64,000 bases of DNA from Alphaproteobacteria bacterium (lineage in GTDB: Bacteria; Pseudomonadota; Alphaproteobacteria; SHVP01). The stretch spans positions 1-64,000 of the forward strand of contig VGES01000019.1 in assembly GCA_016869765.1 (NCBI GenBank). Direction: 5' to 3'. Position 1 is the stretch's first letter, and each line of letters starts with the position of its first letter. The notes beneath the pieces are model-generated. The model made no database searches, was not told where the DNA came from, and saw only the letters and a list, made by a program, of their open reading frames with translations. Positions 1 to 64,000 of the stretch are shown in pieces. Made by a program: the position numbers and the translations under genes.

Positions 1-139
1 AGTCGGTGATCCCCGCGGCGGCAAACAATCCGGCGGTGGCCCAATGGGCGATCTCGCCAGGCAGATAAAACGCCGCGACGAGCAGCGGGATGATCGCGAT
101 CCGCGACAGCGTCAGGAGATTGGGCGGGCTAAACAGCAT
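1..139 (-). CDS. pgsA: PgsA, phosphatidylglycerophosphate synthase (N-terminal part, runs off the window)
   Basis: Only the first 46 codons are present; the gene continues to the left of base 1. The start ATG is at 139-137 and the peptide opens MLFSPPNLLTLSRI, followed by a hydrophobic segment. This is the usual beginning of CDP-diacylglycerol-glycerol-3-phosphate 3-phosphatidyltransferase, the membrane enzyme that commits CDP-diacylglycerol to phosphatidylglycerol synthesis. The CDP-alcohol phosphotransferase signature would lie further on and cannot be checked. It starts 40 bases after the uvrC stop on the same strand, and uvrC-pgsA is a common proteobacterial gene order, which supports the call. 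Confidence 0.85.
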   Translation of the reverse strand, partial: MLFSPPNLLTLSRIAIIPLLVAAFYLPGEIAHWATAGLFAAAGITD

Positions 140-179
140 CGCCGCTCGAATATACACGGCTCCCCGGCCACCGCCGACG

Positions 180-2126
180 TTATCGCATTTGGTGGAAGTG
201 GTCGTAAATGACCTGGGCGACGGCTTTGCTGATCCCCCGCACCCGCTCGAGATCGGCGAGTCCCGCCCGCGCGACCTCGGCGGCCGAGCCGAAGTGGTGC
301 AGCAGGGCGCGCTTTCGCTTCGCACCGATGCCGACGACTTCGTCGAGCGGCGAGGTCCCGATTGCCTTGGACCGCCGCTGGCGATGGCTGCCGATGGCAA
401 ATCGATGGGCCTCGTCGCGCAGTCGTTGGATGAAATACAGCACCGGATCCCGTTCGTTGAGCGTCAACTCGCGTCCGTCGGCGAGAAAAATGCGTTCCCG
501 CCCGGCATTGCGATCCGGCCCTTTGGCGACGCTGGCGAGGGCCACGCCGTCGAGCCCGAGTTCGGTGAATACCGCCCGGGCAGCGTTGAGTTGGCCTTGC
601 CCGCCGTCGATCAGGATCAAGTCCGGCCATTCGCCGGAGTCGCGCGGCACATCCTCCTCGATCAGGCGACGAAGCCGCCGCGTCAGGACCTCGGTCATCA
701 TGCCGTAGTCATCGCCAGGGGAGAGCGTTGCTGTCTTGATATTGAACTCCCGGTAGGCGCCTTTGACGAAACCGTCGGGACCAGCCGTGATCATGGCGCC
801 AACAGCATTGGTTCCCGCTATATGGCTGTTGTCATAGACCTCGATGCGGCTCAGCGGCGCGTCCAGCCCGAAACTCCGGGCCAAGGCTTCGAGCAGCTTG
901 CGTTGCGTCGCGCTCTCCGCCAGCCGACGGTGCAACGCCTCACGCGCGTTGCTCGCGGCATGAGCGATGAGATCGGCCTTGGCCCCGCGCTTCGGATGCT
1001 CGACGTGAACGCGGTGCGGCGCCCGGGTGTTGAGCGCGGCTTCGATCAGGTCGTGCGAGTCGAGGGCGTGGCTTACCAGAACCAGACGAGGCGGTTCCCG
1101 AGCGGCATAGAACTGACCGATGAAGGCGCCGATGATTTCCTGTTCCTCGGCATTCTGTGTGTGGGCCGGAAAGTACGCCCGATTGCCGAAATTCTGCCCT
1201 GCACGAAAGAAGAAGATCTGGATGCAGGCTTGGCCGCCCTCGTAGTGCAGTCCGATGACGTCGGCCTCGGGCACTGTTTGCACGTTGATGTCTTGACGCG
1301 ACTGGATGTGGGTCAGGGCACGGATTCGGTCGCGGTACACAGCGGCCGTTTCGTAATCGCGATCCTCGGCCGCGGTCTGCATGGCCTGCGACATCTGCTG
1401 CTGGATGTCGTGGCTCTTGCCGACGAGAAAATCGCGCGCCTGATCGACGATCCGCTCGTATTGCGGTAGATCGATTCGGCCGACGCAGGGCGCCGTGCAG
1501 CGCTTGATTTGATACTGCAGACACGGCCGGGTCCGAGTTTCGAACACCGAGTCGCTGCACGATCGCAGCGGGAAAGCGCGCTGTAGCGCCGACAACGTGC
1601 GGTTGACCGCGCCGGCAGAGGCAAACGGTCCGAAGTACTCGGCCTTGCGGTTTCGTGCCCCCCGATGTTTGGCGACCTGTGCCCACTGATGGTCGCGACG
1701 GATCATGATGTAGGGGAACGATTTGTCGTCGCGCAGCAAGATGTTGTAGCGCGGCTTGAGTTTCTTGATCAGGTTCGACTCGAGCAGCAGCGCCTCGACC
1801 TCGGTGTGAGTCGTGACGATCTCGAGCGACGCGGTGGCGGCGATCATCCGCTGGATGCGGATCGGATGGCCGCCGCGCAGCGCATACGCACTGACGCGCT
1901 TGCGCAGGTTCTTCGCCTTGCCGACGTAGAGCACGGCCCCGTGCTTGTCGATCATGCGGTAGACGCCGGGCGCGAACGGCAAGGTTGCCAGGGCGTTGGC
2001 GATCACCTTTTGCCCGGGCGTGTCGGCCGGTTTCGCATCGTCGGACGCATCGATGTCGGCGGTATCCACGGCCGGACTGTCAGGAATCGAGCGCGGCCTG
2101 GTCAATAGCGAGGGCGGAGCCGCCAT
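180..2126 (-). CDS. uvrC: UvrABC excinuclease subunit C
   Basis: A 648-residue UvrC, the subunit that makes both incisions around a DNA lesion after UvrB loading. A variable N-terminal tail of about 45 residues precedes the GIY-YIG nuclease domain (GVYRMID at about 54, YVGKAKNLRKRV at about 67-78). A UVR helix pair that contacts UvrB follows near 240-275, then the RNase H-like nuclease domain (YDNSHIAG region, about 430-560) and C-terminal helix-hairpin-helix motifs (VVGIGAKRKRALL region). Length and domain order are normal. No convincing Shine-Dalgarno precedes the ATG, so a slightly later start is possible. The gene is first in a likely uvrC-pgsA unit. uvrB lies about 2.7 kb away on the same strand and is not adjacent. 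Confidence 0.97.
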   Translation of the reverse strand: MAAPPSLLTRPRSIPDSPAVDTADIDASDDAKPADTPGQKVIANALATLPFAPGVYRMIDKHGAVLYVGKAKNLRKRVSAYALRGGHPIRIQRMIAATASLEIVTTHTEVEALLLESNLIKKLKPRYNILLRDDKSFPYIMIRRDHQWAQVAKHRGARNRKAEYFGPFASAGAVNRTLSALQRAFPLRSCSDSVFETRTRPCLQYQIKRCTAPCVGRIDLPQYERIVDQARDFLVGKSHDIQQQMSQAMQTAAEDRDYETAAVYRDRIRALTHIQSRQDINVQTVPEADVIGLHYEGGQACIQIFFFRAGQNFGNRAYFPAHTQNAEEQEIIGAFIGQFYAAREPPRLVLVSHALDSHDLIEAALNTRAPHRVHVEHPKRGAKADLIAHAASNAREALHRRLAESATQRKLLEALARSFGLDAPLSRIEVYDNSHIAGTNAVGAMITAGPDGFVKGAYREFNIKTATLSPGDDYGMMTEVLTRRLRRLIEEDVPRDSGEWPDLILIDGGQGQLNAARAVFTELGLDGVALASVAKGPDRNAGRERIFLADGRELTLNERDPVLYFIQRLRDEAHRFAIGSHRQRRSKAIGTSPLDEVVGIGAKRKRALLHHFGSAAEVARAGLADLERVRGISKAVAQVIYDHFHQMR

Positions 2127-2397
2127 CGCCGACGACGATTTCCACGATTTTTGGGGAAAAGGTTGTGGGGAAGTCCGCCAGAATTGTCCGTAGCCCCTAG
2201 GATTCCGGGATTTTGTTGTCCCTGCTCAAAAAAACGGCAGTTCTTCTAAGACATTGTATTTAGAGAAGAAAGGCAAAATCACCGCGGCCCACTTATCCAC
2301 AAAACAAAATGTGACGGAAAACTGCGGCCCGGCGGGACGACACCAGTCGGCCTGTGCACAAGTCTCAACCGTCGCGCTCGCGAATGGCGGATTTCCG
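2127..2397. promoter_or_regulatory. AT-enriched intergenic region with DnaA-box-like sites (uvrC upstream region)
   Basis: This 271-base gap lies between the folB stop and the uvrC start and is clearly richer in A+T than its surroundings. It holds a perfect DnaA box TTATCCACA at 2293-2301 and, in the opposite orientation at 2353-2361, TGTGCACAA, one mismatch from the box complement. A weaker look-alike (TGTGGGGAA, two mismatches) sits at 2164-2172. A/T-rich tracts lie at about 2226-2280. The simplest role is a DnaA-responsive uvrC promoter region. A replication-origin role is conceivable but unproven. No clear sigma70 promoter could be fixed. Confidence 0.4.
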
Positions 2398-2814
2398 TCA
2401 TTTTCGCGGGCGCAGCCGCTCGATCTCGACGCCGACCGATACGGCTTCGGCCACGACTTCGAGTTTCTCGACCCGGACCCGAGCCGCCGCGACGCGACGG
2501 TCCGACAGGCAAAGGGCGGCGATGCGCTCGGCCAAGGTCTCGACGAGGTTGATATGGCCGCTGGCGACGAGCGATCGGACACCGGCAACGATGATTTCGT
2601 AGTCGACCACGTGGTCCAGCCGATCCTCGATCGGCAGAATGTCGTCGACGGTGAGGTCGATGTTGACGCGGATCGGCTGGCGCCCGCGTTTCTCGTGGCG
2701 GTGAACCCCGATGGATGCCTCGAGCACCAAGTCACGCACGAAGACATGGCGAAGCGAGTACTCGGCATCGGCGAGTCGCAGCGGTTGAACCCGCGCCGAA
2801 TCGGTCATGGTCAT
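2398..2814 (-). CDS. folB: Dihydroneopterin aldolase FolB
   Basis: A 138-residue protein matching FolB, which converts 7,8-dihydroneopterin to 6-hydroxymethyl-7,8-dihydropterin and glycolaldehyde in folate synthesis. The recognisable core runs from VRDLVLEASIGVHRHEK, with the substrate-binding Glu region, through NIDLTVDD and the dyad DYEIIV, to the catalytic-Lys segment VRVEKLEVV near the C-terminus. The ATG at 2814 overlaps the TGA of the upstream SDR gene as ATGA; an in-frame ATG six bases later (2808) is an alternative. It is the last gene of a four-gene minus-strand operon, so translation is probably coupled to the SDR. Length is typical of the family. Confidence 0.93.
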   Translation of the reverse strand: MTMTDSARVQPLRLADAEYSLRHVFVRDLVLEASIGVHRHEKRGRQPIRVNIDLTVDDILPIEDRLDHVVDYEIIVAGVRSLVASGHINLVETLAERIAALCLSDRRVAAARVRVEKLEVVAEAVSVGVEIERLRPRK

Positions 2815-3560
2815 TCCGTCACGGCTTGGGCGCGCCATTGCAGATGCGCGCCCCCATCGAGGGCGATCATCTGGCCGGTGACCGCCGGGGCGGACAGCAG
2901 AAAGCGGACGGCGCCCGCGATCTCGTCCGGGTGGGCGCCGCGTTTGAGGGGCGTCGCCGCTGTCTGGCGATCGAAGTCGGCTTGGCTCTGTCGACTGCTC
3001 GGCAGCACGGGCCCCGGACCGATGGCGTTGACGCGAATGCGCGGGGCAAGGGCGAGTGCGGTCGTCTGGGTGAGGGCCCAGAGGCCCGCCTTGCTCGCCG
3101 AATAGGAAACGAAATGGGCGGTCAGGTTCCACACCCGCTCGTCGATGATGTTGACGACATTGCCCGTCTGACCGGCCGGAAGCCGTGCGGCAAAACGCTG
3201 CGTCAGGAACAGGGGCGCCCGCAGGTTGACGTCCAGATGGCGATCCCAGGACGCTTCGGTCACGCCGCCCAACTCGTCGCGTTCGAACACCGAGGCGTTG
3301 TTGACGAGGACGGTCAGGGGCGATTGCCTGTCCGCGACGCGATCGATCAGTTGCTCACAGGCGGCGGTGCTGGCGAGGTCGGCCGGATAGACGGCGGCTT
3401 GGCCGCCGTTTGCCCGAATGGCCCGCTCGAGATCGGCCGCTTCGTCGACTGACTGGCTGCAGTGGATGGCGACCGCCCAGCCGTGACGTGCGAGGTCGAC
3501 GGCGATCGCGCGGCCGATGCGGCGCGCCGCCCCGGTCACGAGCGCGGTCCCGGGGCTCAT
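2811..3560 (-). CDS. Short-chain dehydrogenase, FolM/pteridine-reductase-like
   Basis: A 249-residue classical SDR. The N-terminus carries TGAARRIG, the Arg-rich variant of the TGxxxGxG nucleotide motif seen in NADPH-dependent pteridine reductases and FolM. The catalytic YxxxK is SYSASK, and the usual catalytic Ser position reads NIIDERV, with Asp as in FolM/PTR1. NNAS and the C-terminal VTGQMIALDGG are standard SDR features. Its direct coupling to folB (4-base overlap) argues for reduction of dihydrofolate or dihydromonapterin. Its start ATG overlaps the stop of the YedE-type gene upstream by four bases. Catalysis on pterins is inferred from motif and context; a generic 3-oxoacyl reductase is less likely. 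Confidence 0.8.
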   Translation of the reverse strand: MSPGTALVTGAARRIGRAIAVDLARHGWAVAIHCSQSVDEAADLERAIRANGGQAAVYPADLASTAACEQLIDRVADRQSPLTVLVNNASVFERDELGGVTEASWDRHLDVNLRAPLFLTQRFAARLPAGQTGNVVNIIDERVWNLTAHFVSYSASKAGLWALTQTTALALAPRIRVNAIGPGPVLPSSRQSQADFDRQTAATPLKRGAHPDEIAGAVRFLLSAPAVTGQMIALDGGAHLQWRAQAVTE

Positions 3561-3985
3561 GGCCGACGCGCCAACAGCGGAGCGGCTCCACGGGCGGCCA
3601 GTGCCCCAACCGTCATGGCCGCGAGAAACGTGACGCCCTCGGTCTCGGCGTAAGCCAGCGCGGCGAGCGCCGGTCCGGGGCAGACGCCCACGAGGCCCCA
3701 GCCGATGCCGAATACCGCGGCGCCGGTCGCCAGGCGCCAGTCGATATCGCGCCGGTCGGCTGTGTAGAAGCGCGTGTCGAGCAGCGGGGTGGCGCGTCCT
3801 CGCGCCACGCGGAAACCGGTGAAGCCGATGCCGACCGCGCCGGCCATGACCAGAAGCAGGCTGGGATCCCAACGCCCGGCGAGATCGAGAAACCCCAATA
3901 CTTTGGCTGGATCGATCATGCGAGAGATCGCCAGCCCGAGGCCGAAAACGATACCGACCGCCAGGGCGGCGAGGGCGCGCGTCAT
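3557..3985 (-). CDS. YeeE/YedE-family half transporter (DUF6691-like)
   Basis: A 142-residue membrane protein with about four hydrophobic segments and the motif GVCPGPAL, typical of the second half of the YeeE/YedE sulfur-transport fold. Full-length YeeE (TsuA) imports thiosulfate and uses conserved cysteines. Bacteria with split versions carry two adjacent half genes, as here. The ATG lies one base after the partner's stop (TGAGATG) and its own stop overlaps the SDR start, so all four genes are probably translated in series. The cargo is not evident from sequence; thiosulfate, sulfide or persulfide sulfur are the family options. Confidence 0.85.
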   Translation of the reverse strand: MTRALAALAVGIVFGLGLAISRMIDPAKVLGFLDLAGRWDPSLLLVMAGAVGIGFTGFRVARGRATPLLDTRFYTADRRDIDWRLATGAAVFGIGWGLVGVCPGPALAALAYAETEGVTFLAAMTVGALAARGAAPLLARRP

Positions 3986-3986
3986 C

Positions 3987-4412
3987 TCAGGCTCCTACCC
4001 AATGGCGGGCGACGTAAACCGTGGCGATCCCGCCGGCCATGAAGATTGCGGTGGCGACCAACGAGCGAGGCGAGAGGCGCGAGATGCCGCACACCCCATG
4101 CCCGGAGGTGCAGCCGCCGCCGAGACGCGTTCCGAACCCGACCAAGAGGCCGCCGCCCACCAACAGCCATCCGTTTCCTGTGAACGAGACGGTATCGGAG
4201 AAGTCGACCGCGACCCGGTAGATCAACGCCCCGACCAATAGTCCAATCAAAAACATGAGGCGCCAGGCTGAGTCGCCCCGAGTCGGTGGCAGCAGTCCGG
4301 CGAGCACGCCGCTCACCCCGGCGATCCGACCGTTGAGCAAGACGAAACCCGCGGCGGCGAGGCCGATCAAGGCGCCGCCGATCAGGGCTGACACGGGGGT
4401 GAAATTCTCCAT
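3987..4412 (-). CDS. YeeE/YedE-family half transporter with CTSGHGVCG motif
   Basis: A 141-residue membrane protein, the first half of a split YeeE/YedE sulfur transporter. Its hallmark is [15 protein letters not shown] near the centre; the two Cys flanking SGHG are the conserved thiol pair of the family. Several hydrophobic helices surround it. The start was taken as the ATG at 4412 (MENFTPVS) because the upstream in-frame extension is polar and unlike the family. It is the first gene of the YedE-YedE-SDR-folB unit. A companion rhodanese or TusA-like protein, often found next to such transporters, is not present here. Confidence 0.88.
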
Positions 4413-4526
4413 GGTGCACTCCGAAATCGGGGGCCGAATCAACGCCTGGCTGGCGCAAGAATCAATGGGGAAGGCGCGAGGGACGATGCGTCCGCTGGTG
4501 ATGCCGGCAACGGCGGCGACCGGCCC

Positions 4527-4784
4527 CTAATTGATCAGGGTCGACATGTGCTCGACGAAGGCTCGGCTTGCGGTCTCGGTATGCCGGGCATTGGATTCGA
4601 GGTCTGTCACCGCCGCGGCCACCATCCCGCGTATTGCGGCGATGGCCTTGCGGTCACCGGCGGGATCGCTCAGCGTTCCCAAGCCGTCGAGCAATCGGAC
4701 GGCTTTGCCGAGACTGGCGGCCGTCAAACGTTGCCGGGCGACGTCGTCGGCGACGAAGTTCAACGTTAGGGGGTTGTCAGCCAC
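4527..4784 (-). CDS. Small hypothetical protein
   Basis: An 85-residue, soluble, mostly helical protein with no cysteine and no recognisable motif. It opens MADNPLTLNFVADD and has an Ala/Leu-rich central helix. It lies between uvrB (67 bases further along the minus strand) and the YedE operon, in the same orientation. The upstream GAGGTGCCCCGTGGCTG has a GAGGTG Shine-Dalgarno-like element. I do not recognise the family, and no function is proposed. Codon usage resembles its neighbours, so it is probably a real gene. Confidence 0.6.
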   Translation of the reverse strand: MADNPLTLNFVADDVARQRLTAASLGKAVRLLDGLGTLSDPAGDRKAIAAIRGMVAAAVTDLESNARHTETASRAFVEHMSTLIN

Positions 4785-4851
4785 GGGGCACCTCCACCTC
4801 GGTCCTCGCGTTCGATGCTAACGCTTCGAGCGTCCCCGTCTGTGACCGTCG

Positions 4852-7044
4852 TCAGATCCAGGTCGTCGTGTTGGTCTTGCCACGCCGGACCCTGGTGCCG
4901 GGGCGACCGGCGGTCGAGCGCGGCCCCTGCTTCAGGGCTTTCTGGCGCGCCCGGACGTCCTTGGCGCTTTCCCCCGGGAGGCCGAGTTCCGCATTCTCGA
5001 GGCGGTGAATCTCGTCGCGCAGGCGGGCCGCATCCTCGAACTCGAGATTGCCGGCATGTTCGAGCATGCGCTTCTCCAAGTCGGCGATGTGCGCGCGCAA
5101 ATTGTGACCGACGAGGTGGCCGCTTTGTCCGTCGACCTCCGGCGTCACGTAGTCGGCCTCGTAGATGCTCTGCAGGACGTCCGAGATTCCCTTGCGGACG
5201 CTCTCCGGGGTGATGCCGTTCGCGAGGTTGTACGCCGTCTGCTTCTCCCGTCGCCGGTTGGTTTCTTCGATCGCGTACTTGAGGCTGTCGGTCATCGAAT
5301 CGGCGTAGAGGATCACGCGTCCTTCGATGTTGCGGGCGGCACGCCCGATGGTCTGAACCAGGGAGGTGCGGGAGCGCAGGAACCCTTCCTTGTCGGCATC
5401 GAGAATCGCGACCAGGGCGCATTCCGGAATGTCGAGCCCCTCGCGCAACAGGTTGATCCCGACCAGAACGTCGAAGGCGCCGAGTCGCAAGTCGCGCAGA
5501 ATCTCGATGCGCTCGATGGTATCGATGTCGGAGTGCAGGTAGCGCACGCGCACGCCGGCTTCGTGCATGAACTCGGTGAGGTCCTCGGCCATGCGCTTGG
5601 TCAGCGTTGTGACGAGCACGCGATGGCCTTTGCTCACCGCGTCACGGCATTCCTTCAGGAGGTCGTCGACCTGGTGTTCGACCGGGCGCACCTCGCACAC
5701 CGGGTCGATCAGGCCCGTCGGCCGGATGACCTGGTCGACGAACACCCCCTTGGTCCGCTCCATCTCCCAGGGGCCGGGGGTCGCCGACACGAAAACCGTG
5801 TCGGGCCGCATTGCTTCCCACTCTTCGAACTTGAGCGGTCGGTTGTCAACGCACGAGGGTAGCCGGAAGCCGTACTCGGCCAGCGTCGATTTGCGGCGGT
5901 AGTCGCCGCGGAACATGCCGCCGATCTGCGGCACGGTGACGTGGGATTCATCCACTATCAGCAGCGCCTCGTCTGGCAGATACTCGAATAGCGTCGGCGG
6001 CGGTTCGCCCGGCCGCCGCCCGGTGAGATAGCGCGAGTAGTTCTCGATCCCCGCGCACGTGCCCGTGGCCTCGATCATCTCGAGGTCGAACTGGGTCCGC
6101 TGCTCCAGGCGCTGGGCTTCGAGCAGCTTGTTCTGCGCACGCAGCTCCTTGAGCCGCTCCTCGAGGTCAACTCGAATCTTGCGCGCCGCCTGCTGGATCG
6201 TCGGCCCGGGGGTCACGTAATGCGAGTTGGCGTAGATGCGCACCATCTCGAGGGCGGCGGTCTTCTCGCCGGTGAGCGGATCGAACTCGACGATCGATTC
6301 GAGTTCGTCGCCGAACAGGGAGAACCGCCAGGCGCGATCCTCGTAGTGGGCCGGGAAGATCTCGATCGAATCGCCGCGCACGCGAAACATGCCGCGTACG
6401 AAGTTCTGGTCGTTGCGTTTGTATTGCAGCTGCACGAACTGCTTGAGCAGCTTCGCCCGTTCGATGCGGTCGCCGACGGTGAGCGGTACCGTCATCTCGA
6501 TGTACGTTTCGGGCGAGCCCATACCGTAGATACAAGACACCGAGGCCACGATGATCACGTCGTCGCGCTCGAACAGGGCTCGCGTCGCGGCATGTCGCAT
6601 GCGGTCGATCTGTTCGTTGATCGCTGCGTCCTTCTCGATGTAGGTGTCGGTCCGTGGCACGTACGCTTCGGGCTGGTAATAGTCGTAGTACGACACGAAG
6701 TACTCGACCGCGTTGTCCGGAAACAGCGATTTCATCTCGCCGTAGAGCTGCGCGGCGAGCGTCTTGTTCGGCGCCAGGATCAACGTCGGACGGCGAAGGT
6801 TGGCGATGACGTGTGCCATGGTGAACGTCTTGCCCGACCCGGTCACCCCGAGCAGCACTTGATCGCGGTCCTGCTGGCGCAACCCGTCGGTCAACGCTGC
6901 GATCGCCTGCGGCTGGTCGCCGGCCGGCTTGAAATCCGAGGTCAGCTTGAACGCGATGCCGCCCTTGTCCTTGACGTTCTTGAGCCGAGGGCGCGGGGGC
7001 AGCGTATCGCCGGGGTCCGTGGCCATGCCCCTATATTGCGACAT
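4852..7044 (-). CDS. uvrB: UvrABC excinuclease subunit B
   Basis: A 730-residue UvrB, the damage-verifying helicase-like subunit of nucleotide excision repair. The Walker A motif GVTGSGKT is at about 66-73, and the damage-probing beta-hairpin with its aromatic cluster ([10 protein letters not shown]) is at about 117-127. The helicase motifs include DESH, and [14 protein letters not shown] marks motif V/VI. A C-terminal UVR domain ([24 protein letters not shown], broken here) binds UvrC. A basic tail of about 60 residues follows. The ATG at 7044 and a second at 7026 (MATDPG) are both possible starts; neither has a good Shine-Dalgarno. It is complete and normal for the family. Confidence 0.97.
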
Positions 7045-7108
7045 TTGCCGGCCAATTCCATGCTCGTGACCGTGCTAGGCTCCACCGCGTCGAGCCCAGG
7101 AGTATCCG

Positions 7109-7612
7109 ATGGACGAGAATGCCAAGAAGACGGCGTTGCGCATGATCCCCTATGGCCTGTACGTCCTGACGGCCGAGGCCGGCGACGGCAGCATCACGGC
7201 CTCCACCGTCAACTTCGTGACCCAAACGTCGTTCAAGCCGCCGCTCATCGCGGTGGGAATCAAGGCGGATAGCGCCGGCTATGGCGTCGTGCGCAAAGCG
7301 GGTCGCTTCGCGCTCAATATCCTGGGCAAAGGTCAGCAGGGTCTCGCCTTCGGCTTCTTCAAGCCCGCGGTGCGCGAGGGCCAGAAGCTCTCGGGAGAGC
7401 CGTTTCACAAGGGCGGCAACGGGGCGCCGATCCTCGACAACGCCCCGGCAGCGCTCGAATGCACGGTCCTTCAGGTCGTCGAACAGGGCGATCATCACGT
7501 CGTGGTGGCCGAGGTCACCGAGGTCGCGTTGCCGAAACCGCCGGCCGGACGGCCCGACGCAGCCGTGCTCGAGATGAAGGATCTGGGCGAGAAGGTGTTC
7601 TACGGCGGCTGA
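7109..7612 (+). CDS. Flavin reductase domain protein
   Basis: A 167-residue protein of the FMN-binding split-barrel flavin reductase family (DIM6/NTAB type). Family features are the opening IPYGLYVLTA, the FMN-contact segment ITASTVNFVTQTSFKPP and the later FALNILGKGQQGLAF stretch. Such proteins reduce FMN with NAD(P)H, or bind flavin for partner oxygenases. AGGAG sits about seven bases before the ATG. The next gene starts 19 bases after its stop, so the two are likely cotranscribed. The partner enzyme is not evident; an LLM monooxygenase exists in this window but is almost 50 kb away. Confidence 0.85.
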   Translation: MDENAKKTALRMIPYGLYVLTAEAGDGSITASTVNFVTQTSFKPPLIAVGIKADSAGYGVVRKAGRFALNILGKGQQGLAFGFFKPAVREGQKLSGEPFHKGGNGAPILDNAPAALECTVLQVVEQGDHHVVVAEVTEVALPKPPAGRPDAAVLEMKDLGEKVFYGG

Positions 7613-7631
7613 GGCCGCTAGAGGGGCCGCG

Positions 7632-8396
7632 ATGGCGCAGCTGATGAAGGCCGAGCGGGTCCGCGCGGAGCGGGCGCCGCTCATGGTCGCGGGCTACACC
7701 AAAGCCGCGCGTCCGGAGGACAGCTACTTCATCACGCGCTACCTGGGCGCCCTGCCGGCCACGGTCAATCCCGTGGCGGCGGCGGATCGTGTTCGACCGC
7801 AGGCCTACCTCGTCGAGCAACCGCCGCGCGCCGAGGTCCCGGCGCACTACCACGACACCAATCAGTTCCAGGTTTTCCTGCATGGCGAAGCGCTGTTCGG
7901 ACGAAAATTGGTCGATGCGCTGAGTATCCATTACGCCAGCGGCCACACGCCCTATGGCCCATTGGTGACGCGCGAGCGGCCAGCGCACTATCTGACGCTG
8001 CGCAACCGCTGGGATTCCGGGGGGAAGACCATGCCCCAGAGTCGCGCGACGTTGCGTCCGATCAAGCGCCGCTTCCGCATGGCCGAGGCGCTCGGCGATC
8101 CGAGGGTCATTCCGGAAGGCGACGGCGTTCGCTGGCACGAGGTGATCCCGTGCGAAAACGACGGCCTGGGTGCGGCGTTGTTCGCGCTCTCGTCGGGTTC
8201 GCCCTGCGGCTTCGATCTGCCCCAGGCCGGCGCTGGTCGATACGTGCTCGTGCTGGCCGGGACCCTGGTGGCGGGGGAGGATCGGTTGGGGCCGGATTCT
8301 TGTGTCCACCTCGCGGCCGGAGAGACCGCGGAATTCGTTGCGGCCGAGTCGGGAGCTTCGGTCCTGGTGATGCAGTTTCCGCCCGAGCCGGCGTAA
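7632..8396 (+). CDS. Bicupin-like hypothetical protein
   Basis: A 254-residue protein with two barrel-like halves. The first contains the metal-type cupin signature AHYHDTNQFQVFLHG at about residues 75-90 (His-x-His followed by a Gln/Phe strand). The second, about 170-250, has the shape of a degenerate cupin (YVLVLAGTLVAG through AAGETAEFVA) without obvious metal ligands. There is no signal peptide. It sits directly after the flavin reductase gene and has GAGGGG upstream of its ATG. It may be a small-molecule dioxygenase or sensor. No substrate can be read from the sequence, so only the fold is proposed. Confidence 0.65.
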   Translation: MAQLMKAERVRAERAPLMVAGYTKAARPEDSYFITRYLGALPATVNPVAAADRVRPQAYLVEQPPRAEVPAHYHDTNQFQVFLHGEALFGRKLVDALSIHYASGHTPYGPLVTRERPAHYLTLRNRWDSGGKTMPQSRATLRPIKRRFRMAEALGDPRVIPEGDGVRWHEVIPCENDGLGAALFALSSGSPCGFDLPQAGAGRYVLVLAGTLVAGEDRLGPDSCVHLAAGETAEFVAAESGASVLVMQFPPEPA

Positions 8397-9683
<1,287 letters not shown>

Positions 9684-9685
9684 CC

Positions 9686-10612
9686 GTGCGGATCGTCATC
9701 ATGGGGTCGGGCGGTGTGGGCGGCTATTTTGGCGCCCGCCTCGCCGCCGCCGGGGCACGGGTCACGTTCGTGGCCCGCGGTGTTCACCTCGAGGCCATGA
9801 AACGCGACGGTCTGAAGGTCGAGAGTATCGTCGGGAACGTTCATCTGACGCCGACCGATGCGACGCACGATCCTGCCGACGTCCACGACCCGGTCGATTG
9901 CATCCTGTTGGCGACCAAGGCCTACGATGTCGCCAATGCCGCGCGCCAGATCGCCCCGATCGTGGGACCCGCCACGACGGTCGTGACGTTGCTCAACGGC
10001 GTGAACAGCCACGAGATGGTGGGGGCGGTCGTCTCGCCCGACCGAGTGATTCCGGGTATCGCCTATGTCTCGGCCCACATCGTCGGACCAGGACGCATCG
10101 CCCATCATGGCCGGGCCGCCAAGATCGTGTTCGGCGAACTCTCCGGGCAGCGTTCGCCCCGGTGTGAGCTCCTCCTGGCGGCGTGCCAGAAAGCCCGATT
10201 TGAGGCCGACGTCAGCGCGGACATCATGAAGGCCCTGTGGGCCAAGTTCGTCCTCCATGTGCCGCTCGCCGGGGTGAGTTGCTTGACCCGCCTGCCGCTC
10301 GACATCGTCCGGAGCGATGCCGCGACGGCCGGCCTCCTGCAACAGGCCGCCGACGAAGTGGTGGCCGTCGCCAAGGCCAAGGGCATCGGCGTCGAGCGTC
10401 CGAACTTCGAACGCGTCCCACGCAGCACGGCGGCGGCCGCGCCGGTGCTCAAACCCTCGATGCTGGTCGATCTCGAACGCGGCCGGCCGATCGAACTCGA
10501 TTGGGCGAGCACCTATATCGTCGAAGAGGGACGCCGCCTCGGGGTCGCGACCCCGGTCAATGCGGTGATCGCCGCGGCGCTCGCCCCCTGGGCGCGCGGC
10601 AAGCCCGAGTAG
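9686..10612 (+). CDS. panE: 2-dehydropantoate 2-reductase (ketopantoate reductase)
   Basis: A 308-residue NADPH-dependent reductase that makes pantoate for coenzyme A synthesis. The N-terminal Rossmann motif is VIMGSGGVGGYFGARLA. The catalytic Lys lies in DIMKALWAKFVLHVPLAG near residue 180, and the C-terminal helical domain has the substrate segment GRPIELDW. The start is taken as GTG 9686, two bases after the aminotransferase stop, which gives the normal very short N-terminus before the first beta strand; an upstream in-frame start would overlap the previous gene. Several PanE-like paralogues act on other 2-oxo acids, so exact substrate assignment is moderate. Confidence 0.82.
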   Translation: MRIVIMGSGGVGGYFGARLAAAGARVTFVARGVHLEAMKRDGLKVESIVGNVHLTPTDATHDPADVHDPVDCILLATKAYDVANAARQIAPIVGPATTVVTLLNGVNSHEMVGAVVSPDRVIPGIAYVSAHIVGPGRIAHHGRAAKIVFGELSGQRSPRCELLLAACQKARFEADVSADIMKALWAKFVLHVPLAGVSCLTRLPLDIVRSDAATAGLLQQAADEVVAVAKAKGIGVERPNFERVPRSTAAAAPVLKPSMLVDLERGRPIELDWASTYIVEEGRRLGVATPVNAVIAAALAPWARGKPE

Positions 10613-10721
10613 CCCAGCATTTCTGCGGCTTTGCGTTGGGGCCTTGCCGAGGCGGGCCGCAATCTGGAACCATGGTTTCCCAAGGGCCGCGTCCGTCGGC
10701 CCCCACGCAAAGGAGGAAACC

Positions 10722-12740
10722 TTGGCCAGTCCAAGCGGTCCGCGTTGCGTCGCGCTCGTCGGCCCCTACCTGTCGGGAAAGACGACCCTTCTCGAAAGCA
10801 TCCTGTTCATCGGTGGCGCGATCACGCGCAAAGGCAGCGCCGGCCAGAACAATATGGTCGGCGATTCCTCGGCGGAGGCGCGGGCGCGACAGATGGGGGT
10901 CGAACTCAATGTTGCCCACGTCGAATACCTGGGCGACTCCTTCACCTACCTCGATTGCCCAGGATCGGTCGAGTTCGTGCAGGACACCCAGAGTGCAGTG
11001 GTCGGGGCCGATGCGGCGGTGATCGTGGTCGAGGCCGACCCCGCCAAAGTGGCGGTCGTGGCGCCACTCCTCCACTTCCTCGAGGCCCAGGGCATTCCGC
11101 GCGTGGTCTTCGTCAACAAGATCGACAAGGCGGTCGGGGTTGTCGGCGATCTCGTCGCGGCGTTACAAAGCGTCTCCGCCAAACCGCTCGTGCTCCGTCA
11201 TTTTCCGATCCTCGAGGGCGACCGCATCACGGGTTACGTCGATCTGCCGAGCGAACGGGCGTTTCGCTATCGCAGCAACGCGGCATCGGAACGTGTCGAC
11301 CTGCCGACCGCGATCCGTGAGGCCGAACATTCGGCGCACTTCGCGATGATGGAGAAGCTCGCGGACTTCGACGACGATCTCATGGAGAAGTTGCTCGAAG
11401 AGAAAGCGCCCGAACGCTCACAGGTGTACGCCGACCTCGCACGCGAGTTCCAGGCGGGTCACATCGTGCCGGTGATCTTCGGCGCTGCCGAGCGTGAGCA
11501 CGGAGTCCGGCGGCTGCTCAAGCTGCTGCGGCACGAGACCCCGACGGCGGCGGACGTGGCAGGGCGCCTCGGAGCCACCGACAACGACCCTCTCGCCCAA
11601 GTGCTGAAGACCTTTCACACGCCCAACTTCGGCAAGCTCTCCGTGGTCCGCGTGCTGCGCGGTGGGTTCAAGGAGGGCGATGCCGTCAACGGCGAGCGCA
11701 TCGGCGGCTTGGTCCGGCTCCGTGGTCAGCAGACCGAGAAGGCCGGCGCCGTGATCGCCGGCGACGTCGTGGCGTTCGGCCGACTCGAGCGGACGCGGAC
11801 CGGCGACACGTTGTCGACGGCAAAAGGCGTCAAGGCGCTGGCGCGCATCGCACCGCTGCCGCCGGTGTATGCGTTGGCGGTTCAGGCCGTGCGACGCGAC
11901 GACGAAGTCAAGATGTCGGGTGCCTTCGCCCGTATCGTCGACGAAGACCCGGCGGTGCGGGTCGAGCAATCGGCAGAGACCCATGAGACGATTCTCTGGG
12001 GGCAGGGCGAGATTCATCTGCGCGTCGTCCTCGACCGCATTCGCAATCGTTACAAGCTCGACCTGACGTCCCAGCGGCCGCGTGTGCCCTATCGCGAGGC
12101 GATCCGAAAGGGCGTCAAGCAACACGCGCGCTACAAGCGTCAGACCGGCGGCCACGGCCAGTTCGGCGATGTGCACGTCGAGGTCAAGCCGCTGCCGCGT
12201 GGCAAGGGCTTCGCGTTCGTCGACGAAGTCGTCGGCGGCGCCATCCCGCGCAACTTCATCCCCGCCGTCGAGGACGGCGTACGCGAGTACCTCAAGCGCG
12301 GGCCGCTCGGGTTCCCGGTGGTCGACGTCTCGGTCACGCTCGTCGACGGGTCCTACCATTCAGTGGACTCCTCGGAAATGGCGTTCAAGACCGCCGGGCG
12401 CATGGCGATGCAGGAGGCGATGCCCAAGTGCGAACCCGTGCTGCTCGAACCCATCCACGCGGTCCGCATCTACGTTCCGTCCGACAGCACGGCCAAAGTG
12501 GCCGCGCTGGTCAGCGGGCGCCGCGGGCATATCCACGGCTTCGATGCGCGCCCCGGATGGGATCGCTGGGATGTCGTCAATGTCCACCTGCCGCAATCGG
12601 AGATGCACGATTTGATCGTCGAGTTGCGGTCGCTCTCGCAGGGCGTCGGCAGCTACGAATGGACCTTCGATCATCTGCAGGAGCTGCAGGGGCCGCTGGC
12701 CGACAAAGTCGTGCAGTCCCAGGCTCAGGCGGCGCAATAG
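10722..12740 (+). CDS. Divergent elongation factor G-like GTPase
   Basis: A 672-residue protein with the EF-G domain order: a G domain, domain II, then domains III-V with the familiar HGQFGDVHVEV and FVDEVVGGAIPRNFIPAVEDG segments. The Walker A is GPYLSGKT at 14-21 and the base-specifying motif is NKID near 132. Two catalytic features differ from true EF-G: the DTPGH motif reads DCPGS (Ser82 replaces the catalytic His), and the switch I RGITI region reads MGVEL. It is therefore probably a paralogue with altered GTP hydrolysis rather than the main translocase. The start is TTG 10722, chosen because a perfect AGGAGG stands at 10711-10716, five bases upstream. It follows panE by 109 bases. Confidence 0.88.
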   Translation: MASPSGPRCVALVGPYLSGKTTLLESILFIGGAITRKGSAGQNNMVGDSSAEARARQMGVELNVAHVEYLGDSFTYLDCPGSVEFVQDTQSAVVGADAAVIVVEADPAKVAVVAPLLHFLEAQGIPRVVFVNKIDKAVGVVGDLVAALQSVSAKPLVLRHFPILEGDRITGYVDLPSERAFRYRSNAASERVDLPTAIREAEHSAHFAMMEKLADFDDDLMEKLLEEKAPERSQVYADLAREFQAGHIVPVIFGAAEREHGVRRLLKLLRHETPTAADVAGRLGATDNDPLAQVLKTFHTPNFGKLSVVRVLRGGFKEGDAVNGERIGGLVRLRGQQTEKAGAVIAGDVVAFGRLERTRTGDTLSTAKGVKALARIAPLPPVYALAVQAVRRDDEVKMSGAFARIVDEDPAVRVEQSAETHETILWGQGEIHLRVVLDRIRNRYKLDLTSQRPRVPYREAIRKGVKQHARYKRQTGGHGQFGDVHVEVKPLPRGKGFAFVDEVVGGAIPRNFIPAVEDGVREYLKRGPLGFPVVDVSVTLVDGSYHSVDSSEMAFKTAGRMAMQEAMPKCEPVLLEPIHAVRIYVPSDSTAKVAALVSGRRGHIHGFDARPGWDRWDVVNVHLPQSEMHDLIVELRSLSQGVGSYEWTFDHLQELQGPLADKVVQSQAQAAQ

Positions 12741-12855
12741 CCCCACTCCGGACGGTTCTACGGCGAGGAAACCTTTTCGCCGCCGATCACGAACAATTCG
12801 CTGCGGGAGGTCCTCTCGGCCCTTAGAGTAGGGCGCCGGTCCAAGGAGAGCGTCC

Positions 12856-13818
12856 ATGTTGATTCGAATTCCGCGCGGCTGGGAGCTGAAGGAGTCGGCG
12901 GCGACGCCCGAATCGGCGTATCTCGATCGCCGAAACCTGATGAAGGGGGCGGCCGCCGCGGCATTGGCAGGGCCGTTCGTCGCGAGTGCGGCCTGGACCG
13001 CCGATGACGATCCCTCGGCCGGGCGCTATCCGCTCCAGCGCAATATCAAGTTCACGCTGGATCGCGAAGTCACGGAGGAGAAGGTCAACGCGACCTACAA
13101 CAACTTCTACGAATTCGGCTCGCACAAGCAGATTTGGCGCGACGCTCAGAAGCTGCCGATCCGGCCGTGGACGCTCAAGATCGACGGCATGGTGCAGAAG
13201 CCGATGGAGATCGGCATCGACGATTTGTTGGCCAAGATGCCGCTTGAGGAGCGACTCTACCGTCATCGCTGCGTCGAGGCCTGGGCGATGGCGATTCCGT
13301 GGGGCGGCTTCGAGCTGTCGCACCTGATCAAGCTCGTCGAGCCGCTGGCCGGCGCCAAGTACGTCCAATTCGAGACGTTCATGAACCCGCGGCTCGCCTC
13401 GGGACAGCGTCAGACATGGTATCCCTGGCCCTACCGCGAGGGATTGACGATCGACGAAGCGATGAATGAACTGACGTTCATGGTGACCGGGACCTATGGC
13501 AAACCGGCAGCCAAGCAGTTCGGCGCGCCGCTGCGGCTCGCGCTACCGTGGAAGTACGGCTTCAAGTCGGCCAAGTCGATCGCGCGCATCACGTTCACCG
13601 ACCAACGGCCGCAGTCGTTCTGGGAAGTGATCCAGCCGAGCGAGTACGGGTTCTGGGCCAACGTCAACCCGGCGTTCAATCACCCGCGCTGGAGCCAGGC
13701 GAGCGAGCGCTTGCTCGGATCCGACAAACGCGTACCCACGGTGATCTACAACGGCTATGGCGAGTTCGTGGCGTCGCTTTACAAGGACTTGCCGCAGGAT
13801 CGGGCGCTGTTCAGCTGA
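12856..13818 (+). CDS. msrP: Protein-methionine-sulfoxide reductase catalytic subunit MsrP (YedY)
   Basis: A 320-residue Tat-exported molybdoenzyme that repairs oxidised methionines in periplasmic proteins. The twin-arginine signal LDRRNLMKGAAAAALAG is at about 23-39. The molybdenum-coordinating cysteine is Cys139 in YRHRCVEAWAM. The oxidoreductase molybdopterin-binding core runs to the ends typical of the family (KYGFKSAKSIARI, FWEVIQPSEYGFWANVNP). AGGAG precedes the ATG. The usual haem-binding membrane partner MsrQ is not downstream; instead an unrelated hydrolase gene overlaps its 3' end. MsrQ must be elsewhere, or another electron donor is used. Confidence 0.93.
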   Translation: MLIRIPRGWELKESAATPESAYLDRRNLMKGAAAAALAGPFVASAAWTADDDPSAGRYPLQRNIKFTLDREVTEEKVNATYNNFYEFGSHKQIWRDAQKLPIRPWTLKIDGMVQKPMEIGIDDLLAKMPLEERLYRHRCVEAWAMAIPWGGFELSHLIKLVEPLAGAKYVQFETFMNPRLASGQRQTWYPWPYREGLTIDEAMNELTFMVTGTYGKPAAKQFGAPLRLALPWKYGFKSAKSIARITFTDQRPQSFWEVIQPSEYGFWANVNPAFNHPRWSQASERLLGSDKRVPTVIYNGYGEFVASLYKDLPQDRALFS

Positions 13819-14782
13819 CCGATGCGCCGTCCTCACGGCCGCCGTCGTCGCCATCGGTGTGGCGGCGGCCGTCGCCCAGCCTTTGCCTGGCACCGGCTTC
13901 GAACGCCATCAGACCGTTGATGCGGAGGGGCGCCCGGTCACGTTCTACGTGACGCCGGCCGGGTCCGAGGCGCGCCCCCTCGTCCTATATATCCAGGGGT
14001 CTGGCTGTACCCCCATGTTTCGACGGGACGGCGAGAGGCTCCGCGCCGGTTATGCCAGCGCGCTGGCGCCGCTCGCAAATCCACGATTGCGCGTCGTGAC
14101 GGTCGAGAAGCCCGGAATCCGGCCAGAGTCGGTGGGGCCGACCGACGGCACGGCCGAGGGGTGCTCGACCGAGTTTCGCCGTGACCACACGCTCGATCGC
14201 TGGCTGGCGAGCCTCCACGCGGCGCTCGCGGCGGCGCGCCAGTTGCCCGGGAGCCGATCCGAGGCGACCCTCGTGATCGGCCACAGCGAGGGCGGCACCG
14301 TCGCAGCGCGCTTGGCGCGGAGAGATGGGCAGGTCTCCCATGTCGCCGTGTTGTCGGCCGGCGGGCAGGGGGCCGAGTTCGACATGATCGAGCGCGCTCG
14401 CCGCTCGGCGACCCCGGGAGGCGAGGAGGCGGCGATGGCCGAGGCCGAGGCGCGATGGCGAGCGATTCGCGAACGCCCGGGCAGCGACGAGATGGTTTGG
14501 GGCCACCCGTTCCGCCGCTGGTCCTCCTTCGGCCAAGCGATCCCGGCGGAAGACCTTCTGGCAACGCGGGCGAGTGTCTTCCTCGTTCATGGGACGCGTG
14601 ATGAGTCTGTGCCGATCGCCTCGTTCGATCTGACGACGCTGGTTCTGGCGCGGCGCGATCGCGTAGAGACACTCCGGCTCGAAGGCGCCGATCACGCACT
14701 CAATCATCCTGGGCAGGCTCCGCCCGAGGGCCTGCGGGCCGTGTTCAGCCGTGTCCTGGGCTGGTACAGCAGTGCTCAGTGA
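13757..14782 (+). CDS. Secreted alpha/beta hydrolase
   Basis: A 341-residue alpha/beta hydrolase with a nucleophile elbow GHSEGG (catalytic Ser), a lid region and a late HGTRDESVP plus GADHALNHPG segment holding the acid and His. A hydrophobic stretch followed by AVAQPLPG looks like a signal peptide, giving a periplasmic or outer location. The only in-frame start is ATG 13757, which overlaps msrP by 62 bases and puts about 25 odd polar residues before the signal sequence. A frame-shifted ATG at 13822, just after the msrP stop, hints at an indel or sequencing error at the true start. Substrate unknown. It converges with the patatin gene, overlapping by seven bases. Confidence 0.75.
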   Translation: MASSWRRFTRTCRRIGRCSADRCAVLTAAVVAIGVAAAVAQPLPGTGFERHQTVDAEGRPVTFYVTPAGSEARPLVLYIQGSGCTPMFRRDGERLRAGYASALAPLANPRLRVVTVEKPGIRPESVGPTDGTAEGCSTEFRRDHTLDRWLASLHAALAAARQLPGSRSEATLVIGHSEGGTVAARLARRDGQVSHVAVLSAGGQGAEFDMIERARRSATPGGEEAAMAEAEARWRAIRERPGSDEMVWGHPFRRWSSFGQAIPAEDLLATRASVFLVHGTRDESVPIASFDLTTLVLARRDRVETLRLEGADHALNHPGQAPPEGLRAVFSRVLGWYSSAQ

Positions 14783-17238
14783 ATGCGGGCGATCTCGGCG
14801 CGAAGCGTGGCGATCAACTCGCTCACTGCGCCAAGTTCCTTTTCTTCGGCGTTCAAGATCGTGGCGAACGCCCGACGCTTGTAGGCCATGACGTCGATGG
14901 CCGGCTCGTCACCGCCTTGGCCCGCGGCATCGACCAGGATGTCGATCACCCGTTCGGCGGCATGGAGCCGCCCCCAGAGGTAGTCGTTCTCGCGGTTGCG
15001 CCGCGAGAAGAACGCTCCGAAGTGACTGAAATCGATCCCCTTGAGGGTCGCGGGCGCCCCACCCTGGCGGATTGAATCGGCATCGTCGGGACTGATGCGG
15101 TCGACGCGGATCTCCTCGTATTCGCCGGCGTCGCGCCAGCTCGTGAGCGAGAACGTCAGCATGTCCCAGAAGGCGAAGCCGATATAGGAGATCAGCAACT
15201 CGCGGCGGGCCGCGGTCCCGACCGACTCGGACGTAAGCGCGGCGATGATCGCATCGACCCGCCGGTTGAGACCGCGCAGGTTGATGGCGGCGTCCAGGGC
15301 CTCGATCGCCTGGTCGATTTTCGCGCCGTCGCGCGCCACGAACGCCTCGGGGTCGAACCAGTCCTTCTCGAGCAGATCATCGCTGCGCGACAGCGGCGAA
15401 AATAGGGCTTCGAACCGGTTGAGCAGCGACTGATCGGCGAAGTCGAAGTCGTTGAAACGCCGCATCGCGTCCATCGCGCTGTAGAAGTCGGCCTTGAGGC
15501 GATCGAGTTTCTCCGTCGTGACGCCGTCGAAGCCGACGTCGCCGATGTGTCCATAGAGCTGGTTGAGGCTGCGGATGACGAAGGCGAGGCGGCGCTGGCG
15601 AAACGCGAGATCGAAGCGAAGCACGAAACGCACCCACGGCGGCGGCTCCCCGGTGGTGACGTTGCCGCTGCGCGGCACCGTGCCCGGAGGCGGAAGCACC
15701 TGGCGCGCCGTCGCCCACGTGCGCAGCACGACGGCGATACGTGCGGCTGTCGGCGAGGCCGTCGGAAAGCCGGCCATCTCCGCCGCGAGTCCGGAGAGGT
15801 ATTCGAGCACCGAAGCGAGCTTGAGGCGGACGTAACCGTCATAGACGAAACCGGCCTCCTCGGCCGCGCGTGCGTTGGCGGCTTCGCGCCAGACGCCCAG
15901 GGTATCGGTGGTCAGCGGTTGATCGAGCGCGTTGCCCGCGAGTTCGCGCACCAGCTGAACGACCTGCGGGCGCGCTTCGTCGATGATCGCCTTGATGCGG
16001 CGAACCCGCTGGTTGTAGCTGTTGATCCACTCGAGATCGCCGAACACCGGTTCGTTGCGCGGAATGTCCGACAACGCCCCTTTCAGGGTGCGAAACCAGT
16101 TGGGCACGCGTCCATCGGGCGGCGGGGGTGGCTGTTCCGGATCCGGATCGATATAGACCAGGCGGCGATCGACCTGGCGATAGGCGGGTCGGCCACGGAT
16201 CGCGCTGATCGCCGAGGCGAACGGCTTGTTGTTGAGGACGGCGCCATCGACGAATGACGTCTTGTGGGGATCGCTCCCCGCCTGGCGATAGCGCCGGAAG
16301 TTGGTAGCGAGGAAGCCTTCCTTGGTCGTCCACGGTTTGCCGAGATCGGCGGCGACTTTCTCGATCTCACGGATCTGGGCCGGTCGGAATGCGCCAGGGA
16401 AGGATGAACTGGCGCGCCCGGCGAACACCAGCGACGCGACGTTCTCGCGCGTGAAATCGGATTCTTCGCCGCCCCCGGCCAGCCGGTCGTAGCGGAACTT
16501 GAGCATGTGCCGGTGCTCGCGCTCGGCGACCATGGGCGGGTCGTGCGTCGGGATGTGCTGCAGGTAGCCGTAGTAGTCGGTCACCGCCACGAACAGATCG
16601 AGCCTTTGGCCCGGCGGCACGAGCGACGCCCGGGGCCGCGCCGGATCACCCATCCCGTCGATGGCCGTCAACAGCACGCGCGACAGGTTTTCGCCGTCGA
16701 ACGGTGGGCGGAACCAGCGCGAGCGAAAGAAGCGCGACAGCTTGCGCCGCATTTCGGGGTCGTCCGGCACCTGGCGCAGGGTGAACGCCCAGATGAAGGG
16801 CCGGAGATACCATTTGCTCCACACCTTGGAGGCACTTCTTTTGCCGAGCAGTTCGCTGACGTCGGCGGCTTCGAGCCACACTTTGCGAAGGCTCGTGATC
16901 GGCAAATCGTGGGCGAGTGCGCGGGCCAAGACCACGCCGTTGATGCCCCCCGCCGAAGCCCCCGAGATGATGTCGATCACGACTCGCAGATCGAGGTGTT
17001 GCCCGATTTCCTTGAGCAGGTCGAAGTAGACGGCCTCGGTATCGATCTCGGGATCGGCGGTGCGGTTGCGGACGCTCTCGTAGCGGGCGTCGCGTCGGGC
17101 CTCGGCCGTCGGAACCGAATGATAGGTCCGCGAGGCGCGCACCACCTTGAGCAGTTCCTTGGTCGCCCCGTGCATGTAGACGGCGAGCGAAACGCCGCCG
17201 TAGCACACGAGCGCCAGGCGCAGCTCTTTCTCCTTCAC
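14776..17238 (-). CDS. Patatin-like phospholipase-related protein
   Basis: An 820-residue patatin-related protein with a large C-terminal extension (DUF3376-like). Near the N-terminus it has LALVCYGGVSLAVYMHG, the oxyanion-hole region, then the nucleophile motif GASAGG (Ser at about 95). The dyad Asp lies in FVDGAVLNNKP at about 330. These form the Ser-Asp pair of patatin lipid acyl hydrolases. The start is GTG 17238, preceded by GGAGGG at a good distance; an in-frame codon 33 bases upstream would add a Gly/Arg-rich stub. There is no signal peptide, so it is probably cytosolic or peripheral. The lipid substrate is unknown. Confidence 0.85.
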   Translation of the reverse strand: MKEKELRLALVCYGGVSLAVYMHGATKELLKVVRASRTYHSVPTAEARRDARYESVRNRTADPEIDTEAVYFDLLKEIGQHLDLRVVIDIISGASAGGINGVVLARALAHDLPITSLRKVWLEAADVSELLGKRSASKVWSKWYLRPFIWAFTLRQVPDDPEMRRKLSRFFRSRWFRPPFDGENLSRVLLTAIDGMGDPARPRASLVPPGQRLDLFVAVTDYYGYLQHIPTHDPPMVAEREHRHMLKFRYDRLAGGGEESDFTRENVASLVFAGRASSSFPGAFRPAQIREIEKVAADLGKPWTTKEGFLATNFRRYRQAGSDPHKTSFVDGAVLNNKPFASAISAIRGRPAYRQVDRRLVYIDPDPEQPPPPPDGRVPNWFRTLKGALSDIPRNEPVFGDLEWINSYNQRVRRIKAIIDEARPQVVQLVRELAGNALDQPLTTDTLGVWREAANARAAEEAGFVYDGYVRLKLASVLEYLSGLAAEMAGFPTASPTAARIAVVLRTWATARQVLPPPGTVPRSGNVTTGEPPPWVRFVLRFDLAFRQRRLAFVIRSLNQLYGHIGDVGFDGVTTEKLDRLKADFYSAMDAMRRFNDFDFADQSLLNRFEALFSPLSRSDDLLEKDWFDPEAFVARDGAKIDQAIEALDAAINLRGLNRRVDAIIAALTSESVGTAARRELLISYIGFAFWDMLTFSLTSWRDAGEYEEIRVDRISPDDADSIRQGGAPATLKGIDFSHFGAFFSRRNRENDYLWGRLHAAERVIDILVDAAGQGGDEPAIDVMAYKRRAFATILNAEEKELGAVSELIATLRAEIARIH

Positions 17239-17320
17239 GACATCCCTCCGCCCGGCCCCCCGGGGCGGCAAAGGTATAGCCGGGCACCGGGCGTCCTGGA
17301 AAGTCGCGGGCGGGACACTG

Positions 17321-18112
17321 TCACGGACGGACGCGCAACTGTTCGTGCAGGAACGCGATTACGCGATCGCGGGCCAGCGCTGTCGGGTGCCCGGCCGCAT
17401 CAACCAGGTCGTGGGTCAATGTGCAATGGGCCTTTCGGCCTGGACGCCGTCCCGAGGACGACGGGATCTCGATGGCCTCGAGGCGATCACCGAACTCCTC
17501 GCGCAGGCGGACCATGCGCTCGGCCGGGCAAAGTGGGTCGTCGGAAAAGCGCAGCGCCAGGAGTCGGATGTCGTCCTCGGCGCTGCGGCGTTTGGCTATC
17601 GCGAGTTGTTCGGGTGAAACGTGGAGCGCCCGCCGCCGCGCAGCCCCGATCGGGACGGGCAGGGAGGGCTGCGCCAGGACCGGGGCGAGCAAGTGAGGAT
17701 CGGCCATCAAGGCGAGCGCGAAATTGCCGGTCAGGCACATCCCGACCGCCCCGATGCCAGGTCCGCCGACCTCGGCACGAAGAGCACGGCCGAGCGCGCG
17801 CAACCATTCCGTGACCGGGCTGGCGCGGTGGGCGGCGAGCACGGCGAACTCGCGGCTGATACAGGCGCGGGCGAACTGGCCGAGCGCGTACGACCCGGTC
17901 AGCGGGCGCCCGGGCGTGCCGAACAAGCTCGGCATCGCCACGGTGAACCCGGCATCGGCGACCCAGGTCGCGAAGCGGGCGACTTCCGGGGCGATACCGG
18001 GGATTTCGTGGATGACGATCACGCCCGGCCCCGAACCCCGTCGGTAGACTGGGCGCGATCGATGTCCATCGCTGAAGCAGGTCAGCGAAAAGCCGGCCAA
18101 TGCGGGAACCAC
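17321..18112 (-). CDS. Dienelactone hydrolase family protein
   Basis: A 263-residue alpha/beta hydrolase of the dienelactone hydrolase type. The nucleophile is a cysteine in GMCLTGNF (Cys126), as in true DLH, although the usual GxCxGG ends in Asn. The acidic gatekeeper is HEIPGI (Glu36), and a late region with SDDPLCP and KAHCTLTH holds candidate Asp and His. The annotated start may be too long: GVIVIHEIPG usually begins within 30 residues, as it does here. DLH hydrolyses cyclic dienelactones in chloroaromatic catabolism, but many homologues serve other esters; no catabolic neighbours are present. A terminator-bearing candidate RNA ends about 57 bases upstream of its start. Confidence 0.78.
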   Translation of the reverse strand: MVPALAGFSLTCFSDGHRSRPVYRRGSGPGVIVIHEIPGIAPEVARFATWVADAGFTVAMPSLFGTPGRPLTGSYALGQFARACISREFAVLAAHRASPVTEWLRALGRALRAEVGGPGIGAVGMCLTGNFALALMADPHLLAPVLAQPSLPVPIGAARRRALHVSPEQLAIAKRRSAEDDIRLLALRFSDDPLCPAERMVRLREEFGDRLEAIEIPSSSGRRPGRKAHCTLTHDLVDAAGHPTALARDRVIAFLHEQLRVRP

Positions 18113-18168
18113 GGCCGGGACTTAAGCCCGGCGACCGGCACTGGGCAACCCGGGGCAACGGTGGAGCG

Positions 18169-18195
18169 AAAAAAAGCCGGGCCCGAAGGCCCGGC
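18169..18195 (-). terminator. Rho-independent terminator of the candidate RNA
   Basis: On the minus strand GCCGGGCC-TTCG-GGCCCGGC forms a perfect 8-bp stem with a UUCG tetraloop (18195-18176), followed at once by seven T (18175-18169). On the plus strand no T run follows, so the signal is directional. No protein gene lies just upstream on this strand, which is why a small RNA is proposed. Confidence 0.92.
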
Positions 18196-18300
18196 AGTGC
18201 TACAGGGAGGCTTTACGTCTGGGAGACGTAAGGTCGCCGGGTCAAGGGTGGCTCGGCGACCGTGACCTGGACTGTTCGGTGCGAACGGCCCAGAGTTGCC
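18169..18300 (-). ncRNA. Candidate structured small RNA with four hairpins
   Basis: Reading the minus strand from about 18300 to 18169 gives four consecutive hairpins. The first, 18267-18293, is 11 pairs with one mismatch and one G-U that pairs only on this strand. The second, 18232-18261, has an 8-bp perfect stem and a 14-base loop. The third, 18213-18231, is an 8-bp perfect stem around CCC. A single-stranded AGCCTCCCTGTAGC follows, then a terminator. A TAATAA-like -10 lies at 18309-18304 with only a weak -35. CCUCCC-type segments occur in several alphaproteobacterial antisense sRNAs, so a trans-acting RNA is likely. An attenuating leader for the DLH gene is the alternative. No family is assigned. 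Confidence 0.72.
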
Positions 18301-18486
18301 CAATTATTAAGGACGCCGATCCGGTCGCAGAACGCCTGTTAACCTCAAGTCAGGCATGCAAATTTCGCATGGCTCATGGTGCGGGCCGGGTTTGCCTCCA
18401 GTCCGTCGCTTTCCTGCCACGGCACGGCCTTGGCCCCCCTCTATCGATGATTCCCGTTGACGACGGGTTGAAGACGGGGGAAACCC

Positions 18487-20172
18487 ATGGCGGCACACGA
18501 ACCCGTGAAGAGCGGGGAGGACGCGGTGGCACAGGTTGGGGAGCGGCAGGCGGTGGTCGTTCGGACCTTCGAGAGTCCGTCTTGGCCCTTCGACCATCTC
18601 GCGTTCGCGGCCATCGTCCTGATCCTCGCGATCGCCGGCGCCACGTTCGCCGACTATGGCGTGAGTTGGGACGAAGGCGAACATCAGGCTTACGGCGAAA
18701 CGGTCTTCCAGTATTACGCGACGTGGTTCGAGGAGCGGGCGGCCGTCGAGTGGAAGCCACTCTATCAGTACGGAGCGGCGTTCGACCTGACGGCGGTGCT
18801 GCTGCAGTTCGTGCTGCCCTTCGAGCCTTATCACACCCGGCACCTGCTGAACGTCCTCATTGGCGTCGTCGGGCTGTTCGGTTGTTGGCGCCTGGCCCGG
18901 CTCGTCGGTGGTCCGCGGGCCGGCCTGATCGCCGTCCTGTTGCTTGCCGCGACGCCCAATTTCTATGGCCACATGTTCAACAACCCGAAGGACATCCCCT
19001 TCGCGGTCGGCACCGTCTGGTCGCTGTATTTCATGGTGCAGTTGCTGCGCGTCCTGCCCCGCCCGCCGGGGTCGCTGGTCGTCAAGCTGGGAGTGGTGAT
19101 CGGCTTGACGCTGGGCGTTCGCATCGGCGGCCTGCTGCTGCTCGGGTATCTCGGCCTGGCGCTGGGCGGCTGGCTCCTGTTTCTCTCCCCGCGCCGGCAT
19201 CCGACCGACCTGATCCGTCATGGCGCGTTGGTCGCGGTCCGCGTCGTGGTTCCGGTGGTCGTGATCGCCTACGGGATCATGTTGGCCTATTGGCCCTGGG
19301 CGCAGCAGGAACCGTTCACCAATCCGTTGCGCGCCCTCACCGAATTTTCACACCACGCGTTTCCGTACAAAGTTCTGTTCTTCGGCGACTACATCGCCGC
19401 CGATCAGTTGCCGTGGTCCTACCTGCCGCTCCACTTCGTCCTGAAGCTGCCCGAATTGAGCGTGCTCGCGCTCCTGCTGGGTGGACCTTGGGCTGTGCTC
19501 TACTACTGGCGACGGCAACGCTGGGGCAGTCTCGCCCAGGTGTTGCCGATCGGCCTGATTCTGTTTGCCGCGCTGTTCCCGCTGCTCTACGCCATGGCCA
19601 TCAAGGCGATCGTATTCAATGGCATGCGGCATTTCCTGTTCGTCGTGCCGCCCCTGTGCATGATCGCGGCCCTGACCATCGATGGCGCGCTCGATCGGCT
19701 GAAGCAGGTGCGCTGGCGCGGCGCCATCGGCACGGCGGTCGCCGCCTACGTCGCTTGGCACGTGCAGACGATGGTGGCGCTTCACCCCTACCAATACGTC
19801 TACTACAACGAATTCGTCGGTGGCCTCGATGGGGCGGTGGGTGAACTCGAGACCGACTATTGGGCGAACACCTACGCCGAAGCGGTCGAGGAACTGGTGG
19901 GCTACCTGTCGGCGGCTTACGGCGAAAACTTCGAAAAGCGGAAGTTCCGCATTGCCGTGTGCGGACCACCGACATCGGCAACGGCCAATTTTCCGAACAA
20001 CTTCGAGTGGGTCAAAGATGTTGGCGAAGCGGATTACTTCATCGCCTTCACCAAGGACAACTGTAACGAGTTGATCGAGGGTCGCGATGTCGTCCGGGTC
20101 GAGCGTTTGGACGTGGTCCTTGCCGTGGTCAAGGACTGCAAGGTCGCGCGCCACGCCCTGATTCCGCAGTAG
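18487..20172 (+). CDS. Polytopic GT-C type glycosyltransferase (ArnT/PMT-like)
   Basis: A 561-residue membrane protein with an N-terminal cytosolic tail of about 35 residues, then some ten hydrophobic helices. The first extracytoplasmic loop carries VSWDEGEH (Asp62-Glu63), the acidic motif of GT-C transferases that use polyprenyl-phosphate sugars. It also has a Asn-rich loop NFYGHMFNNPKD and a soluble C-terminal domain of about 130 residues. It would transfer a sugar to a lipid or glycan on the periplasmic face. The methyltransferase gene begins eight bases after its stop, and a GT2 of the polyprenyl-phosphate sugar synthase type follows, which could make its donor. Acceptor unknown. Confidence 0.8.
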   Translation: MAAHEPVKSGEDAVAQVGERQAVVVRTFESPSWPFDHLAFAAIVLILAIAGATFADYGVSWDEGEHQAYGETVFQYYATWFEERAAVEWKPLYQYGAAFDLTAVLLQFVLPFEPYHTRHLLNVLIGVVGLFGCWRLARLVGGPRAGLIAVLLLAATPNFYGHMFNNPKDIPFAVGTVWSLYFMVQLLRVLPRPPGSLVVKLGVVIGLTLGVRIGGLLLLGYLGLALGGWLLFLSPRRHPTDLIRHGALVAVRVVVPVVVIAYGIMLAYWPWAQQEPFTNPLRALTEFSHHAFPYKVLFFGDYIAADQLPWSYLPLHFVLKLPELSVLALLLGGPWAVLYYWRRQRWGSLAQVLPIGLILFAALFPLLYAMAIKAIVFNGMRHFLFVVPPLCMIAALTIDGALDRLKQVRWRGAIGTAVAAYVAWHVQTMVALHPYQYVYYNEFVGGLDGAVGELETDYWANTYAEAVEELVGYLSAAYGENFEKRKFRIAVCGPPTSATANFPNNFEWVKDVGEADYFIAFTKDNCNELIEGRDVVRVERLDVVLAVVKDCKVARHALIPQ

Positions 20173-20180
20173 GCCGGGTC

Positions 20181-20903
20181 ATGCAGGCCTCGGAGTACGC
20201 GCGGATGCACGCGGTCGAAGACCGCATGTGGTGGTACCGTGGACTACACCGCATCCTCTTGGCGTCGCTGAGTGGTCCGTCACTGCATCGGGTGCTGGAC
20301 GCCGGGTGTGGCACTGGCGGGCTGTTGCGCCGGCTCCGGGAGTATCGGCCGGAATTGGCCGCGGTCGGCCTGGATGCCGATGCCACCGCCGCTGGGCTCG
20401 CCAGCGCCAAGGCAGGTCGACCGGTGACGGCGGCATCGATCAACGCATTGCCGTTTCCGGCCGAGTCCTTCGATGCCGTGGTGAGCGCGGACGTCCTCAG
20501 CCACGACCTCGTCGACCTCGACGCTGCGTTGGCCGAGATCCATCGCTGCCTCCGACCGCGCGGGCGCGTCGTTCTCAACCTGCCGGCCTACCGTTGGATG
20601 CTGTCGGCGCACGATCACGTCACGCACCAGTCGCGGCGCTTCACGGCGGCTGACGCGGTCGCCATGCTGCGGGCCGCGGGGTTCCGGGACATACGCAGTG
20701 GCTACTGGAACACGATCCTGTTCCCCATGATGGTCCTCCGCCGCAAGCTGTTCCCACCCAGGAACGGGAGCGACGTTGCCCTGTTCCCGGGCCCGATAGA
20801 CTGGTTGTTCTCCCGTATCGTGCTTGCCGAAGCTGCGCTGATCCGGATCGGGGTGCGGTGGCCCTTCGGGGGATCCGTCCTGGTGATCGGGGTCAAGCCG
20901 TGA
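20181..20903 (+). CDS. Class I SAM-dependent methyltransferase
   Basis: A 240-residue methyltransferase with the SAM-binding motif VLDAGCGTGGLLRRL (about 38-52), the acidic motif II (GLDADATAA) and a motif IV region SADVLSHDLVDLDAAL. The sequence opens with HAVEDRMWWYRGLHR, a start common in methyltransferases of glycan clusters (Methyltransf_11 type). The C-terminal half has a hydrophobic patch (YWNTILFPMMVLRR) that may touch the membrane. It lies between the GT-C and GT2 genes, and its TGA overlaps the next GTG start as GTGA. Substrate is probably a lipid-linked sugar or polyprenyl intermediate; this is inferred from context. Confidence 0.82.
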   Translation: MQASEYARMHAVEDRMWWYRGLHRILLASLSGPSLHRVLDAGCGTGGLLRRLREYRPELAAVGLDADATAAGLASAKAGRPVTAASINALPFPAESFDAVVSADVLSHDLVDLDAALAEIHRCLRPRGRVVLNLPAYRWMLSAHDHVTHQSRRFTAADAVAMLRAAGFRDIRSGYWNTILFPMMVLRRKLFPPRNGSDVALFPGPIDWLFSRIVLAEAALIRIGVRWPFGGSVLVIGVKP

Positions 20904-21868
20904 GCCGTCCGTTCGGGCTGTCGATCGTGATTCCGGTCTACAACGGAGCAGGCTCGATCGGTCGACTGGTGCAGGCCCTCGAAGGCCTCACCGTCGTCGG
21001 CGGCCACGAGATCGTGCTGGTCGTCGACGGAAGCCCCGACAACAGCGACGAGGTTTGTCGGCGCCTAGCCGCCGCAAGCCCGTTGCCGATCACCGTGATC
21101 AATCACGCACGCAACTACGGGGAACACAACGCCGTCATGACCGGCCTGCGTCACGCGCGCGGCGACTACATCATCAACATGGATGACGACCTGCAGAACC
21201 CGCCGAGCGAAGTGGTCAAGCTCTACGACCACGCGCGGCAGAGCGGGAAGGACGTCGTCTACACCTACTATCAGAAGAAGGAACACGCAGCGTGGCGCAA
21301 CCTCGGCAGTCGCTTCGCCAACTGGGTGGCCGACGTCTTGCTCGACAAGCCCAAGGGCCTCTACATGTCGAGCTTCCGCTGCATGAGCGCGTTCGTCGCC
21401 GAGCAGGTCACGCGTTATAGCGGCCCCTTTCCCCACATCGACGGCCTCATCTTCCAGGTGACCAATTCGATCGATCGGATCGAGGTCGATCATCTGCCGC
21501 GCGCCGACGGTCGCAGCAACTACACGCTGCGCCGGCTGATCAACCTCTGGCTCAGCATTCTGCTCAACTTCTCCGGCGTACCGTTGCGGCTGGCGACGGT
21601 GGTCGGTGTCGCCTTGGGATTTGTCGGGCTGATCGGCCTGTTCGCGGTCCTGGTCGAGGTCGTGTTCTACGGCACGCCCGAGGGTTGGGCCTCGCTCATG
21701 GTGGTCGTGCTGTTTGTCGCCGGGATTCAACTCGTGCTGCTGGGCCTGATCGGCGAGTACCTGGGGCGCTTGTTTCTCACGGCCAACAACAAACCGCAGT
21801 CCGTCGTGCGCTCCGTCGTTCGCCGTGAGGATCTGCGCGACCGCCCGTCGCAGCGCGTCAACGGCTAG
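20900..21868 (+). CDS. GT2 family glycosyltransferase with C-terminal membrane helices (ArnC/GtrB-like)
   Basis: A 322-residue GT-A transferase with LSIVIPVYNGAGSI at the N-terminus, VLVVDGSPDNS for nucleotide binding, NMDDDLQNPP as the DXD-type metal site and two hydrophobic helices near the C-terminus (about 225-290). This is the architecture of polyprenyl-phosphate sugar synthases such as ArnC and GtrB. It would charge undecaprenyl phosphate on the cytoplasmic side and could feed the GT-C enzyme encoded two genes upstream. The start is GTG 20900 in a GTGA overlap with the methyltransferase; a longer in-frame form would begin inside that gene. Its 3' end overlaps the convergent DegT gene by 11 bases. 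Confidence 0.85.
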   Translation: MSRPFGLSIVIPVYNGAGSIGRLVQALEGLTVVGGHEIVLVVDGSPDNSDEVCRRLAAASPLPITVINHARNYGEHNAVMTGLRHARGDYIINMDDDLQNPPSEVVKLYDHARQSGKDVVYTYYQKKEHAAWRNLGSRFANWVADVLLDKPKGLYMSSFRCMSAFVAEQVTRYSGPFPHIDGLIFQVTNSIDRIEVDHLPRADGRSNYTLRRLINLWLSILLNFSGVPLRLATVVGVALGFVGLIGLFAVLVEVVFYGTPEGWASLMVVVLFVAGIQLVLLGLIGEYLGRLFLTANNKPQSVVRSVVRREDLRDRPSQRVNG

Positions 21869-22979
21869 GGCCGGCCGCGTGAACCGCGGCGATCACCTGT
21901 TTCACCGCGTCGCCCGGAAGTTGCGGATACATCGGCAAACTCAGAACCTGTTTCGCCAGCGGCTCGGTATGGCGCATCGCGGCTGGGCCCACGGCAATGC
22001 GGCCAGCGTAGGCCGGCTGGCGATGAACGGGCACGGGATAGTGCACGGCGGTGCCGATCCCGGCTGCCGCAAGTGCGGCGCGCAGGGACTCGCGACGCTC
22101 TGCTCGCACGACGTACTGGTGGAAGACGTGGGAGACTCCGGCGCGACGGGCTGGCGTCGCGAGCGGCGTCCCAGCCAGGCCAGCGTCATAGTGCGCCGCC
22201 AGGGCCTGACGACGTTGATTGTCGCGGGGTAGCGTCGCCAGTTTCACCCGCAGGATCGCCGCCTGGAGCTCGTCCAGTCGGCTGTTCTGGCCGGCCGTCG
22301 CGCTGACGTAGCGCTCACGCCAACCATATTCGCGGAGCTCCACGACGCGGCGCGCGAGCGCCTCGTCGTTGGTGATCACGGCGCCCCCATCGCCGAAGGC
22401 CCCGAGGTTCTTCGTCGGGTAGAAGCTGAAGCAGCCAACGTCGCCCAACGTTCCGACGGTGCGGCCGCCGATGGTCGCACCATGGGCCTGGGCGCAGTCC
22501 TCGATCACCCTGAGGCCGTAGTCGCGCGCGAACCCGAGGAGGTCGTCGATCCGTGCCGGGTGTCCATAGAGATGGACGGGAACGATCGCCTTGATCCGGG
22601 CTCCACGCTTGAGAACATCGGCGAGCTCGGCAACGTCGAGCGTGAAATCGACGGGGTCGACATCGAGCAACAGCGGGTGCGCGCCCACGAGCTCGATGGC
22701 CGCCACGGTCGCGACGGCCGTATGGGCGACGGTGGCCACCGTGTCGCCGGGACCGACATCCAACGCCCGCAATGCCAGCACCAGGGCGTCGGTCCCGCTG
22801 CCGACGCCGACGGCATGGCGCGCGCCGTTGAAGGCCGCGAACTCCTGCTCGAACCGTTTCACCTCGTCGCCCAGGATATAGCGGCCGGATTCGAGCGCGA
22901 CCTGGATGGCACGATCGATCGCACCCCGATGTTCGAGGTAACTGGCGCGCGGGTCGGTTTGGGGGATCGTGATCGGCAT
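21858..22979 (-). CDS. DegT/DnrJ/EryC1/StrS family sugar aminotransferase
   Basis: A 373-residue PLP-dependent aminotransferase for nucleotide-linked keto sugars. The PLP lysine is K190 in CFSFYPTKNLGAFGDGGA. The PLP-stacking and Asp positions lie in VIEDCAQAHGA (Asp161), and GVGSGTDALVLAL is the family's N-terminal phosphate motif. It resembles QdtB/FdtB-type 3-aminotransferases. The start ATG 22979 (MPITIPQTDP) was preferred over an upstream codon because it lies two bases after the epimerase stop and matches family length. The partner keto-sugar enzyme may be the adjacent epimerase; the exact sugar is not evident. Confidence 0.88.
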   Translation of the reverse strand: MPITIPQTDPRASYLEHRGAIDRAIQVALESGRYILGDEVKRFEQEFAAFNGARHAVGVGSGTDALVLALRALDVGPGDTVATVAHTAVATVAAIELVGAHPLLLDVDPVDFTLDVAELADVLKRGARIKAIVPVHLYGHPARIDDLLGFARDYGLRVIEDCAQAHGATIGGRTVGTLGDVGCFSFYPTKNLGAFGDGGAVITNDEALARRVVELREYGWRERYVSATAGQNSRLDELQAAILRVKLATLPRDNQRRQALAAHYDAGLAGTPLATPARRAGVSHVFHQYVVRAERRESLRAALAAAGIGTAVHYPVPVHRQPAYAGRIAVGPAAMRHTEPLAKQVLSLPMYPQLPGDAVKQVIAAVHAAGPSR

Positions 22980-22981
22980 CG

Positions 22982-23977
22982 CTAAACGTAGTGGCGCCAC
23001 GCCTCGCGGTAATAGACGATCGTGCGACGCAGCCCCTCGTTCAGGGGGACCGCCGGGGCCCAGCCCGTGGTGCGGCGGAACAGGCGGTCATCGGCGTAAT
23101 AGTCGCCGATGTCGATACGTTTGCGATCCGCCGGAAAGGCCTTCACCTCGAACGATCCGCCGGAGAGCTGCGCCAAGAGGCGGCCGACCTCGGCCAGGCT
23201 GAGCGGCGGGTCACCACCGATGTTGAATACCTGGCCGTCGGTCTCGGGCAAGGTGGCGGCGAGCAGGAGCGCCTGAACGGCGTCGTCGACGTAGGTAAAA
23301 TCGCGCAGCTGTTCGCCGCCCCAGACCTCGAACGGGCGCCCTTCGAGCACGGCCCGGATCCACACGCCGAGGAACGTCTGGCGCGCGTCCTTGATGCGCA
23401 TGCGCGGACCGTAGGTGTTGGTCAGGCGGAGTGCGGTGGCTCGCAGGCCGTACACGTTGTTGTAGAGAATGTGGTACCACTCGCCCGCCATCTTGTTGAT
23501 GCCGTTGACGTCGGTTGGTCGCAACGGATGTTTCTCATCGGCCGGCAGGTAGTCCGGCTTGCCGTAGATCTGGCGCGTCGAAGCGAACACGATCTTGGCC
23601 TTCGGCGCGTGCTGGCGGCAGGCCTCGAGCAGGCTGAGCTGGGCGGCGCAGTTGATCTCGAGGTCGACCTGCGGATTGGTCATCGAATCGAGGTGGCTGG
23701 TCTGCCCGGCCAGATTGAAGATCACGTCGAGGTCGCGCAGCAGGTAGGGCAGGGCGTGGCGGTCACGGATATCGGAGATGTTGACCCGCACGCGGCTCTC
23801 GATTCCGGCGATGTTGTGAGGATTTCCGCCGTATTCCGGCACCAGGGAATCGATCAGCGTCACCTCGGCGCCGAGCGCGACCAAACGGTGCGCGAGGGTC
23901 GAACCGATGAACCCGAGCCCGCCCGTGATCAACGTGCGCCGGCCGGCGAGCCCAGCCGGGCCCTGCGTGGGGACCAT
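22982..23977 (-). CDS. NAD-dependent epimerase/dehydratase (extended SDR) with altered active-site Tyr
   Basis: A 331-residue extended SDR with the Rossmann motif ITGGLGFIGS (about 17-26), VIFNLAGQTSHLDS and FASTRQIYG for the catalytic Thr/Ser region. The catalytic YxxxK would align with NGINK (158-162), so Asn158 stands where Tyr is expected while Lys162 is kept. Substrate-binding segments RLTNTYGPRMR and LRDFTYVDDAV are typical of nucleotide-sugar epimerases. It precedes the DegT aminotransferase gene by two bases and follows lysR by 12 bases. It may act on a UDP- or dTDP-sugar, but the Tyr change means epimerase activity should not be assumed. Confidence 0.82.
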   Translation of the reverse strand: MVPTQGPAGLAGRRTLITGGLGFIGSTLAHRLVALGAEVTLIDSLVPEYGGNPHNIAGIESRVRVNISDIRDRHALPYLLRDLDVIFNLAGQTSHLDSMTNPQVDLEINCAAQLSLLEACRQHAPKAKIVFASTRQIYGKPDYLPADEKHPLRPTDVNGINKMAGEWYHILYNNVYGLRATALRLTNTYGPRMRIKDARQTFLGVWIRAVLEGRPFEVWGGEQLRDFTYVDDAVQALLLAATLPETDGQVFNIGGDPPLSLAEVGRLLAQLSGGSFEVKAFPADRKRIDIGDYYADDRLFRRTTGWAPAVPLNEGLRRTIVYYREAWRHYV

Positions 23978-23989
23978 GGTCGGGCGCTC

Positions 23990-24892
23990 CTAGAACCGCC
24001 AGGCCGAAACTTTGGCCAGCAAAAAGTCCCGGAACGCCGCGATCTTCTTCGAATCGCGGAGCTCGTCCGGATAGACGAAATAGGCGTCGAACGACGGCCC
24101 GGAAATCTCGGGGATCACCTGCACCACCCTCGGATTGCTCTGTACGGTGTAGTCCGGCAATGCGGCAATTCCGAGGCCGCTTTCGACCGCCATCAACTGA
24201 CCGTGGACGTTGTTGACGTTGAGGACCGGGCGAATCTGCACCCCGGCGCGCTCCCCGATCTCGATCAGCCAGTTGACCTCGGGAACCGGTGAGTACGCAT
24301 CGTCGCCGTAAGCGATGATGCGATGGTGCGCGAGGTCGCGGACATCGGTGGGGCTCCCGTGCCGGCGCAGGTACTCCGACGAGGCATAGAGGTGGTTGTG
24401 TACCGTCAGGAGTTTTCGCTGCACCAGATCGCGCTGCGTCGAAGGACGCAGCCGGATCGCAATGTCAGCCTCGCCCATCGATAGGTCGAGGACGCGGTCC
24501 TCGAGCACGAGATCGACCGTGAGGTCGGGATAGAGCGCCAGGAACTCGCCGATCCGTGGCGTCAGCCACGTCGAGCCGAGGCCCACGGTGGTCGTGATCT
24601 TGAGCGACCCGGAAGGTTTCTGCCGCGTCTCGCCGAGCACGGCTTCGGCCATCGCGAGTTTGGCCGACACTTCGTGCGCCGTCCGGTACAGCGTTTCGCC
24701 TTGCTCGGTCAGTTTCAGGCCGCGGGCATGGCGGTGGAACAGCGGCACGCCCAGTTCGTCCTCGAGCGCGCTCACCTGCCGGCTGATCGCCGATTGGCTC
24801 AGGCTCAGCATCTCGCCCGCGCGCGTAAAGCTCCCGGCATCGGCCGCGGCGTGGAAGATCTTGAGCTTGTTCCAATCGATGGCCGAGGTCAT
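23990..24892 (-). CDS. LysR-family transcriptional regulator
   Basis: A 300-residue LysR-type regulator. The winged helix-turn-helix spans about residues 8-68 (LKIFHAAADAGSFTRAGEML, then SQSAISRQVSALEDELG). A periplasmic-binding-like effector domain follows, with GSLKITTTVGLGSTWL as the first strand of the sensing domain. It is cotranscribed with trxB (gap four bases) and with the downstream epimerase (gap 12 bases) rather than divergent from a target, which is less usual for LysR proteins. trxB-lysR neighbours recur in alphaproteobacteria from memory. The effector is not predictable; a thiol or redox link is only suggested by position. Confidence 0.9.
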   Translation of the reverse strand: MTSAIDWNKLKIFHAAADAGSFTRAGEMLSLSQSAISRQVSALEDELGVPLFHRHARGLKLTEQGETLYRTAHEVSAKLAMAEAVLGETRQKPSGSLKITTTVGLGSTWLTPRIGEFLALYPDLTVDLVLEDRVLDLSMGEADIAIRLRPSTQRDLVQRKLLTVHNHLYASSEYLRRHGSPTDVRDLAHHRIIAYGDDAYSPVPEVNWLIEIGERAGVQIRPVLNVNNVHGQLMAVESGLGIAALPDYTVQSNPRVVQVIPEISGPSFDAYFVYPDELRDSKKIAAFRDFLLAKVSAWRF

Positions 24893-24896
24893 CGCG

Positions 24897-25862
24897 TCAC
24901 TCGGCGGCTTGAGCGGCGAGCGGTTGCGCTGCCAGCCATTTCTCGGCCTCGAGCGCGGCCATGCAGCCGGTGCCGGCGGCAGTCACGGCTTGGCGGAAAA
25001 TCTTGTCCTGGACGTCGCCCGCCGCGAACACGCCCGGGACGTTGGTGCGCGTCGAACCCGGCTTGGTCGCGATATACCCGTCCTGGTCGACATCGACCTG
25101 GTCGCGAAACAGTTCGGTGTTCGGGGTATGGCCGATCGCCACGAACACGCCGTCGGTCGCAAGCTCGCTGTTCGCCCCCGTCTTGGTGTTGCGCAGGCGA
25201 ACACCCGTCACGGCCTTCGGCGAACCCGAGCCGAGAACCTCTTCGACCGCCGCGTTCCACACCACCGCGATCTTGGGATTCTTGAACAGACGCTCCTGAC
25301 CGATTTTCTCGGCCCGAAGCGAGTCGCGGCGGTGAACCAGAGTGACCTTGCTGGCGTGATGGGTCAGGTAGAGCGCTTCCTCGACGGCCGTGTTACCGCC
25401 GCCGACGACCACGACCTGCTTGCCGCGGAAGAAAAATCCGTCGCAGGTGGCGCAGGCGGAGACGCCGGCGCCCTTGAACGCATCCTCGCTCGGGAGCCCG
25501 AGCCACCGGGCCTGCGCCCCGGTCGCGACGATCAGGGCCTCGCCGGCGTAGGTGTCTCCCGAATCGCCGATGCAGCGAAATGGCGTCCGTGACAGGTCGA
25601 CCGAGGTGATGAGGTCGTTGTGCATGACCGTGCCAACGTGCTCGGCCTGCTTCTGCATCTGCTCCATCAGCCAGGGGCCCTGCACCACCTCGGCGAACCC
25701 GGGATAGTTCTCGACATCCGAGGTGATGGTCATCTGACCACCGGGTTGCATGCCATGCACGAGGATCGGCTTGAGCCCGGCTCGGGCCGCATAGATCGCG
25801 GCGGTCAGCCCGGCCGGGCCGGAGCCGAGGATGAGGACTTTGCTGCGGTGATTCTTGGACAT
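24897..25862 (-). CDS. trxB: Thioredoxin-disulfide reductase
   Basis: A 321-residue low-molecular-weight thioredoxin reductase that passes electrons from NADPH through FAD and a redox disulfide to thioredoxin. The FAD motif is ILGSGPAGLTAA (about 11-22) and the active-site pair is CATC (Cys137, Cys140). The NADPH motif VVGGGNTAVEEA follows, and the C-terminal FAD motif is GVFAAGDVQD. The start is ATG 25862 (MSKNHRSK), preceded by AGG; a 12-residue longer form starting at 25898 lacks a ribosome binding site. It appears to be the first gene of the trxB-lysR-epimerase-degT string, with a 113-base gap after the ELM1-like gene. Confidence 0.96.
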   Translation of the reverse strand: MSKNHRSKVLILGSGPAGLTAAIYAARAGLKPILVHGMQPGGQMTITSDVENYPGFAEVVQGPWLMEQMQKQAEHVGTVMHNDLITSVDLSRTPFRCIGDSGDTYAGEALIVATGAQARWLGLPSEDAFKGAGVSACATCDGFFFRGKQVVVVGGGNTAVEEALYLTHHASKVTLVHRRDSLRAEKIGQERLFKNPKIAVVWNAAVEEVLGSGSPKAVTGVRLRNTKTGANSELATDGVFVAIGHTPNTELFRDQVDVDQDGYIATKPGSTRTNVPGVFAAGDVQDKIFRQAVTAAGTGCMAALEAEKWLAAQPLAAQAAE

Positions 25863-25975
25863 GACGACCTGACCGGCGGAGCTATGTGTTGTTTGCATTG
25901 GTGGAGGCGCCGCCCCCCAACAATGGGGATGGCTGGGCTCCTATGCAAGCGGCGCACAGGACCCCTGCGGGATTT

Positions 25976-26950
25976 TCAATCCGGTGTTGCGCCCGCGAGG
26001 TCGAGGCGGCGGCGGACTTCGGCGGCAGCCATGGCGGTGTCGTCGAGGGGCTCGTACTGCCACCGCTCGAGGCGGCCATCGAAGGCGCGCGTAACACCAT
26101 CTGTCCGCAACCGGTCATGGAACTCGTTCAATTTCGCCGATCCACCACTCAACGGCATGACGTAGACCGGCTTACCCGTACTGGCCGCCTCCGAGGTCAT
26201 CGACACCGAGTCAGCCGTTACGACAATGGCATCGGCTAGTGCGAGAAAACCGAAGTAGGGGTTCTCTCCCTCGCCGTCCCAGAAGTACGTGTGGTCGCCG
26301 CGCAGCGCGTTGCGCAGCAAGGCGGTGTTGGTGGTACCGGTGCGCCGCGACGCGGTGATCGCCAGCCCTGCGCCGTGTTCGCGTGCCACCTGCTGCAAGC
26401 GGGTGGTCAGGGCCAGGGTGTCCTGCTCGGTCATCTCATAATGCACGGAGTTGCCTCCGATGAGGACGGCAACAAGTGGTCGCGGCAGTGGCGCAAGTAA
26501 GTTGCGGAACCGGGCTGCGGCCTCTGCCAAACGCGTGGGCGTAACACGGTGGGGCGCCCCCCGGGTACTGAGCACGTTTGGACCCGTGACATGGTCGTGT
26601 CGTGGTGGGACGACGAGATCGAAATGACGGGGCGCGATCCGAGGGTTCTGGACTTGCACGACGAACGCGCCGCGGCGGCGCAACGCCAAAGCGACCCCGA
26701 TGCTCTGGCGCCCACCGGCCACGACGAGCCTGGGCCATGGCGCCTCGAGTTGGTCGGCGCGGCCGTCGACCAGGGTCGAGAGCGCGGCGTCGGCGGCTGG
26801 GATCCAAACCCCCACCGGGAGCCAGCGCCACGGGGTGCGCGTGTGGAGCCGCTTTATGGTGAACGGAAGGCCGATGGCCTCGGCCAAACCCAAACACTGG
26901 TTCTCGGTGCCCGCTTTACCGTCACTCACCACCCACGCTTGGTCACCCAT
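25976..26950 (-). CDS. ELM1/DUF1022-like protein
   Basis: A 324-residue member of the family named after plant ELM1 (mitochondrial fission protein), widespread in alphaproteobacteria. Characteristic segments are WVVSDGKAGTENQ at the start, VVAGGRQSIGVAL, AVLIGGNSVHYEM and the C-terminal ADAIVVTADSVSMTSEA with GKPVYVMPL. The fold resembles a GT-B glycosyltransferase, and the bacterial role is unknown. It shares a 76-base divergent promoter region with the Lrp/AsnC gene; a perfect TATAAT on the minus strand (26991-26986) gives a start near 26980 and a leader of about 30 bases. Confidence 0.85.
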   Translation of the reverse strand: MGDQAWVVSDGKAGTENQCLGLAEAIGLPFTIKRLHTRTPWRWLPVGVWIPAADAALSTLVDGRADQLEAPWPRLVVAGGRQSIGVALALRRRGAFVVQVQNPRIAPRHFDLVVPPRHDHVTGPNVLSTRGAPHRVTPTRLAEAAARFRNLLAPLPRPLVAVLIGGNSVHYEMTEQDTLALTTRLQQVAREHGAGLAITASRRTGTTNTALLRNALRGDHTYFWDGEGENPYFGFLALADAIVVTADSVSMTSEAASTGKPVYVMPLSGGSAKLNEFHDRLRTDGVTRAFDGRLERWQYEPLDDTAMAAAEVRRRLDLAGATPD

Positions 26951-27026
26951 TCAATCGCAACTTTGTTTCGTTTGCGCGAAAGATAATTATAGTCGGTGCA
27001 CCGCGAGTCCGACGGAGGATGCTAGC
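26951..27026. promoter_or_regulatory. Divergent promoter region with inverted repeat (ELM1-like / lrp)
   Basis: This AT-rich 76-base gap serves two divergent genes. Minus strand: TATAAT at 26991-26986, no good -35. Plus strand: TTGTTT at 26963-26968 and TTATAG at 26987-26992 with an 18-base spacer. An inverted repeat TTTCG-N6-CGAAA at 26966-26981 overlaps both and is a plausible operator, perhaps for the adjacent Lrp/AsnC protein, which often autoregulates. GGAGG at 27015-27019 is the ribosome site of the plus gene. Confidence 0.5.
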
Positions 27027-27512
27027 ATGGTGCGCGAAAAACTCGACGAGATCGATCGACAGATTCTCCGCGACCTCCAGGAGGATGGACGAATGACCAA
27101 CGTCGATCTCGCCCGGCGTGCGGGGATTTCGGCGCCTCCATGTCTGCGCCGGATGCGCGCCCTCGAGAAGGCTGGCTACGTCCGTGGGTATCACGCCGAA
27201 CTCGACGCCAAAGCGCTGGGGTTCGACGTGACCGTGTTTGCCCTGGTGGGGCTGCACTCGCAGGCCGAATCCGATCTCGTGGCCTTCGAACAGCGCGTCG
27301 CGGCATGGCCGTTGGTGCGCCAGTGTTACATGCTCGCGGGCGAGGTCGACTTCATGCTGAAGATCGTCGCCCGTGATTGGGACGAATACCAGGCGTTCTT
27401 GACCAAGGAACTCACCGCCGCGCCCAACGTCGCGCACGTCAAGAGTTCGCTCGCCATCCGCACCAGCAAGAACCAGCCCGGCGTGCCGCTCGATCTGGTC
27501 GAGCGCGGCTGA
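27027..27512 (+). CDS. Lrp/AsnC-family transcriptional regulator
   Basis: A 161-residue regulator with an N-terminal helix-turn-helix ([18 protein letters not shown], then [22 protein letters not shown]) and a C-terminal RAM ligand-sensing domain ([18 protein letters not shown]). The start ATG 27027 fits the family and has GAGG upstream; longer in-frame forms run into the divergent gene. It overlaps the next gene by one base (TGATG). Family members sense amino acids and bind DNA as octamers or dimers; the ligand here cannot be predicted. The inverted repeat in the promoter region is a candidate binding site. Confidence 0.92.
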
Positions 27513-27904
27513 TGGCGAGCGCTCGCAGGGCGCGGGGCGCGCTCCGGCGATATGCCCTGACGCTGCCCGAGGCCTACGAGGACTTCCCCTGGGGCGAGGC
27601 CGTTCTCAAAGTGCGAAAAAAGGTCTTCGTTTTTCTCGGCCGCGACGATGGTGGCTGCAGCCTCTCGGTCAAGTTGCCGCAATCGCACGGCGCCGCGTCG
27701 CTGATGCCGTTCGCGACTCCCACGGGTTATGGCTTGGGGCGGGCCGGGTGGGTGACGGCCACGTTCGGGCGCGGCGAGGACGTGCCGGTCGCAATGCTCC
27801 AAGCCTGGATCGAGGAATCCTACCGTGCGGTCGCACCGGCGACGTTGCGCCGGAAACGCGGAGGGGAGGCGCCGCCACGGCGACGCCCGCGGCGCCCTAC
27901 TTGA
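27512..27904 (+). CDS. MmcQ/YjbR-family protein
   Basis: A 130-residue CyaY-like fold protein of the MmcQ/YjbR family. Marks are [22 protein letters not shown] (broken after FPWG), [18 protein letters not shown] and the helix [14 protein letters not shown]. Family members are small putative DNA-binding or regulatory proteins without a fixed function. The start ATG overlaps the stop of the Lrp gene, so the two are translated together. The Arg/Pro-rich tail overlaps the 3' end of greA by eight bases. A role as Lrp partner is speculative. Confidence 0.8.
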
Positions 27905-28370
27905 AGCGGACGTCGAGCAGTTCGTAGGAGCGGGCGCCCTTGGGCGTCTTCACTTCGACGGACTCGCCCTTCTTCTTGCCGATCAGCGCGCGGGCCAGCG
28001 GCGAGGTGATCGAGAGGCGGCCCGCCTTGATGTCGGATTCGTCGGAACCCACGATCTGGTAGGTCGCTTCCTCGTCGGTGTCTTCGTCGACGACGCGGAT
28101 CGTTGCCCCGAACATGACGGAGTTGCCCGACAACTTCGAAGGGTCGATGACTTCGGCGCGGGAGATCTTGTCCTCGATCTCGGCGATACGCGCTTCGATG
28201 ATCGCTTGGCGTTCCTTGGCCGAATGGTACTCGGCGTTCTCCGACAGGTCGCCGTGCGCGCGGGCCTCCGCGATCGCCTGAATGATTCCCGGACGTTCGA
28301 CCGACTTGAGCCGCTTCAGTTCGTCCTGAAGCCGCTTCATGCCGCCAGCCGTCATTGGTTCTTTGCTCAT
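27897..28370 (-). CDS. greA: Transcription elongation factor GreA
   Basis: A 157-residue GreA, which enters the secondary channel of RNA polymerase and stimulates cleavage of backtracked transcripts. The N-terminal coiled coil ([19 protein letters not shown] region) carries the acidic tip [10 protein letters not shown], with the Asp-Glu pair needed for cleavage. The C-terminal FKBP-like domain contains [14 protein letters not shown]. The start was taken as ATG 28370; a TTG six bases upstream is the alternative. It lies 62 bases downstream of carB on the same strand, and carA-carB-greA is a familiar alphaproteobacterial order. Confidence 0.96.
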
Positions 28371-28432
28371 CGTCAATACAACCCCGAAGCCGGCGCCGTG
28401 TGGCGTCCGCTCCTGTCGTTCACGGAATGCGC

Positions 28433-31400
28433 CTAGAAGGTACTAGAAAAATACGATTGCAGCGGGGCCACATCAAGACTGCCGGAGCGCAATCGTTCGA
28501 TGGCCATGACTGCCACTTTGGCGCCCGCGACCGTGGTGTAATACGGAATGTTGAGCGTGAGGGCGGTCCGTCGCAGCGCGAAAGAATCGGCCACCGCCTG
28601 TGATCCCTCTGTCGTGTTGAACATCAGGGCGATCTCGCCGTTCTTCATCGCATCGACGATGTGGGGCCGGCCCTCGAGCACCTTGTTGATCGGCTTCACC
28701 GACAGGCCGTGGTCGGAGAGGTACTTGGCCGTGCCGCGCGTCGCGATCAGGGTGAAGCCGAGGTCCACCAGGTGGCGCGCCGGTTCCAAGAGCTGCTCCT
28801 TGTCGGCATCGCGAACCGACAGGAACACGTTGCCCGATTGTGGCAGCACTGTGCCGGAGGCGATCTGCGACTTGGCGAACGCGCGCTCGAAATCGGTGTC
28901 GATGCCCATCACCTCGCCGGTCGATTTCATTTCGGGCCCGAGGATGATGTCGACGCCGGGGAAGCGAGCGAAGGGGAACACCGCTTCCTTCACCGTGGTG
29001 TGGCGCAGCACCGGCGTCCGCAGGTTGAACGAGGCCAGCGTCTCGCCCGCCATGACGCGGGCGGCGATTTTCGCCAACGGATAGCCGATCGACTTGGCGA
29101 CGAACGGAACCGTGCGCGAGGCGCGCGGGTTCACCTCCAGGATGTAGACGACGCCGTCCTTGATCGCGAACTGCACGTTCATCAGGCCGACGACTTGCAG
29201 GGCCTTGGCCAGGGCCACGGTCTGGCGCCGGATCTCGTCGACCACCGCCGCGGTCAGCGAGTAGGGCGGCAACGAACAGGCGGAATCGCCGGAATGGATG
29301 CCGGCCTCTTCGATGTGTTCCATGATGCCGGCGACGAACACCGTGTCGCGATCGGCGAGAGCATCGACGTCCACCTCGACGGCGTTCTCGAGGTAGCGAT
29401 CGATCAGCACCGGGTTTCGCCCGGACAGCTTCACCGCTTCACCGATGTAGCGCAGCAATTGCGCTCGGTCGCGGACGATCTCCATTGCCCGACCACCCAG
29501 CACGTAGGATGGCCGAATGACGACGGGATAGCCGACTCGCTCGGCGACGGCGACGGCCTCCTCGGCATTGGTCGCGACGCCGTTGTCGGGCTGCATGAGC
29601 CCGAGCGGCGGCAACAGCTTCTGGAAGCGCTCGCGGTCCTCGGCGATGTCGATGGCATCGACCGAGGTGCCGAGGATGGGAACCCCTGCCGCCGCAAGGC
29701 CCGCGGCCAGGCGCAGGGGGGTCTGACCGCCGAACTGCACGATGACCCCGAGCAACGTTCCGTTCACCCGTTCGGCCCGTACGATTTCGAGCACGTCTTC
29801 GATGGTCAGCGGTTCGAAATAGAGCCGGTCCGAGGTGTCGTAGTCGGTCGACACGGTCTCGGGGTTGCAGTTGACCATGATGGTCTCGTGACCGGCCTCA
29901 CGCAGGGCATAGGCCGCATGCACGCAGCAATAGTCGAACTCGATACCCTGGCCGATGCGATTGGGGCCGCCTCCGAGGATCATCACCTTGGTCCGGTTGG
30001 TCGGCATCGCTTCGTTCTCGGCCCGACCGACGCCGTCGGCAAGATCGGTCTCGTATGTCGAGTACATGTAAGGCGTGCGCGCCTCGAACTCGGCGGCGCA
30101 CGTGTCGACACGCTTGTAGGCGGGGACGACCGCCAAGCGCAGCCGGTGAGCCGCGACGTCGGATTCGTTTCGATCCGTCAGTTTGGCCAAGCGGGCGTCC
30201 GAGAAACCCGCGCGCTTGAGCGCCAACAGTCCCAGACGATCCTCGGGCAGTCCGTCCCGCTTCACGGCCTCCTCGGTCGCGACCAGGTCCCGGATCTGTT
30301 CCAGGAACCAGGGGTCGAAGCGACTGGCCGCCTGGATGTCGGCTAGGGGCAGTCCGGCGCGAAAGGCCTGCGCGATGCGCAGCAGCCGATCCGGGGTCGG
30401 CTGGGTCAAGGCGGCCACGATCGTCCGCGGATCCGTGCCGTCGTATCCCGGAATGTCGACCTCGTCCAAACCGGTGAGGCCGGTTTCCATCGAGCGCAGC
30501 GCCTTCTGCAGGCTCTCCTGGAAGCTGCGGCCGAGCGCCATCGCCTCGCCGACGGACTTCATCTGCGTCGTGAGCAACGGGTCGGCACCCTTGAACTTCT
30601 CGAACGTGAAGCGCGGGATCTTGGTGACGACGTAGTCGATGGTCGGCTCGAAGGAGGCCGGCGTCACGCCGGTGATGTCGTTGGTCAGCTCGTCGAGGGT
30701 GTAGCCGACCGCGAGCCGGGCAGCGACCTTGGCGATGGGAAACCCGGTCGCCTTCGAGGCCAACGCCGAGGAGCGCGACACGCGCGGGTTCATCTCGATG
30801 ATGACGATGCGGCCATCCTCGGGGTTGATCGCGAACTGGACGTTCGATCCGCCGGTCTCGACGCCGATCGCCCGCAGGCAGGCGATCGAGGCGTTGCGCA
30901 TGCGCTGGTATTCCTTGTCCGTCAGGGTCAGCGCGGGTGCGATCGTGATCGAGTCGCCGGTGTGGATCCCCATCGGATCGACGTTTTCGATCGAGCAGAT
31001 GATGATGCAGTTGTCGTTTCGGTCGCGCACCACCTCCATCTCGAATTCCTTCCAGCCGAGCACGGACTCCTCGACCAGGATTTCGGTGGCGGGCGAGGCA
31101 TCGAGTCCGCCCTGGGCGATACGCTCGAACTCTTCGCGGTTGTAGGCGATGCCGCCGCCAGTGCCGCCCAGCGTGAACGACGGACGGATGATCGCCGGCA
31201 GGCCGACGACGTCGAGCGCTGCGCGCGCCTCCGCCAGGGTGCGAGCGATGCGGCTCTTCGGGCTCTCCAGACCGATGGCCGACATGGTGTCGCGGAACAG
31301 CAGCCGGTTCTCCGCGCGCTCGATCGCCGCTTCGTTGGCTCCGATCAATTCGACGCCGTATTTGGCAAGCGTGCCGTCGCGGGCGAGCGCCAGCGCCGTG

Positions 31401-31690
31401 TTCAGCGCTGTCTGACCGCCCATCGTCGGCAACAGGGCGTCCGGGCGTTCCTTTTCGATGATCTTGGCGACGAAGGCCGGCGTGATCGGCTCGATATAGG
31501 TCGCATCGGCCAAGCCCGGGTCGGTCATGATCGTCGCCGGGTTGGAATTCACGAGGACTACCCGGTAGCCGTCCTCGCGCAGGACCTTACAGGCCTGCGA
31601 TCCCGAATAGTCGAACTCGCAAGCCTGCCCGATGATGATCGGGCCGGCGCCGACGACAAGGATCGACGTGACGTCGGTGCGCTTAGGCAC
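28433..31690 (-). CDS. carB: Carbamoyl-phosphate synthase large subunit
   Basis: A 1085-residue CarB that uses ammonia from CarA, bicarbonate and two ATP to make carbamoyl phosphate for arginine and pyrimidine synthesis. Two homologous ATP-grasp halves are visible: the first with [18 protein letters not shown] and [14 protein letters not shown], the second with [17 protein letters not shown] and [14 protein letters not shown]. An oligomerisation linker lies between them. The last 140 residues ([12 protein letters not shown] to the end) are the MGS-type allosteric domain. Length and motifs are normal. It starts 30 bases after the carA stop, so the two are one operon. Confidence 0.98.
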
Positions 31691-31720
31691 GAGCGAACCT
31701 CCGCCGCGTCCGGTGCGAAC

Positions 31721-32902
<1,182 letters not shown>

Positions 32903-33023
32903 TCAGTCGCTCCGGGCGCTGGCCGTGGCGCGGCGAACCGGGCCCGCCTCAGGCTCGGGCTGGGGCGAAATCGCCCCGGGGTCGTCGCTGCGGATGGGGT
33001 CGCGCGGTGGTTGTTTGCGGCGC

Positions 33024-33052
33024 AACATAAGCAAAGCGTGGTGGGGGGTCAA
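33024..33052 (-). promoter_or_regulatory. Sigma70-type promoter of carAB
   Basis: Minus strand TTGACC (33052-33047), a 17-base spacer and TATGTT (33029-33024). Transcription would begin near 33016 and leave a leader of about 115 bases before the carA ATG. The leader contains a strong hairpin, GGGGCGA-AA-TCGCCCC on the plus strand (32962-32977), without a T run. It may be a regulatory or pausing structure, but no PyrR or arginine element was recognised. Confidence 0.7.
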
Positions 33053-33172
33053 GGTTTAGCGGCGCGACATTATCATTGTTTTTCAACCGGTTATCGATTG
33101 GGTCGTGGTTTGCGTCGGGTTCGGGGAATCGAGTAGAGTGCGCGCTTTCCTCCACTACTGCGGAACGGGTCG

Positions 33173-33628
33173 ATGCTTCGAGAGCGGCTTAGCGACGCCT
33201 TGAAAACGTCTCTCAAGGCCAAAGAACAGCGGCGGGTCTCGACCCTGCGGCTCATTCTGGCGGCCCTCAAGGACCGCGACATCGCCGCCCGCGGCGAGGG
33301 CAAGCCCGAGGGGCTGACCGACGAACAGATTTCGGCGCTCCTGCAGACCATGATCCGCCAGCGGCGGGATTCGATCGCGCTCTATGAGCAGGGCGGCCGG
33401 GTCGAGTTGGCCGAGCAGGAGCAGCAGGAAATCAAGATCATCGAGGAGTTTCTGCCGCGCCAGATGGCGGACGAGGAGATCGCCAGCGCGGTCAAGACGG
33501 TGATCGCCGAGCTGGGCGCCAAGGCGATCAAGGACATGGGCCACATAATGGCGGCCCTGCGCGAGCGTTATGCCGGACAGATGGACTTCGGCAAAGCCAG
33601 CCAGTTCGCCAAACAGCAGTTGTCCTGA
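33173..33628 (+). CDS. YqeY/GatB-domain protein
   Basis: A 151-residue YqeY-like protein, all helical, related to the tail domain of GatB. Typical parts are LRERLSDALKTSLKAKEQ, VSTLRLILAALKDRDI, IEEFLPRQMADEEI and the C-terminal KDMGHIMAALRERYAGQMDFG. The domain binds tRNA in GatB; for stand-alone YqeY the role is undefined. It sits 71 bases before dnaG, a conserved arrangement in which yqeY replaces rpsU at the head of the dnaG-rpoD operon. A possible promoter is TTGCGT (33110-33115), 18 bases, TAGAGT (33134-33139). Confidence 0.88.
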   Translation: MLRERLSDALKTSLKAKEQRRVSTLRLILAALKDRDIAARGEGKPEGLTDEQISALLQTMIRQRRDSIALYEQGGRVELAEQEQQEIKIIEEFLPRQMADEEIASAVKTVIAELGAKAIKDMGHIMAALRERYAGQMDFGKASQFAKQQLS

Positions 33629-33699
33629 GGCGCCCACACGTTCCCGCCGCGGCCGGGACAGGGGTAGGATGAAGTCGCGGGTCGTCAACCCTGGGCGCC

Positions 33700-35586
33700 A
33701 TGGCCTTTCCGTCGTCATTCCTGGATGAACTGCGTGCCCGGGTCGCGATGTCCGAGGTGGTCGGGCGCCGCGTCAAACTGATCAAGCGCGGCCGCGAGTT
33801 CACCGGACTTTGCCCGTTCCACAACGAGAAGACGCCGTCGTTCACGGTGTCCGACGACAAGGGCTTCTATCACTGCTTCGGTTGCCAGGCGCACGGCTCG
33901 CTGTTCGACTTCGTCATGAACACCGAGGGGGTAGACTTCCCGGAGGCCGTCGAACGCGTCGCAGTCTTGGCTGGCGTTCCGGTGCCCAAGGCAACAGCCG
34001 CCCAGGCCGAGGAAGCAAAGCGCCAGGCGACGCTCTACGACGTCATGGAGCGCGCCGCGTTGTGGTTCAGCGAGAATTTGAAAACCCAGAACGGTCGTGA
34101 GGCACGCGAATACCTCGATCGCCGCGGCCTCGACGAGAACACGGTTCAGCGTTTTCGCCTGGGCTATGCCCCCGAATCGCGCCATGCGCTCAAGGACGCA
34201 CTGACCGGGCGCGGCATCAGCGAAGAGCAGATGCTGGTCGCGGGACTCCTGATCAAGCCCGAGGACGGTGGAGCGACGTTCGACCGGTTTCGCCACCGCG
34301 TCATGTTTCCGATCTGCGATGCCCGCGGACGGGTGATCGCATTCGGCGGGCGGGCGCTTTCGGACGCGGCCAAGGCCAAGTATCTCAATTCGCCCGAGAC
34401 GCCGTTGTTCCACAAGGGACGCGTGCTCTACGCATTCCACCACGCGCGCGAGGCGATTCGCGAGAAGACGGCGGCCCTGATCGCCGAGGGCTACATGGAC
34501 GTGATCGCGCTGCACCAGGCAGGATTCCGTCACGCGGTGGCACCGCTCGGTACGGCGCTCACCGAGGACCACATGGCCCTCCTGTGGCGGTTGGTGCCGG
34601 AGCCGACCGTGTGCCTCGATGGTGACGCTGCCGGCCAGCGGGCGGCGCTCGCGGCGGCAGAACGCGCGTTGCCGCTGCTCAAGCCCGGGCACTCGCTGCG
34701 CTTTGCGACGCTGCCAGCGGGCGAGGATCCGGACGACCTGATCCGTGCCAAGGGCGCGCCGGCGATGGCAGCGATCCTGGAGCGGGCGGTGCCGCTCGCC
34801 GACGTCCTCTGGGAGAAGGAACTCTCGGCCCAGCCGATCGACAGTCCGGAACGCGAGGCCGGGCTGAAAGCGAGGTTGACCGCGCTCGCGCGGCGGGTCG
34901 GCGACCCGGCGGTCCGCGAGGCCTACGAGCGCCTGTTTCAGAACCGCTTCCAGGCGCTCGTGCGCCCGGCGGCCGCGACGCCGGCTGCCCCGTCGGGCGA
35001 TGTCCGCGACCGCTTCCGGCGAGGCGAGCGCCGTTTCGGAGCGCCTGCCTGGGTCCCGCCTCTCCCCACGCCAGAGTTGCGCAACAGCGCCCTAGTTCGC
35101 GGCGACCCGGGGCAAATCCGCGAGCGGCTTATTGTGGCCCTGGTTTTGCATCGCCCGCTGCTGCTCCACGAGGGCGGCGATGATCTGTTCATGCAAGTGC
35201 CGTTGGGCGACGCCAACCTTGACAGGCTCCGCGGCGCCATCCTAAACGTGGCCGCTTCCGTGCCCGATCTTGACACCGTGACGCTTCGCAACCATTTGGC
35301 CGAGCAGGGACTTGGTGACCTGGCCACGCGCGTGCTCGAAGCGAGCGGGCGCAGCCATCCGGTCCTGCAGCGTCCCGACGTCGAGATCGCAGAGTTGGCG
35401 CGGCTCTGGCGCGAAGCGATCGCGTTCCACCGCCAGCCCGAGCACGACGCCGACATTCGCGAGGCGTTCGAACAATATATGGAAGACCCCAGTGCCGAAC
35501 GTCTGGCTCGGCTGCGTGCCCTCCAGGAAGACAAAGCGCACGCCGGCGGCCTGCGGACGCGCGGGAATTTGCTGAATTCGATCTGA
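33700..35586 (+). CDS. dnaG: DNA primase
   Basis: A 628-residue DnaG that makes RNA primers at the replication fork. The zinc-binding domain has Cys38, His41, Cys59 and Cys62 (CPFHNEKTPSF, then FYHCFGCQAHG). The RNA-polymerase domain contains the basic YLNSPETPLFHKG and the TOPRIM core: AEGYMDVIA with its Glu near 265 and DGDAAGQRA near 310. The C-terminal helicase-binding domain is the variable last 180 residues. It is followed by rpoD after 39 bases, forming the classical macromolecular-synthesis arrangement. Confidence 0.97.
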   Translation: MAFPSSFLDELRARVAMSEVVGRRVKLIKRGREFTGLCPFHNEKTPSFTVSDDKGFYHCFGCQAHGSLFDFVMNTEGVDFPEAVERVAVLAGVPVPKATAAQAEEAKRQATLYDVMERAALWFSENLKTQNGREAREYLDRRGLDENTVQRFRLGYAPESRHALKDALTGRGISEEQMLVAGLLIKPEDGGATFDRFRHRVMFPICDARGRVIAFGGRALSDAAKAKYLNSPETPLFHKGRVLYAFHHAREAIREKTAALIAEGYMDVIALHQAGFRHAVAPLGTALTEDHMALLWRLVPEPTVCLDGDAAGQRAALAAAERALPLLKPGHSLRFATLPAGEDPDDLIRAKGAPAMAAILERAVPLADVLWEKELSAQPIDSPEREAGLKARLTALARRVGDPAVREAYERLFQNRFQALVRPAAATPAAPSGDVRDRFRRGERRFGAPAWVPPLPTPELRNSALVRGDPGQIRERLIVALVLHRPLLLHEGGDDLFMQVPLGDANLDRLRGAILNVAASVPDLDTVTLRNHLAEQGLGDLATRVLEASGRSHPVLQRPDVEIAELARLWREAIAFHRQPEHDADIREAFEQYMEDPSAERLARLRALQEDKAHAGGLRTRGNLLNSI

Positions 35587-35625
35587 CGAGCGGCGCGCTG
35601 TGGCGTGTCCGGAAACGGAGTGGGT

Positions 35626-37626
<2,001 letters not shown>

Positions 37627-37820
37627 GCTAGGTCAAGCGGCCTGATCCCAGAGGGACGCACGACCGGCAACAACCCGAAGCCGACTCGCCTGGATCAGGT
37701 TCATGCGGTCGCGCCCACATCTGCGATTGAAGTTCCGGATCGTGTCGCCGACGGCGCTCGCGTCCGGGCACGCTGAGCGCTCGCTACAACGCCGACCGTA
37801 TGTCAGTGAACGTGAAGTCG

Positions 37821-38336
37821 TTATCCCGCGATCAACGTCCGCATTGTTGCCATCGGCAGGAATAGTCGTTGGCCCTCGTCGGCAAACGGGATGAACCCGT
37901 ACTTGCGGTAAAAGGCACCGGCTGAGTCGTCTTTCGCATCGACGATCAACGCGTGGATCGCCAGGGTCTCTGTTGCGAGCAGGATGCGGTTGAACGCGTC
38001 CATGAGCAAGTAAGCCCCCAGCCCTCTGCCCTTCATTCCGCCATCGACGGCCAGCCGGCCGAGCACCGCAGCGGCTACCGGGTAGCGCGGCAGGCGCTTT
38101 GCCTGGTCGGCCGGGAGACTGGCGCGCTGAAAGCGGGTGGCACTCAGGCTGTAATAGCCGTGGACCGTCGATGCTTCGCCCTGCAGAGCAACGAACACGC
38201 GGGTGACGTCGCGCTTCACATCCTGCGACGCGAGTTCCCGGATGTAACGGTCGAGTTCGGGCGCACCGCAGGAGAAAGCCGACCGACCATGTGACTTGCT
38301 GTCGAGCGGTACGATCTGCCACGGTGCCGGACTCAT
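37821..38336 (-). CDS. TacT-like GNAT acetyltransferase toxin
   Basis: A 171-residue GNAT protein of the toxin type. The acetyl-CoA site has the MKGRGLGAYLLMDA loop and the motif AFYRKYGFIPF with the catalytic Tyr. The N-terminus (HGRSAFSCGAPELDRYIRE) matches TacT/AtaT-type toxins, which acetylate the amino group of aminoacyl-tRNAs and stop translation. The ATG overlaps the antitoxin stop by four bases, the usual toxin-antitoxin coupling. Both genes face away from rpoD on the minus strand. The toxin call rests on motif and gene pairing. Confidence 0.88.
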   Translation of the reverse strand: MSPAPWQIVPLDSKSHGRSAFSCGAPELDRYIRELASQDVKRDVTRVFVALQGEASTVHGYYSLSATRFQRASLPADQAKRLPRYPVAAAVLGRLAVDGGMKGRGLGAYLLMDAFNRILLATETLAIHALIVDAKDDSAGAFYRKYGFIPFADEGQRLFLPMATMRTLIAG

Positions 38337-38614
38337 CCAGTCGTTTTCTTGTATTTGGCGAATGCTTTGCGCAGCGCTGCGTTCGGCTTGGGCGGCTTGG
38401 TCAGCGCATCGAAGAAGAACTTCCAGTCTGGGCCGGAGAGCGTGACGGCCTCGTTCTCGCGAATCACCTTCTCGGCTTCTTCCAAGGCAGTCGCGAGCAC
38501 GAACTGGCTGACCGTCTTGTGCCGGTAACTTGCGGCGCGTTGGAGCGCGCTTTTCGATTTGGCATCGAGGCGCACCTGCAGCCGGTCATCTTTGGTTGCC
38601 GCAGGACGAGGCAT
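38333..38614 (-). CDS. DUF1778-type ribbon-helix-helix antitoxin (TacA-like)
   Basis: A 93-residue antitoxin with an N-terminal ribbon-helix-helix (RLQVRLDAKSKSALQRAASY, then KTVSQFVLATALEEAEKVI) and a C-terminal toxin-binding tail rich in Lys/Pro (LTKPPKPNAALRKAFAKYKK). The start ATG 38614 is preceded by AGGGAG at about seven bases; a longer in-frame reading adds 17 residues and lacks a ribosome site. It would block the GNAT toxin and repress the operon through the palindrome just upstream. Confidence 0.88.
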   Translation of the reverse strand: MPRPAATKDDRLQVRLDAKSKSALQRAASYRHKTVSQFVLATALEEAEKVIRENEAVTLSGPDWKFFFDALTKPPKPNAALRKAFAKYKKTTG

Positions 38615-38644
38615 GAACGTTCTCCCTGTCTGACGATGCCAAAC

Positions 38645-38663
38645 GTACTCACATATGGAGTAC
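38645..38663. promoter_or_regulatory. Palindromic operator candidate of the toxin-antitoxin operon
   Basis: GTACTC at 38645-38650 and GAGTAC at 38658-38663 form a perfect six-base inverted repeat separated by seven bases that include CATATG. It lies 31 bases upstream of the antitoxin start. Ribbon-helix-helix antitoxins bind such short palindromes to autoregulate. The assignment is inferred from position and symmetry. Confidence 0.6.
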
Positions 38664-38857
38664 ACTTCAGGGTCGAGGCGCGACGGTCATTCAAACTGGC
38701 CCTTGTCGTACCCTAGAATCTCGACGTCATCGCGATGATCGATGACCGGGAGGGCGCTCGCTCGCGAATTTCCCTAAGGGCCGCCTGCCGTGATTTCGGA
38801 CGAAAGCGGGCCAGACGCTCCTCCAACACGGGTGTACGTGAGTGGTCGGGATCCCGT

Positions 38858-39481
38858 TCAACACCCGCCGTAGGGCACGTCGATCGTGCGCACGCCTTTG
38901 GTGGGGCCGGGGAAGTCGGCGAACAGCGCGCGCAGGAGCGCGTCCGACACCAGGGGCAGCCGTCCGCACTGACCGCGCGACACGACCTGACCCTCATACA
39001 CCTTGGCGCGCCCCTGGGGCGCCAACGCGACGATGTCGACCCGGAGGCGCCGGGTGTAGAGCATCTGGTGGCGGGTCACCGTGCGATATCCGGTTGTGCC
39101 GTACACCGGCTGCTGACGGCCATCCTTGTCGCGATAGAAGCTCACGACGCCACGGACGGGTTCCTCGTAGCTGAAGGGTACCGACCGGCCGCCATCGACT
39201 CCGATTTCGAGTTGCGCCTCGTAGTCCGGGCGTTGCCCCGGCGGGATCGGAGCGAAACCGCGGGCGAGCAACTGACGTTCCAGAAGCTGGGCATAGGCCG
39301 CGAACTCGAGCGAGTCGGCGTTGCGTTGGTCTTTGGGAATGACCGCGACGGTGCCGCGCTCGCCGGGCTCCAAGGTGTGGAACACCTGGACTTCGGCCTG
39401 CAGCGAGGGCGGCGGCAACGTGCAGGCGGCGAGCACGAGGACCGTCAGAACCATTGCCGAGATCGCCCCGAGACGTGCCAT
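38858..39481 (-). CDS. DUF4136-like lipoprotein
   Basis: A 207-residue lipoprotein with a signal sequence MARLGAISAMVLTVLVLAAC ending in the lipobox LAAC, so the mature protein starts at Cys20. The remainder resembles DUF4136 proteins: QVFHTLEPG near the start, a YAQLLERQLLARGF helix and a DYEAQLEIGVDGG strand, typical of small envelope lipoproteins of unknown role. The start ATG 39481 was chosen because it begins a good signal peptide and has GGAGG about eight bases upstream; the longer reading frame upstream is Arg-rich and unlikely to be coding. Confidence 0.8.
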   Translation of the reverse strand: MARLGAISAMVLTVLVLAACTLPPPSLQAEVQVFHTLEPGERGTVAVIPKDQRNADSLEFAAYAQLLERQLLARGFAPIPPGQRPDYEAQLEIGVDGGRSVPFSYEEPVRGVVSFYRDKDGRQQPVYGTTGYRTVTRHQMLYTRRLRVDIVALAPQGRAKVYEGQVVSRGQCGRLPLVSDALLRALFADFPGPTKGVRTIDVPYGGC

Positions 39482-39843
39482 CGCCAGGCCCTCCGCATCG
39501 CCATGGTCAGCGGCGAAGACGGCCAAATCGTGGCGCCACATGGGGCGATCGCGACGAAGAAACGGGCCGCCTAGGGCTTGACGTCCGCCGGGAATCGGCG
39601 GTTCGGGGACGAAGGCCCGGGCAAGCGGCGGAAATCCGCACGACCTTGCAAATCTCGGCGTACTTGGTCGAATAGGATTGCTCGAAAGATCAGGACCGGC
39701 CGGGGGCCATCGCCCCGCCGGCCCCACGCAACGGAACCGCGCCGAAAACGCCCGAAACGGCTCGAAATCGGCCACCATGGAATCTTTAAGCTATTGAAAA
39801 ATAATGAAAGATTGGCTTTGTTTCGGCGCATTTGGGTTTAGGC
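39482..39843. other. Intergenic region between lipoprotein and MFS genes
   Basis: A 362-base gap between divergent genes with no convincing coding potential. It contains a strong inverted repeat, GGCCGG at 39698-39703 with CCGGCC at 39718-39723 around a GC-rich core, but no T run on either side. From about 39780 the DNA becomes AT-rich (TTTAAGC, TTGAAAAATAATG), where the promoter for the plus-strand MFS genes probably lies. No clear -35/-10 pair was fixed. Confidence 0.4.
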
Positions 39844-41061
39844 ATGGATAGCGCCAGCGCGGCAGGGCCGGGGTCCTGGCGGCGGCTCTTTCTTGCGGCG
39901 CTCGTCGGGTCGGCCTCGATCGGTTCGATCGGGATGCACCTCTTCGTGCCGGCCATCCCGTTCATCACCCGCGAATTCGCCAGCGACCCGACGGTCACCC
40001 AGCTCGCACTGTCGCTCTCGATGGTGGCGATGGCGGTCGCCACCATCGCCTACGGCCCGCTCTCCGATCGTTGGGGACGACGGGTCGCGCTCAACGGTGG
40101 GCTCGCATTGTTTCTCCTCGGCACGGTGGCCAGCGCGCTCGCGCCCGACGTCGAGACGTTGATCCTGGGGCGTATCATCCAAGCGGCGGGTGGCGCTGCG
40201 GGCATGGTGGTGACGCGCGCCATCGTTCGTGATGTCTACGGCCCGCAACGCGCCGCGAGCCTGATGGCCTATCTCACGATGGCGATGCTGGTAGCGCCGA
40301 TGTTTGCCCAGAACCTGGGTGGCTTCCTCACCGACAACGTCGGTTGGCGCTGGGGGTTCTGGCTGGCGGCCGCCTGTGCGTTGTTGGTCGGCCTCCTGAC
40401 CGGGCGCGGCATGCCGGAGACACACACCGGTCCCCGCGTGTCGGTGAGCCCACTCACGCTGCTGCGCAATTACGGTCGCCTGTTGCGTTCTCCGATGTTC
40501 GGCGGATACGCGCTGCATTCGGCGTTCGCCGCCGCGACGTTCTTCGCGTTCATGGGGGCGGCGCCGGCGTTGATGATCGAAACGCTCGGCCGTCCCGCCC
40601 TCGACTACTCGGCGTGGTTCATCTCGCTAACGCTCACGTTTCTGCTCGCCAACGCGCTCGCCGGACGCATTTCGACCCGCTTCGGCATCGGTCCGATGGT
40701 GTGGCTCGGTGGCCTCGTGTCGCTCGCCGCGGCCGTGGTCATGGTGTTGGTCATTTTGGCGTGGGGGCTCAGCCCTTACACGCTGTTTTTTCCCACGGCG
40801 ATCGTCGGTGTCGGCAACGGCCTCTCGATGCCGAGCGCCAATGCCGGCGCCATCAACGTCGATCCCACGCTCGCCGGCACCGCCGCCGGGCTTGCGGCGT
40901 TCCTCACCATGGCACTCTCGGCGGTGTTCGCCCAACTCGCGGCACAATGGGCCGATGGCACGGCCTGGCCGCTGACAGGCCTCATCCTGGGCGGCACGAT
41001 CGTCTCGGTGGCCGCCGGCGCACTCCCGTGGTGGCTGCATCGCCGGGTGCAGCCAGAATGA
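39844..41061 (+). CDS. MFS multidrug exporter, Bcr/CflA-type (first of three)
   Basis: A 405-residue, 12-helix major facilitator. Motif A in the loop between helices 2 and 3 is YGPLSDRWGRR, and the helix 4 region has GRIIQAAGGAAGMVV, which resembles the antiporter motif C region of Bcr/CflA drug and sulfonamide exporters. The start is ATG 39844; a TTG four codons upstream is also possible. It overlaps the next gene by ATGA. The first 150 residues are strikingly similar to those of the second protein (shared PFITREFAS, LSLSM, YGPLSDR), so the two look like a tandem duplication. Confidence 0.85.
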   Translation: MDSASAAGPGSWRRLFLAALVGSASIGSIGMHLFVPAIPFITREFASDPTVTQLALSLSMVAMAVATIAYGPLSDRWGRRVALNGGLALFLLGTVASALAPDVETLILGRIIQAAGGAAGMVVTRAIVRDVYGPQRAASLMAYLTMAMLVAPMFAQNLGGFLTDNVGWRWGFWLAAACALLVGLLTGRGMPETHTGPRVSVSPLTLLRNYGRLLRSPMFGGYALHSAFAAATFFAFMGAAPALMIETLGRPALDYSAWFISLTLTFLLANALAGRISTRFGIGPMVWLGGLVSLAAAVVMVLVILAWGLSPYTLFFPTAIVGVGNGLSMPSANAGAINVDPTLAGTAAGLAAFLTMALSAVFAQLAAQWADGTAWPLTGLILGGTIVSVAAGALPWWLHRRVQPE

Positions 41062-42284
41062 CCACGACCGCAGCCGAGGCGCGCACGGTCGTCATCTCCA
41101 ACCAGACGCTGTTCGTCGTCGCCCTGATCGCGTGCGTCTCGACCGGGCCGCTGGCGATGCAGCTGTTCTTCCCGGCCGTCCCGTTCATCACCCGCGAGTT
41201 CGCGAGTCACCCGGCCGTGTCGCAACTCGCGATTTCTCTGTCGATGGCGGCGATGGCCTTCGCGACCGTGGCCTACGGTCCGCTCTCCGATCGTTACGGC
41301 CGGCGCCCGCTGATGATGGGTGGGCTGCTGATCTTTCTCGCTGGGACCGTGGTGTGCGCCGTGGCCCCCGACATCGAGACCTTGATCGCGGGGCGGATCA
41401 TCCAGGCCGCGGGCGGGGCGGCGGGGAGCGTCATGACCCGGGCCGTCGTGCGCGATGTCTACGGTCCGGACCGCTCGGCAAGCTTGATGGCCTACATGAT
41501 GGTCGCGATGGTCGTGGCCCCGCTCATCGCTCTCAACATCGGTGGCCTGTTGACCGATGCCGTCGGCTGGCGCGCGGGCTTCTGGTTTGCCTTCGCGTTC
41601 GGCGTCGTCGTGTTCCTGCTGTTGCGTCGTGGCGTCCCTGAGTCGCACCTGGGCGAACGAATTGCGACTCGGCCGGCGGTGATCATGCGCGCCTACCTCG
41701 TGCTGTTGCGCTCGCCCGATTTCAACGGCTACGCCGGCCACGCCGCATTCGCCGTTTCGACGTTCTTCGCGTTCATGGCCGCGGCGCCCGCGATCATGGT
41801 CGAGACCCTGAACAGCACCGCCTTCGAGTTCAGCCTCAACTTCATTGTTCTCACGGTCACGTTCATGGCGGCCAATGCGTTGGCTGGGCGCATCTCCACC
41901 CGCCTCGGGATCGATCGTATGGTTTGGCTCGGGGGCGGGGTGTCGTTGATCTCCGCGGCTGCTCTGTTCGCGAGTCTGTGGTGGTGGGGCCTCAACACTT
42001 GGAGTCTGTTCCTGCCCGTCGCCTTCGTCGGGGTCGGCAACGGCCTTTCGATCCCGAACGCGAGCGCCGGGGCGATCAATACCGATGCACGATTGATCGG
42101 CACGGCCTCGGGCCTTTCGGCGTTCCTGATGCTGGCCGTGTCCGCCGCCGTGACTCAGTTGGTGGGGGAGTTCGCCGACGGCAGTGCCTGGCCGTTGGCG
42201 TGGTTCATTTTCGGGGCGACTGTCGCTTCGATCGGGCTTGGCGCCATCCCGCGGTGGCGCAAGCGGCGCAGGAGCCTGCCGTGA
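41058..42284 (+). CDS. MFS multidrug exporter, Bcr/CflA-type (second of three)
   Basis: A 408-residue, 12-helix major facilitator closely related to its upstream neighbour. It shares PFITREFAS, LSMAAMAFATVAYGPLSDRYGRR (broken by motif A), GRIIQAAGGAAGSVMTRAVVRDVYG and the C-terminal VGVGNGLSIPNASAGAIN. The ATG overlaps the stop of the previous gene, and its own stop overlaps the next GTG start. The basic C-terminal tail (PRWRKRRRS) is cytosolic. Substrates are unknown; all three proteins may work side by side or serve related drugs. Confidence 0.85.
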   Translation: MTTTAAEARTVVISNQTLFVVALIACVSTGPLAMQLFFPAVPFITREFASHPAVSQLAISLSMAAMAFATVAYGPLSDRYGRRPLMMGGLLIFLAGTVVCAVAPDIETLIAGRIIQAAGGAAGSVMTRAVVRDVYGPDRSASLMAYMMVAMVVAPLIALNIGGLLTDAVGWRAGFWFAFAFGVVVFLLLRRGVPESHLGERIATRPAVIMRAYLVLLRSPDFNGYAGHAAFAVSTFFAFMAAAPAIMVETLNSTAFEFSLNFIVLTVTFMAANALAGRISTRLGIDRMVWLGGGVSLISAAALFASLWWWGLNTWSLFLPVAFVGVGNGLSIPNASAGAINTDARLIGTASGLSAFLMLAVSAAVTQLVGEFADGSAWPLAWFIFGATVASIGLGAIPRWRKRRRSLP

Positions 42285-43471
42285 CCAGCCGTGCCGGCGC
42301 GCCGTGGTCCGTGGTCCTCGCCCTGACCATCATTTCGGCGGCGGGTCCGGCGGCATTCCAACTCCTGACCCCGGCGCTCCCGGCGATCGCGGCGACGTTC
42401 GATGCCTCGATCGCCACGGTACAGGTGGCAGTCACGGTGTCGTTGCTGACGACCGCGGCGGCGACGCCGCTGCACGGTTTCCTGTCGGACGCGATCGGTC
42501 GGCGCCGGACCATTTACATCGGCTTCTCCCTCTACACGCTGGGGTCGGCGGCCTGTGCGCTCGCGCCCTCGGTGGCGCTGCTCGTGCTCGGTCGCGCCGC
42601 GCAGGGGGCGGGCGGCGCGAGCGGCGCCACGGTCGCCCGCGCGATCGCCCGCGACGTGTTCGGCGATGAACGTATCGCCCGGGTCATCGCGCTGGTCACG
42701 GCGGTCGCGGGGCTGCTCACGGTCGTTGCCTTCGTGATCGGAGGGCTGGTGGTCGAACGCCAAGGGTGGCGAGCGGCGCTCTGGCTCGCCGTCGGGTTCG
42801 GCGCGGTCGTCATGGTCGTGACGGCCCTGTTGGTCCCGCGACAGACCGCAGCGTCGCTGACCGACGATCAACGGCTGACCTGGCCCGCCGCGCGGGCGCT
42901 GATGGCCGATCGCGCGATGCTGGGATACGTCGGGGTCGTCGCGTTTGCCTCCGCCACGGCGTTTCCGTTCCAGGCGCTGGCGCCACACCTGTGGAAGAAT
43001 CAGATTGGCGCGGGGGAAACCGCGTTCGGCCTCTGGGTTGCAGGTTCGATCGGCGTGTTTCTGGTGGCGAGCGTCCTCGCCGGCGTCATCTCGACACCGG
43101 CCCGGCGCCATCGCCTCATCGTCGCGGGCGGCGTCATCCAGATTGTCGGGGCGGCGGCCGGGCTGATCGCACACGAGGGCCTGGGCGTCGACCGCCTCAC
43201 CCTGGTGGCGCCGGCCGCGGTGATGGGGATCGGCACGGCGTTCATGCTCGCGAACGCTCAGGCGGGAGCGCTCGGGATCAACCCGCGGCTGGCCGGCACG
43301 GCCTCGGGAATGCTCGGACTCATGCAGCTCGTGCCGGGCGCGATCGCTGGCCAGCTTGCGGCCCAGTTCGCTGATGCCACGACACGGCCGCTCTACGTGA
43401 GCCTCCTCGTCTTGGCGATCCTCGGCACGGTCTGCGGCACGTTCTTGGCCCGCCGCGGGGCGCGAACCTAG
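42281..43471 (+). CDS. MFS multidrug exporter, Bcr/CflA-type (third of three)
   Basis: A 396-residue, 12-helix major facilitator, more divergent than the first two. Motif A reads HGFLSDAIGRRRT, and GRAAQGAGGASGATVARAIARD corresponds to the GRIIQAAGG region of the others (shown here in broken form). The start is GTG 42281 in a GTGA overlap. There is no regulator gene in the trio, unlike many exporter operons. The next gene starts 97 bases later with its own GGAGG, so it may be a separate unit. Confidence 0.83.
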   Translation: MTSRAGAPWSVVLALTIISAAGPAAFQLLTPALPAIAATFDASIATVQVAVTVSLLTTAAATPLHGFLSDAIGRRRTIYIGFSLYTLGSAACALAPSVALLVLGRAAQGAGGASGATVARAIARDVFGDERIARVIALVTAVAGLLTVVAFVIGGLVVERQGWRAALWLAVGFGAVVMVVTALLVPRQTAASLTDDQRLTWPAARALMADRAMLGYVGVVAFASATAFPFQALAPHLWKNQIGAGETAFGLWVAGSIGVFLVASVLAGVISTPARRHRLIVAGGVIQIVGAAAGLIAHEGLGVDRLTLVAPAAVMGIGTAFMLANAQAGALGINPRLAGTASGMLGLMQLVPGAIAGQLAAQFADATTRPLYVSLLVLAILGTVCGTFLARRGART

Positions 43472-43568
43472 CTCTGCGTTGCTGCATAGCCATGTTGCGT
43501 GCAACCCCGTTTCGCTCGCGTCGGGCGGCTCGTACACTTCCGCGACGAACGGTGGTGCGGAGGGGGGC

Positions 43569-44294
43569 ATGAGGCGGCGACCGTCCGGGGACGCCCGTCG
43601 GCGGCATCCCGTGGTGGGCGACGGCGTGAGACGCGAGGACCTCACCGAGGAGGGACTCGAGCGCCTCCGCGCGCGCGCGGGTACCGACTGGAACTTCGGA
43701 TTCCTGTCCAAGGACGAACGCGAGGCGAATCGCCGGTCCGTGCTCGATCGCCATCCACGGGGCGACGACCTCTGGATCTTCGGCTACGGCTCGTTGATGT
43801 GGAATCCGGCGATCGAGGTCGCCGAGCGCCGACCGGCGCGTCTGCGCGGTTGGCACCGCCGCTTCTGCCTATGGCTGCCGGCCGGTCGCGGCACCGCCGA
43901 GAACCCGGGGCTGATGATGGCGCTCGACCGCGGCGGCTCGTGCCGCGGCGTGGCGCTGCGTATCGCCGCCCGCCACATCGAGCACGAGACCGAGGTGTTG
44001 TGGCGGCGCGAGATGCTCGCCGGCGCCTATGATCCGCGGTGGGTGTCGCTTCACTCGGCGGAGGGCGAAATCGTCGGCGTGACCTTCGTCGTCAATCGCA
44101 CCCACCCCTTGTACGCCGGGCGCCTGCCGCCCGCGGTTCAAGTGCGCCATCTCGCGACGGCCAAGGGGCGGCTCGGCCGAGCGCGGGACTACCTGCACAA
44201 CACGGTCGTGCATCTCGATGAGCTCGGGGTGGCCGATGGTCCGTTGCACCGGCTGCTCGCCAAGGTCGAACGCTACCGCGGCGGTCCGCGATGA
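43569..44294 (+). CDS. ChaC-type gamma-glutamylcyclotransferase
   Basis: A 241-residue ChaC-like enzyme, which cleaves the gamma-glutamyl bond of glutathione to give 5-oxoproline and Cys-Gly. The hallmark IFGYGSLMWNP appears at about 65-75 after a basic N-terminal tail, followed by the substrate-binding RPARLRGWHRRFCLW, and YLHNTVVHLDELG closes the fold. The start ATG 43569 has GGAGG about five bases upstream. Its stop overlaps the ATG of the FAD oxidoreductase gene, so the two are coupled. Glutathione as substrate is a family inference. Confidence 0.87.
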   Translation: MRRRPSGDARRRHPVVGDGVRREDLTEEGLERLRARAGTDWNFGFLSKDEREANRRSVLDRHPRGDDLWIFGYGSLMWNPAIEVAERRPARLRGWHRRFCLWLPAGRGTAENPGLMMALDRGGSCRGVALRIAARHIEHETEVLWRREMLAGAYDPRWVSLHSAEGEIVGVTFVVNRTHPLYAGRLPPAVQVRHLATAKGRLGRARDYLHNTVVHLDELGVADGPLHRLLAKVERYRGGPR

Positions 44295-45520
44295 AGCGTC
44301 TGCGGCCGAAATTGGCGGTCGTCGGCAGCGAACCTTCGCGTCAAGGGCCGCAGCGCTTCGATGTCGTCGTGGTCGGCGGCGGCCTGATGGGCGCGGCGCT
44401 CGCCTACGAACTCGTGGTCCGGGGACAGCGTGTCGCCTTGGTCGAGCAGGACACGTTGGGCGCCGGCACCAGCGGCACGACGTTTTCCTGGATCAACGCC
44501 ACATCCAAGGCCGATGACGAGGCGTACTTCCGGCTCAACGCCGAGGGGTTGGCGCGTTATCGCCATCTCGCGACCCTCTGGGGCGAGCGCTCGCTAGGCC
44601 TGTGGAGCAACGGCTCGATGCACTGGGCGGACGACGAGCACGTGGAACAGCGCTCGCGCCTCGACCGCGCCGCGGCGGCGATGGCGCGTTGGGGCTATTC
44701 GATCGTCGACCTCGATCGGGCGCGGCTGATCGACCTCGAACCGAGGCTGAGTTTCGCGGCGAGCGCGCGCGGCTTCATCGCGCTCGCCGACGGTTGGGTC
44801 GAGGCGGCCAAGTTGGTGCGGTTGTTTGCCGCCAAGGCGGCGGAGCACGGCGCGGAGATCGTCGAAAAAGCCCGCGTCACGGCGATCCGTGCCGATGGCG
44901 AGCCCGTGACGCTCACGACCGAGGCGCGCACCTTCCTGGCAACGCGCGTCGTCCTCGCCGCGGGGATCGCGACCGCGAGCCTGGCGGCCCTCGCCATGCG
45001 GTCGCTCGAATGGCGGCTTCCCTTGCGGAGCGTCCCCGGTCTCCTGATCGACACGCCGCCCTCGCCGTGGCGTTGGGTGCGGCGGGTCGTTTACAGCCCG
45101 GAATCGGGCGGCTTGCATGCTCGTCCGACGTCCGCGGGCGGCATGATCCTGGGCTCCGATGACACCGACGCGGCGGTGGCGAACGGCGATGAGCAGGCGG
45201 CGATCGCCGCGACGCGCACGCTGCTCGCGCGCTTTGCCCGTCTAGCGCCAGGGTTCGACGCCGCCGACGTCATGGCGACGGCGAGCCCACGAATTGGCCT
45301 GCGGCCAATGCCGGCGGACGATCGGCCGATCGTCGGGCCGCTGCCGGATACTCCTTCCGTCTATGCGATGGTGACGCACAGCGGCGTCACGCTCGGACCG
45401 CTGCTCGCCGGATTGCTAGCCGAGGAGATCGTCTCTGGTACGGCATCCACGACGCTGGCGCCCTATCGACCGTCGCGCTTCGCCAACCGCGGTCACGCCG
45501 CGACGAGCGTCCAGACGTAA
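44291..45520 (+). CDS. FAD-dependent oxidoreductase (DAO family)
   Basis: A 409-residue D-amino-acid-oxidase-type flavoprotein. After a basic N-terminal stretch, VVVVGGGLMGAALAYEL (about 25-41) binds FAD, VALVEQDTLGAGTSG follows, and the C-terminal region has GLRPMPADDRPIVGPLP with THSGVTLGPLLAGLLAEEI (broken), characteristic of DadA/SoxB-like oxidases of amino or imino acids. No covalent-flavin motif was noted. It overlaps chaC by four bases and converges with the VOC gene, sharing 28 bases at the 3' ends. A substrate derived from glutathione breakdown is a guess. Confidence 0.83.
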   Translation: MKRLRPKLAVVGSEPSRQGPQRFDVVVVGGGLMGAALAYELVVRGQRVALVEQDTLGAGTSGTTFSWINATSKADDEAYFRLNAEGLARYRHLATLWGERSLGLWSNGSMHWADDEHVEQRSRLDRAAAAMARWGYSIVDLDRARLIDLEPRLSFAASARGFIALADGWVEAAKLVRLFAAKAAEHGAEIVEKARVTAIRADGEPVTLTTEARTFLATRVVLAAGIATASLAALAMRSLEWRLPLRSVPGLLIDTPPSPWRWVRRVVYSPESGGLHARPTSAGGMILGSDDTDAAVANGDEQAAIAATRTLLARFARLAPGFDAADVMATASPRIGLRPMPADDRPIVGPLPDTPSVYAMVTHSGVTLGPLLAGLLAEEIVSGTASTTLAPYRPSRFANRGHAATSVQT

Positions 45521-46524
45521 CCGTCGGGCGCTTCGACGCTGAACGCGCCGCGCCCGAATTCATCGGCGAGGATCGGGGTCGCGCCCCGTCCTCCCGCCGC
45601 GATCGCGCGGTCGCGCAGGCGCGCGAGGTCGTTCACGCGGTAGGTGTAGAGACACGGCCCGAGAAAACCGGGGCGGGCGACGTCGCGTTTGTCGGGCAGG
45701 GCGCGCGTTTCCTCGAAGCGAAACAACTTGAGCCGCCCGGAGCGCCCCTGAATCGGATCCACGGGCGGCCCGAGATCGTCCGCGTCGGTGACGCGCTGTC
45801 CCTCGCCGGGCTCGAGGGCGAAGACGCCGCGACTGACGACGGCTCGGTCGTGCCCGACGGCGACTTCGGGCCACACCGTGAGTCCGAAGCCTTCGGCGTA
45901 AAAACGTCGCTTGGCGCCGCTGTCGTCCTGCAGCACGACGCCGGAGTGGACGTTCTGGCTGCATTGGAGCAGACAGGTTTCGTGGATCGCGCCGTAGTTG
46001 GGTCGCGCAAAGCCGAAACGTTCGAGGAAGACCTGGCGGTCGAGGGGCGTCGCGAAGGCGCCTTCGCGCAGACCGACGAGGTCATCGGCGAACGGTAGCA
46101 GGTGTGCATTGCCGCGGTAGTGGCTGTGCGTGAACACCGGCGGCATGAACCACACCTCGCCGCCGCGACGCTCGAGTGTTTCGAGATGGTTGAGGAGACG
46201 CCAGCCGTCGCGCGTCACCGTCGTGATCCAGCGCGCGCCGAGACAACGGAACGGGGCGAGCGCGAGGCCTTCGCCGGCGGGGTGCGCCCACTGCATCAGG
46301 CGCAACAGGCCATGATCGCTCTGCTGGTGATAGAGCCTCACCGAACGGAGGTCGGACCGGACGCCGTAGAGCGCGTGGGCAGCATCGGCGGCGAGGCGTC
46401 CGACCTCGCCGACGCGGTAGCCGAAACGCTCGCGGTATCCGATGGCCTCGGCGAGATCGGGCACGCCGAAGGCGACCTCGTAGAGCCCGCCGACCACGCC
46501 CGGCTTGCGTGCGTTCAGTTCCAT
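45493..46524 (-). CDS. VOC-superfamily (glyoxalase-like) protein
   Basis: A 343-residue protein built from VOC-type beta-alpha-beta-beta-beta units. The N-terminal domain is VGGLYEVAFGVPDLAEAIGYRERFGY (broken after GVPD), the middle has HETCLLQCSQN, and the C-terminal domain ends FGRGAFSVEAPDGYVWTLVAA with YTYRVNDLARLRDRA. The His and Glu residues needed for a metal site are only partly evident, so dioxygenase, isomerase or binding roles all remain possible. It is a single gene convergent with the FAD oxidoreductase, with its own upstream region. Substrate unknown. Confidence 0.75.
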   Translation of the reverse strand: MELNARKPGVVGGLYEVAFGVPDLAEAIGYRERFGYRVGEVGRLAADAAHALYGVRSDLRSVRLYHQQSDHGLLRLMQWAHPAGEGLALAPFRCLGARWITTVTRDGWRLLNHLETLERRGGEVWFMPPVFTHSHYRGNAHLLPFADDLVGLREGAFATPLDRQVFLERFGFARPNYGAIHETCLLQCSQNVHSGVVLQDDSGAKRRFYAEGFGLTVWPEVAVGHDRAVVSRGVFALEPGEGQRVTDADDLGPPVDPIQGRSGRLKLFRFEETRALPDKRDVARPGFLGPCLYTYRVNDLARLRDRAIAAGGRGATPILADEFGRGAFSVEAPDGYVWTLVAA

Positions 46525-46550
46525 GACGTCGCCATGATAGAACCATCGCC

Positions 46551-46811
46551 GTGAGCGAAACGACTCGGGCCGAGATTCACGCCTTCCTCGAACGTATTGC
46601 GCGGGCGATCCTGGCGCAGGGGCCGGCCACGCCCGAGGCGATGGCCGACGCTCTCAACCGCCAGGGCCTGACCACCCGTCGTGGTCGGTCCTGGTCGGCG
46701 GCCACGGTGGCCAAGTTCCTCACTAGCCCCGGGGCGGCTCGCGCGCTTCGCGCCGCGGCCGAGGCTCAAGCCACGAGTCCGAGCGGGCGCACGCCGTCGA
46801 TCACGAACTGA
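46551..46811 (+). CDS. Small helical protein with recombinase-like motif
   Basis: An 86-residue protein starting at GTG 46551. The segment MADALNRQGLTTRRGRSWSA, followed by TVAKFLTSPGA, resembles the small helical region found after the catalytic domain of serine recombinases (ALNxxGxxTRxGxxWxxxxV). No catalytic resolvase domain is present. The last 15 residues overlap the convergent marC gene by 46 bases. It may be a stand-alone DNA-binding fragment. Confidence that it is expressed is moderate. Confidence 0.55.
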   Translation: MSETTRAEIHAFLERIARAILAQGPATPEAMADALNRQGLTTRRGRSWSAATVAKFLTSPGAARALRAAAEAQATSPSGRTPSITN

Positions 46812-47395
46812 ACGGCGAGGGCAGCGAGGATCACGCCGATGATGCGCGTGATGACGTTGAGGCCGGTCACGCCCAAGGCACGGCGAAGCGGGTTGGCGAT
46901 CAGCAACAGACCGAGCGTGAGGGTGAGCACGGCGGCGAGGGCGATGAACACCGCGGCGATCTTGAGGGGATCGCCCGTGGCGTTGCCGACCATGAGAATC
47001 CCGCCGCCCATCGCCGCGGGTCCGGCGATCAGCGGCGTCGCCAAGGGAAAAATCGAGACGTCGTCCTTGGTGGTGGCTTCGGCCGACTCGGCCGCGGTGG
47101 TCGCCGACAAGCCGGTCGAGCGCGCCAGCACCATATCGATCGCGAGCAGAAACAACAGGATGCCGCCGGCGATGCGCAACGCGGGGAGCGAAATGCCGAG
47201 CAGCGCGAGGCCCTCGTTGCCGATCGCGGTGACGACGCCGAGGATCGCCGCCGCGGCGAGCGTGCCCTTGATCGCCATCGCCCGGCGTTCCTCGGGCGAG
47301 GCGCGAGGCGTCAACCCGGGGTAGAGCAGCGCCGTCTCGAGCGGTCCGACCGCGGCGAAAAACGTGGTAAACGAGATCAGCAAAGTTTCGAGCAC
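46766..47395 (-). CDS. MarC-family integral membrane protein
   Basis: A 209-residue membrane protein of the MarC/SnatA family with six hydrophobic helices. Features are LETLLISFTTFFAAVGPLETALL at the start (broken), the charged loop RASPEERRAMAIKGT and a FPLATPLIAGPAAMGG motif between helices 3 and 4. The start is GTG 47395, because codons further upstream give a polar N-terminus overlapping the divergent gene. Despite its name, MarC is not an antibiotic pump; some relatives export amino acids. Substrate unknown. Confidence 0.85.
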   Translation of the reverse strand: MLETLLISFTTFFAAVGPLETALLYPGLTPRASPEERRAMAIKGTLAAAAILGVVTAIGNEGLALLGISLPALRIAGGILLFLLAIDMVLARSTGLSATTAAESAEATTKDDVSIFPLATPLIAGPAAMGGGILMVGNATGDPLKIAAVFIALAAVLTLTLGLLLIANPLRRALGVTGLNVITRIIGVILAALAVQFVIDGVRPLGLVA

Positions 47396-47441
47396 CGCGG
47401 CATTATAGGCGGGCCGCTTGCGACATGGGGAGGAACGGACG

Positions 47442-48191
47442 ATGACGGACACGATCGGGTTTCGCGCGGTGATCGGCGCGCTGGTGCCCTACACCAACAC
47501 CACCGTCGAGGCGGAGTTCGCCGCGATCACGCCGCCGGGCGTCGTCAACGCGACGGCGCGGATCAAGAACTATCCCCGGCCAACCCACGACGATGCCGCC
47601 TATGCCAAGTTCATGGCGCAGGGGCCGCAGCACCTCGAGGAGACCATCGATACCGTGGTTCCCGCCGAGCCCGATCTCATCGTGCTGGGCCACTCGATCG
47701 ATTCGTTCGCCGGCGGCGTCAAAGGCGCGACCGCCCTCACCAAGAAACTTTCGGATCACGCCAAGCGCTGCCCGGTCCTGGTCCCATCGCTCGCACTGTC
47801 GGACGCGTTGGCCGCACTCGGTGGCTGCAAGCACCTGGCGGTGCTGACGCCCTACCTGAAGCCAGGTGGCGATCAGGCGGCAGCCTATCTGAAAGACGCC
47901 GGCTTCGACGTCAAGCGGGTCAAGAATCTGGCGTGCCCGACCGCGGTCGCGATTGCGCGCGTGCCCGAGCAGACGCTGCGCGACTCGATCAAGGAGCTCG
48001 ACGGCGGCGACGTCGATGCCATCATCCAGGTCGGCACCAACCTGCCGTTCCAGGCGGTGGCGGCCGAGGCCGAGCCGTTCGTCAAGAAGCCGGTATTGTC
48101 GATCAACACCGCCACCTACTGGCGCGCGCTGCGGTCGCTCGGGATCCACGACCGCATGATCGGCAAGGGTTGGCTTCTGGAACGGCACTAG
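47442..48191 (+). CDS. Asp/Glu racemase-superfamily protein without the usual catalytic cysteines
   Basis: A 249-residue protein of the racemase/maleate isomerase/arylmalonate decarboxylase superfamily. The first-domain motif reads LIVLGHSIDSFAGG (about 79-91) and the second IIQVGTNLPF (about 194-203). In maleate isomerase and Asp racemase cysteines stand at these places; here they are His84 and Gly198. The only cysteines, at 110, 129 and 165, are outside the motifs. The start is ATG 47442 with GGAGG eight bases upstream. An alpha/beta hydrolase gene follows after 11 bases with its own GGGGAGG, so the two form a unit. A maleate-isomerase-like role is suggested by fold but contradicted by the residues. 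Confidence 0.8.
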   Translation: MTDTIGFRAVIGALVPYTNTTVEAEFAAITPPGVVNATARIKNYPRPTHDDAAYAKFMAQGPQHLEETIDTVVPAEPDLIVLGHSIDSFAGGVKGATALTKKLSDHAKRCPVLVPSLALSDALAALGGCKHLAVLTPYLKPGGDQAAAYLKDAGFDVKRVKNLACPTAVAIARVPEQTLRDSIKELDGGDVDAIIQVGTNLPFQAVAAEAEPFVKKPVLSINTATYWRALRSLGIHDRMIGKGWLLERH

Positions 48192-48202
48192 GGGAGGATC
48201 AC

Positions 48203-49051
48203 ATGCGCCGGGGTTACGCCGATACGTCGCAGGGACAGATGCACTACTACGAGGCGGGCAAGGGCGCGCCGCTCGTCATGTTGCACGCTTCGCCGCGTTC
48301 GGGCCGGGTCTACGATCGCCTGATTCCGTTCCTCGCCGAACGCTATCGTGTGATCGCGTTCGACACGCTGGGCTTCGGGCTTTCGGATCCGCTGCCCGCG
48401 GGCGCGACCATGGAGAGCCTGGCCACGCGCGTCACCGAGGCGATGACGAGCCTCGGGATCAGGCAGGCGCACCTGTTCGGCTTTCACACCGGCAACAAGA
48501 TCGGCGCCGCGCTCGCCGCCAACCACGCCGATCGCCTGCACAAGTTCGTGCTGGTCGGCATGACCCACTCGATCGTCATCGACCGCGCCAAGCGCGACGC
48601 GGCGATCCTCGACCTCGTCAAGGACGGCATGAGCGGCAAAGTCCAGGATCCGGCGGCGGTGCGACTGCGCGAGTGGGCCAAGCTGGGCGGCTGGGTCGGC
48701 GGCATGTGGTTCAAGGCGGATGTGATCGACCGGCCGAATCTGTCCGAAGACCACCTCGACATGCTGGGCCAGGAGATCGTCGACAAGGTCCTGTCACGCC
48801 GGGCCTTCGACCCGATCTACCGCGCCAACTTCGCGTTCGATCTGACGGACGCCATGAAGCGCATCCCGGTGCCGACGCTGATCGTCGAACTGGTGACGCC
48901 GCAGGAGGAGCACCTCGGGCGCCAGGGCGAGGCGGTCAAGAAACTCTTCAAGAACGCCGAACTCGTGGTGTTCGAGCACACCGACCGCGGCGTTCTCGAA
49001 AAGGAACCGAACAAGTTGGCGAGCGCGGTGCTCGCGTTCCTCGCGAGGTAG
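48203..49051 (+). CDS. Alpha/beta hydrolase with GxHTG nucleophile elbow
   Basis: A 282-residue alpha/beta hydrolase. The oxyanion region is LVMLHASPRSGRVYD and the strand before the elbow is AHLFGFHTGNKIG. The nucleophile position in GFHTG is Thr96 instead of Ser, Cys or Asp. The likely His is in VFEHTDRGVLEKEP near the C-terminus. It follows the racemase-like gene by 11 bases and shares its orientation; a tRNA gene lies 125 bases downstream. Whether Thr serves as nucleophile or the protein has lost hydrolase activity is not clear from sequence. Confidence 0.82.
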   Translation: MRRGYADTSQGQMHYYEAGKGAPLVMLHASPRSGRVYDRLIPFLAERYRVIAFDTLGFGLSDPLPAGATMESLATRVTEAMTSLGIRQAHLFGFHTGNKIGAALAANHADRLHKFVLVGMTHSIVIDRAKRDAAILDLVKDGMSGKVQDPAAVRLREWAKLGGWVGGMWFKADVIDRPNLSEDHLDMLGQEIVDKVLSRRAFDPIYRANFAFDLTDAMKRIPVPTLIVELVTPQEEHLGRQGEAVKKLFKNAELVVFEHTDRGVLEKEPNKLASAVLAFLAR

Positions 49052-49175
49052 ACCGGCCGGGTCGGCGCGCGCCCGGAAGGCGATCCGTTGGCCGGGCGAT
49101 GTCGACGGCGATCGCCCAATTCGTCGGGCGGCGCCGGTGGCGCCCGCCCGGGCGCCTGCGCTAGGTTGGCGCCGC

Positions 49176-49251
49176 GGGCCCGTAGTTCAATGGTTAGAAC
49201 CCGCCGCTCATAACGGTGATGTTGCAGGTTCGAGTCCTGCCGGGCCCACCA
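49176..49251 (+). tRNA. tRNA with CAT anticodon (tRNA-Ile2 or tRNA-Met)
   Basis: A complete 76-base cloverleaf: acceptor GGGCCCG/CGGGCCC with A73 and encoded CCA (49249-49251), D arm GTTC-N8-GAAC, anticodon stem CGCCG/CGGTG with one G-U, loop CTCATAA (49207-49213), five-base variable loop and T arm GCAGG/CCTGC with TTCGAGT. The anticodon CAT is at 49209-49211. Initiator features (C1-A72 mismatch, three G-C pairs in the anticodon stem) are absent, so it is elongator Met or isoleucine-2, whose C34 would be changed to lysidine by TilS. The GC-rich acceptor is closer to Ile tRNAs. Confidence 0.95.
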
Positions 49252-49337
49252 CGCTTCTTCCTGGCAACGCATCGCGCAGCCACGTCAGTTTTCGCAGTGA
49301 ACGAGGTTCGCGGGCGGCACCGCGCGCTGGTTAGCGC

Positions 49338-50861
49338 TCACGGCTGCTCGCGCAGCAACTTGCGCTGGATCTTGCCCATCGCCCGGTCGCGCGGCAGCTT
49401 GTCCAGGAATCGGAACGACTTTGGCACCTTGTAGCCGGACAGCATCCGGCGGCAGTGCTGGGCGAGATCCTCGGCGGTGAGCGCGGCGCCCGGCTTGAGC
49501 GCGACGAAGGCGCGCACCGCTTCGCCCCACTGCGGGTCGGGCACGCCGACGATGGCGGCCTCGGCCACCAGCGGGTGCGCGGTCAGCACCTGCTCGATCT
49601 CCGCCGGATAGACGTTGGCGCCACCCGAGATGATCATGTCTTTCCGGCGCCCGACGATGTGGACATAGCCTTCCTCGTCGGCGTAGGCGACGTCGCCCAC
49701 GGTGATCCACTCGCCGCGGAAGAGCTCGCGGGTCGCCTCCGGGTTCTTCCAGTAGCCGTTGAAGTGGTAGGGCGAGCGTGAGAAGAAATCGCCAGCCTCG
49801 CCGGGGGCGACGTCGTTCCCCGACTCGTCCAGGTAACGCGCCTCGATCATGGGAAACAGTTGCCCGACCGAGTTGGGCTTGCGCCGCTGATCGGCCGGCC
49901 GCAGGTTCGTGAAGATGCCGCCCTCGGTCGAGCCATAGAGTTCGTGCAGCACGTCGGGCCCGAACAGGGCGATCGTCTTTTCCTTGAGCTCGATCGGGAA
50001 GGCCGCGCCGCCCGACACCATGACCTTGAGCGACCGCCGGTCATAGCGCCGGAACGGCGCCTCGCCCAGTCGGAGGAAGCGGTCGGCGTGGGTCGGCACG
50101 ATGTTGATGTTGGTGATGCGTTCCGCCTCGATGAGCCGCAGCGCCTGCTCGGCGTCGAACCGCGGCATGACGACCAGCGTGCCGCCGAAGAAGATCGGCG
50201 CCAGCCCGAACGTGAATCCGCCGCCGGTCGTGAGCGGGCACACGGCGAGCCCGCGATCCTCCGGCCCGAAACACTGGTATTCCGAGGCCATGCCGAACAT
50301 GACATGGACGCGCGAGCGGTGCGGGACGAGCGCCCCCTTGGGCGCGCCGGTCGTGCCCGACGTGTAGTGCAGCGCGAAGGTGTCCCACTCTTCGATGCCG
50401 TAGGAGCGATCGACCGGCTGGGCGCGGGACAACCAGTCTTCGTAGTTGCCGCCGACCAGAATAATCTCTTCCACCGTGTCGAGGGTGGCCTCACGCACCA
50501 CCGCCTCCTGATCGACGTGCGCGAACAGGAGCCGCGCCCCGGCGTTGTTGCAGATGTGGGCGAGCTCGCGTGCGGTCGATTGATGGTTGATGGTGGCGGG
50601 CGGCAGGCCGGCGGTGGCGAGCCCGCCGATGATCTCCATCAGCTCGAGGCAATTTGGCAGCATCATCGCGGTATGGCCGCGCACCCCGCCCACGCGGGCG
50701 TGGGCGCCGGCGGCGACGCGCCGCGCCCGCTCGGCGAGGGCGCGATAGGGGAGCCGGCGTTCGCCATCGATGATCGCCACCTTGCTCGGGAACCGTGCCG
50801 CAGCGGCGAACACGCCGTCGAAAATGGTGACCGGCCGGTAGGTGGTCGGTCGTGTCGTCAT
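49338..50861 (-). CDS. AMP-binding acyl-CoA ligase
   Basis: A 507-residue ANL-superfamily ligase. The P-loop-like motif is YTSGTTGAPKG (about 160-170), the second motif is LYGSTEGGI, GRRKDMIISGG is the hinge region, and the C-terminal Lys lies in LPRDRAMGKIQRKLL. These are the residues for adenylation and thioesterification, and all appear intact. It would activate a carboxylic acid with ATP and CoA. The start ATG 50861 overlaps the amidohydrolase stop (ATGA), so the two are coupled. Substrate is probably an aromatic or branched acid made by neighbouring enzymes; this is inferred. Confidence 0.88.
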   Translation of the reverse strand: MTTRPTTYRPVTIFDGVFAAAARFPSKVAIIDGERRLPYRALAERARRVAAGAHARVGGVRGHTAMMLPNCLELMEIIGGLATAGLPPATINHQSTARELAHICNNAGARLLFAHVDQEAVVREATLDTVEEIILVGGNYEDWLSRAQPVDRSYGIEEWDTFALHYTSGTTGAPKGALVPHRSRVHVMFGMASEYQCFGPEDRGLAVCPLTTGGGFTFGLAPIFFGGTLVVMPRFDAEQALRLIEAERITNINIVPTHADRFLRLGEAPFRRYDRRSLKVMVSGGAAFPIELKEKTIALFGPDVLHELYGSTEGGIFTNLRPADQRRKPNSVGQLFPMIEARYLDESGNDVAPGEAGDFFSRSPYHFNGYWKNPEATRELFRGEWITVGDVAYADEEGYVHIVGRRKDMIISGGANVYPAEIEQVLTAHPLVAEAAIVGVPDPQWGEAVRAFVALKPGAALTAEDLAQHCRRMLSGYKVPKSFRFLDKLPRDRAMGKIQRKLLREQP

Positions 50862-51727
50862 TTGGCCCTGGGCAGCTTGAACACGCGCCGGGCGTTGTCG
50901 CGCAGCAGCTTGCGCAATGGGCCGGGGCGTAAACCCAGCGCCAGGATCTCGCTCACGCCACGCTCGGGCGTGATTGCTGGCCAGTCGGTGCCGAACAGCA
51001 CTTTGTCCTGGCCGTAGGTGTTGATGTAGTGGACGAACGACTTGGGCCAGTGCTTGGGCGCATAGGCGTCCGAGCCGATGTAGATGTTCTCGTGCTTCCA
51101 GGCCATCGAGATCATCTCGTCGTGCCAGGGAAAGCCGATGTGGATGCCGATGATCTTGAGATCGGGGAAGTTGATCGCGACGCGATCGAGCGCGATCGGG
51201 AAATCGACGGCGGGAAAGCCGCGATTGCGCCGGTAGTTGAGGTTCTGGCCGACCTGGATCTGCACCGGCACGCCCAACTCGCTGCACTTGGCGTAGTAGG
51301 GGTAGTAGATCGCATCGTCGGGCGGACGCCGGAACCAGTGCGGATAGATGTGCGCGCCGACGAAGCCGTATTGGGTGACGGCACGTTCGAGATCTTCGAG
51401 GCCCTGCATGCCGCGCGTCGGGTCGATCCCAGCCAACCCGAACAGGCGATTGCGGTACGTCTTGCAGACATCGCGCACGCGCTCGTAGGGGATCTCGAAC
51501 GAGCCCTGTTCGCGCAGATCGCCCGCGCGCACGGCGAGCATCAGCGCCTGCTTGACCCCGGCCTTGTCCATCATCCGCAGGTAGTCGGGCAGCGGCACGC
51601 CGTTGCGGTAGCGCTTGGGGAAGCGGAGCTGGTCGAAGGTCTGGGGCGCGAGCCCGACCTGATCCAGGCGGATCTCCCGCGGCGTGACCAGGTTGCACAT
51701 GGCGTCGATGGCATCGGTGATGGTCAT
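50858..51727 (-). CDS. Amidohydrolase-2 family protein without the N-terminal HxH
   Basis: A 289-residue TIM-barrel protein of the amidohydrolase-related (ACMSD/gamma-resorcylate decarboxylase) group. Downstream elements are present: GAHIYPHWF, IIGIHIGFPWHDEM and VLFGTDWPAIT with the last metal Asp. The metal-binding DxHxH that should open the first strand reads DAMCN (residues 8-12), so both His are missing. The chosen start, ATG 51727, has GAGG five bases upstream. In-frame TTG codons upstream (51832, 51805) would add a hydrophobic signal-like sequence ending AAFAAG. It is the first gene of the coupled pair with the CoA ligase. Confidence 0.82.
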   Translation of the reverse strand: MTITDAIDAMCNLVTPREIRLDQVGLAPQTFDQLRFPKRYRNGVPLPDYLRMMDKAGVKQALMLAVRAGDLREQGSFEIPYERVRDVCKTYRNRLFGLAGIDPTRGMQGLEDLERAVTQYGFVGAHIYPHWFRRPPDDAIYYPYYAKCSELGVPVQIQVGQNLNYRRNRGFPAVDFPIALDRVAINFPDLKIIGIHIGFPWHDEMISMAWKHENIYIGSDAYAPKHWPKSFVHYINTYGQDKVLFGTDWPAITPERGVSEILALGLRPGPLRKLLRDNARRVFKLPRAK

Positions 51728-51858
51728 GGTGTCCTCGCGGGTGACCCCGGCCGCGAACGCGGCGGGCGTTGCCAGCGATGCTAGAACAACTCCAAACGCA
51801 ATCAATCGGTGCGTTGTCTCAGGTGCGGCCAACGTCGCCCGAGAATTGCTTGGTCTCG

Positions 51859-51876
51859 CCAGGGCGGGAGCCCTGG
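51859..51876. promoter_or_regulatory. Perfect inverted repeat in a divergent promoter region
   Basis: CCAGGGC-GGGA-GCCCTGG, a seven-base perfect inverted repeat with a four-base spacer, lies in the 203-base gap between the amidohydrolase gene (minus) and the RraA-like gene (plus). It is 54 bases upstream of the latter's ATG. It could be an operator for both transcription units or an RNA hairpin. No regulator gene is adjacent. Confidence 0.4.
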
Positions 51877-51930
51877 TGTTTGCAGGCCAAGGGCGGCGGA
51901 TAATGGGGAACCATTTCCGAGGGAGGACCC

Positions 51931-52608
51931 ATGTACACCGCGATCACCGATTTCGAACGTCCCGACCCGGCGCTGATCGCCCGCGCCGCCAAGACCTATT
52001 TCTTGTTCTTGGCGGCGGCCGCTGGACCGCGCCAGGTGATGGACTCGGGCATCAAGCCGCTGGTGCGCGAGTGGAAGATCTGCGGTCCGGCGTTCACGGC
52101 ACGCGCCGAGCATGCCGAGGACGTGGTGACGAGCTACGCCGCGAACTTCTACGCCAAGCCTGGGGACGTGATCGTCGTCGATGCGGCGGGGCGAACGGAT
52201 GTCGCCTGTTACGGGGCTTCGATGGCGCGCGGTGCCAAGCAGGCGGGCGCGGTCGGCGTCGTGATCGACGGCTGCTGCGAGTCGAGCAACGTGATCATCG
52301 ATCGCGAGAAGATGCCGCTCTTCGTGCGCGGCACCTCGCCCAACATCATCCCCCAGGAGCGGCCGGGCTGGCTCAATTGTCCGGTGATCTGTGGTCGGGT
52401 GATCGTCAACCCGGGCGACATCGTCTGCGGCGACGCCGATGGTGTCGTCGTCGTGCCCAAGGTCCGCGCCGAGGAGATCATTCGCAGCGCCGAGGAGCGC
52501 GGCGCGCCTTATCAAGGACCCAACAGCATCGTCAACATGCCGTTCCGCCAGAGCCACGCCGATCCCGTGGCGCGCTACCACAAGATGCCCGGCATCACCT
52601 GGCGCTGA
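51931..52608 (+). CDS. RraA-like / class II aldolase-like protein with altered RD motif
   Basis: A 225-residue RraA-family protein. The fold is marked by GDVIVVDAAGRTDVACYG, GAVGVVIDG and GDIVCGDADGVVVVP. In HMG/CHA pyruvate aldolases the motif after DG contains Arg-Asp, binding the pyruvate carboxylate and the metal; here it reads DGCCESS (113-119), with Glu117 and Ser118 in their place. The ATG follows a GGGAGGA ribosome site. The alpha/beta hydrolase gene starts three bases after its stop. It may be an aldolase with a changed substrate, a decarboxylase or a non-catalytic protein. Confidence 0.82.
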   Translation: MYTAITDFERPDPALIARAAKTYFLFLAAAAGPRQVMDSGIKPLVREWKICGPAFTARAEHAEDVVTSYAANFYAKPGDVIVVDAAGRTDVACYGASMARGAKQAGAVGVVIDGCCESSNVIIDREKMPLFVRGTSPNIIPQERPGWLNCPVICGRVIVNPGDIVCGDADGVVVVPKVRAEEIIRSAEERGAPYQGPNSIVNMPFRQSHADPVARYHKMPGITWR

Positions 52609-52611
52609 GCC

Positions 52612-53472
52612 ATGAGCATCGAAAGCTTTCGCGGCCCAGGCGGCGCGACGTTGCGCTACCGCCTAGACGACTTCACCGACCCGTGGAAGGACGCCCCCAC
52701 GATGGTGATGGTGCACGGCTTCGGCGGTTTCTCGGGCCGTTGGTACCGCTGGGTGCCGCCGCTCGCGGGGCACTTCAGGGTCGTGCGCTTCGACATCCGC
52801 GGCCTCGGGCTCTCCAAGGTGCCGGCCGAAACCTACGCCATCACCCTCGATACGCTGGCGCTCGATGCCATCGCGCTGCTCGATCACCTCAAGGTGAAGA
52901 AGGTCGTGTGGGTGGGCGAGCACACCGGGGCCCTGATGGGGGTCACGTTGGCCGGCCTCGTGCCGGAGCGTCTCCACGCCCTTTGCGTGATGGGAGCTCC
53001 GCTCAGGCCCTTGGACATCCCCGGCTTCCAACCCGCAGCGATCGCCAAGGCTCCGGAGGTGTTGGGCTTTCGCGAGAGCCTCGCCGGCATGCAGCGCTTA
53101 GGCATGCGGGCTTGGCTCGAAGCGTTCGCACGGGCGCTCGGTCGGTCGGATGAGTTCCCGCCGGGCTACAACGACTGGTACCTGGACCAGATGGCCGAGG
53201 AAGACGCGGTCCTGGTCGCCAAGTTTCGCAGCGGCATGATCGAGACGGACGTGCGCCCGCGCATTCCGCAAATCGCCGTGCCCACCCTCTGGGTCGAGGG
53301 CGACCGTATGGCGGTGCTCATCCCCGAATGGCGCGCGTTGGTCGCGGCCAACCCGCGCATCCGGATCGTCGACCTGCCGGGCCTGGGCAACGCCATCGCC
53401 TATCGCCAGCCCGAGGCCTGCGTCGCCGAGGTGAAGAAATTCCTCGCGGCGCAGGGCCTTTGGCCGGATTAG
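52612..53472 (+). CDS. Alpha/beta hydrolase with GEHTG elbow and no catalytic His
   Basis: A 286-residue alpha/beta hydrolase: oxyanion MVMVHGFGGFSGRWY, FDIRGLGLS, elbow WVGEHTGALMG with Thr105 where Ser is expected, and a C-terminal PGLGNAIAYRQPEA in which Asn260 stands at the place of the usual catalytic His (PGxGH). Two of three triad positions are thus changed. The gene is three bases downstream of the RraA-like gene and certainly cotranscribed. It shares the GxHTG feature with the hydrolase at 48203, but their sequences are otherwise only distantly alike. A binding or lyase-like role is possible. Confidence 0.82.
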   Translation: MSIESFRGPGGATLRYRLDDFTDPWKDAPTMVMVHGFGGFSGRWYRWVPPLAGHFRVVRFDIRGLGLSKVPAETYAITLDTLALDAIALLDHLKVKKVVWVGEHTGALMGVTLAGLVPERLHALCVMGAPLRPLDIPGFQPAAIAKAPEVLGFRESLAGMQRLGMRAWLEAFARALGRSDEFPPGYNDWYLDQMAEEDAVLVAKFRSGMIETDVRPRIPQIAVPTLWVEGDRMAVLIPEWRALVAANPRIRIVDLPGLGNAIAYRQPEACVAEVKKFLAAQGLWPD

Positions 53473-53475
53473 CCG

Positions 53476-53853
53476 CTAGGGCTTCTTGGCTGCGACGGCT
53501 TCGAGCTCGAGCAGCACTTCGGGTCGGGCCAGCCCTTTGACGTAGACGAGAGTGCCGGCCTGGGTGTGGCCGCGGAAGTGCTTCTGCCCGGCCTTGTAGA
53601 TCGCGCCGATGTCGCCGGGGTTCACCATGTAGAGGTTGGTCTTGACCACGTCGGTGACGTCCATACCCGCGTCTTTCAGGCTCTGCACGACCTTGCCGTA
53701 GACGACGTCGGCCTGGGTCTCGGCGTCGGGCGGCGTGTGGCCGTTGTCGTCGGTCGCCGTCTGGCCGCTGATGTAGAGGATGCGCGAGCCCGGCGGAATC
53801 TCGACGCTTCGTAGGTTATAGCCGTTCTTGGGGTTACGGATGATGTTGCTCAT
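53476..53853 (-). CDS. RidA/YjgF-family protein lacking the catalytic Arg
   Basis: A 125-residue Rid protein with the family segments ILYISGQTA, DVVKTNLYMVNPGDIGAIYKA (broken at 20) and EVLLELEAVA. RidA deaminates reactive enamines/imines and uses an Arg in the motif PARSxVEV; here the place reads QAGTLVYV, with Gly100 for Arg. Members without Arg (several Rid subfamilies) lack or have unknown activity and often sit in catabolic clusters. It is convergent with the hydrolase gene, three bases apart. Possibly it clears an unstable intermediate or binds a ligand. Confidence 0.87.
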   Translation of the reverse strand: MSNIIRNPKNGYNLRSVEIPPGSRILYISGQTATDDNGHTPPDAETQADVVYGKVVQSLKDAGMDVTDVVKTNLYMVNPGDIGAIYKAGQKHFRGHTQAGTLVYVKGLARPEVLLELEAVAAKKP

Positions 53854-53983
53854 GGGGCCCTCCCTGGATTGCCTGGACGCTAGGATCGCCAGCTATCGCG
53901 TCGCTGGCAACCCCGGCGGCAAACTCGCGCGTCGCCCGCCGCACGGTCCGGGGCTACAATGCGCTAACATGAGGAGGCTGACC

Positions 53984-55504
53984 ATGACGTTGGTTGCGAA
54001 AACGGGCGTGGTGGTGGTCGGGGCGCTGGCGGCGGCGCTGGCGTTGTTCGTCAACGGCGCGACAGCGCAGACCCTGCGCGTGGCCAACCTCGAGCCGCCG
54101 CCCAACCGCGGCGATCCGACGGGCCCGGGCCTGAGCTACCAACACGTCATCACCTGGGAAGCGATCCACGACGCGCTGACCACGATCGAACCCGATGGCC
54201 GACCGAAGGGCAATCTGGCCCTTTCGTGGGAGAACAAGGACCCGCTGACCTGGGTCTTCAAGCTGCGCCCGAACCTGAAATTCCATGCCGGCACGGCGTT
54301 CGACGCCGACGCCGTGGTTGCCGCGGTGCGGACGCTGCACTCCGACGACACCAAGAGGTTCGGAGTCGCGCTCTACAACACGCTCCGTCACATCACCGAG
54401 GCGCGCAAGGTCGACGACATGACCGTCGAGCTCAAGACCGCGGCACCGGGCCCCATCGTTCCGAGCGAGGCGGCGGCCCTGCGCATCGTCGATCCAAAGG
54501 TGTGGGCCGATCTCGGTCGCGAGAAATACGGCAACGCCCCCTCGGGCATCGGGCCGTTCCGGGTCACGGCTTGGGACAACACCAAGCTCGAGATGGCGCG
54601 CTTCGAAGGTGGACCGCGCCAAGCCAAGGTCGCCAACATCACCATGTTCTTCTTGCCCGAGCCGGCGACCCGGGTTCAGGCGCTGAACGGCGGCTCGGTC
54701 GACCTCGCGTTCACGATTTCACCCGATGCGGTCGACTTGGTCATCCGCAGCGGCGGGCGTATCCACCCGAGCGGTTCGCCTTCGATCCTGACGCTGACGT
54801 TCAACCAGGGCCAAGGCAAATACACGACCGATCTCAAGGTCCGACGGGCCTTCAACCTGGCGATGGACAAGAGCTACACCGAGACGCTGCTCAAGGGCTA
54901 CGCGAAGTACGTGGCCCAGCCGGCGGCCCGCAGCGTCAACGGCTATCAGCCCGACATCCAGCCCTACCCGTATGATCCCGCCGAGGCCAAGCGACTCCTG
55001 ACCGAGGCCGGCTATGGCAACGGCCTCAAGGCCGTGGCCGAAGTGGTGCTATCGAGTTCGGACGTCGCCAACGTCTTCACCAAGATCGTCCAGGACGTGA
55101 GCAAGGTCGGCATCGACCTCGAGATGCGGCAGATCCAGTTGGCCGACCTGAGCGCGCGCGGGACCGGCGTGAAGCCCTACGAGGGCGAGATTCACATCTC
55201 GAACTTCGGCTCCAATCCGGCGATGGACATGATGCGCCCGATCAATGCCTTCCACTCGTGCTCGAACCCACGCAAGTGGAGCTGCTTCCCCGAAATCGAG
55301 GCCGACATCGCGGCGGCCAACACCGAACTCGACACCACGAAGCGCAATGCGCTGCTGCGCAAGATCGCGCTGTTCTATCACGAGCGAGCGCCGAGCATCT
55401 GGGTCTACGAGCAGTTCCAGCTCGACGCGACCTCGGCCAAGGTGCGGAACTACAAGAACGAAAACTGGCGGGTGAACTGGGCCGATATCGAGATCCGCGG
55501 CTAA
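53984..55504 (+). CDS. ABC transporter substrate-binding protein, peptide/opine type (SBP_bac_5)
   Basis: A 506-residue periplasmic binding protein. The signal peptide GVVVVGALAAALALFVNGATAQ (residues about 8-29, broken by the AxA site ATA) precedes the mature start. Family marks are the region LALSWENKDPLTWVFKLRPN, KFHAGTAFDADAVV and RRAFNLAMDKSY. The start ATG 53984 was chosen for the AGGAGG six bases upstream; ATG 53969 is five codons earlier. No permease or ATPase gene is in the cluster, so it must use a transporter encoded elsewhere. The ligand may be the compound degraded by the neighbouring enzymes. Confidence 0.87.
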   Translation: MTLVAKTGVVVVGALAAALALFVNGATAQTLRVANLEPPPNRGDPTGPGLSYQHVITWEAIHDALTTIEPDGRPKGNLALSWENKDPLTWVFKLRPNLKFHAGTAFDADAVVAAVRTLHSDDTKRFGVALYNTLRHITEARKVDDMTVELKTAAPGPIVPSEAAALRIVDPKVWADLGREKYGNAPSGIGPFRVTAWDNTKLEMARFEGGPRQAKVANITMFFLPEPATRVQALNGGSVDLAFTISPDAVDLVIRSGGRIHPSGSPSILTLTFNQGQGKYTTDLKVRRAFNLAMDKSYTETLLKGYAKYVAQPAARSVNGYQPDIQPYPYDPAEAKRLLTEAGYGNGLKAVAEVVLSSSDVANVFTKIVQDVSKVGIDLEMRQIQLADLSARGTGVKPYEGEIHISNFGSNPAMDMMRPINAFHSCSNPRKWSCFPEIEADIAAANTELDTTKRNALLRKIALFYHERAPSIWVYEQFQLDATSAKVRNYKNENWRVNWADIEIRG

Positions 55505-55508
55505 CCCG

Positions 55509-56684
55509 TCAGGCGGCCGAGCGCGTCGGGATATCGCGCATCGGCTCGCCGAGCGGCCGGACCGCGGGAAACACTTCGTCGCGCAGGAGGTCCATGGTGC
55601 GCGTTACCGCCCAGTCCGGAACATTGCCGACCTTGATGGTGAGGCTGAGCCGGCCCATGCCGAGGTCCTTGTGGAGGCGCTCGATCTGGCGCACCGCCAT
55701 CTCGGGCGTGCCACAGATCATCAGGCCAGCCTCGACCCGCTCATCGAAGGTCATGTTGGAGGCTCCCATTCGCGCGTTGACGAAACGTTTGGAGCGCTCC
55801 TCCTTGGTTTTTTCGTCGAGGAAGTAGCGGGTCTTCTGCACGACGACGCGCTGCGCCGTGCGGATGCCGCCGCCCAGGATCTTGAAGAAGTACTCCTGAC
55901 CGCTGGACAGAATCTGCTTGGCCTCGTCGTAGGAGGGCGCGATGCAACAGTTGAGGCCCACCATGAGATGCTCGGGTCCGGGCTCCCAGCCGTACTCGCG
56001 CGCCAATTCGCGGTAGCGGCCGATCACCTTGCGTCCGTCGTCCATGCTGGTGAGCGACAGGATACCGGCGATCGCGCGATGCTTGGCTGCGAGCCGCGCC
56101 GAGGGTTCGCTCGTGGTCGACATCAGCATCGGTGGCATCGGCTTCTGCAGCGGTTTGGGCCAGATCGACACGGCGCGAAACTGATAGTGCTCGCCCTCCC
56201 AACCGAAGGGTTCGGGTTCGGTCCAGCAGCGTTTGATCAGTTCGACGCCTTCGGCCATGCGGTCGTAGGACTCGTCGGGCGGCGTGTTGTAGGCGACGTA
56301 TTCGTGCGGAATGCCGCGCATGAAGCCGGCGATGAGGCGACCGCCCGAGATCACGTCGATCATCGCGTACTCCTCAGCGACCCGCACCGGGTTGACGATC
56401 GGCAGGATGTTGCCCGATTGCAGGATGCCGGCCGACTTGGTCCGGTGGGCGACGATGGCGCCCACCAAATTGGGGTTGGGCATGAGCCCGTAGGGGCTCA
56501 TGTGATGTTCGTTGGAGCCGATCCAGTCGAAGCCCGCCTGTTCGGCGTAGACCTTGTCTTCGACGTAGGCCTTGAACATGGCCGCGCCGCGCTCGCCGTC
56601 GAAACGCTTGTTGCCCACGGGCCAATCCGGTCCCGGATCGGTCACATCGGTGTAGGGCATGTGGTGGGTGTAGGAAAACCGCAT
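55509..56684 (-). CDS. LLM-class flavin-dependent oxidoreductase
   Basis: A 391-residue luciferase-like monooxygenase. Features are WIGSNEHHMSPYG in the second strand, ILPIVNPVRVAEEYAMIDVISGGR (broken at 20), GFMRGIPHEY and RFVNARMGASN. These two-component enzymes use reduced flavin and oxygen to hydroxylate or cleave C-S, C-N or aromatic bonds. Its stop faces that of the binding-protein gene, five bases apart. Together with the CoA ligase and hydrolase-like proteins it suggests oxidative breakdown of an imported compound. The flavin reductase partner is not adjacent; the one at 7109 is a remote candidate. Confidence 0.88.
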   Translation of the reverse strand: MRFSYTHHMPYTDVTDPGPDWPVGNKRFDGERGAAMFKAYVEDKVYAEQAGFDWIGSNEHHMSPYGLMPNPNLVGAIVAHRTKSAGILQSGNILPIVNPVRVAEEYAMIDVISGGRLIAGFMRGIPHEYVAYNTPPDESYDRMAEGVELIKRCWTEPEPFGWEGEHYQFRAVSIWPKPLQKPMPPMLMSTTSEPSARLAAKHRAIAGILSLTSMDDGRKVIGRYRELAREYGWEPGPEHLMVGLNCCIAPSYDEAKQILSSGQEYFFKILGGGIRTAQRVVVQKTRYFLDEKTKEERSKRFVNARMGASNMTFDERVEAGLMICGTPEMAVRQIERLHKDLGMGRLSLTIKVGNVPDWAVTRTMDLLRDEVFPAVRPLGEPMRDIPTRSAA

Positions 56685-56769
56685 CGCTGCCTCCTGGGGC
56701 CGACCGCATCCTAAGGAGAGGAACGAGTGACCGACAGCGTTGCCAAGGCGAATTGGGGTGTGGCTTTCT

Positions 56770-57609
56770 CTAGCCGGTGGCCAACAGCACGATGCCCCCC
56801 GCGACGAGGACGGCGGCGCCCCCGCGACGCCAGCCGAAGGGCTCTTTGAGCAAGATCGTGCCGATCAGGACCGCGATGACGACGCTCACCTCGCGCAGGG
56901 CTGCCACGGCGGCGATCGGGGCGAGTGTCATCGTCCACAGCACCACGCCATAGGCCCCACCGGCGAGGAGTCCGCTCGCCAGAATCTTCCACACGTCCCG
57001 CCGCACGGTGGCGACGATGCTGTCGCGACGCGTGACCGCCAGCAACGCGCCGAACACGATCGCGCCCAGCACCATCATCCAAGTGATGTAGGACAGCGGC
57101 TCACCCGCGGCCCGCGTACCGTGCCCGTCGACATAGCTGTAGGCCGCAATCATCACGCCGGTCGCGAGGGCGTAAGCGACGGGCCTAGCCCCATCGTGGC
57201 GTTGGGCGAGGGGGCGCCAGGCGAGCGAGATGACCCCGAGGGAGACGGCGAACACGCCGACAAGCGGCACCGTCGCCAGGCCTTCGCCGAGCGGGATGCT
57301 GACGAGCGCGAGCAGGAGGGGACCGGTCTCGCGCGCCAATGGGTAGACGTGACCCAAATCCCCGGCGGTGTAAGCCTTGGCGAGAAAAGCGACGTAGGCG
57401 ACGTGGATGACGATCGAGGCGAGGAGGTAGGACCAGGCCGCGGCATTCGGAACCGGTACGGCCGGCATAAGGGGGAGCGCAAACAGGCCCCCCGCGATCA
57501 TCACGAGCGATCCTGCGGCAAAGCGATCCTCGGCGGTCTTGACCAGGGTGTTCCAGCCGGCATGCAGGAACGATGCGGCGAGGACGAGGACGAGGGTGAG
57601 GGACGTCAC
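56770..57609 (-). CDS. EamA/DMT-superfamily transporter
   Basis: A 279-residue, ten-helix DMT transporter with two EamA repeats. The first begins LTLVLVLAASFLHAGWNTLVK (broken at 20); the loop YPLARETGPLLLAL and the late segment ALREVSVVIAVLIGTILLKE are characteristic. The start is GTG 57609; upstream codons would give a Cys/Arg-rich N-terminus not typical of the family. It follows the LLM gene by 85 bases on the same strand but is transcribed towards it, so it is probably upstream in the same unit. Substrate may be a metabolite of the catabolic region. Confidence 0.83.
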   Translation of the reverse strand: MTSLTLVLVLAASFLHAGWNTLVKTAEDRFAAGSLVMIAGGLFALPLMPAVPVPNAAAWSYLLASIVIHVAYVAFLAKAYTAGDLGHVYPLARETGPLLLALVSIPLGEGLATVPLVGVFAVSLGVISLAWRPLAQRHDGARPVAYALATGVMIAAYSYVDGHGTRAAGEPLSYITWMMVLGAIVFGALLAVTRRDSIVATVRRDVWKILASGLLAGGAYGVVLWTMTLAPIAAVAALREVSVVIAVLIGTILLKEPFGWRRGGAAVLVAGGIVLLATG

Positions 57610-57902
57610 GGCGGCGCAGAGTATATGGGGTGGGAGGGCGCAATCGGCGTTCTCATCGCCGTCTCTGCAGCGTAGCTTCCTGCGTTCGCGCGCGGCAGAC
57701 GGAGGTGAACACGTCGGTCGACCCAAGAGGGCGACGCTTCGCGATCAGGGCCCGGCACCGGCTGCACCGGCGCGGGGTCGCCGTATCGAGATTGGATGTG
57801 CCGGCTCAAGGTCGACGACCGATGCCCCGGCGAAGCGTCGGAGAAATGGTAGCGGCGAATGCTTGGCGCTGGGCCGATAACGCCTTGGTCAAGGCCAGGG
57901 GC
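57610..57902. other. Intergenic region between catabolic region and glycan island
   Basis: A 293-base stretch between the DMT gene start and the methyltransferase stop. Several short frames run through it, but none has a ribosome site or a recognisable product. Base composition changes along it from the high-G+C left to the lower-G+C right side. It probably carries the promoter of the DMT gene. No terminator or repeat was recognised. Confidence 0.4.
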
Positions 57903-58631
57903 TCAGGCCGTCGCGGACTTCTCAAGCGGGCGACGCGCGACAGCAAACAACGACAACCCAACCGGCGGCCCAATCCATCGTTCGAGCCGTGCAAGGATCG
58001 GTACTAGCGCGTCGAAGAAAGCTATTTGGCCGCTCGGTGGCTGTGCACGTCGTAGCAAACGACCATTCCACCACCAGCCTGGAATAGCCGCGATGTTGAA
58101 GTACCATTGCCTCGCGACCTCGAAGCCCGCCGCCTTTAAGGCGCGGCCGAGCGTGGGTCGCGTATACCGCCGGTGGTGACCGATCGCACTGTCCAGGGCG
58201 CCGAACAAATGTGGTAGAGCGGGCACTTTTACGATCAGGTGGCCCCCAGGTCTCAGCGAGGCGAAGAGTCGATGGAGCAGATTTCCTTCATCCTCGAGAT
58301 GCTCCATCACATCAAGCATCACCACCGTGTCGAATTCCGCGTTCCATTCACAATCCATCACGTCTTTGCAAAGGATCTCGACCCCCGCAAGCTGACCAAC
58401 AGTATTTCTAGCAATGGTGACGAAGTCCTGGTCGATATCGATTGCGACCAACCGACTCGCATGTGCTCCAATCAATCGCGTGTAGGTTCCCTGCCCGCAG
58501 CCAACCTCCAGGACGTTGTCCCCCAGGTGCTCTCTGAAACTTTCGAACGTCCACCGATTCAGCCGGTCGGCTCTTGAGAGCGAGCGCAACCAAAAATCTT
58601 GTTCCGACAAATTACCGCCCCTCTTGACCAT
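57903..58631 (-). CDS. Class I SAM-dependent methyltransferase (glycan island)
   Basis: A 242-residue methyltransferase with LEVGCGQGTYTRLIG (about 41-55) for SAM binding, LVAIDIDQDF as motif II and FDTVVMLDVMEHLEDEG as motif IV. PGGHLIVKVPALPHLFGALD and HHRRYT are typical of methyltransferases in O-antigen and lipid glycosylation loci (UbiG/Methyltransf_23 type). The start ATG 58631 is only 25 bases from the divergent polytopic GT gene start. Codon usage is less GC-biased than in the main genome. Substrate is probably a lipid-linked saccharide; this is inferred from context. Confidence 0.83.
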   Translation of the reverse strand: MVKRGGNLSEQDFWLRSLSRADRLNRWTFESFREHLGDNVLEVGCGQGTYTRLIGAHASRLVAIDIDQDFVTIARNTVGQLAGVEILCKDVMDCEWNAEFDTVVMLDVMEHLEDEGNLLHRLFASLRPGGHLIVKVPALPHLFGALDSAIGHHRRYTRPTLGRALKAAGFEVARQWYFNIAAIPGWWWNGRLLRRAQPPSGQIAFFDALVPILARLERWIGPPVGLSLFAVARRPLEKSATA

Positions 58632-58656
58632 AGCCGTTGGCTAGGACTCTATATGA

Positions 58657-60075
58657 TTGACGTCGCTCCCTAACGGTCTAGCAACAGTTCTTCGACAAGT
58701 GCCGAACCAAGCTTATCGCTTCGACGTTTTCGACCGCCTGGATCATCCTAGGGTCTTCGTCGTGGGGATTCTCCTTTTCGCTTTACTCAATCTAGCGATT
58801 TATTGGCTAGCCGATTCGAGTTGTTACAAGATTGACGAGGACTGCGCCAAGCAGCACGACATTTATTCGTTCCCCACCGCAAAGAATATCCTCGATCATG
58901 GGTCGATCGTCGATCCGACCAAGCCGGACCAGCCCTCTACCTATCGTCAATTTCCGCCGCTGTCGGGTGCTGTCATGGCTCTTGCCCTGTGGCCTCTCGG
59001 TGGGTCGGACCTTCAGCTGTTGGTTCTGCTTCAGGCCTTGATGCTGCTCGCAACGGCAACACTGGTTCGATCATGTCTTTCTCACCTCAGTATCGGTCTT
59101 GCGAATCTTGCGTTCCTGGCGGTCATCTTCAACCCCAACCTGTTGGTAGGCGTCCACGTGCCCCAGACCGAGTCCCTGTTCGCGTTGTTCATGACAGCGG
59201 GATTTGCGGTTGCATGGGGTAGTGGGAAGGACATCACGTTGCGACGAGCCGCTGTTTTCGGGTGTCTCTTTGGCCTCGCCACGCTGGTCCGCCCGTCAAA
59301 TCAATTCTTGTTCCTCGTGTTGCCATTCGTGTTCCCGCTCGTCGCATTCGTTCGTGGCAAGGCCGGCATCTGGCGTCGTCCTTTCTTGGCGTCCATTGCG
59401 GCGATGACGGTTGCCCTCGCAACAATTTCCCCATGGCTCGCCTTTCAGGTGAATGCAGGAGTAGGATTGAGGCTCTCCGGACCTGGGCTCGAGGCGCTCT
59501 TCATCCTGAACAATCTGAAATTCCTGACCAAGGAGATGCCTGGCGAAGGAAATGGCGTGTGGCGAGGCCGGTTCGAGACCGAACAGCACGATCGCCTCGT
59601 GGCCGAAAATCCTGGTTATGAACACATGCCTAGACTGCGGCGTGACGAACTCTGGCTCGCCGACACGCGCAAGTATTTTGCGGCCGTTCCCTTCGACGTC
59701 CGGACGTTCGCAATTGCGATGGCCAAGTCGACGATTCGTTTCTTCATCTCCGGCGGCGAAGGCGAAATTCATTCGTTGTTCGGAATGGAGTATCAGCCTG
59801 AGATATCCCCCATTGCCTTTTACGGCATCAAAGCTTTCGCGATTGCCTATGCCTTAATGAGTCGCCTACTAGGTATGTTCGGGGCCTTCTATCTACTAAC
59901 GCGTGGCGACCGGGGACTATTGGTACTTGCCGTGGGGCTCGTTGCCTACTTTTGGCTGGCGCATTTCGTCCATGGAAAGCCGCGCTTCCGAGCGGTCGTC
60001 GAACCTCAGCTTGCGATCTTTGCGGCGTTTGGTGTAGCTCAATTGTTTGTCAAGCGGCGGGTGCAGGCGAGCTAG
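58657..60075 (+). CDS. Polytopic membrane glycosyltransferase-like protein (glycan island)
   Basis: A 472-residue protein with about nine to ten hydrophobic helices. The loop after helix 1 is Cys- and Asp-rich (SSCYKIDEDCAKQHD), with KIDEDC at the position of the GT-C acidic motif, followed by YRQFPPLSGAVMALALWPLG (20 residues). LVRPSNQFLFLVLP and a C-terminal HGKPRFRAVVEP are typical of GT39/PMT-like proteins. The start is uncertain: TTG 58657 gives the longest form and GTG 58699 a 14-residue shorter one. Base composition is visibly AT-richer than in the flanks, suggesting transfer. Donor and acceptor are unknown. Confidence 0.7.
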   Translation: MTSLPNGLATVLRQVPNQAYRFDVFDRLDHPRVFVVGILLFALLNLAIYWLADSSCYKIDEDCAKQHDIYSFPTAKNILDHGSIVDPTKPDQPSTYRQFPPLSGAVMALALWPLGGSDLQLLVLLQALMLLATATLVRSCLSHLSIGLANLAFLAVIFNPNLLVGVHVPQTESLFALFMTAGFAVAWGSGKDITLRRAAVFGCLFGLATLVRPSNQFLFLVLPFVFPLVAFVRGKAGIWRRPFLASIAAMTVALATISPWLAFQVNAGVGLRLSGPGLEALFILNNLKFLTKEMPGEGNGVWRGRFETEQHDRLVAENPGYEHMPRLRRDELWLADTRKYFAAVPFDVRTFAIAMAKSTIRFFISGGEGEIHSLFGMEYQPEISPIAFYGIKAFAIAYALMSRLLGMFGAFYLLTRGDRGLLVLAVGLVAYFWLAHFVHGKPRFRAVVEPQLAIFAAFGVAQLFVKRRVQAS

Positions 60076-60321
60076 GTTTGCCACGGAGCGGTTTGTGCTC
60101 TGGCGGGGCGATGCCTGCTGACGGGGAATGCATCACCGACGTCGGTGTGAAGCCAATGCCAGATGGGTGGAGGACCAACGCACCAACATCGCGATCCGTC
60201 CGCAAGGTCATGTGAAGATAGCCCCTTTTGCGTTGATCGATCTCAATGAAGCGTTTGCGTTTCGCGTGACGCGGCGTGTTTTCTAGACCAAGCCGTTGAT
60301 ATCTTGGCAACACTAGACTAA

Positions 60322-61137
60322 TCAAGCCGAGATTCGAAAGCGGATGATGTACCAAAGGGCCTTCAAGCCATCGCGCCAGCCGATCTTCTTTCCCTCATCG
60401 TAGGTGCGCCCATAGTAGGAAATGCCGATTTCGTATACCGACCACTTTCGAGCGCGCAACATCTTGACGGTGAACTCCACTTCGAACCCGAAGTCGTCGC
60501 AGCGTAGCGACATTCCATTTAGCACGTCGCGTCGAAACATCTTGTAGCAGACCTCGATGTCCGAGAGGGTCGCATTGCACAAGACGTTGATCAGTCTCGA
60601 GATCAGCCAGTTCCCGAGATAGTGGTGGAGGTAAAGGGAGCGATGAGGCTGACCGTAGAAACGGGATCCGTAAACGACGTCGGCCCCACGCTCGGCGATC
60701 AAAGAGAACATTCTTGGGAGATCGCGTGGGTCATATTCGAGGTCAGCGTCTTGAATCACGATGACGTCGTGACGAGCCATTTCGAACCCAGCACGTAGCG
60801 CCGCTCCTTTCCCCTGGTTGCTCGCTTGCAGCTTGATGCGCAGCAGCACGGCGTGGGGTTGAGGTGCAGTCTGAGATGCGAGGCATAGTCTTCCGTTCGG
60901 ATCGACATCGACGGCAACACCGCGCTCCTCCTCGACCGCGAGAAAGGACCTTAGCCAGTCGCGAGTTCCATCCGTCGACCCATCGTCGACCACGATGATT
61001 TCCGTCTTGACCCTCGGGCCATGCATAACGACTTCACCAAGAATTCTTGGGAGCGTTTCGACCTCGTTGTAGACCGGAACGACAATCGACAATGTCGGTG
61101 CGGAAGTGGTTGTTGGCATCGAACGGAAACCGCGCAT
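60322..61137 (-). CDS. GT2 family glycosyltransferase, polyprenyl-phosphate sugar synthase-like
   Basis: A 271-residue GT-A transferase: LSIVVPVYNEVETLPRIL at the start, EIIVVDDGSTDGTRDWL for nucleotide binding, VIQDADLEYDP as the DXD site and GSRFYG plus DIEVCYKMFRRDVL late in the domain. This is the dolichyl/undecaprenyl-phosphate glucose or mannose synthase type. There are no C-terminal membrane helices, in contrast to the GT2 at 20900. An unusual insertion rich in polar residues separates the first two motifs (about 75-95). ATG 61137 or 61119 may be the start. It may supply the donor for the polytopic GT convergent with it. Confidence 0.87.
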   Translation of the reverse strand: MRGFRSMPTTTSAPTLSIVVPVYNEVETLPRILGEVVMHGPRVKTEIIVVDDGSTDGTRDWLRSFLAVEEERGVAVDVDPNGRLCLASQTAPQPHAVLLRIKLQASNQGKGAALRAGFEMARHDVIVIQDADLEYDPRDLPRMFSLIAERGADVVYGSRFYGQPHRSLYLHHYLGNWLISRLINVLCNATLSDIEVCYKMFRRDVLNGMSLRCDDFGFEVEFTVKMLRARKWSVYEIGISYYGRTYDEGKKIGWRDGLKALWYIIRFRISA

Positions 61138-61424
61138 GTTGAAAACAAAGCCGGCAACATAAACTATGTCGAGCCGAAAAGCCCCTTTCGGCTCGCGACA
61201 ATTGGCGCGTGGTATGCGAGCTGCAAATGCCCAGCACGTCCGGAGGCCCGGAGCAGAGGGTCCTTCGCAAGGCGCGGACTTCGTCGCTTTGTCGCGAATC
61301 TGATCTGGCGGTCGCGAGGCTCGGGGACTCCCACGGATGGGGACAGCGACGCCGCGTATTTTGGGGCGCCCACTGCGCCTTTCGGTGCCAGACCAGGCGT
61401 CAGGAGCCGTGGTAGCCTCGTCCC
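61138..61424. other. Intergenic region between GT2 and histidine kinase genes
   Basis: A 287-base gap between divergent genes. No coding frame with family resemblance or ribosome site was found. It must hold promoters for both neighbours, but I could not assign -35/-10 boxes with confidence. The base composition returns to high G+C towards the kinase gene, marking the edge of the AT-richer island. Confidence 0.4.
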
Positions 61425-62855
61425 ATGTTCGACCTGTTCGATGCGTTCCGCGGCCGTATCAGCACGCGCCGGGCGATTGTCGCCTCGATCACCCAGATCT
61501 GCCTCCTGTCGGGCGTTGTCGGGTACTTGGTCGCCGGGGCGTTGTTTGGCGAGTGGTCGCCGCGCGCTGCCATCGTTGCCCTTCTGATCCCGCTTGTCGT
61601 GGCACCACCGTTCATCATCTCCCGGTTTCGCCTGACCGATCAGCTCCGCCGCGGACAACGGGAGCTCGAGGAGCGTTCGCGCGAGCTGGCCGGGATGCGC
61701 GATCAGCTTTCCGAGCAACTGCGACAGTTGCGGCGCGCCGAGGAGCAGCGCCAGATCGGGCAGGCGCGGTATCTCGCGGTGCTCGACGGCGCGATCCAGG
61801 GGGCTTGTGTTCATCGCAGCTTTCGCCCGATCTACTGCAACGCAGCCTTCGCGCGCATGTTCGGATTCGGTGCTCCGGCCGAGGTGCTGGCGCTCGACAG
61901 CATCCTCGGTCTGTTCGCGCCCGAGGTTCACGAGGCCATGCGTGCCGAGGACGAGGCACTCAAGGCGGCCGTTCGCATCTCGAGCCAGGTGCGCGAACGT
62001 CCGGCCTTGCGTCGTGATGGCTCGGCATTGTGGGTCGAGACCTTGGCGAGTGTGATCGAATGGGACGATGGCCCCGCGATCCGGATCTCCGCCATCGACG
62101 TGACCGAGCGTCACGCGTTGGATGACCTCAAGAACGAGTTCATCTCGGTGGTCAGTCACGAATTACGCACGCCGCTCCCCTCGATCAAAGGGTCGCTCGA
62201 TCTGGTGACGAGCGGCATGGCCGGGTCGACCTCGCCCCAGGTCGGCAACCTCGTCGGGATCGCCAGGGCCAACAGCGAGCGACTGTTGCGCCTCGTCAAC
62301 GACATCCTCGATTTCGAACGCATCGAATCGGACGGCGTTCTGTTCCACCCCCGGGCCCTGTCGACGCTGGAGTGCCTGCAGCAGGCGGTACGCGAAAACG
62401 CCGGGTTCGCCGAAACCGCGGGTTGCCCGCTCGAACTCATTCAGCCCGACACGGACCTATGGGTCTTCGCCGATCCGGATCGTCTGCAACAGGTGCTGAC
62501 CAACCTCGTTTCGAATGCCCTCAAGTTCTCCCCCAAGGGTCAGGTCGTGCATCTCAGCGTCGTGCCCGGAGCCTCGGGCCGTGTGCGCTTTCAGGTGAGC
62601 GACCGTGGGCCCGGCATCGCCCCGGAGTTTCGGTCGCGAATTTTCCGAAAATTTTCGCGGTTCGATGCGGCAAATGCGCGCGGCTTCCAGGGCAGCGGCC
62701 TCGGCCTCAGCATCACCAAGGCCCTGGTCGAGAAGCAGGGCGGAAGCATCGGGTTTCACTCCCGTCACGGCGGCGGAACGACATTCTTCGTCGACCTCCC
62801 CCCGCCTTCGCCGCATCAACGGCACGGCCTCCCGGTATCACCACAAAGCGTCTGA
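61425..62855 (+). CDS. PAS-domain sensor histidine kinase (orphan)
   Basis: A 476-residue membrane histidine kinase. Two N-terminal helices (about 17-40 and 47-66) with almost no periplasmic loop are followed by a coiled coil (70-115), a PAS domain (about 116-228), the dimerisation domain with phospho-acceptor His245 in SHELRTPL, and an HATPase domain with NLVSNALKFSPKG, DRGPGI and GSGLGLSI. No receiver domain or response-regulator gene is next to it. Signal sensing probably occurs in the PAS domain or membrane. Two small secreted proteins are encoded downstream. Confidence 0.92.
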   Translation: MFDLFDAFRGRISTRRAIVASITQICLLSGVVGYLVAGALFGEWSPRAAIVALLIPLVVAPPFIISRFRLTDQLRRGQRELEERSRELAGMRDQLSEQLRQLRRAEEQRQIGQARYLAVLDGAIQGACVHRSFRPIYCNAAFARMFGFGAPAEVLALDSILGLFAPEVHEAMRAEDEALKAAVRISSQVRERPALRRDGSALWVETLASVIEWDDGPAIRISAIDVTERHALDDLKNEFISVVSHELRTPLPSIKGSLDLVTSGMAGSTSPQVGNLVGIARANSERLLRLVNDILDFERIESDGVLFHPRALSTLECLQQAVRENAGFAETAGCPLELIQPDTDLWVFADPDRLQQVLTNLVSNALKFSPKGQVVHLSVVPGASGRVRFQVSDRGPGIAPEFRSRIFRKFSRFDAANARGFQGSGLGLSITKALVEKQGGSIGFHSRHGGGTTFFVDLPPPSPHQRHGLPVSPQSV

Positions 62856-62960
62856 ACCACGCCGTCTACGGAGTTGTACGGATTCCCTCGCATTGGGGTG
62901 CGTGACATTCTGATCGCGAGAGAACACGAACCTGTCCCGGTCGAGGAGAGGAGAAAAGAC

Positions 62961-63320
62961 ATGAATCGCGCATTGGTTGGGGCCGTCCTGGTGGCCGCAA
63001 TGGCGACGATCTCGTGGGATGCCGAAGCGTGCAGCCTTTCGGCACGTCCGACGTTGACGAAGCCCGAATACAGCGACGAAAAACTGGCGCTCGCTCACAA
63101 GGGCGATGCCCAGGCGATGTTCGAAGTCGCCGCGGGCTACCGCGAGGGGCGCGGCGTGTCGATCGACTACGCGAAAGCCTACAAGTGGTTCAACGTTGCC
63201 GCCGAGCGAAATGGCGAGGCACGTAGGTTGCGCGACGAGCTCAAGCATTGCCTGACCCAGGCCGAAGTGCTCGAAGCCGAGGCCGATTCGCTTCTGATCC
63301 TGATGTCAGCCAGGCAATAG
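62961..63320 (+). CDS. Secreted mini Sel1-like repeat protein A
   Basis: A 119-residue protein with a signal peptide (ALVGAVLVAAMATISWDAEA, cleavage near residue 23) and a mature part holding about one and a half Sel1-like repeats: LALAHKGDAQAMFEVAAGYR, then GRGVSIDYAKAYKWFNVAAE. A Cys just after the signal and one near residue 95 are shared with its neighbour and may form a disulfide. The lipobox consensus is not met. GAGGAGAGGAG precedes the ATG. It is a paralogue of the gene at 63403, with shared YREG.GV..D...AY.WFN. Likely periplasmic protein-binding role; function unknown. Confidence 0.8.
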   Translation: MNRALVGAVLVAAMATISWDAEACSLSARPTLTKPEYSDEKLALAHKGDAQAMFEVAAGYREGRGVSIDYAKAYKWFNVAAERNGEARRLRDELKHCLTQAEVLEAEADSLLILMSARQ

Positions 63321-63402
63321 CCGGACGGCATCGAAGCGATAGCCCCGGCTGCAGCGAGGCCGTGGCACGTTCTCCCGTGCAAAATCTTCGGGGAGGACGA
63401 TC

Positions 63403-63777
63403 ATGGTCGGTATTCGGTTGGGCGCAATCGTGTTGGCAGCGTTGTCGTTCTCAGGTGCCGCTGAGGCCTGTGCATTCACGGAGCGCCCTGGGCCAATTGT
63501 TCAGGCGCCGACGCCCGCGACCATCGCGGCAGCCCAAAGCGGGGAGCCGCCCGCCATGGTCGCCCTTGGCCTCGCCTATCGTGAGGGGCTCGGCGTGCCG
63601 CGAGACCTGACACGCGCCTACCAGTGGTTCAACCTGGCTTCACGGAGCGAATCTCGCGCCAGGGCGCTGCGTGACGAAGTTATGCGCTGCATCGGCCCCG
63701 AGGAGCTCCTGCAAGCCCAGGTCGAGGCGCTGCGCCTGATCGAGGGCCCGAAGATTCGGACAGCCGCCGGACGCTAA
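63403..63777 (+). CDS. Secreted mini Sel1-like repeat protein B
   Basis: A 124-residue paralogue of the preceding protein. The signal peptide LGAIVLAALSFSGAAEA ends just before Cys23. The mature part has AAQSGEPPAMVALGLAYREG (20 residues) followed by LGVPRDLTRAYQWFNLASRS, ending in an Arg-rich helix with a second Cys (RCIGPEEL). The pattern of one Cys after the signal and one at the end of the repeat is common to both. It starts 82 bases after the stop of protein A and is probably cotranscribed. Function unknown; the Sel1-like fold commonly mediates protein contacts. Confidence 0.8.
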   Translation: MVGIRLGAIVLAALSFSGAAEACAFTERPGPIVQAPTPATIAAAQSGEPPAMVALGLAYREGLGVPRDLTRAYQWFNLASRSESRARALRDEVMRCIGPEELLQAQVEALRLIEGPKIRTAAGR

Positions 63778-63809
63778 GCCCGATTTGCCGGCTTGCTCTC
63801 GATCGGGCT
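63777..63809 (+). terminator. Hairpin after the mini Sel1 gene pair
   Basis: AGCCCGAT at 63777-63784 pairs perfectly with ATCGGGCT at 63802-63809 across a 17-base loop, beginning at the last base of the stop codon of protein B. No T run follows, so it is at best a weak or rho-assisted terminator, or a 3' stability element. Confidence 0.35.
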
Positions 63810-63844
63810 CCAGCGCAGCATGGCGAGTCCAACGAGGTGTTGTC

Positions 63845-64000
63845 ATGAAAAAGGGTCTGCTCATCGGTCTCGGCGTCGTCGGCGCGATTGTTGCCGTCGT
63901 TATCGTCGTCATCGTCGTCGTCATCGGCTCGATCAACTCGATCGTCAAAACCGCCATCGAGTCGGTCGGTAGCGAGGCCACCCAGACGAAGGTTGCGGTG
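63845..64000 (+). CDS. Membrane-anchored protein, N-terminal part (AsmA/DUF748-like)
   Basis: The first 52 codons of a gene that continues beyond the window. The peptide MKKGLLIGLGVVGAIVAVV begins a long hydrophobic anchor (to about residue 28), followed by SINSIVKTAIESVGSEATQT. This anchor plus a helix ending near a TxxxV segment resembles the start of AsmA/DUF748-like envelope proteins. With so little sequence the family call is tentative. It starts 67 bases after the stop of the second mini Sel1 gene, with only a weak ribosome site (GAGG, about eight bases upstream). Confidence 0.6.
   Translation, partial: MKKGLLIGLGVVGAIVAVVIVVIVVVIGSINSIVKTAIESVGSEATQTKVAV

Follow-up and report, generated by a model that had tools for sequence, protein, structure and literature searches.

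A small RNA gene of a widespread alphaproteobacterial group behind vtlR combines a SorX-like core with a probable AbcR-like circuit

The minus strand of a 64,000-nt stretch of alphaproteobacterial DNA (hereafter, the window) carries a real small RNA (sRNA) gene, in which a SorX-like core is embedded in a probable AbcR-like circuit. This sRNA is a member of a very widespread and unnamed group of alphaproteobacterial sRNAs encoded behind vtlR, and it is probably switched on by the LysR-type regulator VtlR. The VtlR-AbcR circuit of Rhizobiaceae and Brucella controls nutrient uptake, virulence and symbiosis, and the RNA described here is probably a stand-alone trans-acting sRNA of an AbcR-like kind, activated by VtlR, directed against Shine-Dalgarno sequences and silencing transporter mRNAs. 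Its structure, conservation, covariation and synteny, as well as the geometry of its operator and start, are shown by sequence analysis (Table 1).

Table 1. Position of the sRNA gene, its structural elements and its neighbours in the window
Feature	Positions	Strand	Remarks
AbcR/SorX-like sRNA gene, ~130 nt	18169..18298	-	Predicted start; end is the terminator; fold z -6.0
Hairpin 1 (5′ variable part)	18267..18295	-	11 pairs, one mismatch, one G-U
Hairpin 2 (5′ variable part)	18232..18261	-	8 bp
Hairpin 3, loop CCC, motif CUCCCA (= AbcR motif M1)	18213..18231	-	8 bp; all 6 modelled pairs covary (A1/A2 alignments)
Single-stranded C-rich AGCCTCCCTGTAGC / AGCCUCCCUGUAGC, conserved putative anti-Shine-Dalgarno seed	18199..18212	-	CCTCCCTGT invariant in alignment A1
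Intrinsic terminator, 8 G-C pairs, UUCG loop, seven T	18169..18195	-	All 8 pairs covary in A2
LysR/VtlR operator (predicted): ATGC-N7-GCAT (18370-18356) overlapping exact GCAT-N3-TG-N3-T (18359-18347)	18347..18370	-	
Probable -10 region, TTAATAAT	18303..18310	-	Class-wide -10 position, +58 to +65 from box
vtlR/lsrB orthologue, LysR regulator	23990..24892	-	No cysteine
trxB, thioredoxin reductase	24897..25898	-	Directly upstream of vtlR in 62/71 relatives' loci
Sugar-gene cassette between vtlR and sRNA	18487..23977		Glycosyltransferases, methyltransferase, aminotransferase, epimerase, named from sequences
Dienelactone-hydrolase-like gene	17321..18112	-	57 nt beyond terminator

A sequence-only reading of the window had proposed four hairpins at this place (one stem of 11 bp with a mismatch and three of 8 bp), as well as an unpaired C-rich stretch and a terminator with a UUCG loop and seven T, and all these elements are present on the minus strand. 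The segment 18169-18298 folds at -60.1 kcal/mol, compared with -40.9 (sd 3.2) for its dinucleotide shuffles (z -6.0), none of 200 shuffles being as stable. The plus strand of the segment folds equally well, so that fold energy alone cannot assign the strand; the minus orientation, correctly proposed in that reading, follows from the T-run, from the presence of a LysR box and a -10, and from the strand on which the relatives are encoded. The statement that no protein gene precedes the terminator stands for the region directly upstream on the minus strand, but vtlR is found on that same strand 5.76 kb upstream. As for a small ORF inside the sRNA, the frames are largely open, but the 5′ half has no sequence conservation and coding is not favoured.

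DNA searches of 40 related genomes revealed a common core, (A)CGUCUCCCAGACGU-GAAGCCUCCCUGU-nnAACU plus the terminator, with sequence-variable hairpins in front of it. From 15 cores we built a covariance model (R1), which describes a 68-nt core with a CUCCCA-loop hairpin, AGCCUCCCUGU and the terminator and matches the window at 18169-18233 with 78 bits. Conserved and covarying stems in relatives were what the sequence-only reading had demanded of a true structured RNA, and this is what the relatives show: R1 finds the core in 153 of 289 sampled Alphaproteobacteria genomes, spread over the class, and all 14 modelled core pairs have two-sided changes, 97.8% of the cells being paired in an alignment of 96 cores (A2). 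The covariation score of these 96 cores reaches 0.52, against 0.13 when shuffled and at most 0.10 when slid; as the alignment had been fitted to the structure, the score is biased in its favour. However, in a second alignment, made without the structure (A1), hairpin 3 already has compensatory changes from C-G to U-A. Among other genera, an exact-pattern scan detected the core in Azospirillum, Roseomonas, Thalassospira, Reyranella, Kiloniella, Inquilinus, Nisaea and Magnetovibrio.

The 5′ part of the sRNA has kept its structure and not its sequence. In 62 relatives with the LysR box, a median of 83 nt separates the predicted start from the core; this stretch folds with a mean z of -3.1 versus shuffles and contains at least one hairpin in 61 of them and at least two in 53. 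Some genomes have several copies of the core. The genome studied here (G000) has a second, diverged copy (30 bits, seed ACCUCCCUGAAC; L244 1501-1573, or G000:C99:6656-6728, minus strand), while another DNA match, at G000:C97, corresponds to the terminator alone. Five to six copies occur in G231 and four in G241, and tandem arrays of two to three cores follow vtlR in G258 (L191) and G169 (L190).

At gathering thresholds, Rfam recognizes only a tRNA in the 64-kb window and nothing at the sRNA, so permissive thresholds were needed. Under these, the SorX model (RF02784) matches positions 18170-18238 with 39.1 bits (cut-off 46.6, E 4e-8), a similarity that spans hairpin 3, the CUCCCUGU seed and the terminator, followed by weak matches to SorY (RF02651; 24.5 bits, cut-off 111) and mmgR (RF00519, 'suhB'; 20.1 bits, cut-off 41). 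The RNA had been regarded as undescribed, and it is indeed unannotated and below every Rfam cut-off; however, it is related to SorX and mmgR and has a promoter and a neighbourhood of the AbcR type, and the Rfam comparison suggested at the time, with its subthreshold SorX match, does not bear out an orphan status. Among the papers searched, we found no publication on this sRNA outside Rhizobiales and Rhodobacter, a survey of A. brasilense sRNAs having been consulted by keyword. Next to one sRNA relative there is a sul1 riboswitch-like match just under the threshold (35.3 bits, cut-off 36.2; L011 1415-1467, minus strand).

With SorX as the best Rfam match, the sRNA could be plain SorX, that is, an RNA cut by RNase E from the 3′ UTR of an upstream mRNA and involved in oxidative stress. 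Both RNAs have the core hairpin and a CUCCCUGU seed placed between this hairpin and a U-tailed terminator, and true SorX is found by both models in two loci (L192, L193), where R1 scores 41-44 bits. SorX of Rhodobacter, however, is a 3′-UTR product of ompR-1 and is not vtlR-linked (PMC8625941, PMC6238624); an OmpR-type gene precedes the true SorX of L193, whereas in the window there is no sense gene directly upstream to read into the sRNA, which has a predicted promoter of its own, with LysR box and -10, and linkage to vtlR. Together with the score below the SorX cut-off, these differences make such an origin improbable.

The promoter region of the sRNA points instead to VtlR. The palindromic ATGC-N7-GCAT motif is a T-N11-A LysR box with a single occurrence in the 64-kb window, and the GCAT-N3-TG-N3-T motif overlapping it is the published VtlR/LsrB consensus (PMC7486931, PMC8844928). 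The first motif is present in 65 of 93 upstream regions of relatives, where 0.2 would be expected, and a conserved -10 (C.TA..T) is found in relatives at the distance given in Table 1. The LsrB-dependent promoter of S. meliloti AbcR1 has been proven (PMC8844928), and in the trxB-lsrB-abcR1 locus of this species a ATGCGCAAACGGCAT box precedes the 5′ end of the ar15 match by 72 nt. When this spacing from box to start is applied to the window, the sRNA would start at 18298 ± 3, next to TTAATAAT, which replaces the edge at 18310 proposed from sequence inspection.

The usual gene order in the relatives is trxB-vtlR-sRNA: a LysR gene occurs upstream of the core in most of those examined, often with trxB seen before it. 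VtlR was found in 171 of the 289 genomes. Among the 121 genomes with a listed core match, VtlR is on the same contig as the core in 96, and in 83 the core follows vtlR/lsrB on the same strand at a distance of 143-523 nt (median 218). In the window, a 5.5-kb sugar-gene cassette, which was not found in the relatives' loci, separates vtlR and trxB from the sRNA. Gaps of 1.7-5.6 kb between vtlR and the sRNA occur in about 10 other genomes, including a Tistrella mobilis plasmid, which suggests that this spot tolerates insertions.

Since vtlR is no longer adjacent, the sRNA might be one of the mmgR/SorY kind under a different activator, an idea that the weak matches to both families would fit. We consider it unlikely, given that the exact predicted operator is rightly placed and unique in 64 kb, and that the vtlR-sRNA synteny extends across the class. 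Less probable still is an attenuating, riboswitch-like leader of the dienelactone-hydrolase gene, an alternative offered in the sequence-only reading: a terminator does lie 57 nt upstream of this same-strand gene, and a dienelactone hydrolase also comes next in a second genome (G006), but these are the only two genomes in which it was found behind the core, relatives keep the core before other genes as the downstream genes turn over across the class, and the conserved part consists of the terminator and the anti-Shine-Dalgarno seed, with no antiterminator alternative seen in the predicted fold.

Under the preferred reading of a VtlR-activated sRNA, we infer that VtlR, whose gene lies ~5.8 kb upstream in the same orientation, would bind the two overlapping motifs, centred ~64 nt before the start, and would activate a sigma-70-type promoter. 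The ~130-nt transcript would then consist of the variable 5′ hairpins, the CUCCCA hairpin, the single-stranded AGCCUCCCUGU seed and the terminator. Its C-rich segments may pair with Shine-Dalgarno regions, chiefly those of mRNAs for the solute-binding proteins of transporters, and so would block translation as AbcR1 does; AbcR1 and AbcR2 repress transporter mRNAs by acting on ribosome-binding sites through motifs of the CUCCC type (PMC8844928, PMC5461406). Repression of ABC-transporter mRNAs by AbcR proceeds through base pairing, together with Hfq. A CCUCCC segment acting against Shine-Dalgarno sequences in a trans-acting sRNA had already been suggested, a putative role that the analysis supports.

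Candidate targets were sought in this genome as CAGGGAGG followed by a start codon; the 30 sites taken precede 21 different ORFs with a length of 100 aa or more. Nine of them encode solute-binding proteins (six SBP_bac_5, one DctP and two Peripla_BP_6), and the six SBP_bac_5 among 21 compare with 87 such genes in the genome, or 2.2% of its genes (p 5e-6, assuming ~3,900 genes). In G006, solute-binding proteins account for 6 of ~19 such ORFs, to which an oligopeptide-transporter ATPase is added; a short-chain dehydrogenase and a dienelactone-hydrolase homologue are common to both lists. Other strong Shine-Dalgarno sites (AAGGAGA), used as a control, precede solute-binding proteins in 3 of 17 cases, and the excess over this control is not significant for ORFs of at least 100 aa (9/21 v 3/17, Fisher p 0.09), the weaker value that we have taken; without the length limit the test gives p 0.04 (9/22 v 3/23). 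These figures are suggestive of solute-binding-protein mRNAs as the target class. The ~87 SBP_bac_5 proteins look many for a genome of 4 Mb.

Regarding the signal sensed by the regulator, cysteine is absent from the VtlR of this genome and from 85 of 129 VtlR sequences, and where the S. meliloti protein has its three cysteines, the residue is mostly V or I. The thiol switch of LsrB, described in Agrobacterium (PMC11975290), cannot thus be the general input, and the redox input of Rhizobiaceae LsrB cannot apply to the VtlR found here. Most VtlR proteins outside Rhizobiaceae are without the redox cysteines of LsrB. According to the same 2025 paper, LsrB occurs in Rhizobiales only (PMC11975290).

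These data allow a tentative evolutionary proposal, which we regard as plausible although slightly more doubtful than an even call, where a VtlR-driven, C-rich anti-Shine-Dalgarno sRNA would be an ancestral regulon of the Alphaproteobacteria. AbcR, SorX, SorY and mmgR would be its lineage-specific descendants, and the cysteine redox switch of LsrB would have appeared late, in Rhizobiaceae; if so, VtlR would sense something else in most of the class. The trxB-vtlR-sRNA module, with the operator geometry of AbcR, is widespread among the genomes sampled from the class, about half of which have the sRNA core, and its nearly invariant seed differs from that of AbcR. It connects sRNAs that have been filed apart (AbcR, SorX and mmgR), it mostly comes with VtlR proteins missing the known redox cysteines, and it offers operators and targets that can be tested in non-pathogenic species in culture.

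Compared with the known families, the sRNA is closer by sequence to SorX and mmgR than to AbcR (ar15, RF02345), and by Rfam threshold it is a member of none. The similarity to mmgR and SorY is a weak one over the CCUCCCUGU seed and the terminator, with scores far below the cut-offs; mmgR and ar15 belong to one Rfam clan, CL00108. No match of the ar15 model is listed for 18100-18500 at E<=5 (the clan-mate suhB is listed, with E 0.07), R1 has no match on three ar15 loci, and the pair of AbcR motifs of S. meliloti, searched as a pattern, gave 7 matches in 385 genomes. Seven VtlR-bearing loci without an R1 match (L207, L208, L213, L218, L220, L222 and L225) show by eye a LysR box followed by a C-rich hairpin/terminator segment; they are probably further seed variants, so that lineages seem to differ in their seed but to retain the VtlR circuit.

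It is in this circuit that the resemblance to AbcR1 and AbcR2 of Sinorhizobium, Agrobacterium and Brucella resides. Covariance models detect no similarity between the RNAs themselves; the M2 motif GUUCCC is absent here, with CCUCCCUGU / GCCUCCCUGU in its place, and the window sRNA has two extra 5′ hairpins. The trxB-vtlR/lsrB-sRNA locus is common to both, with the 5.5-kb insertion after vtlR in the present case, and so are the LysR box and its distance to the start, as seen in S. meliloti. Both also have CUCCCA (M1; PMC5461406) in a hairpin loop, although here the motif is mostly within the stem and the loop has just 3 nt, followed by a second C-rich single-stranded segment and a terminator.
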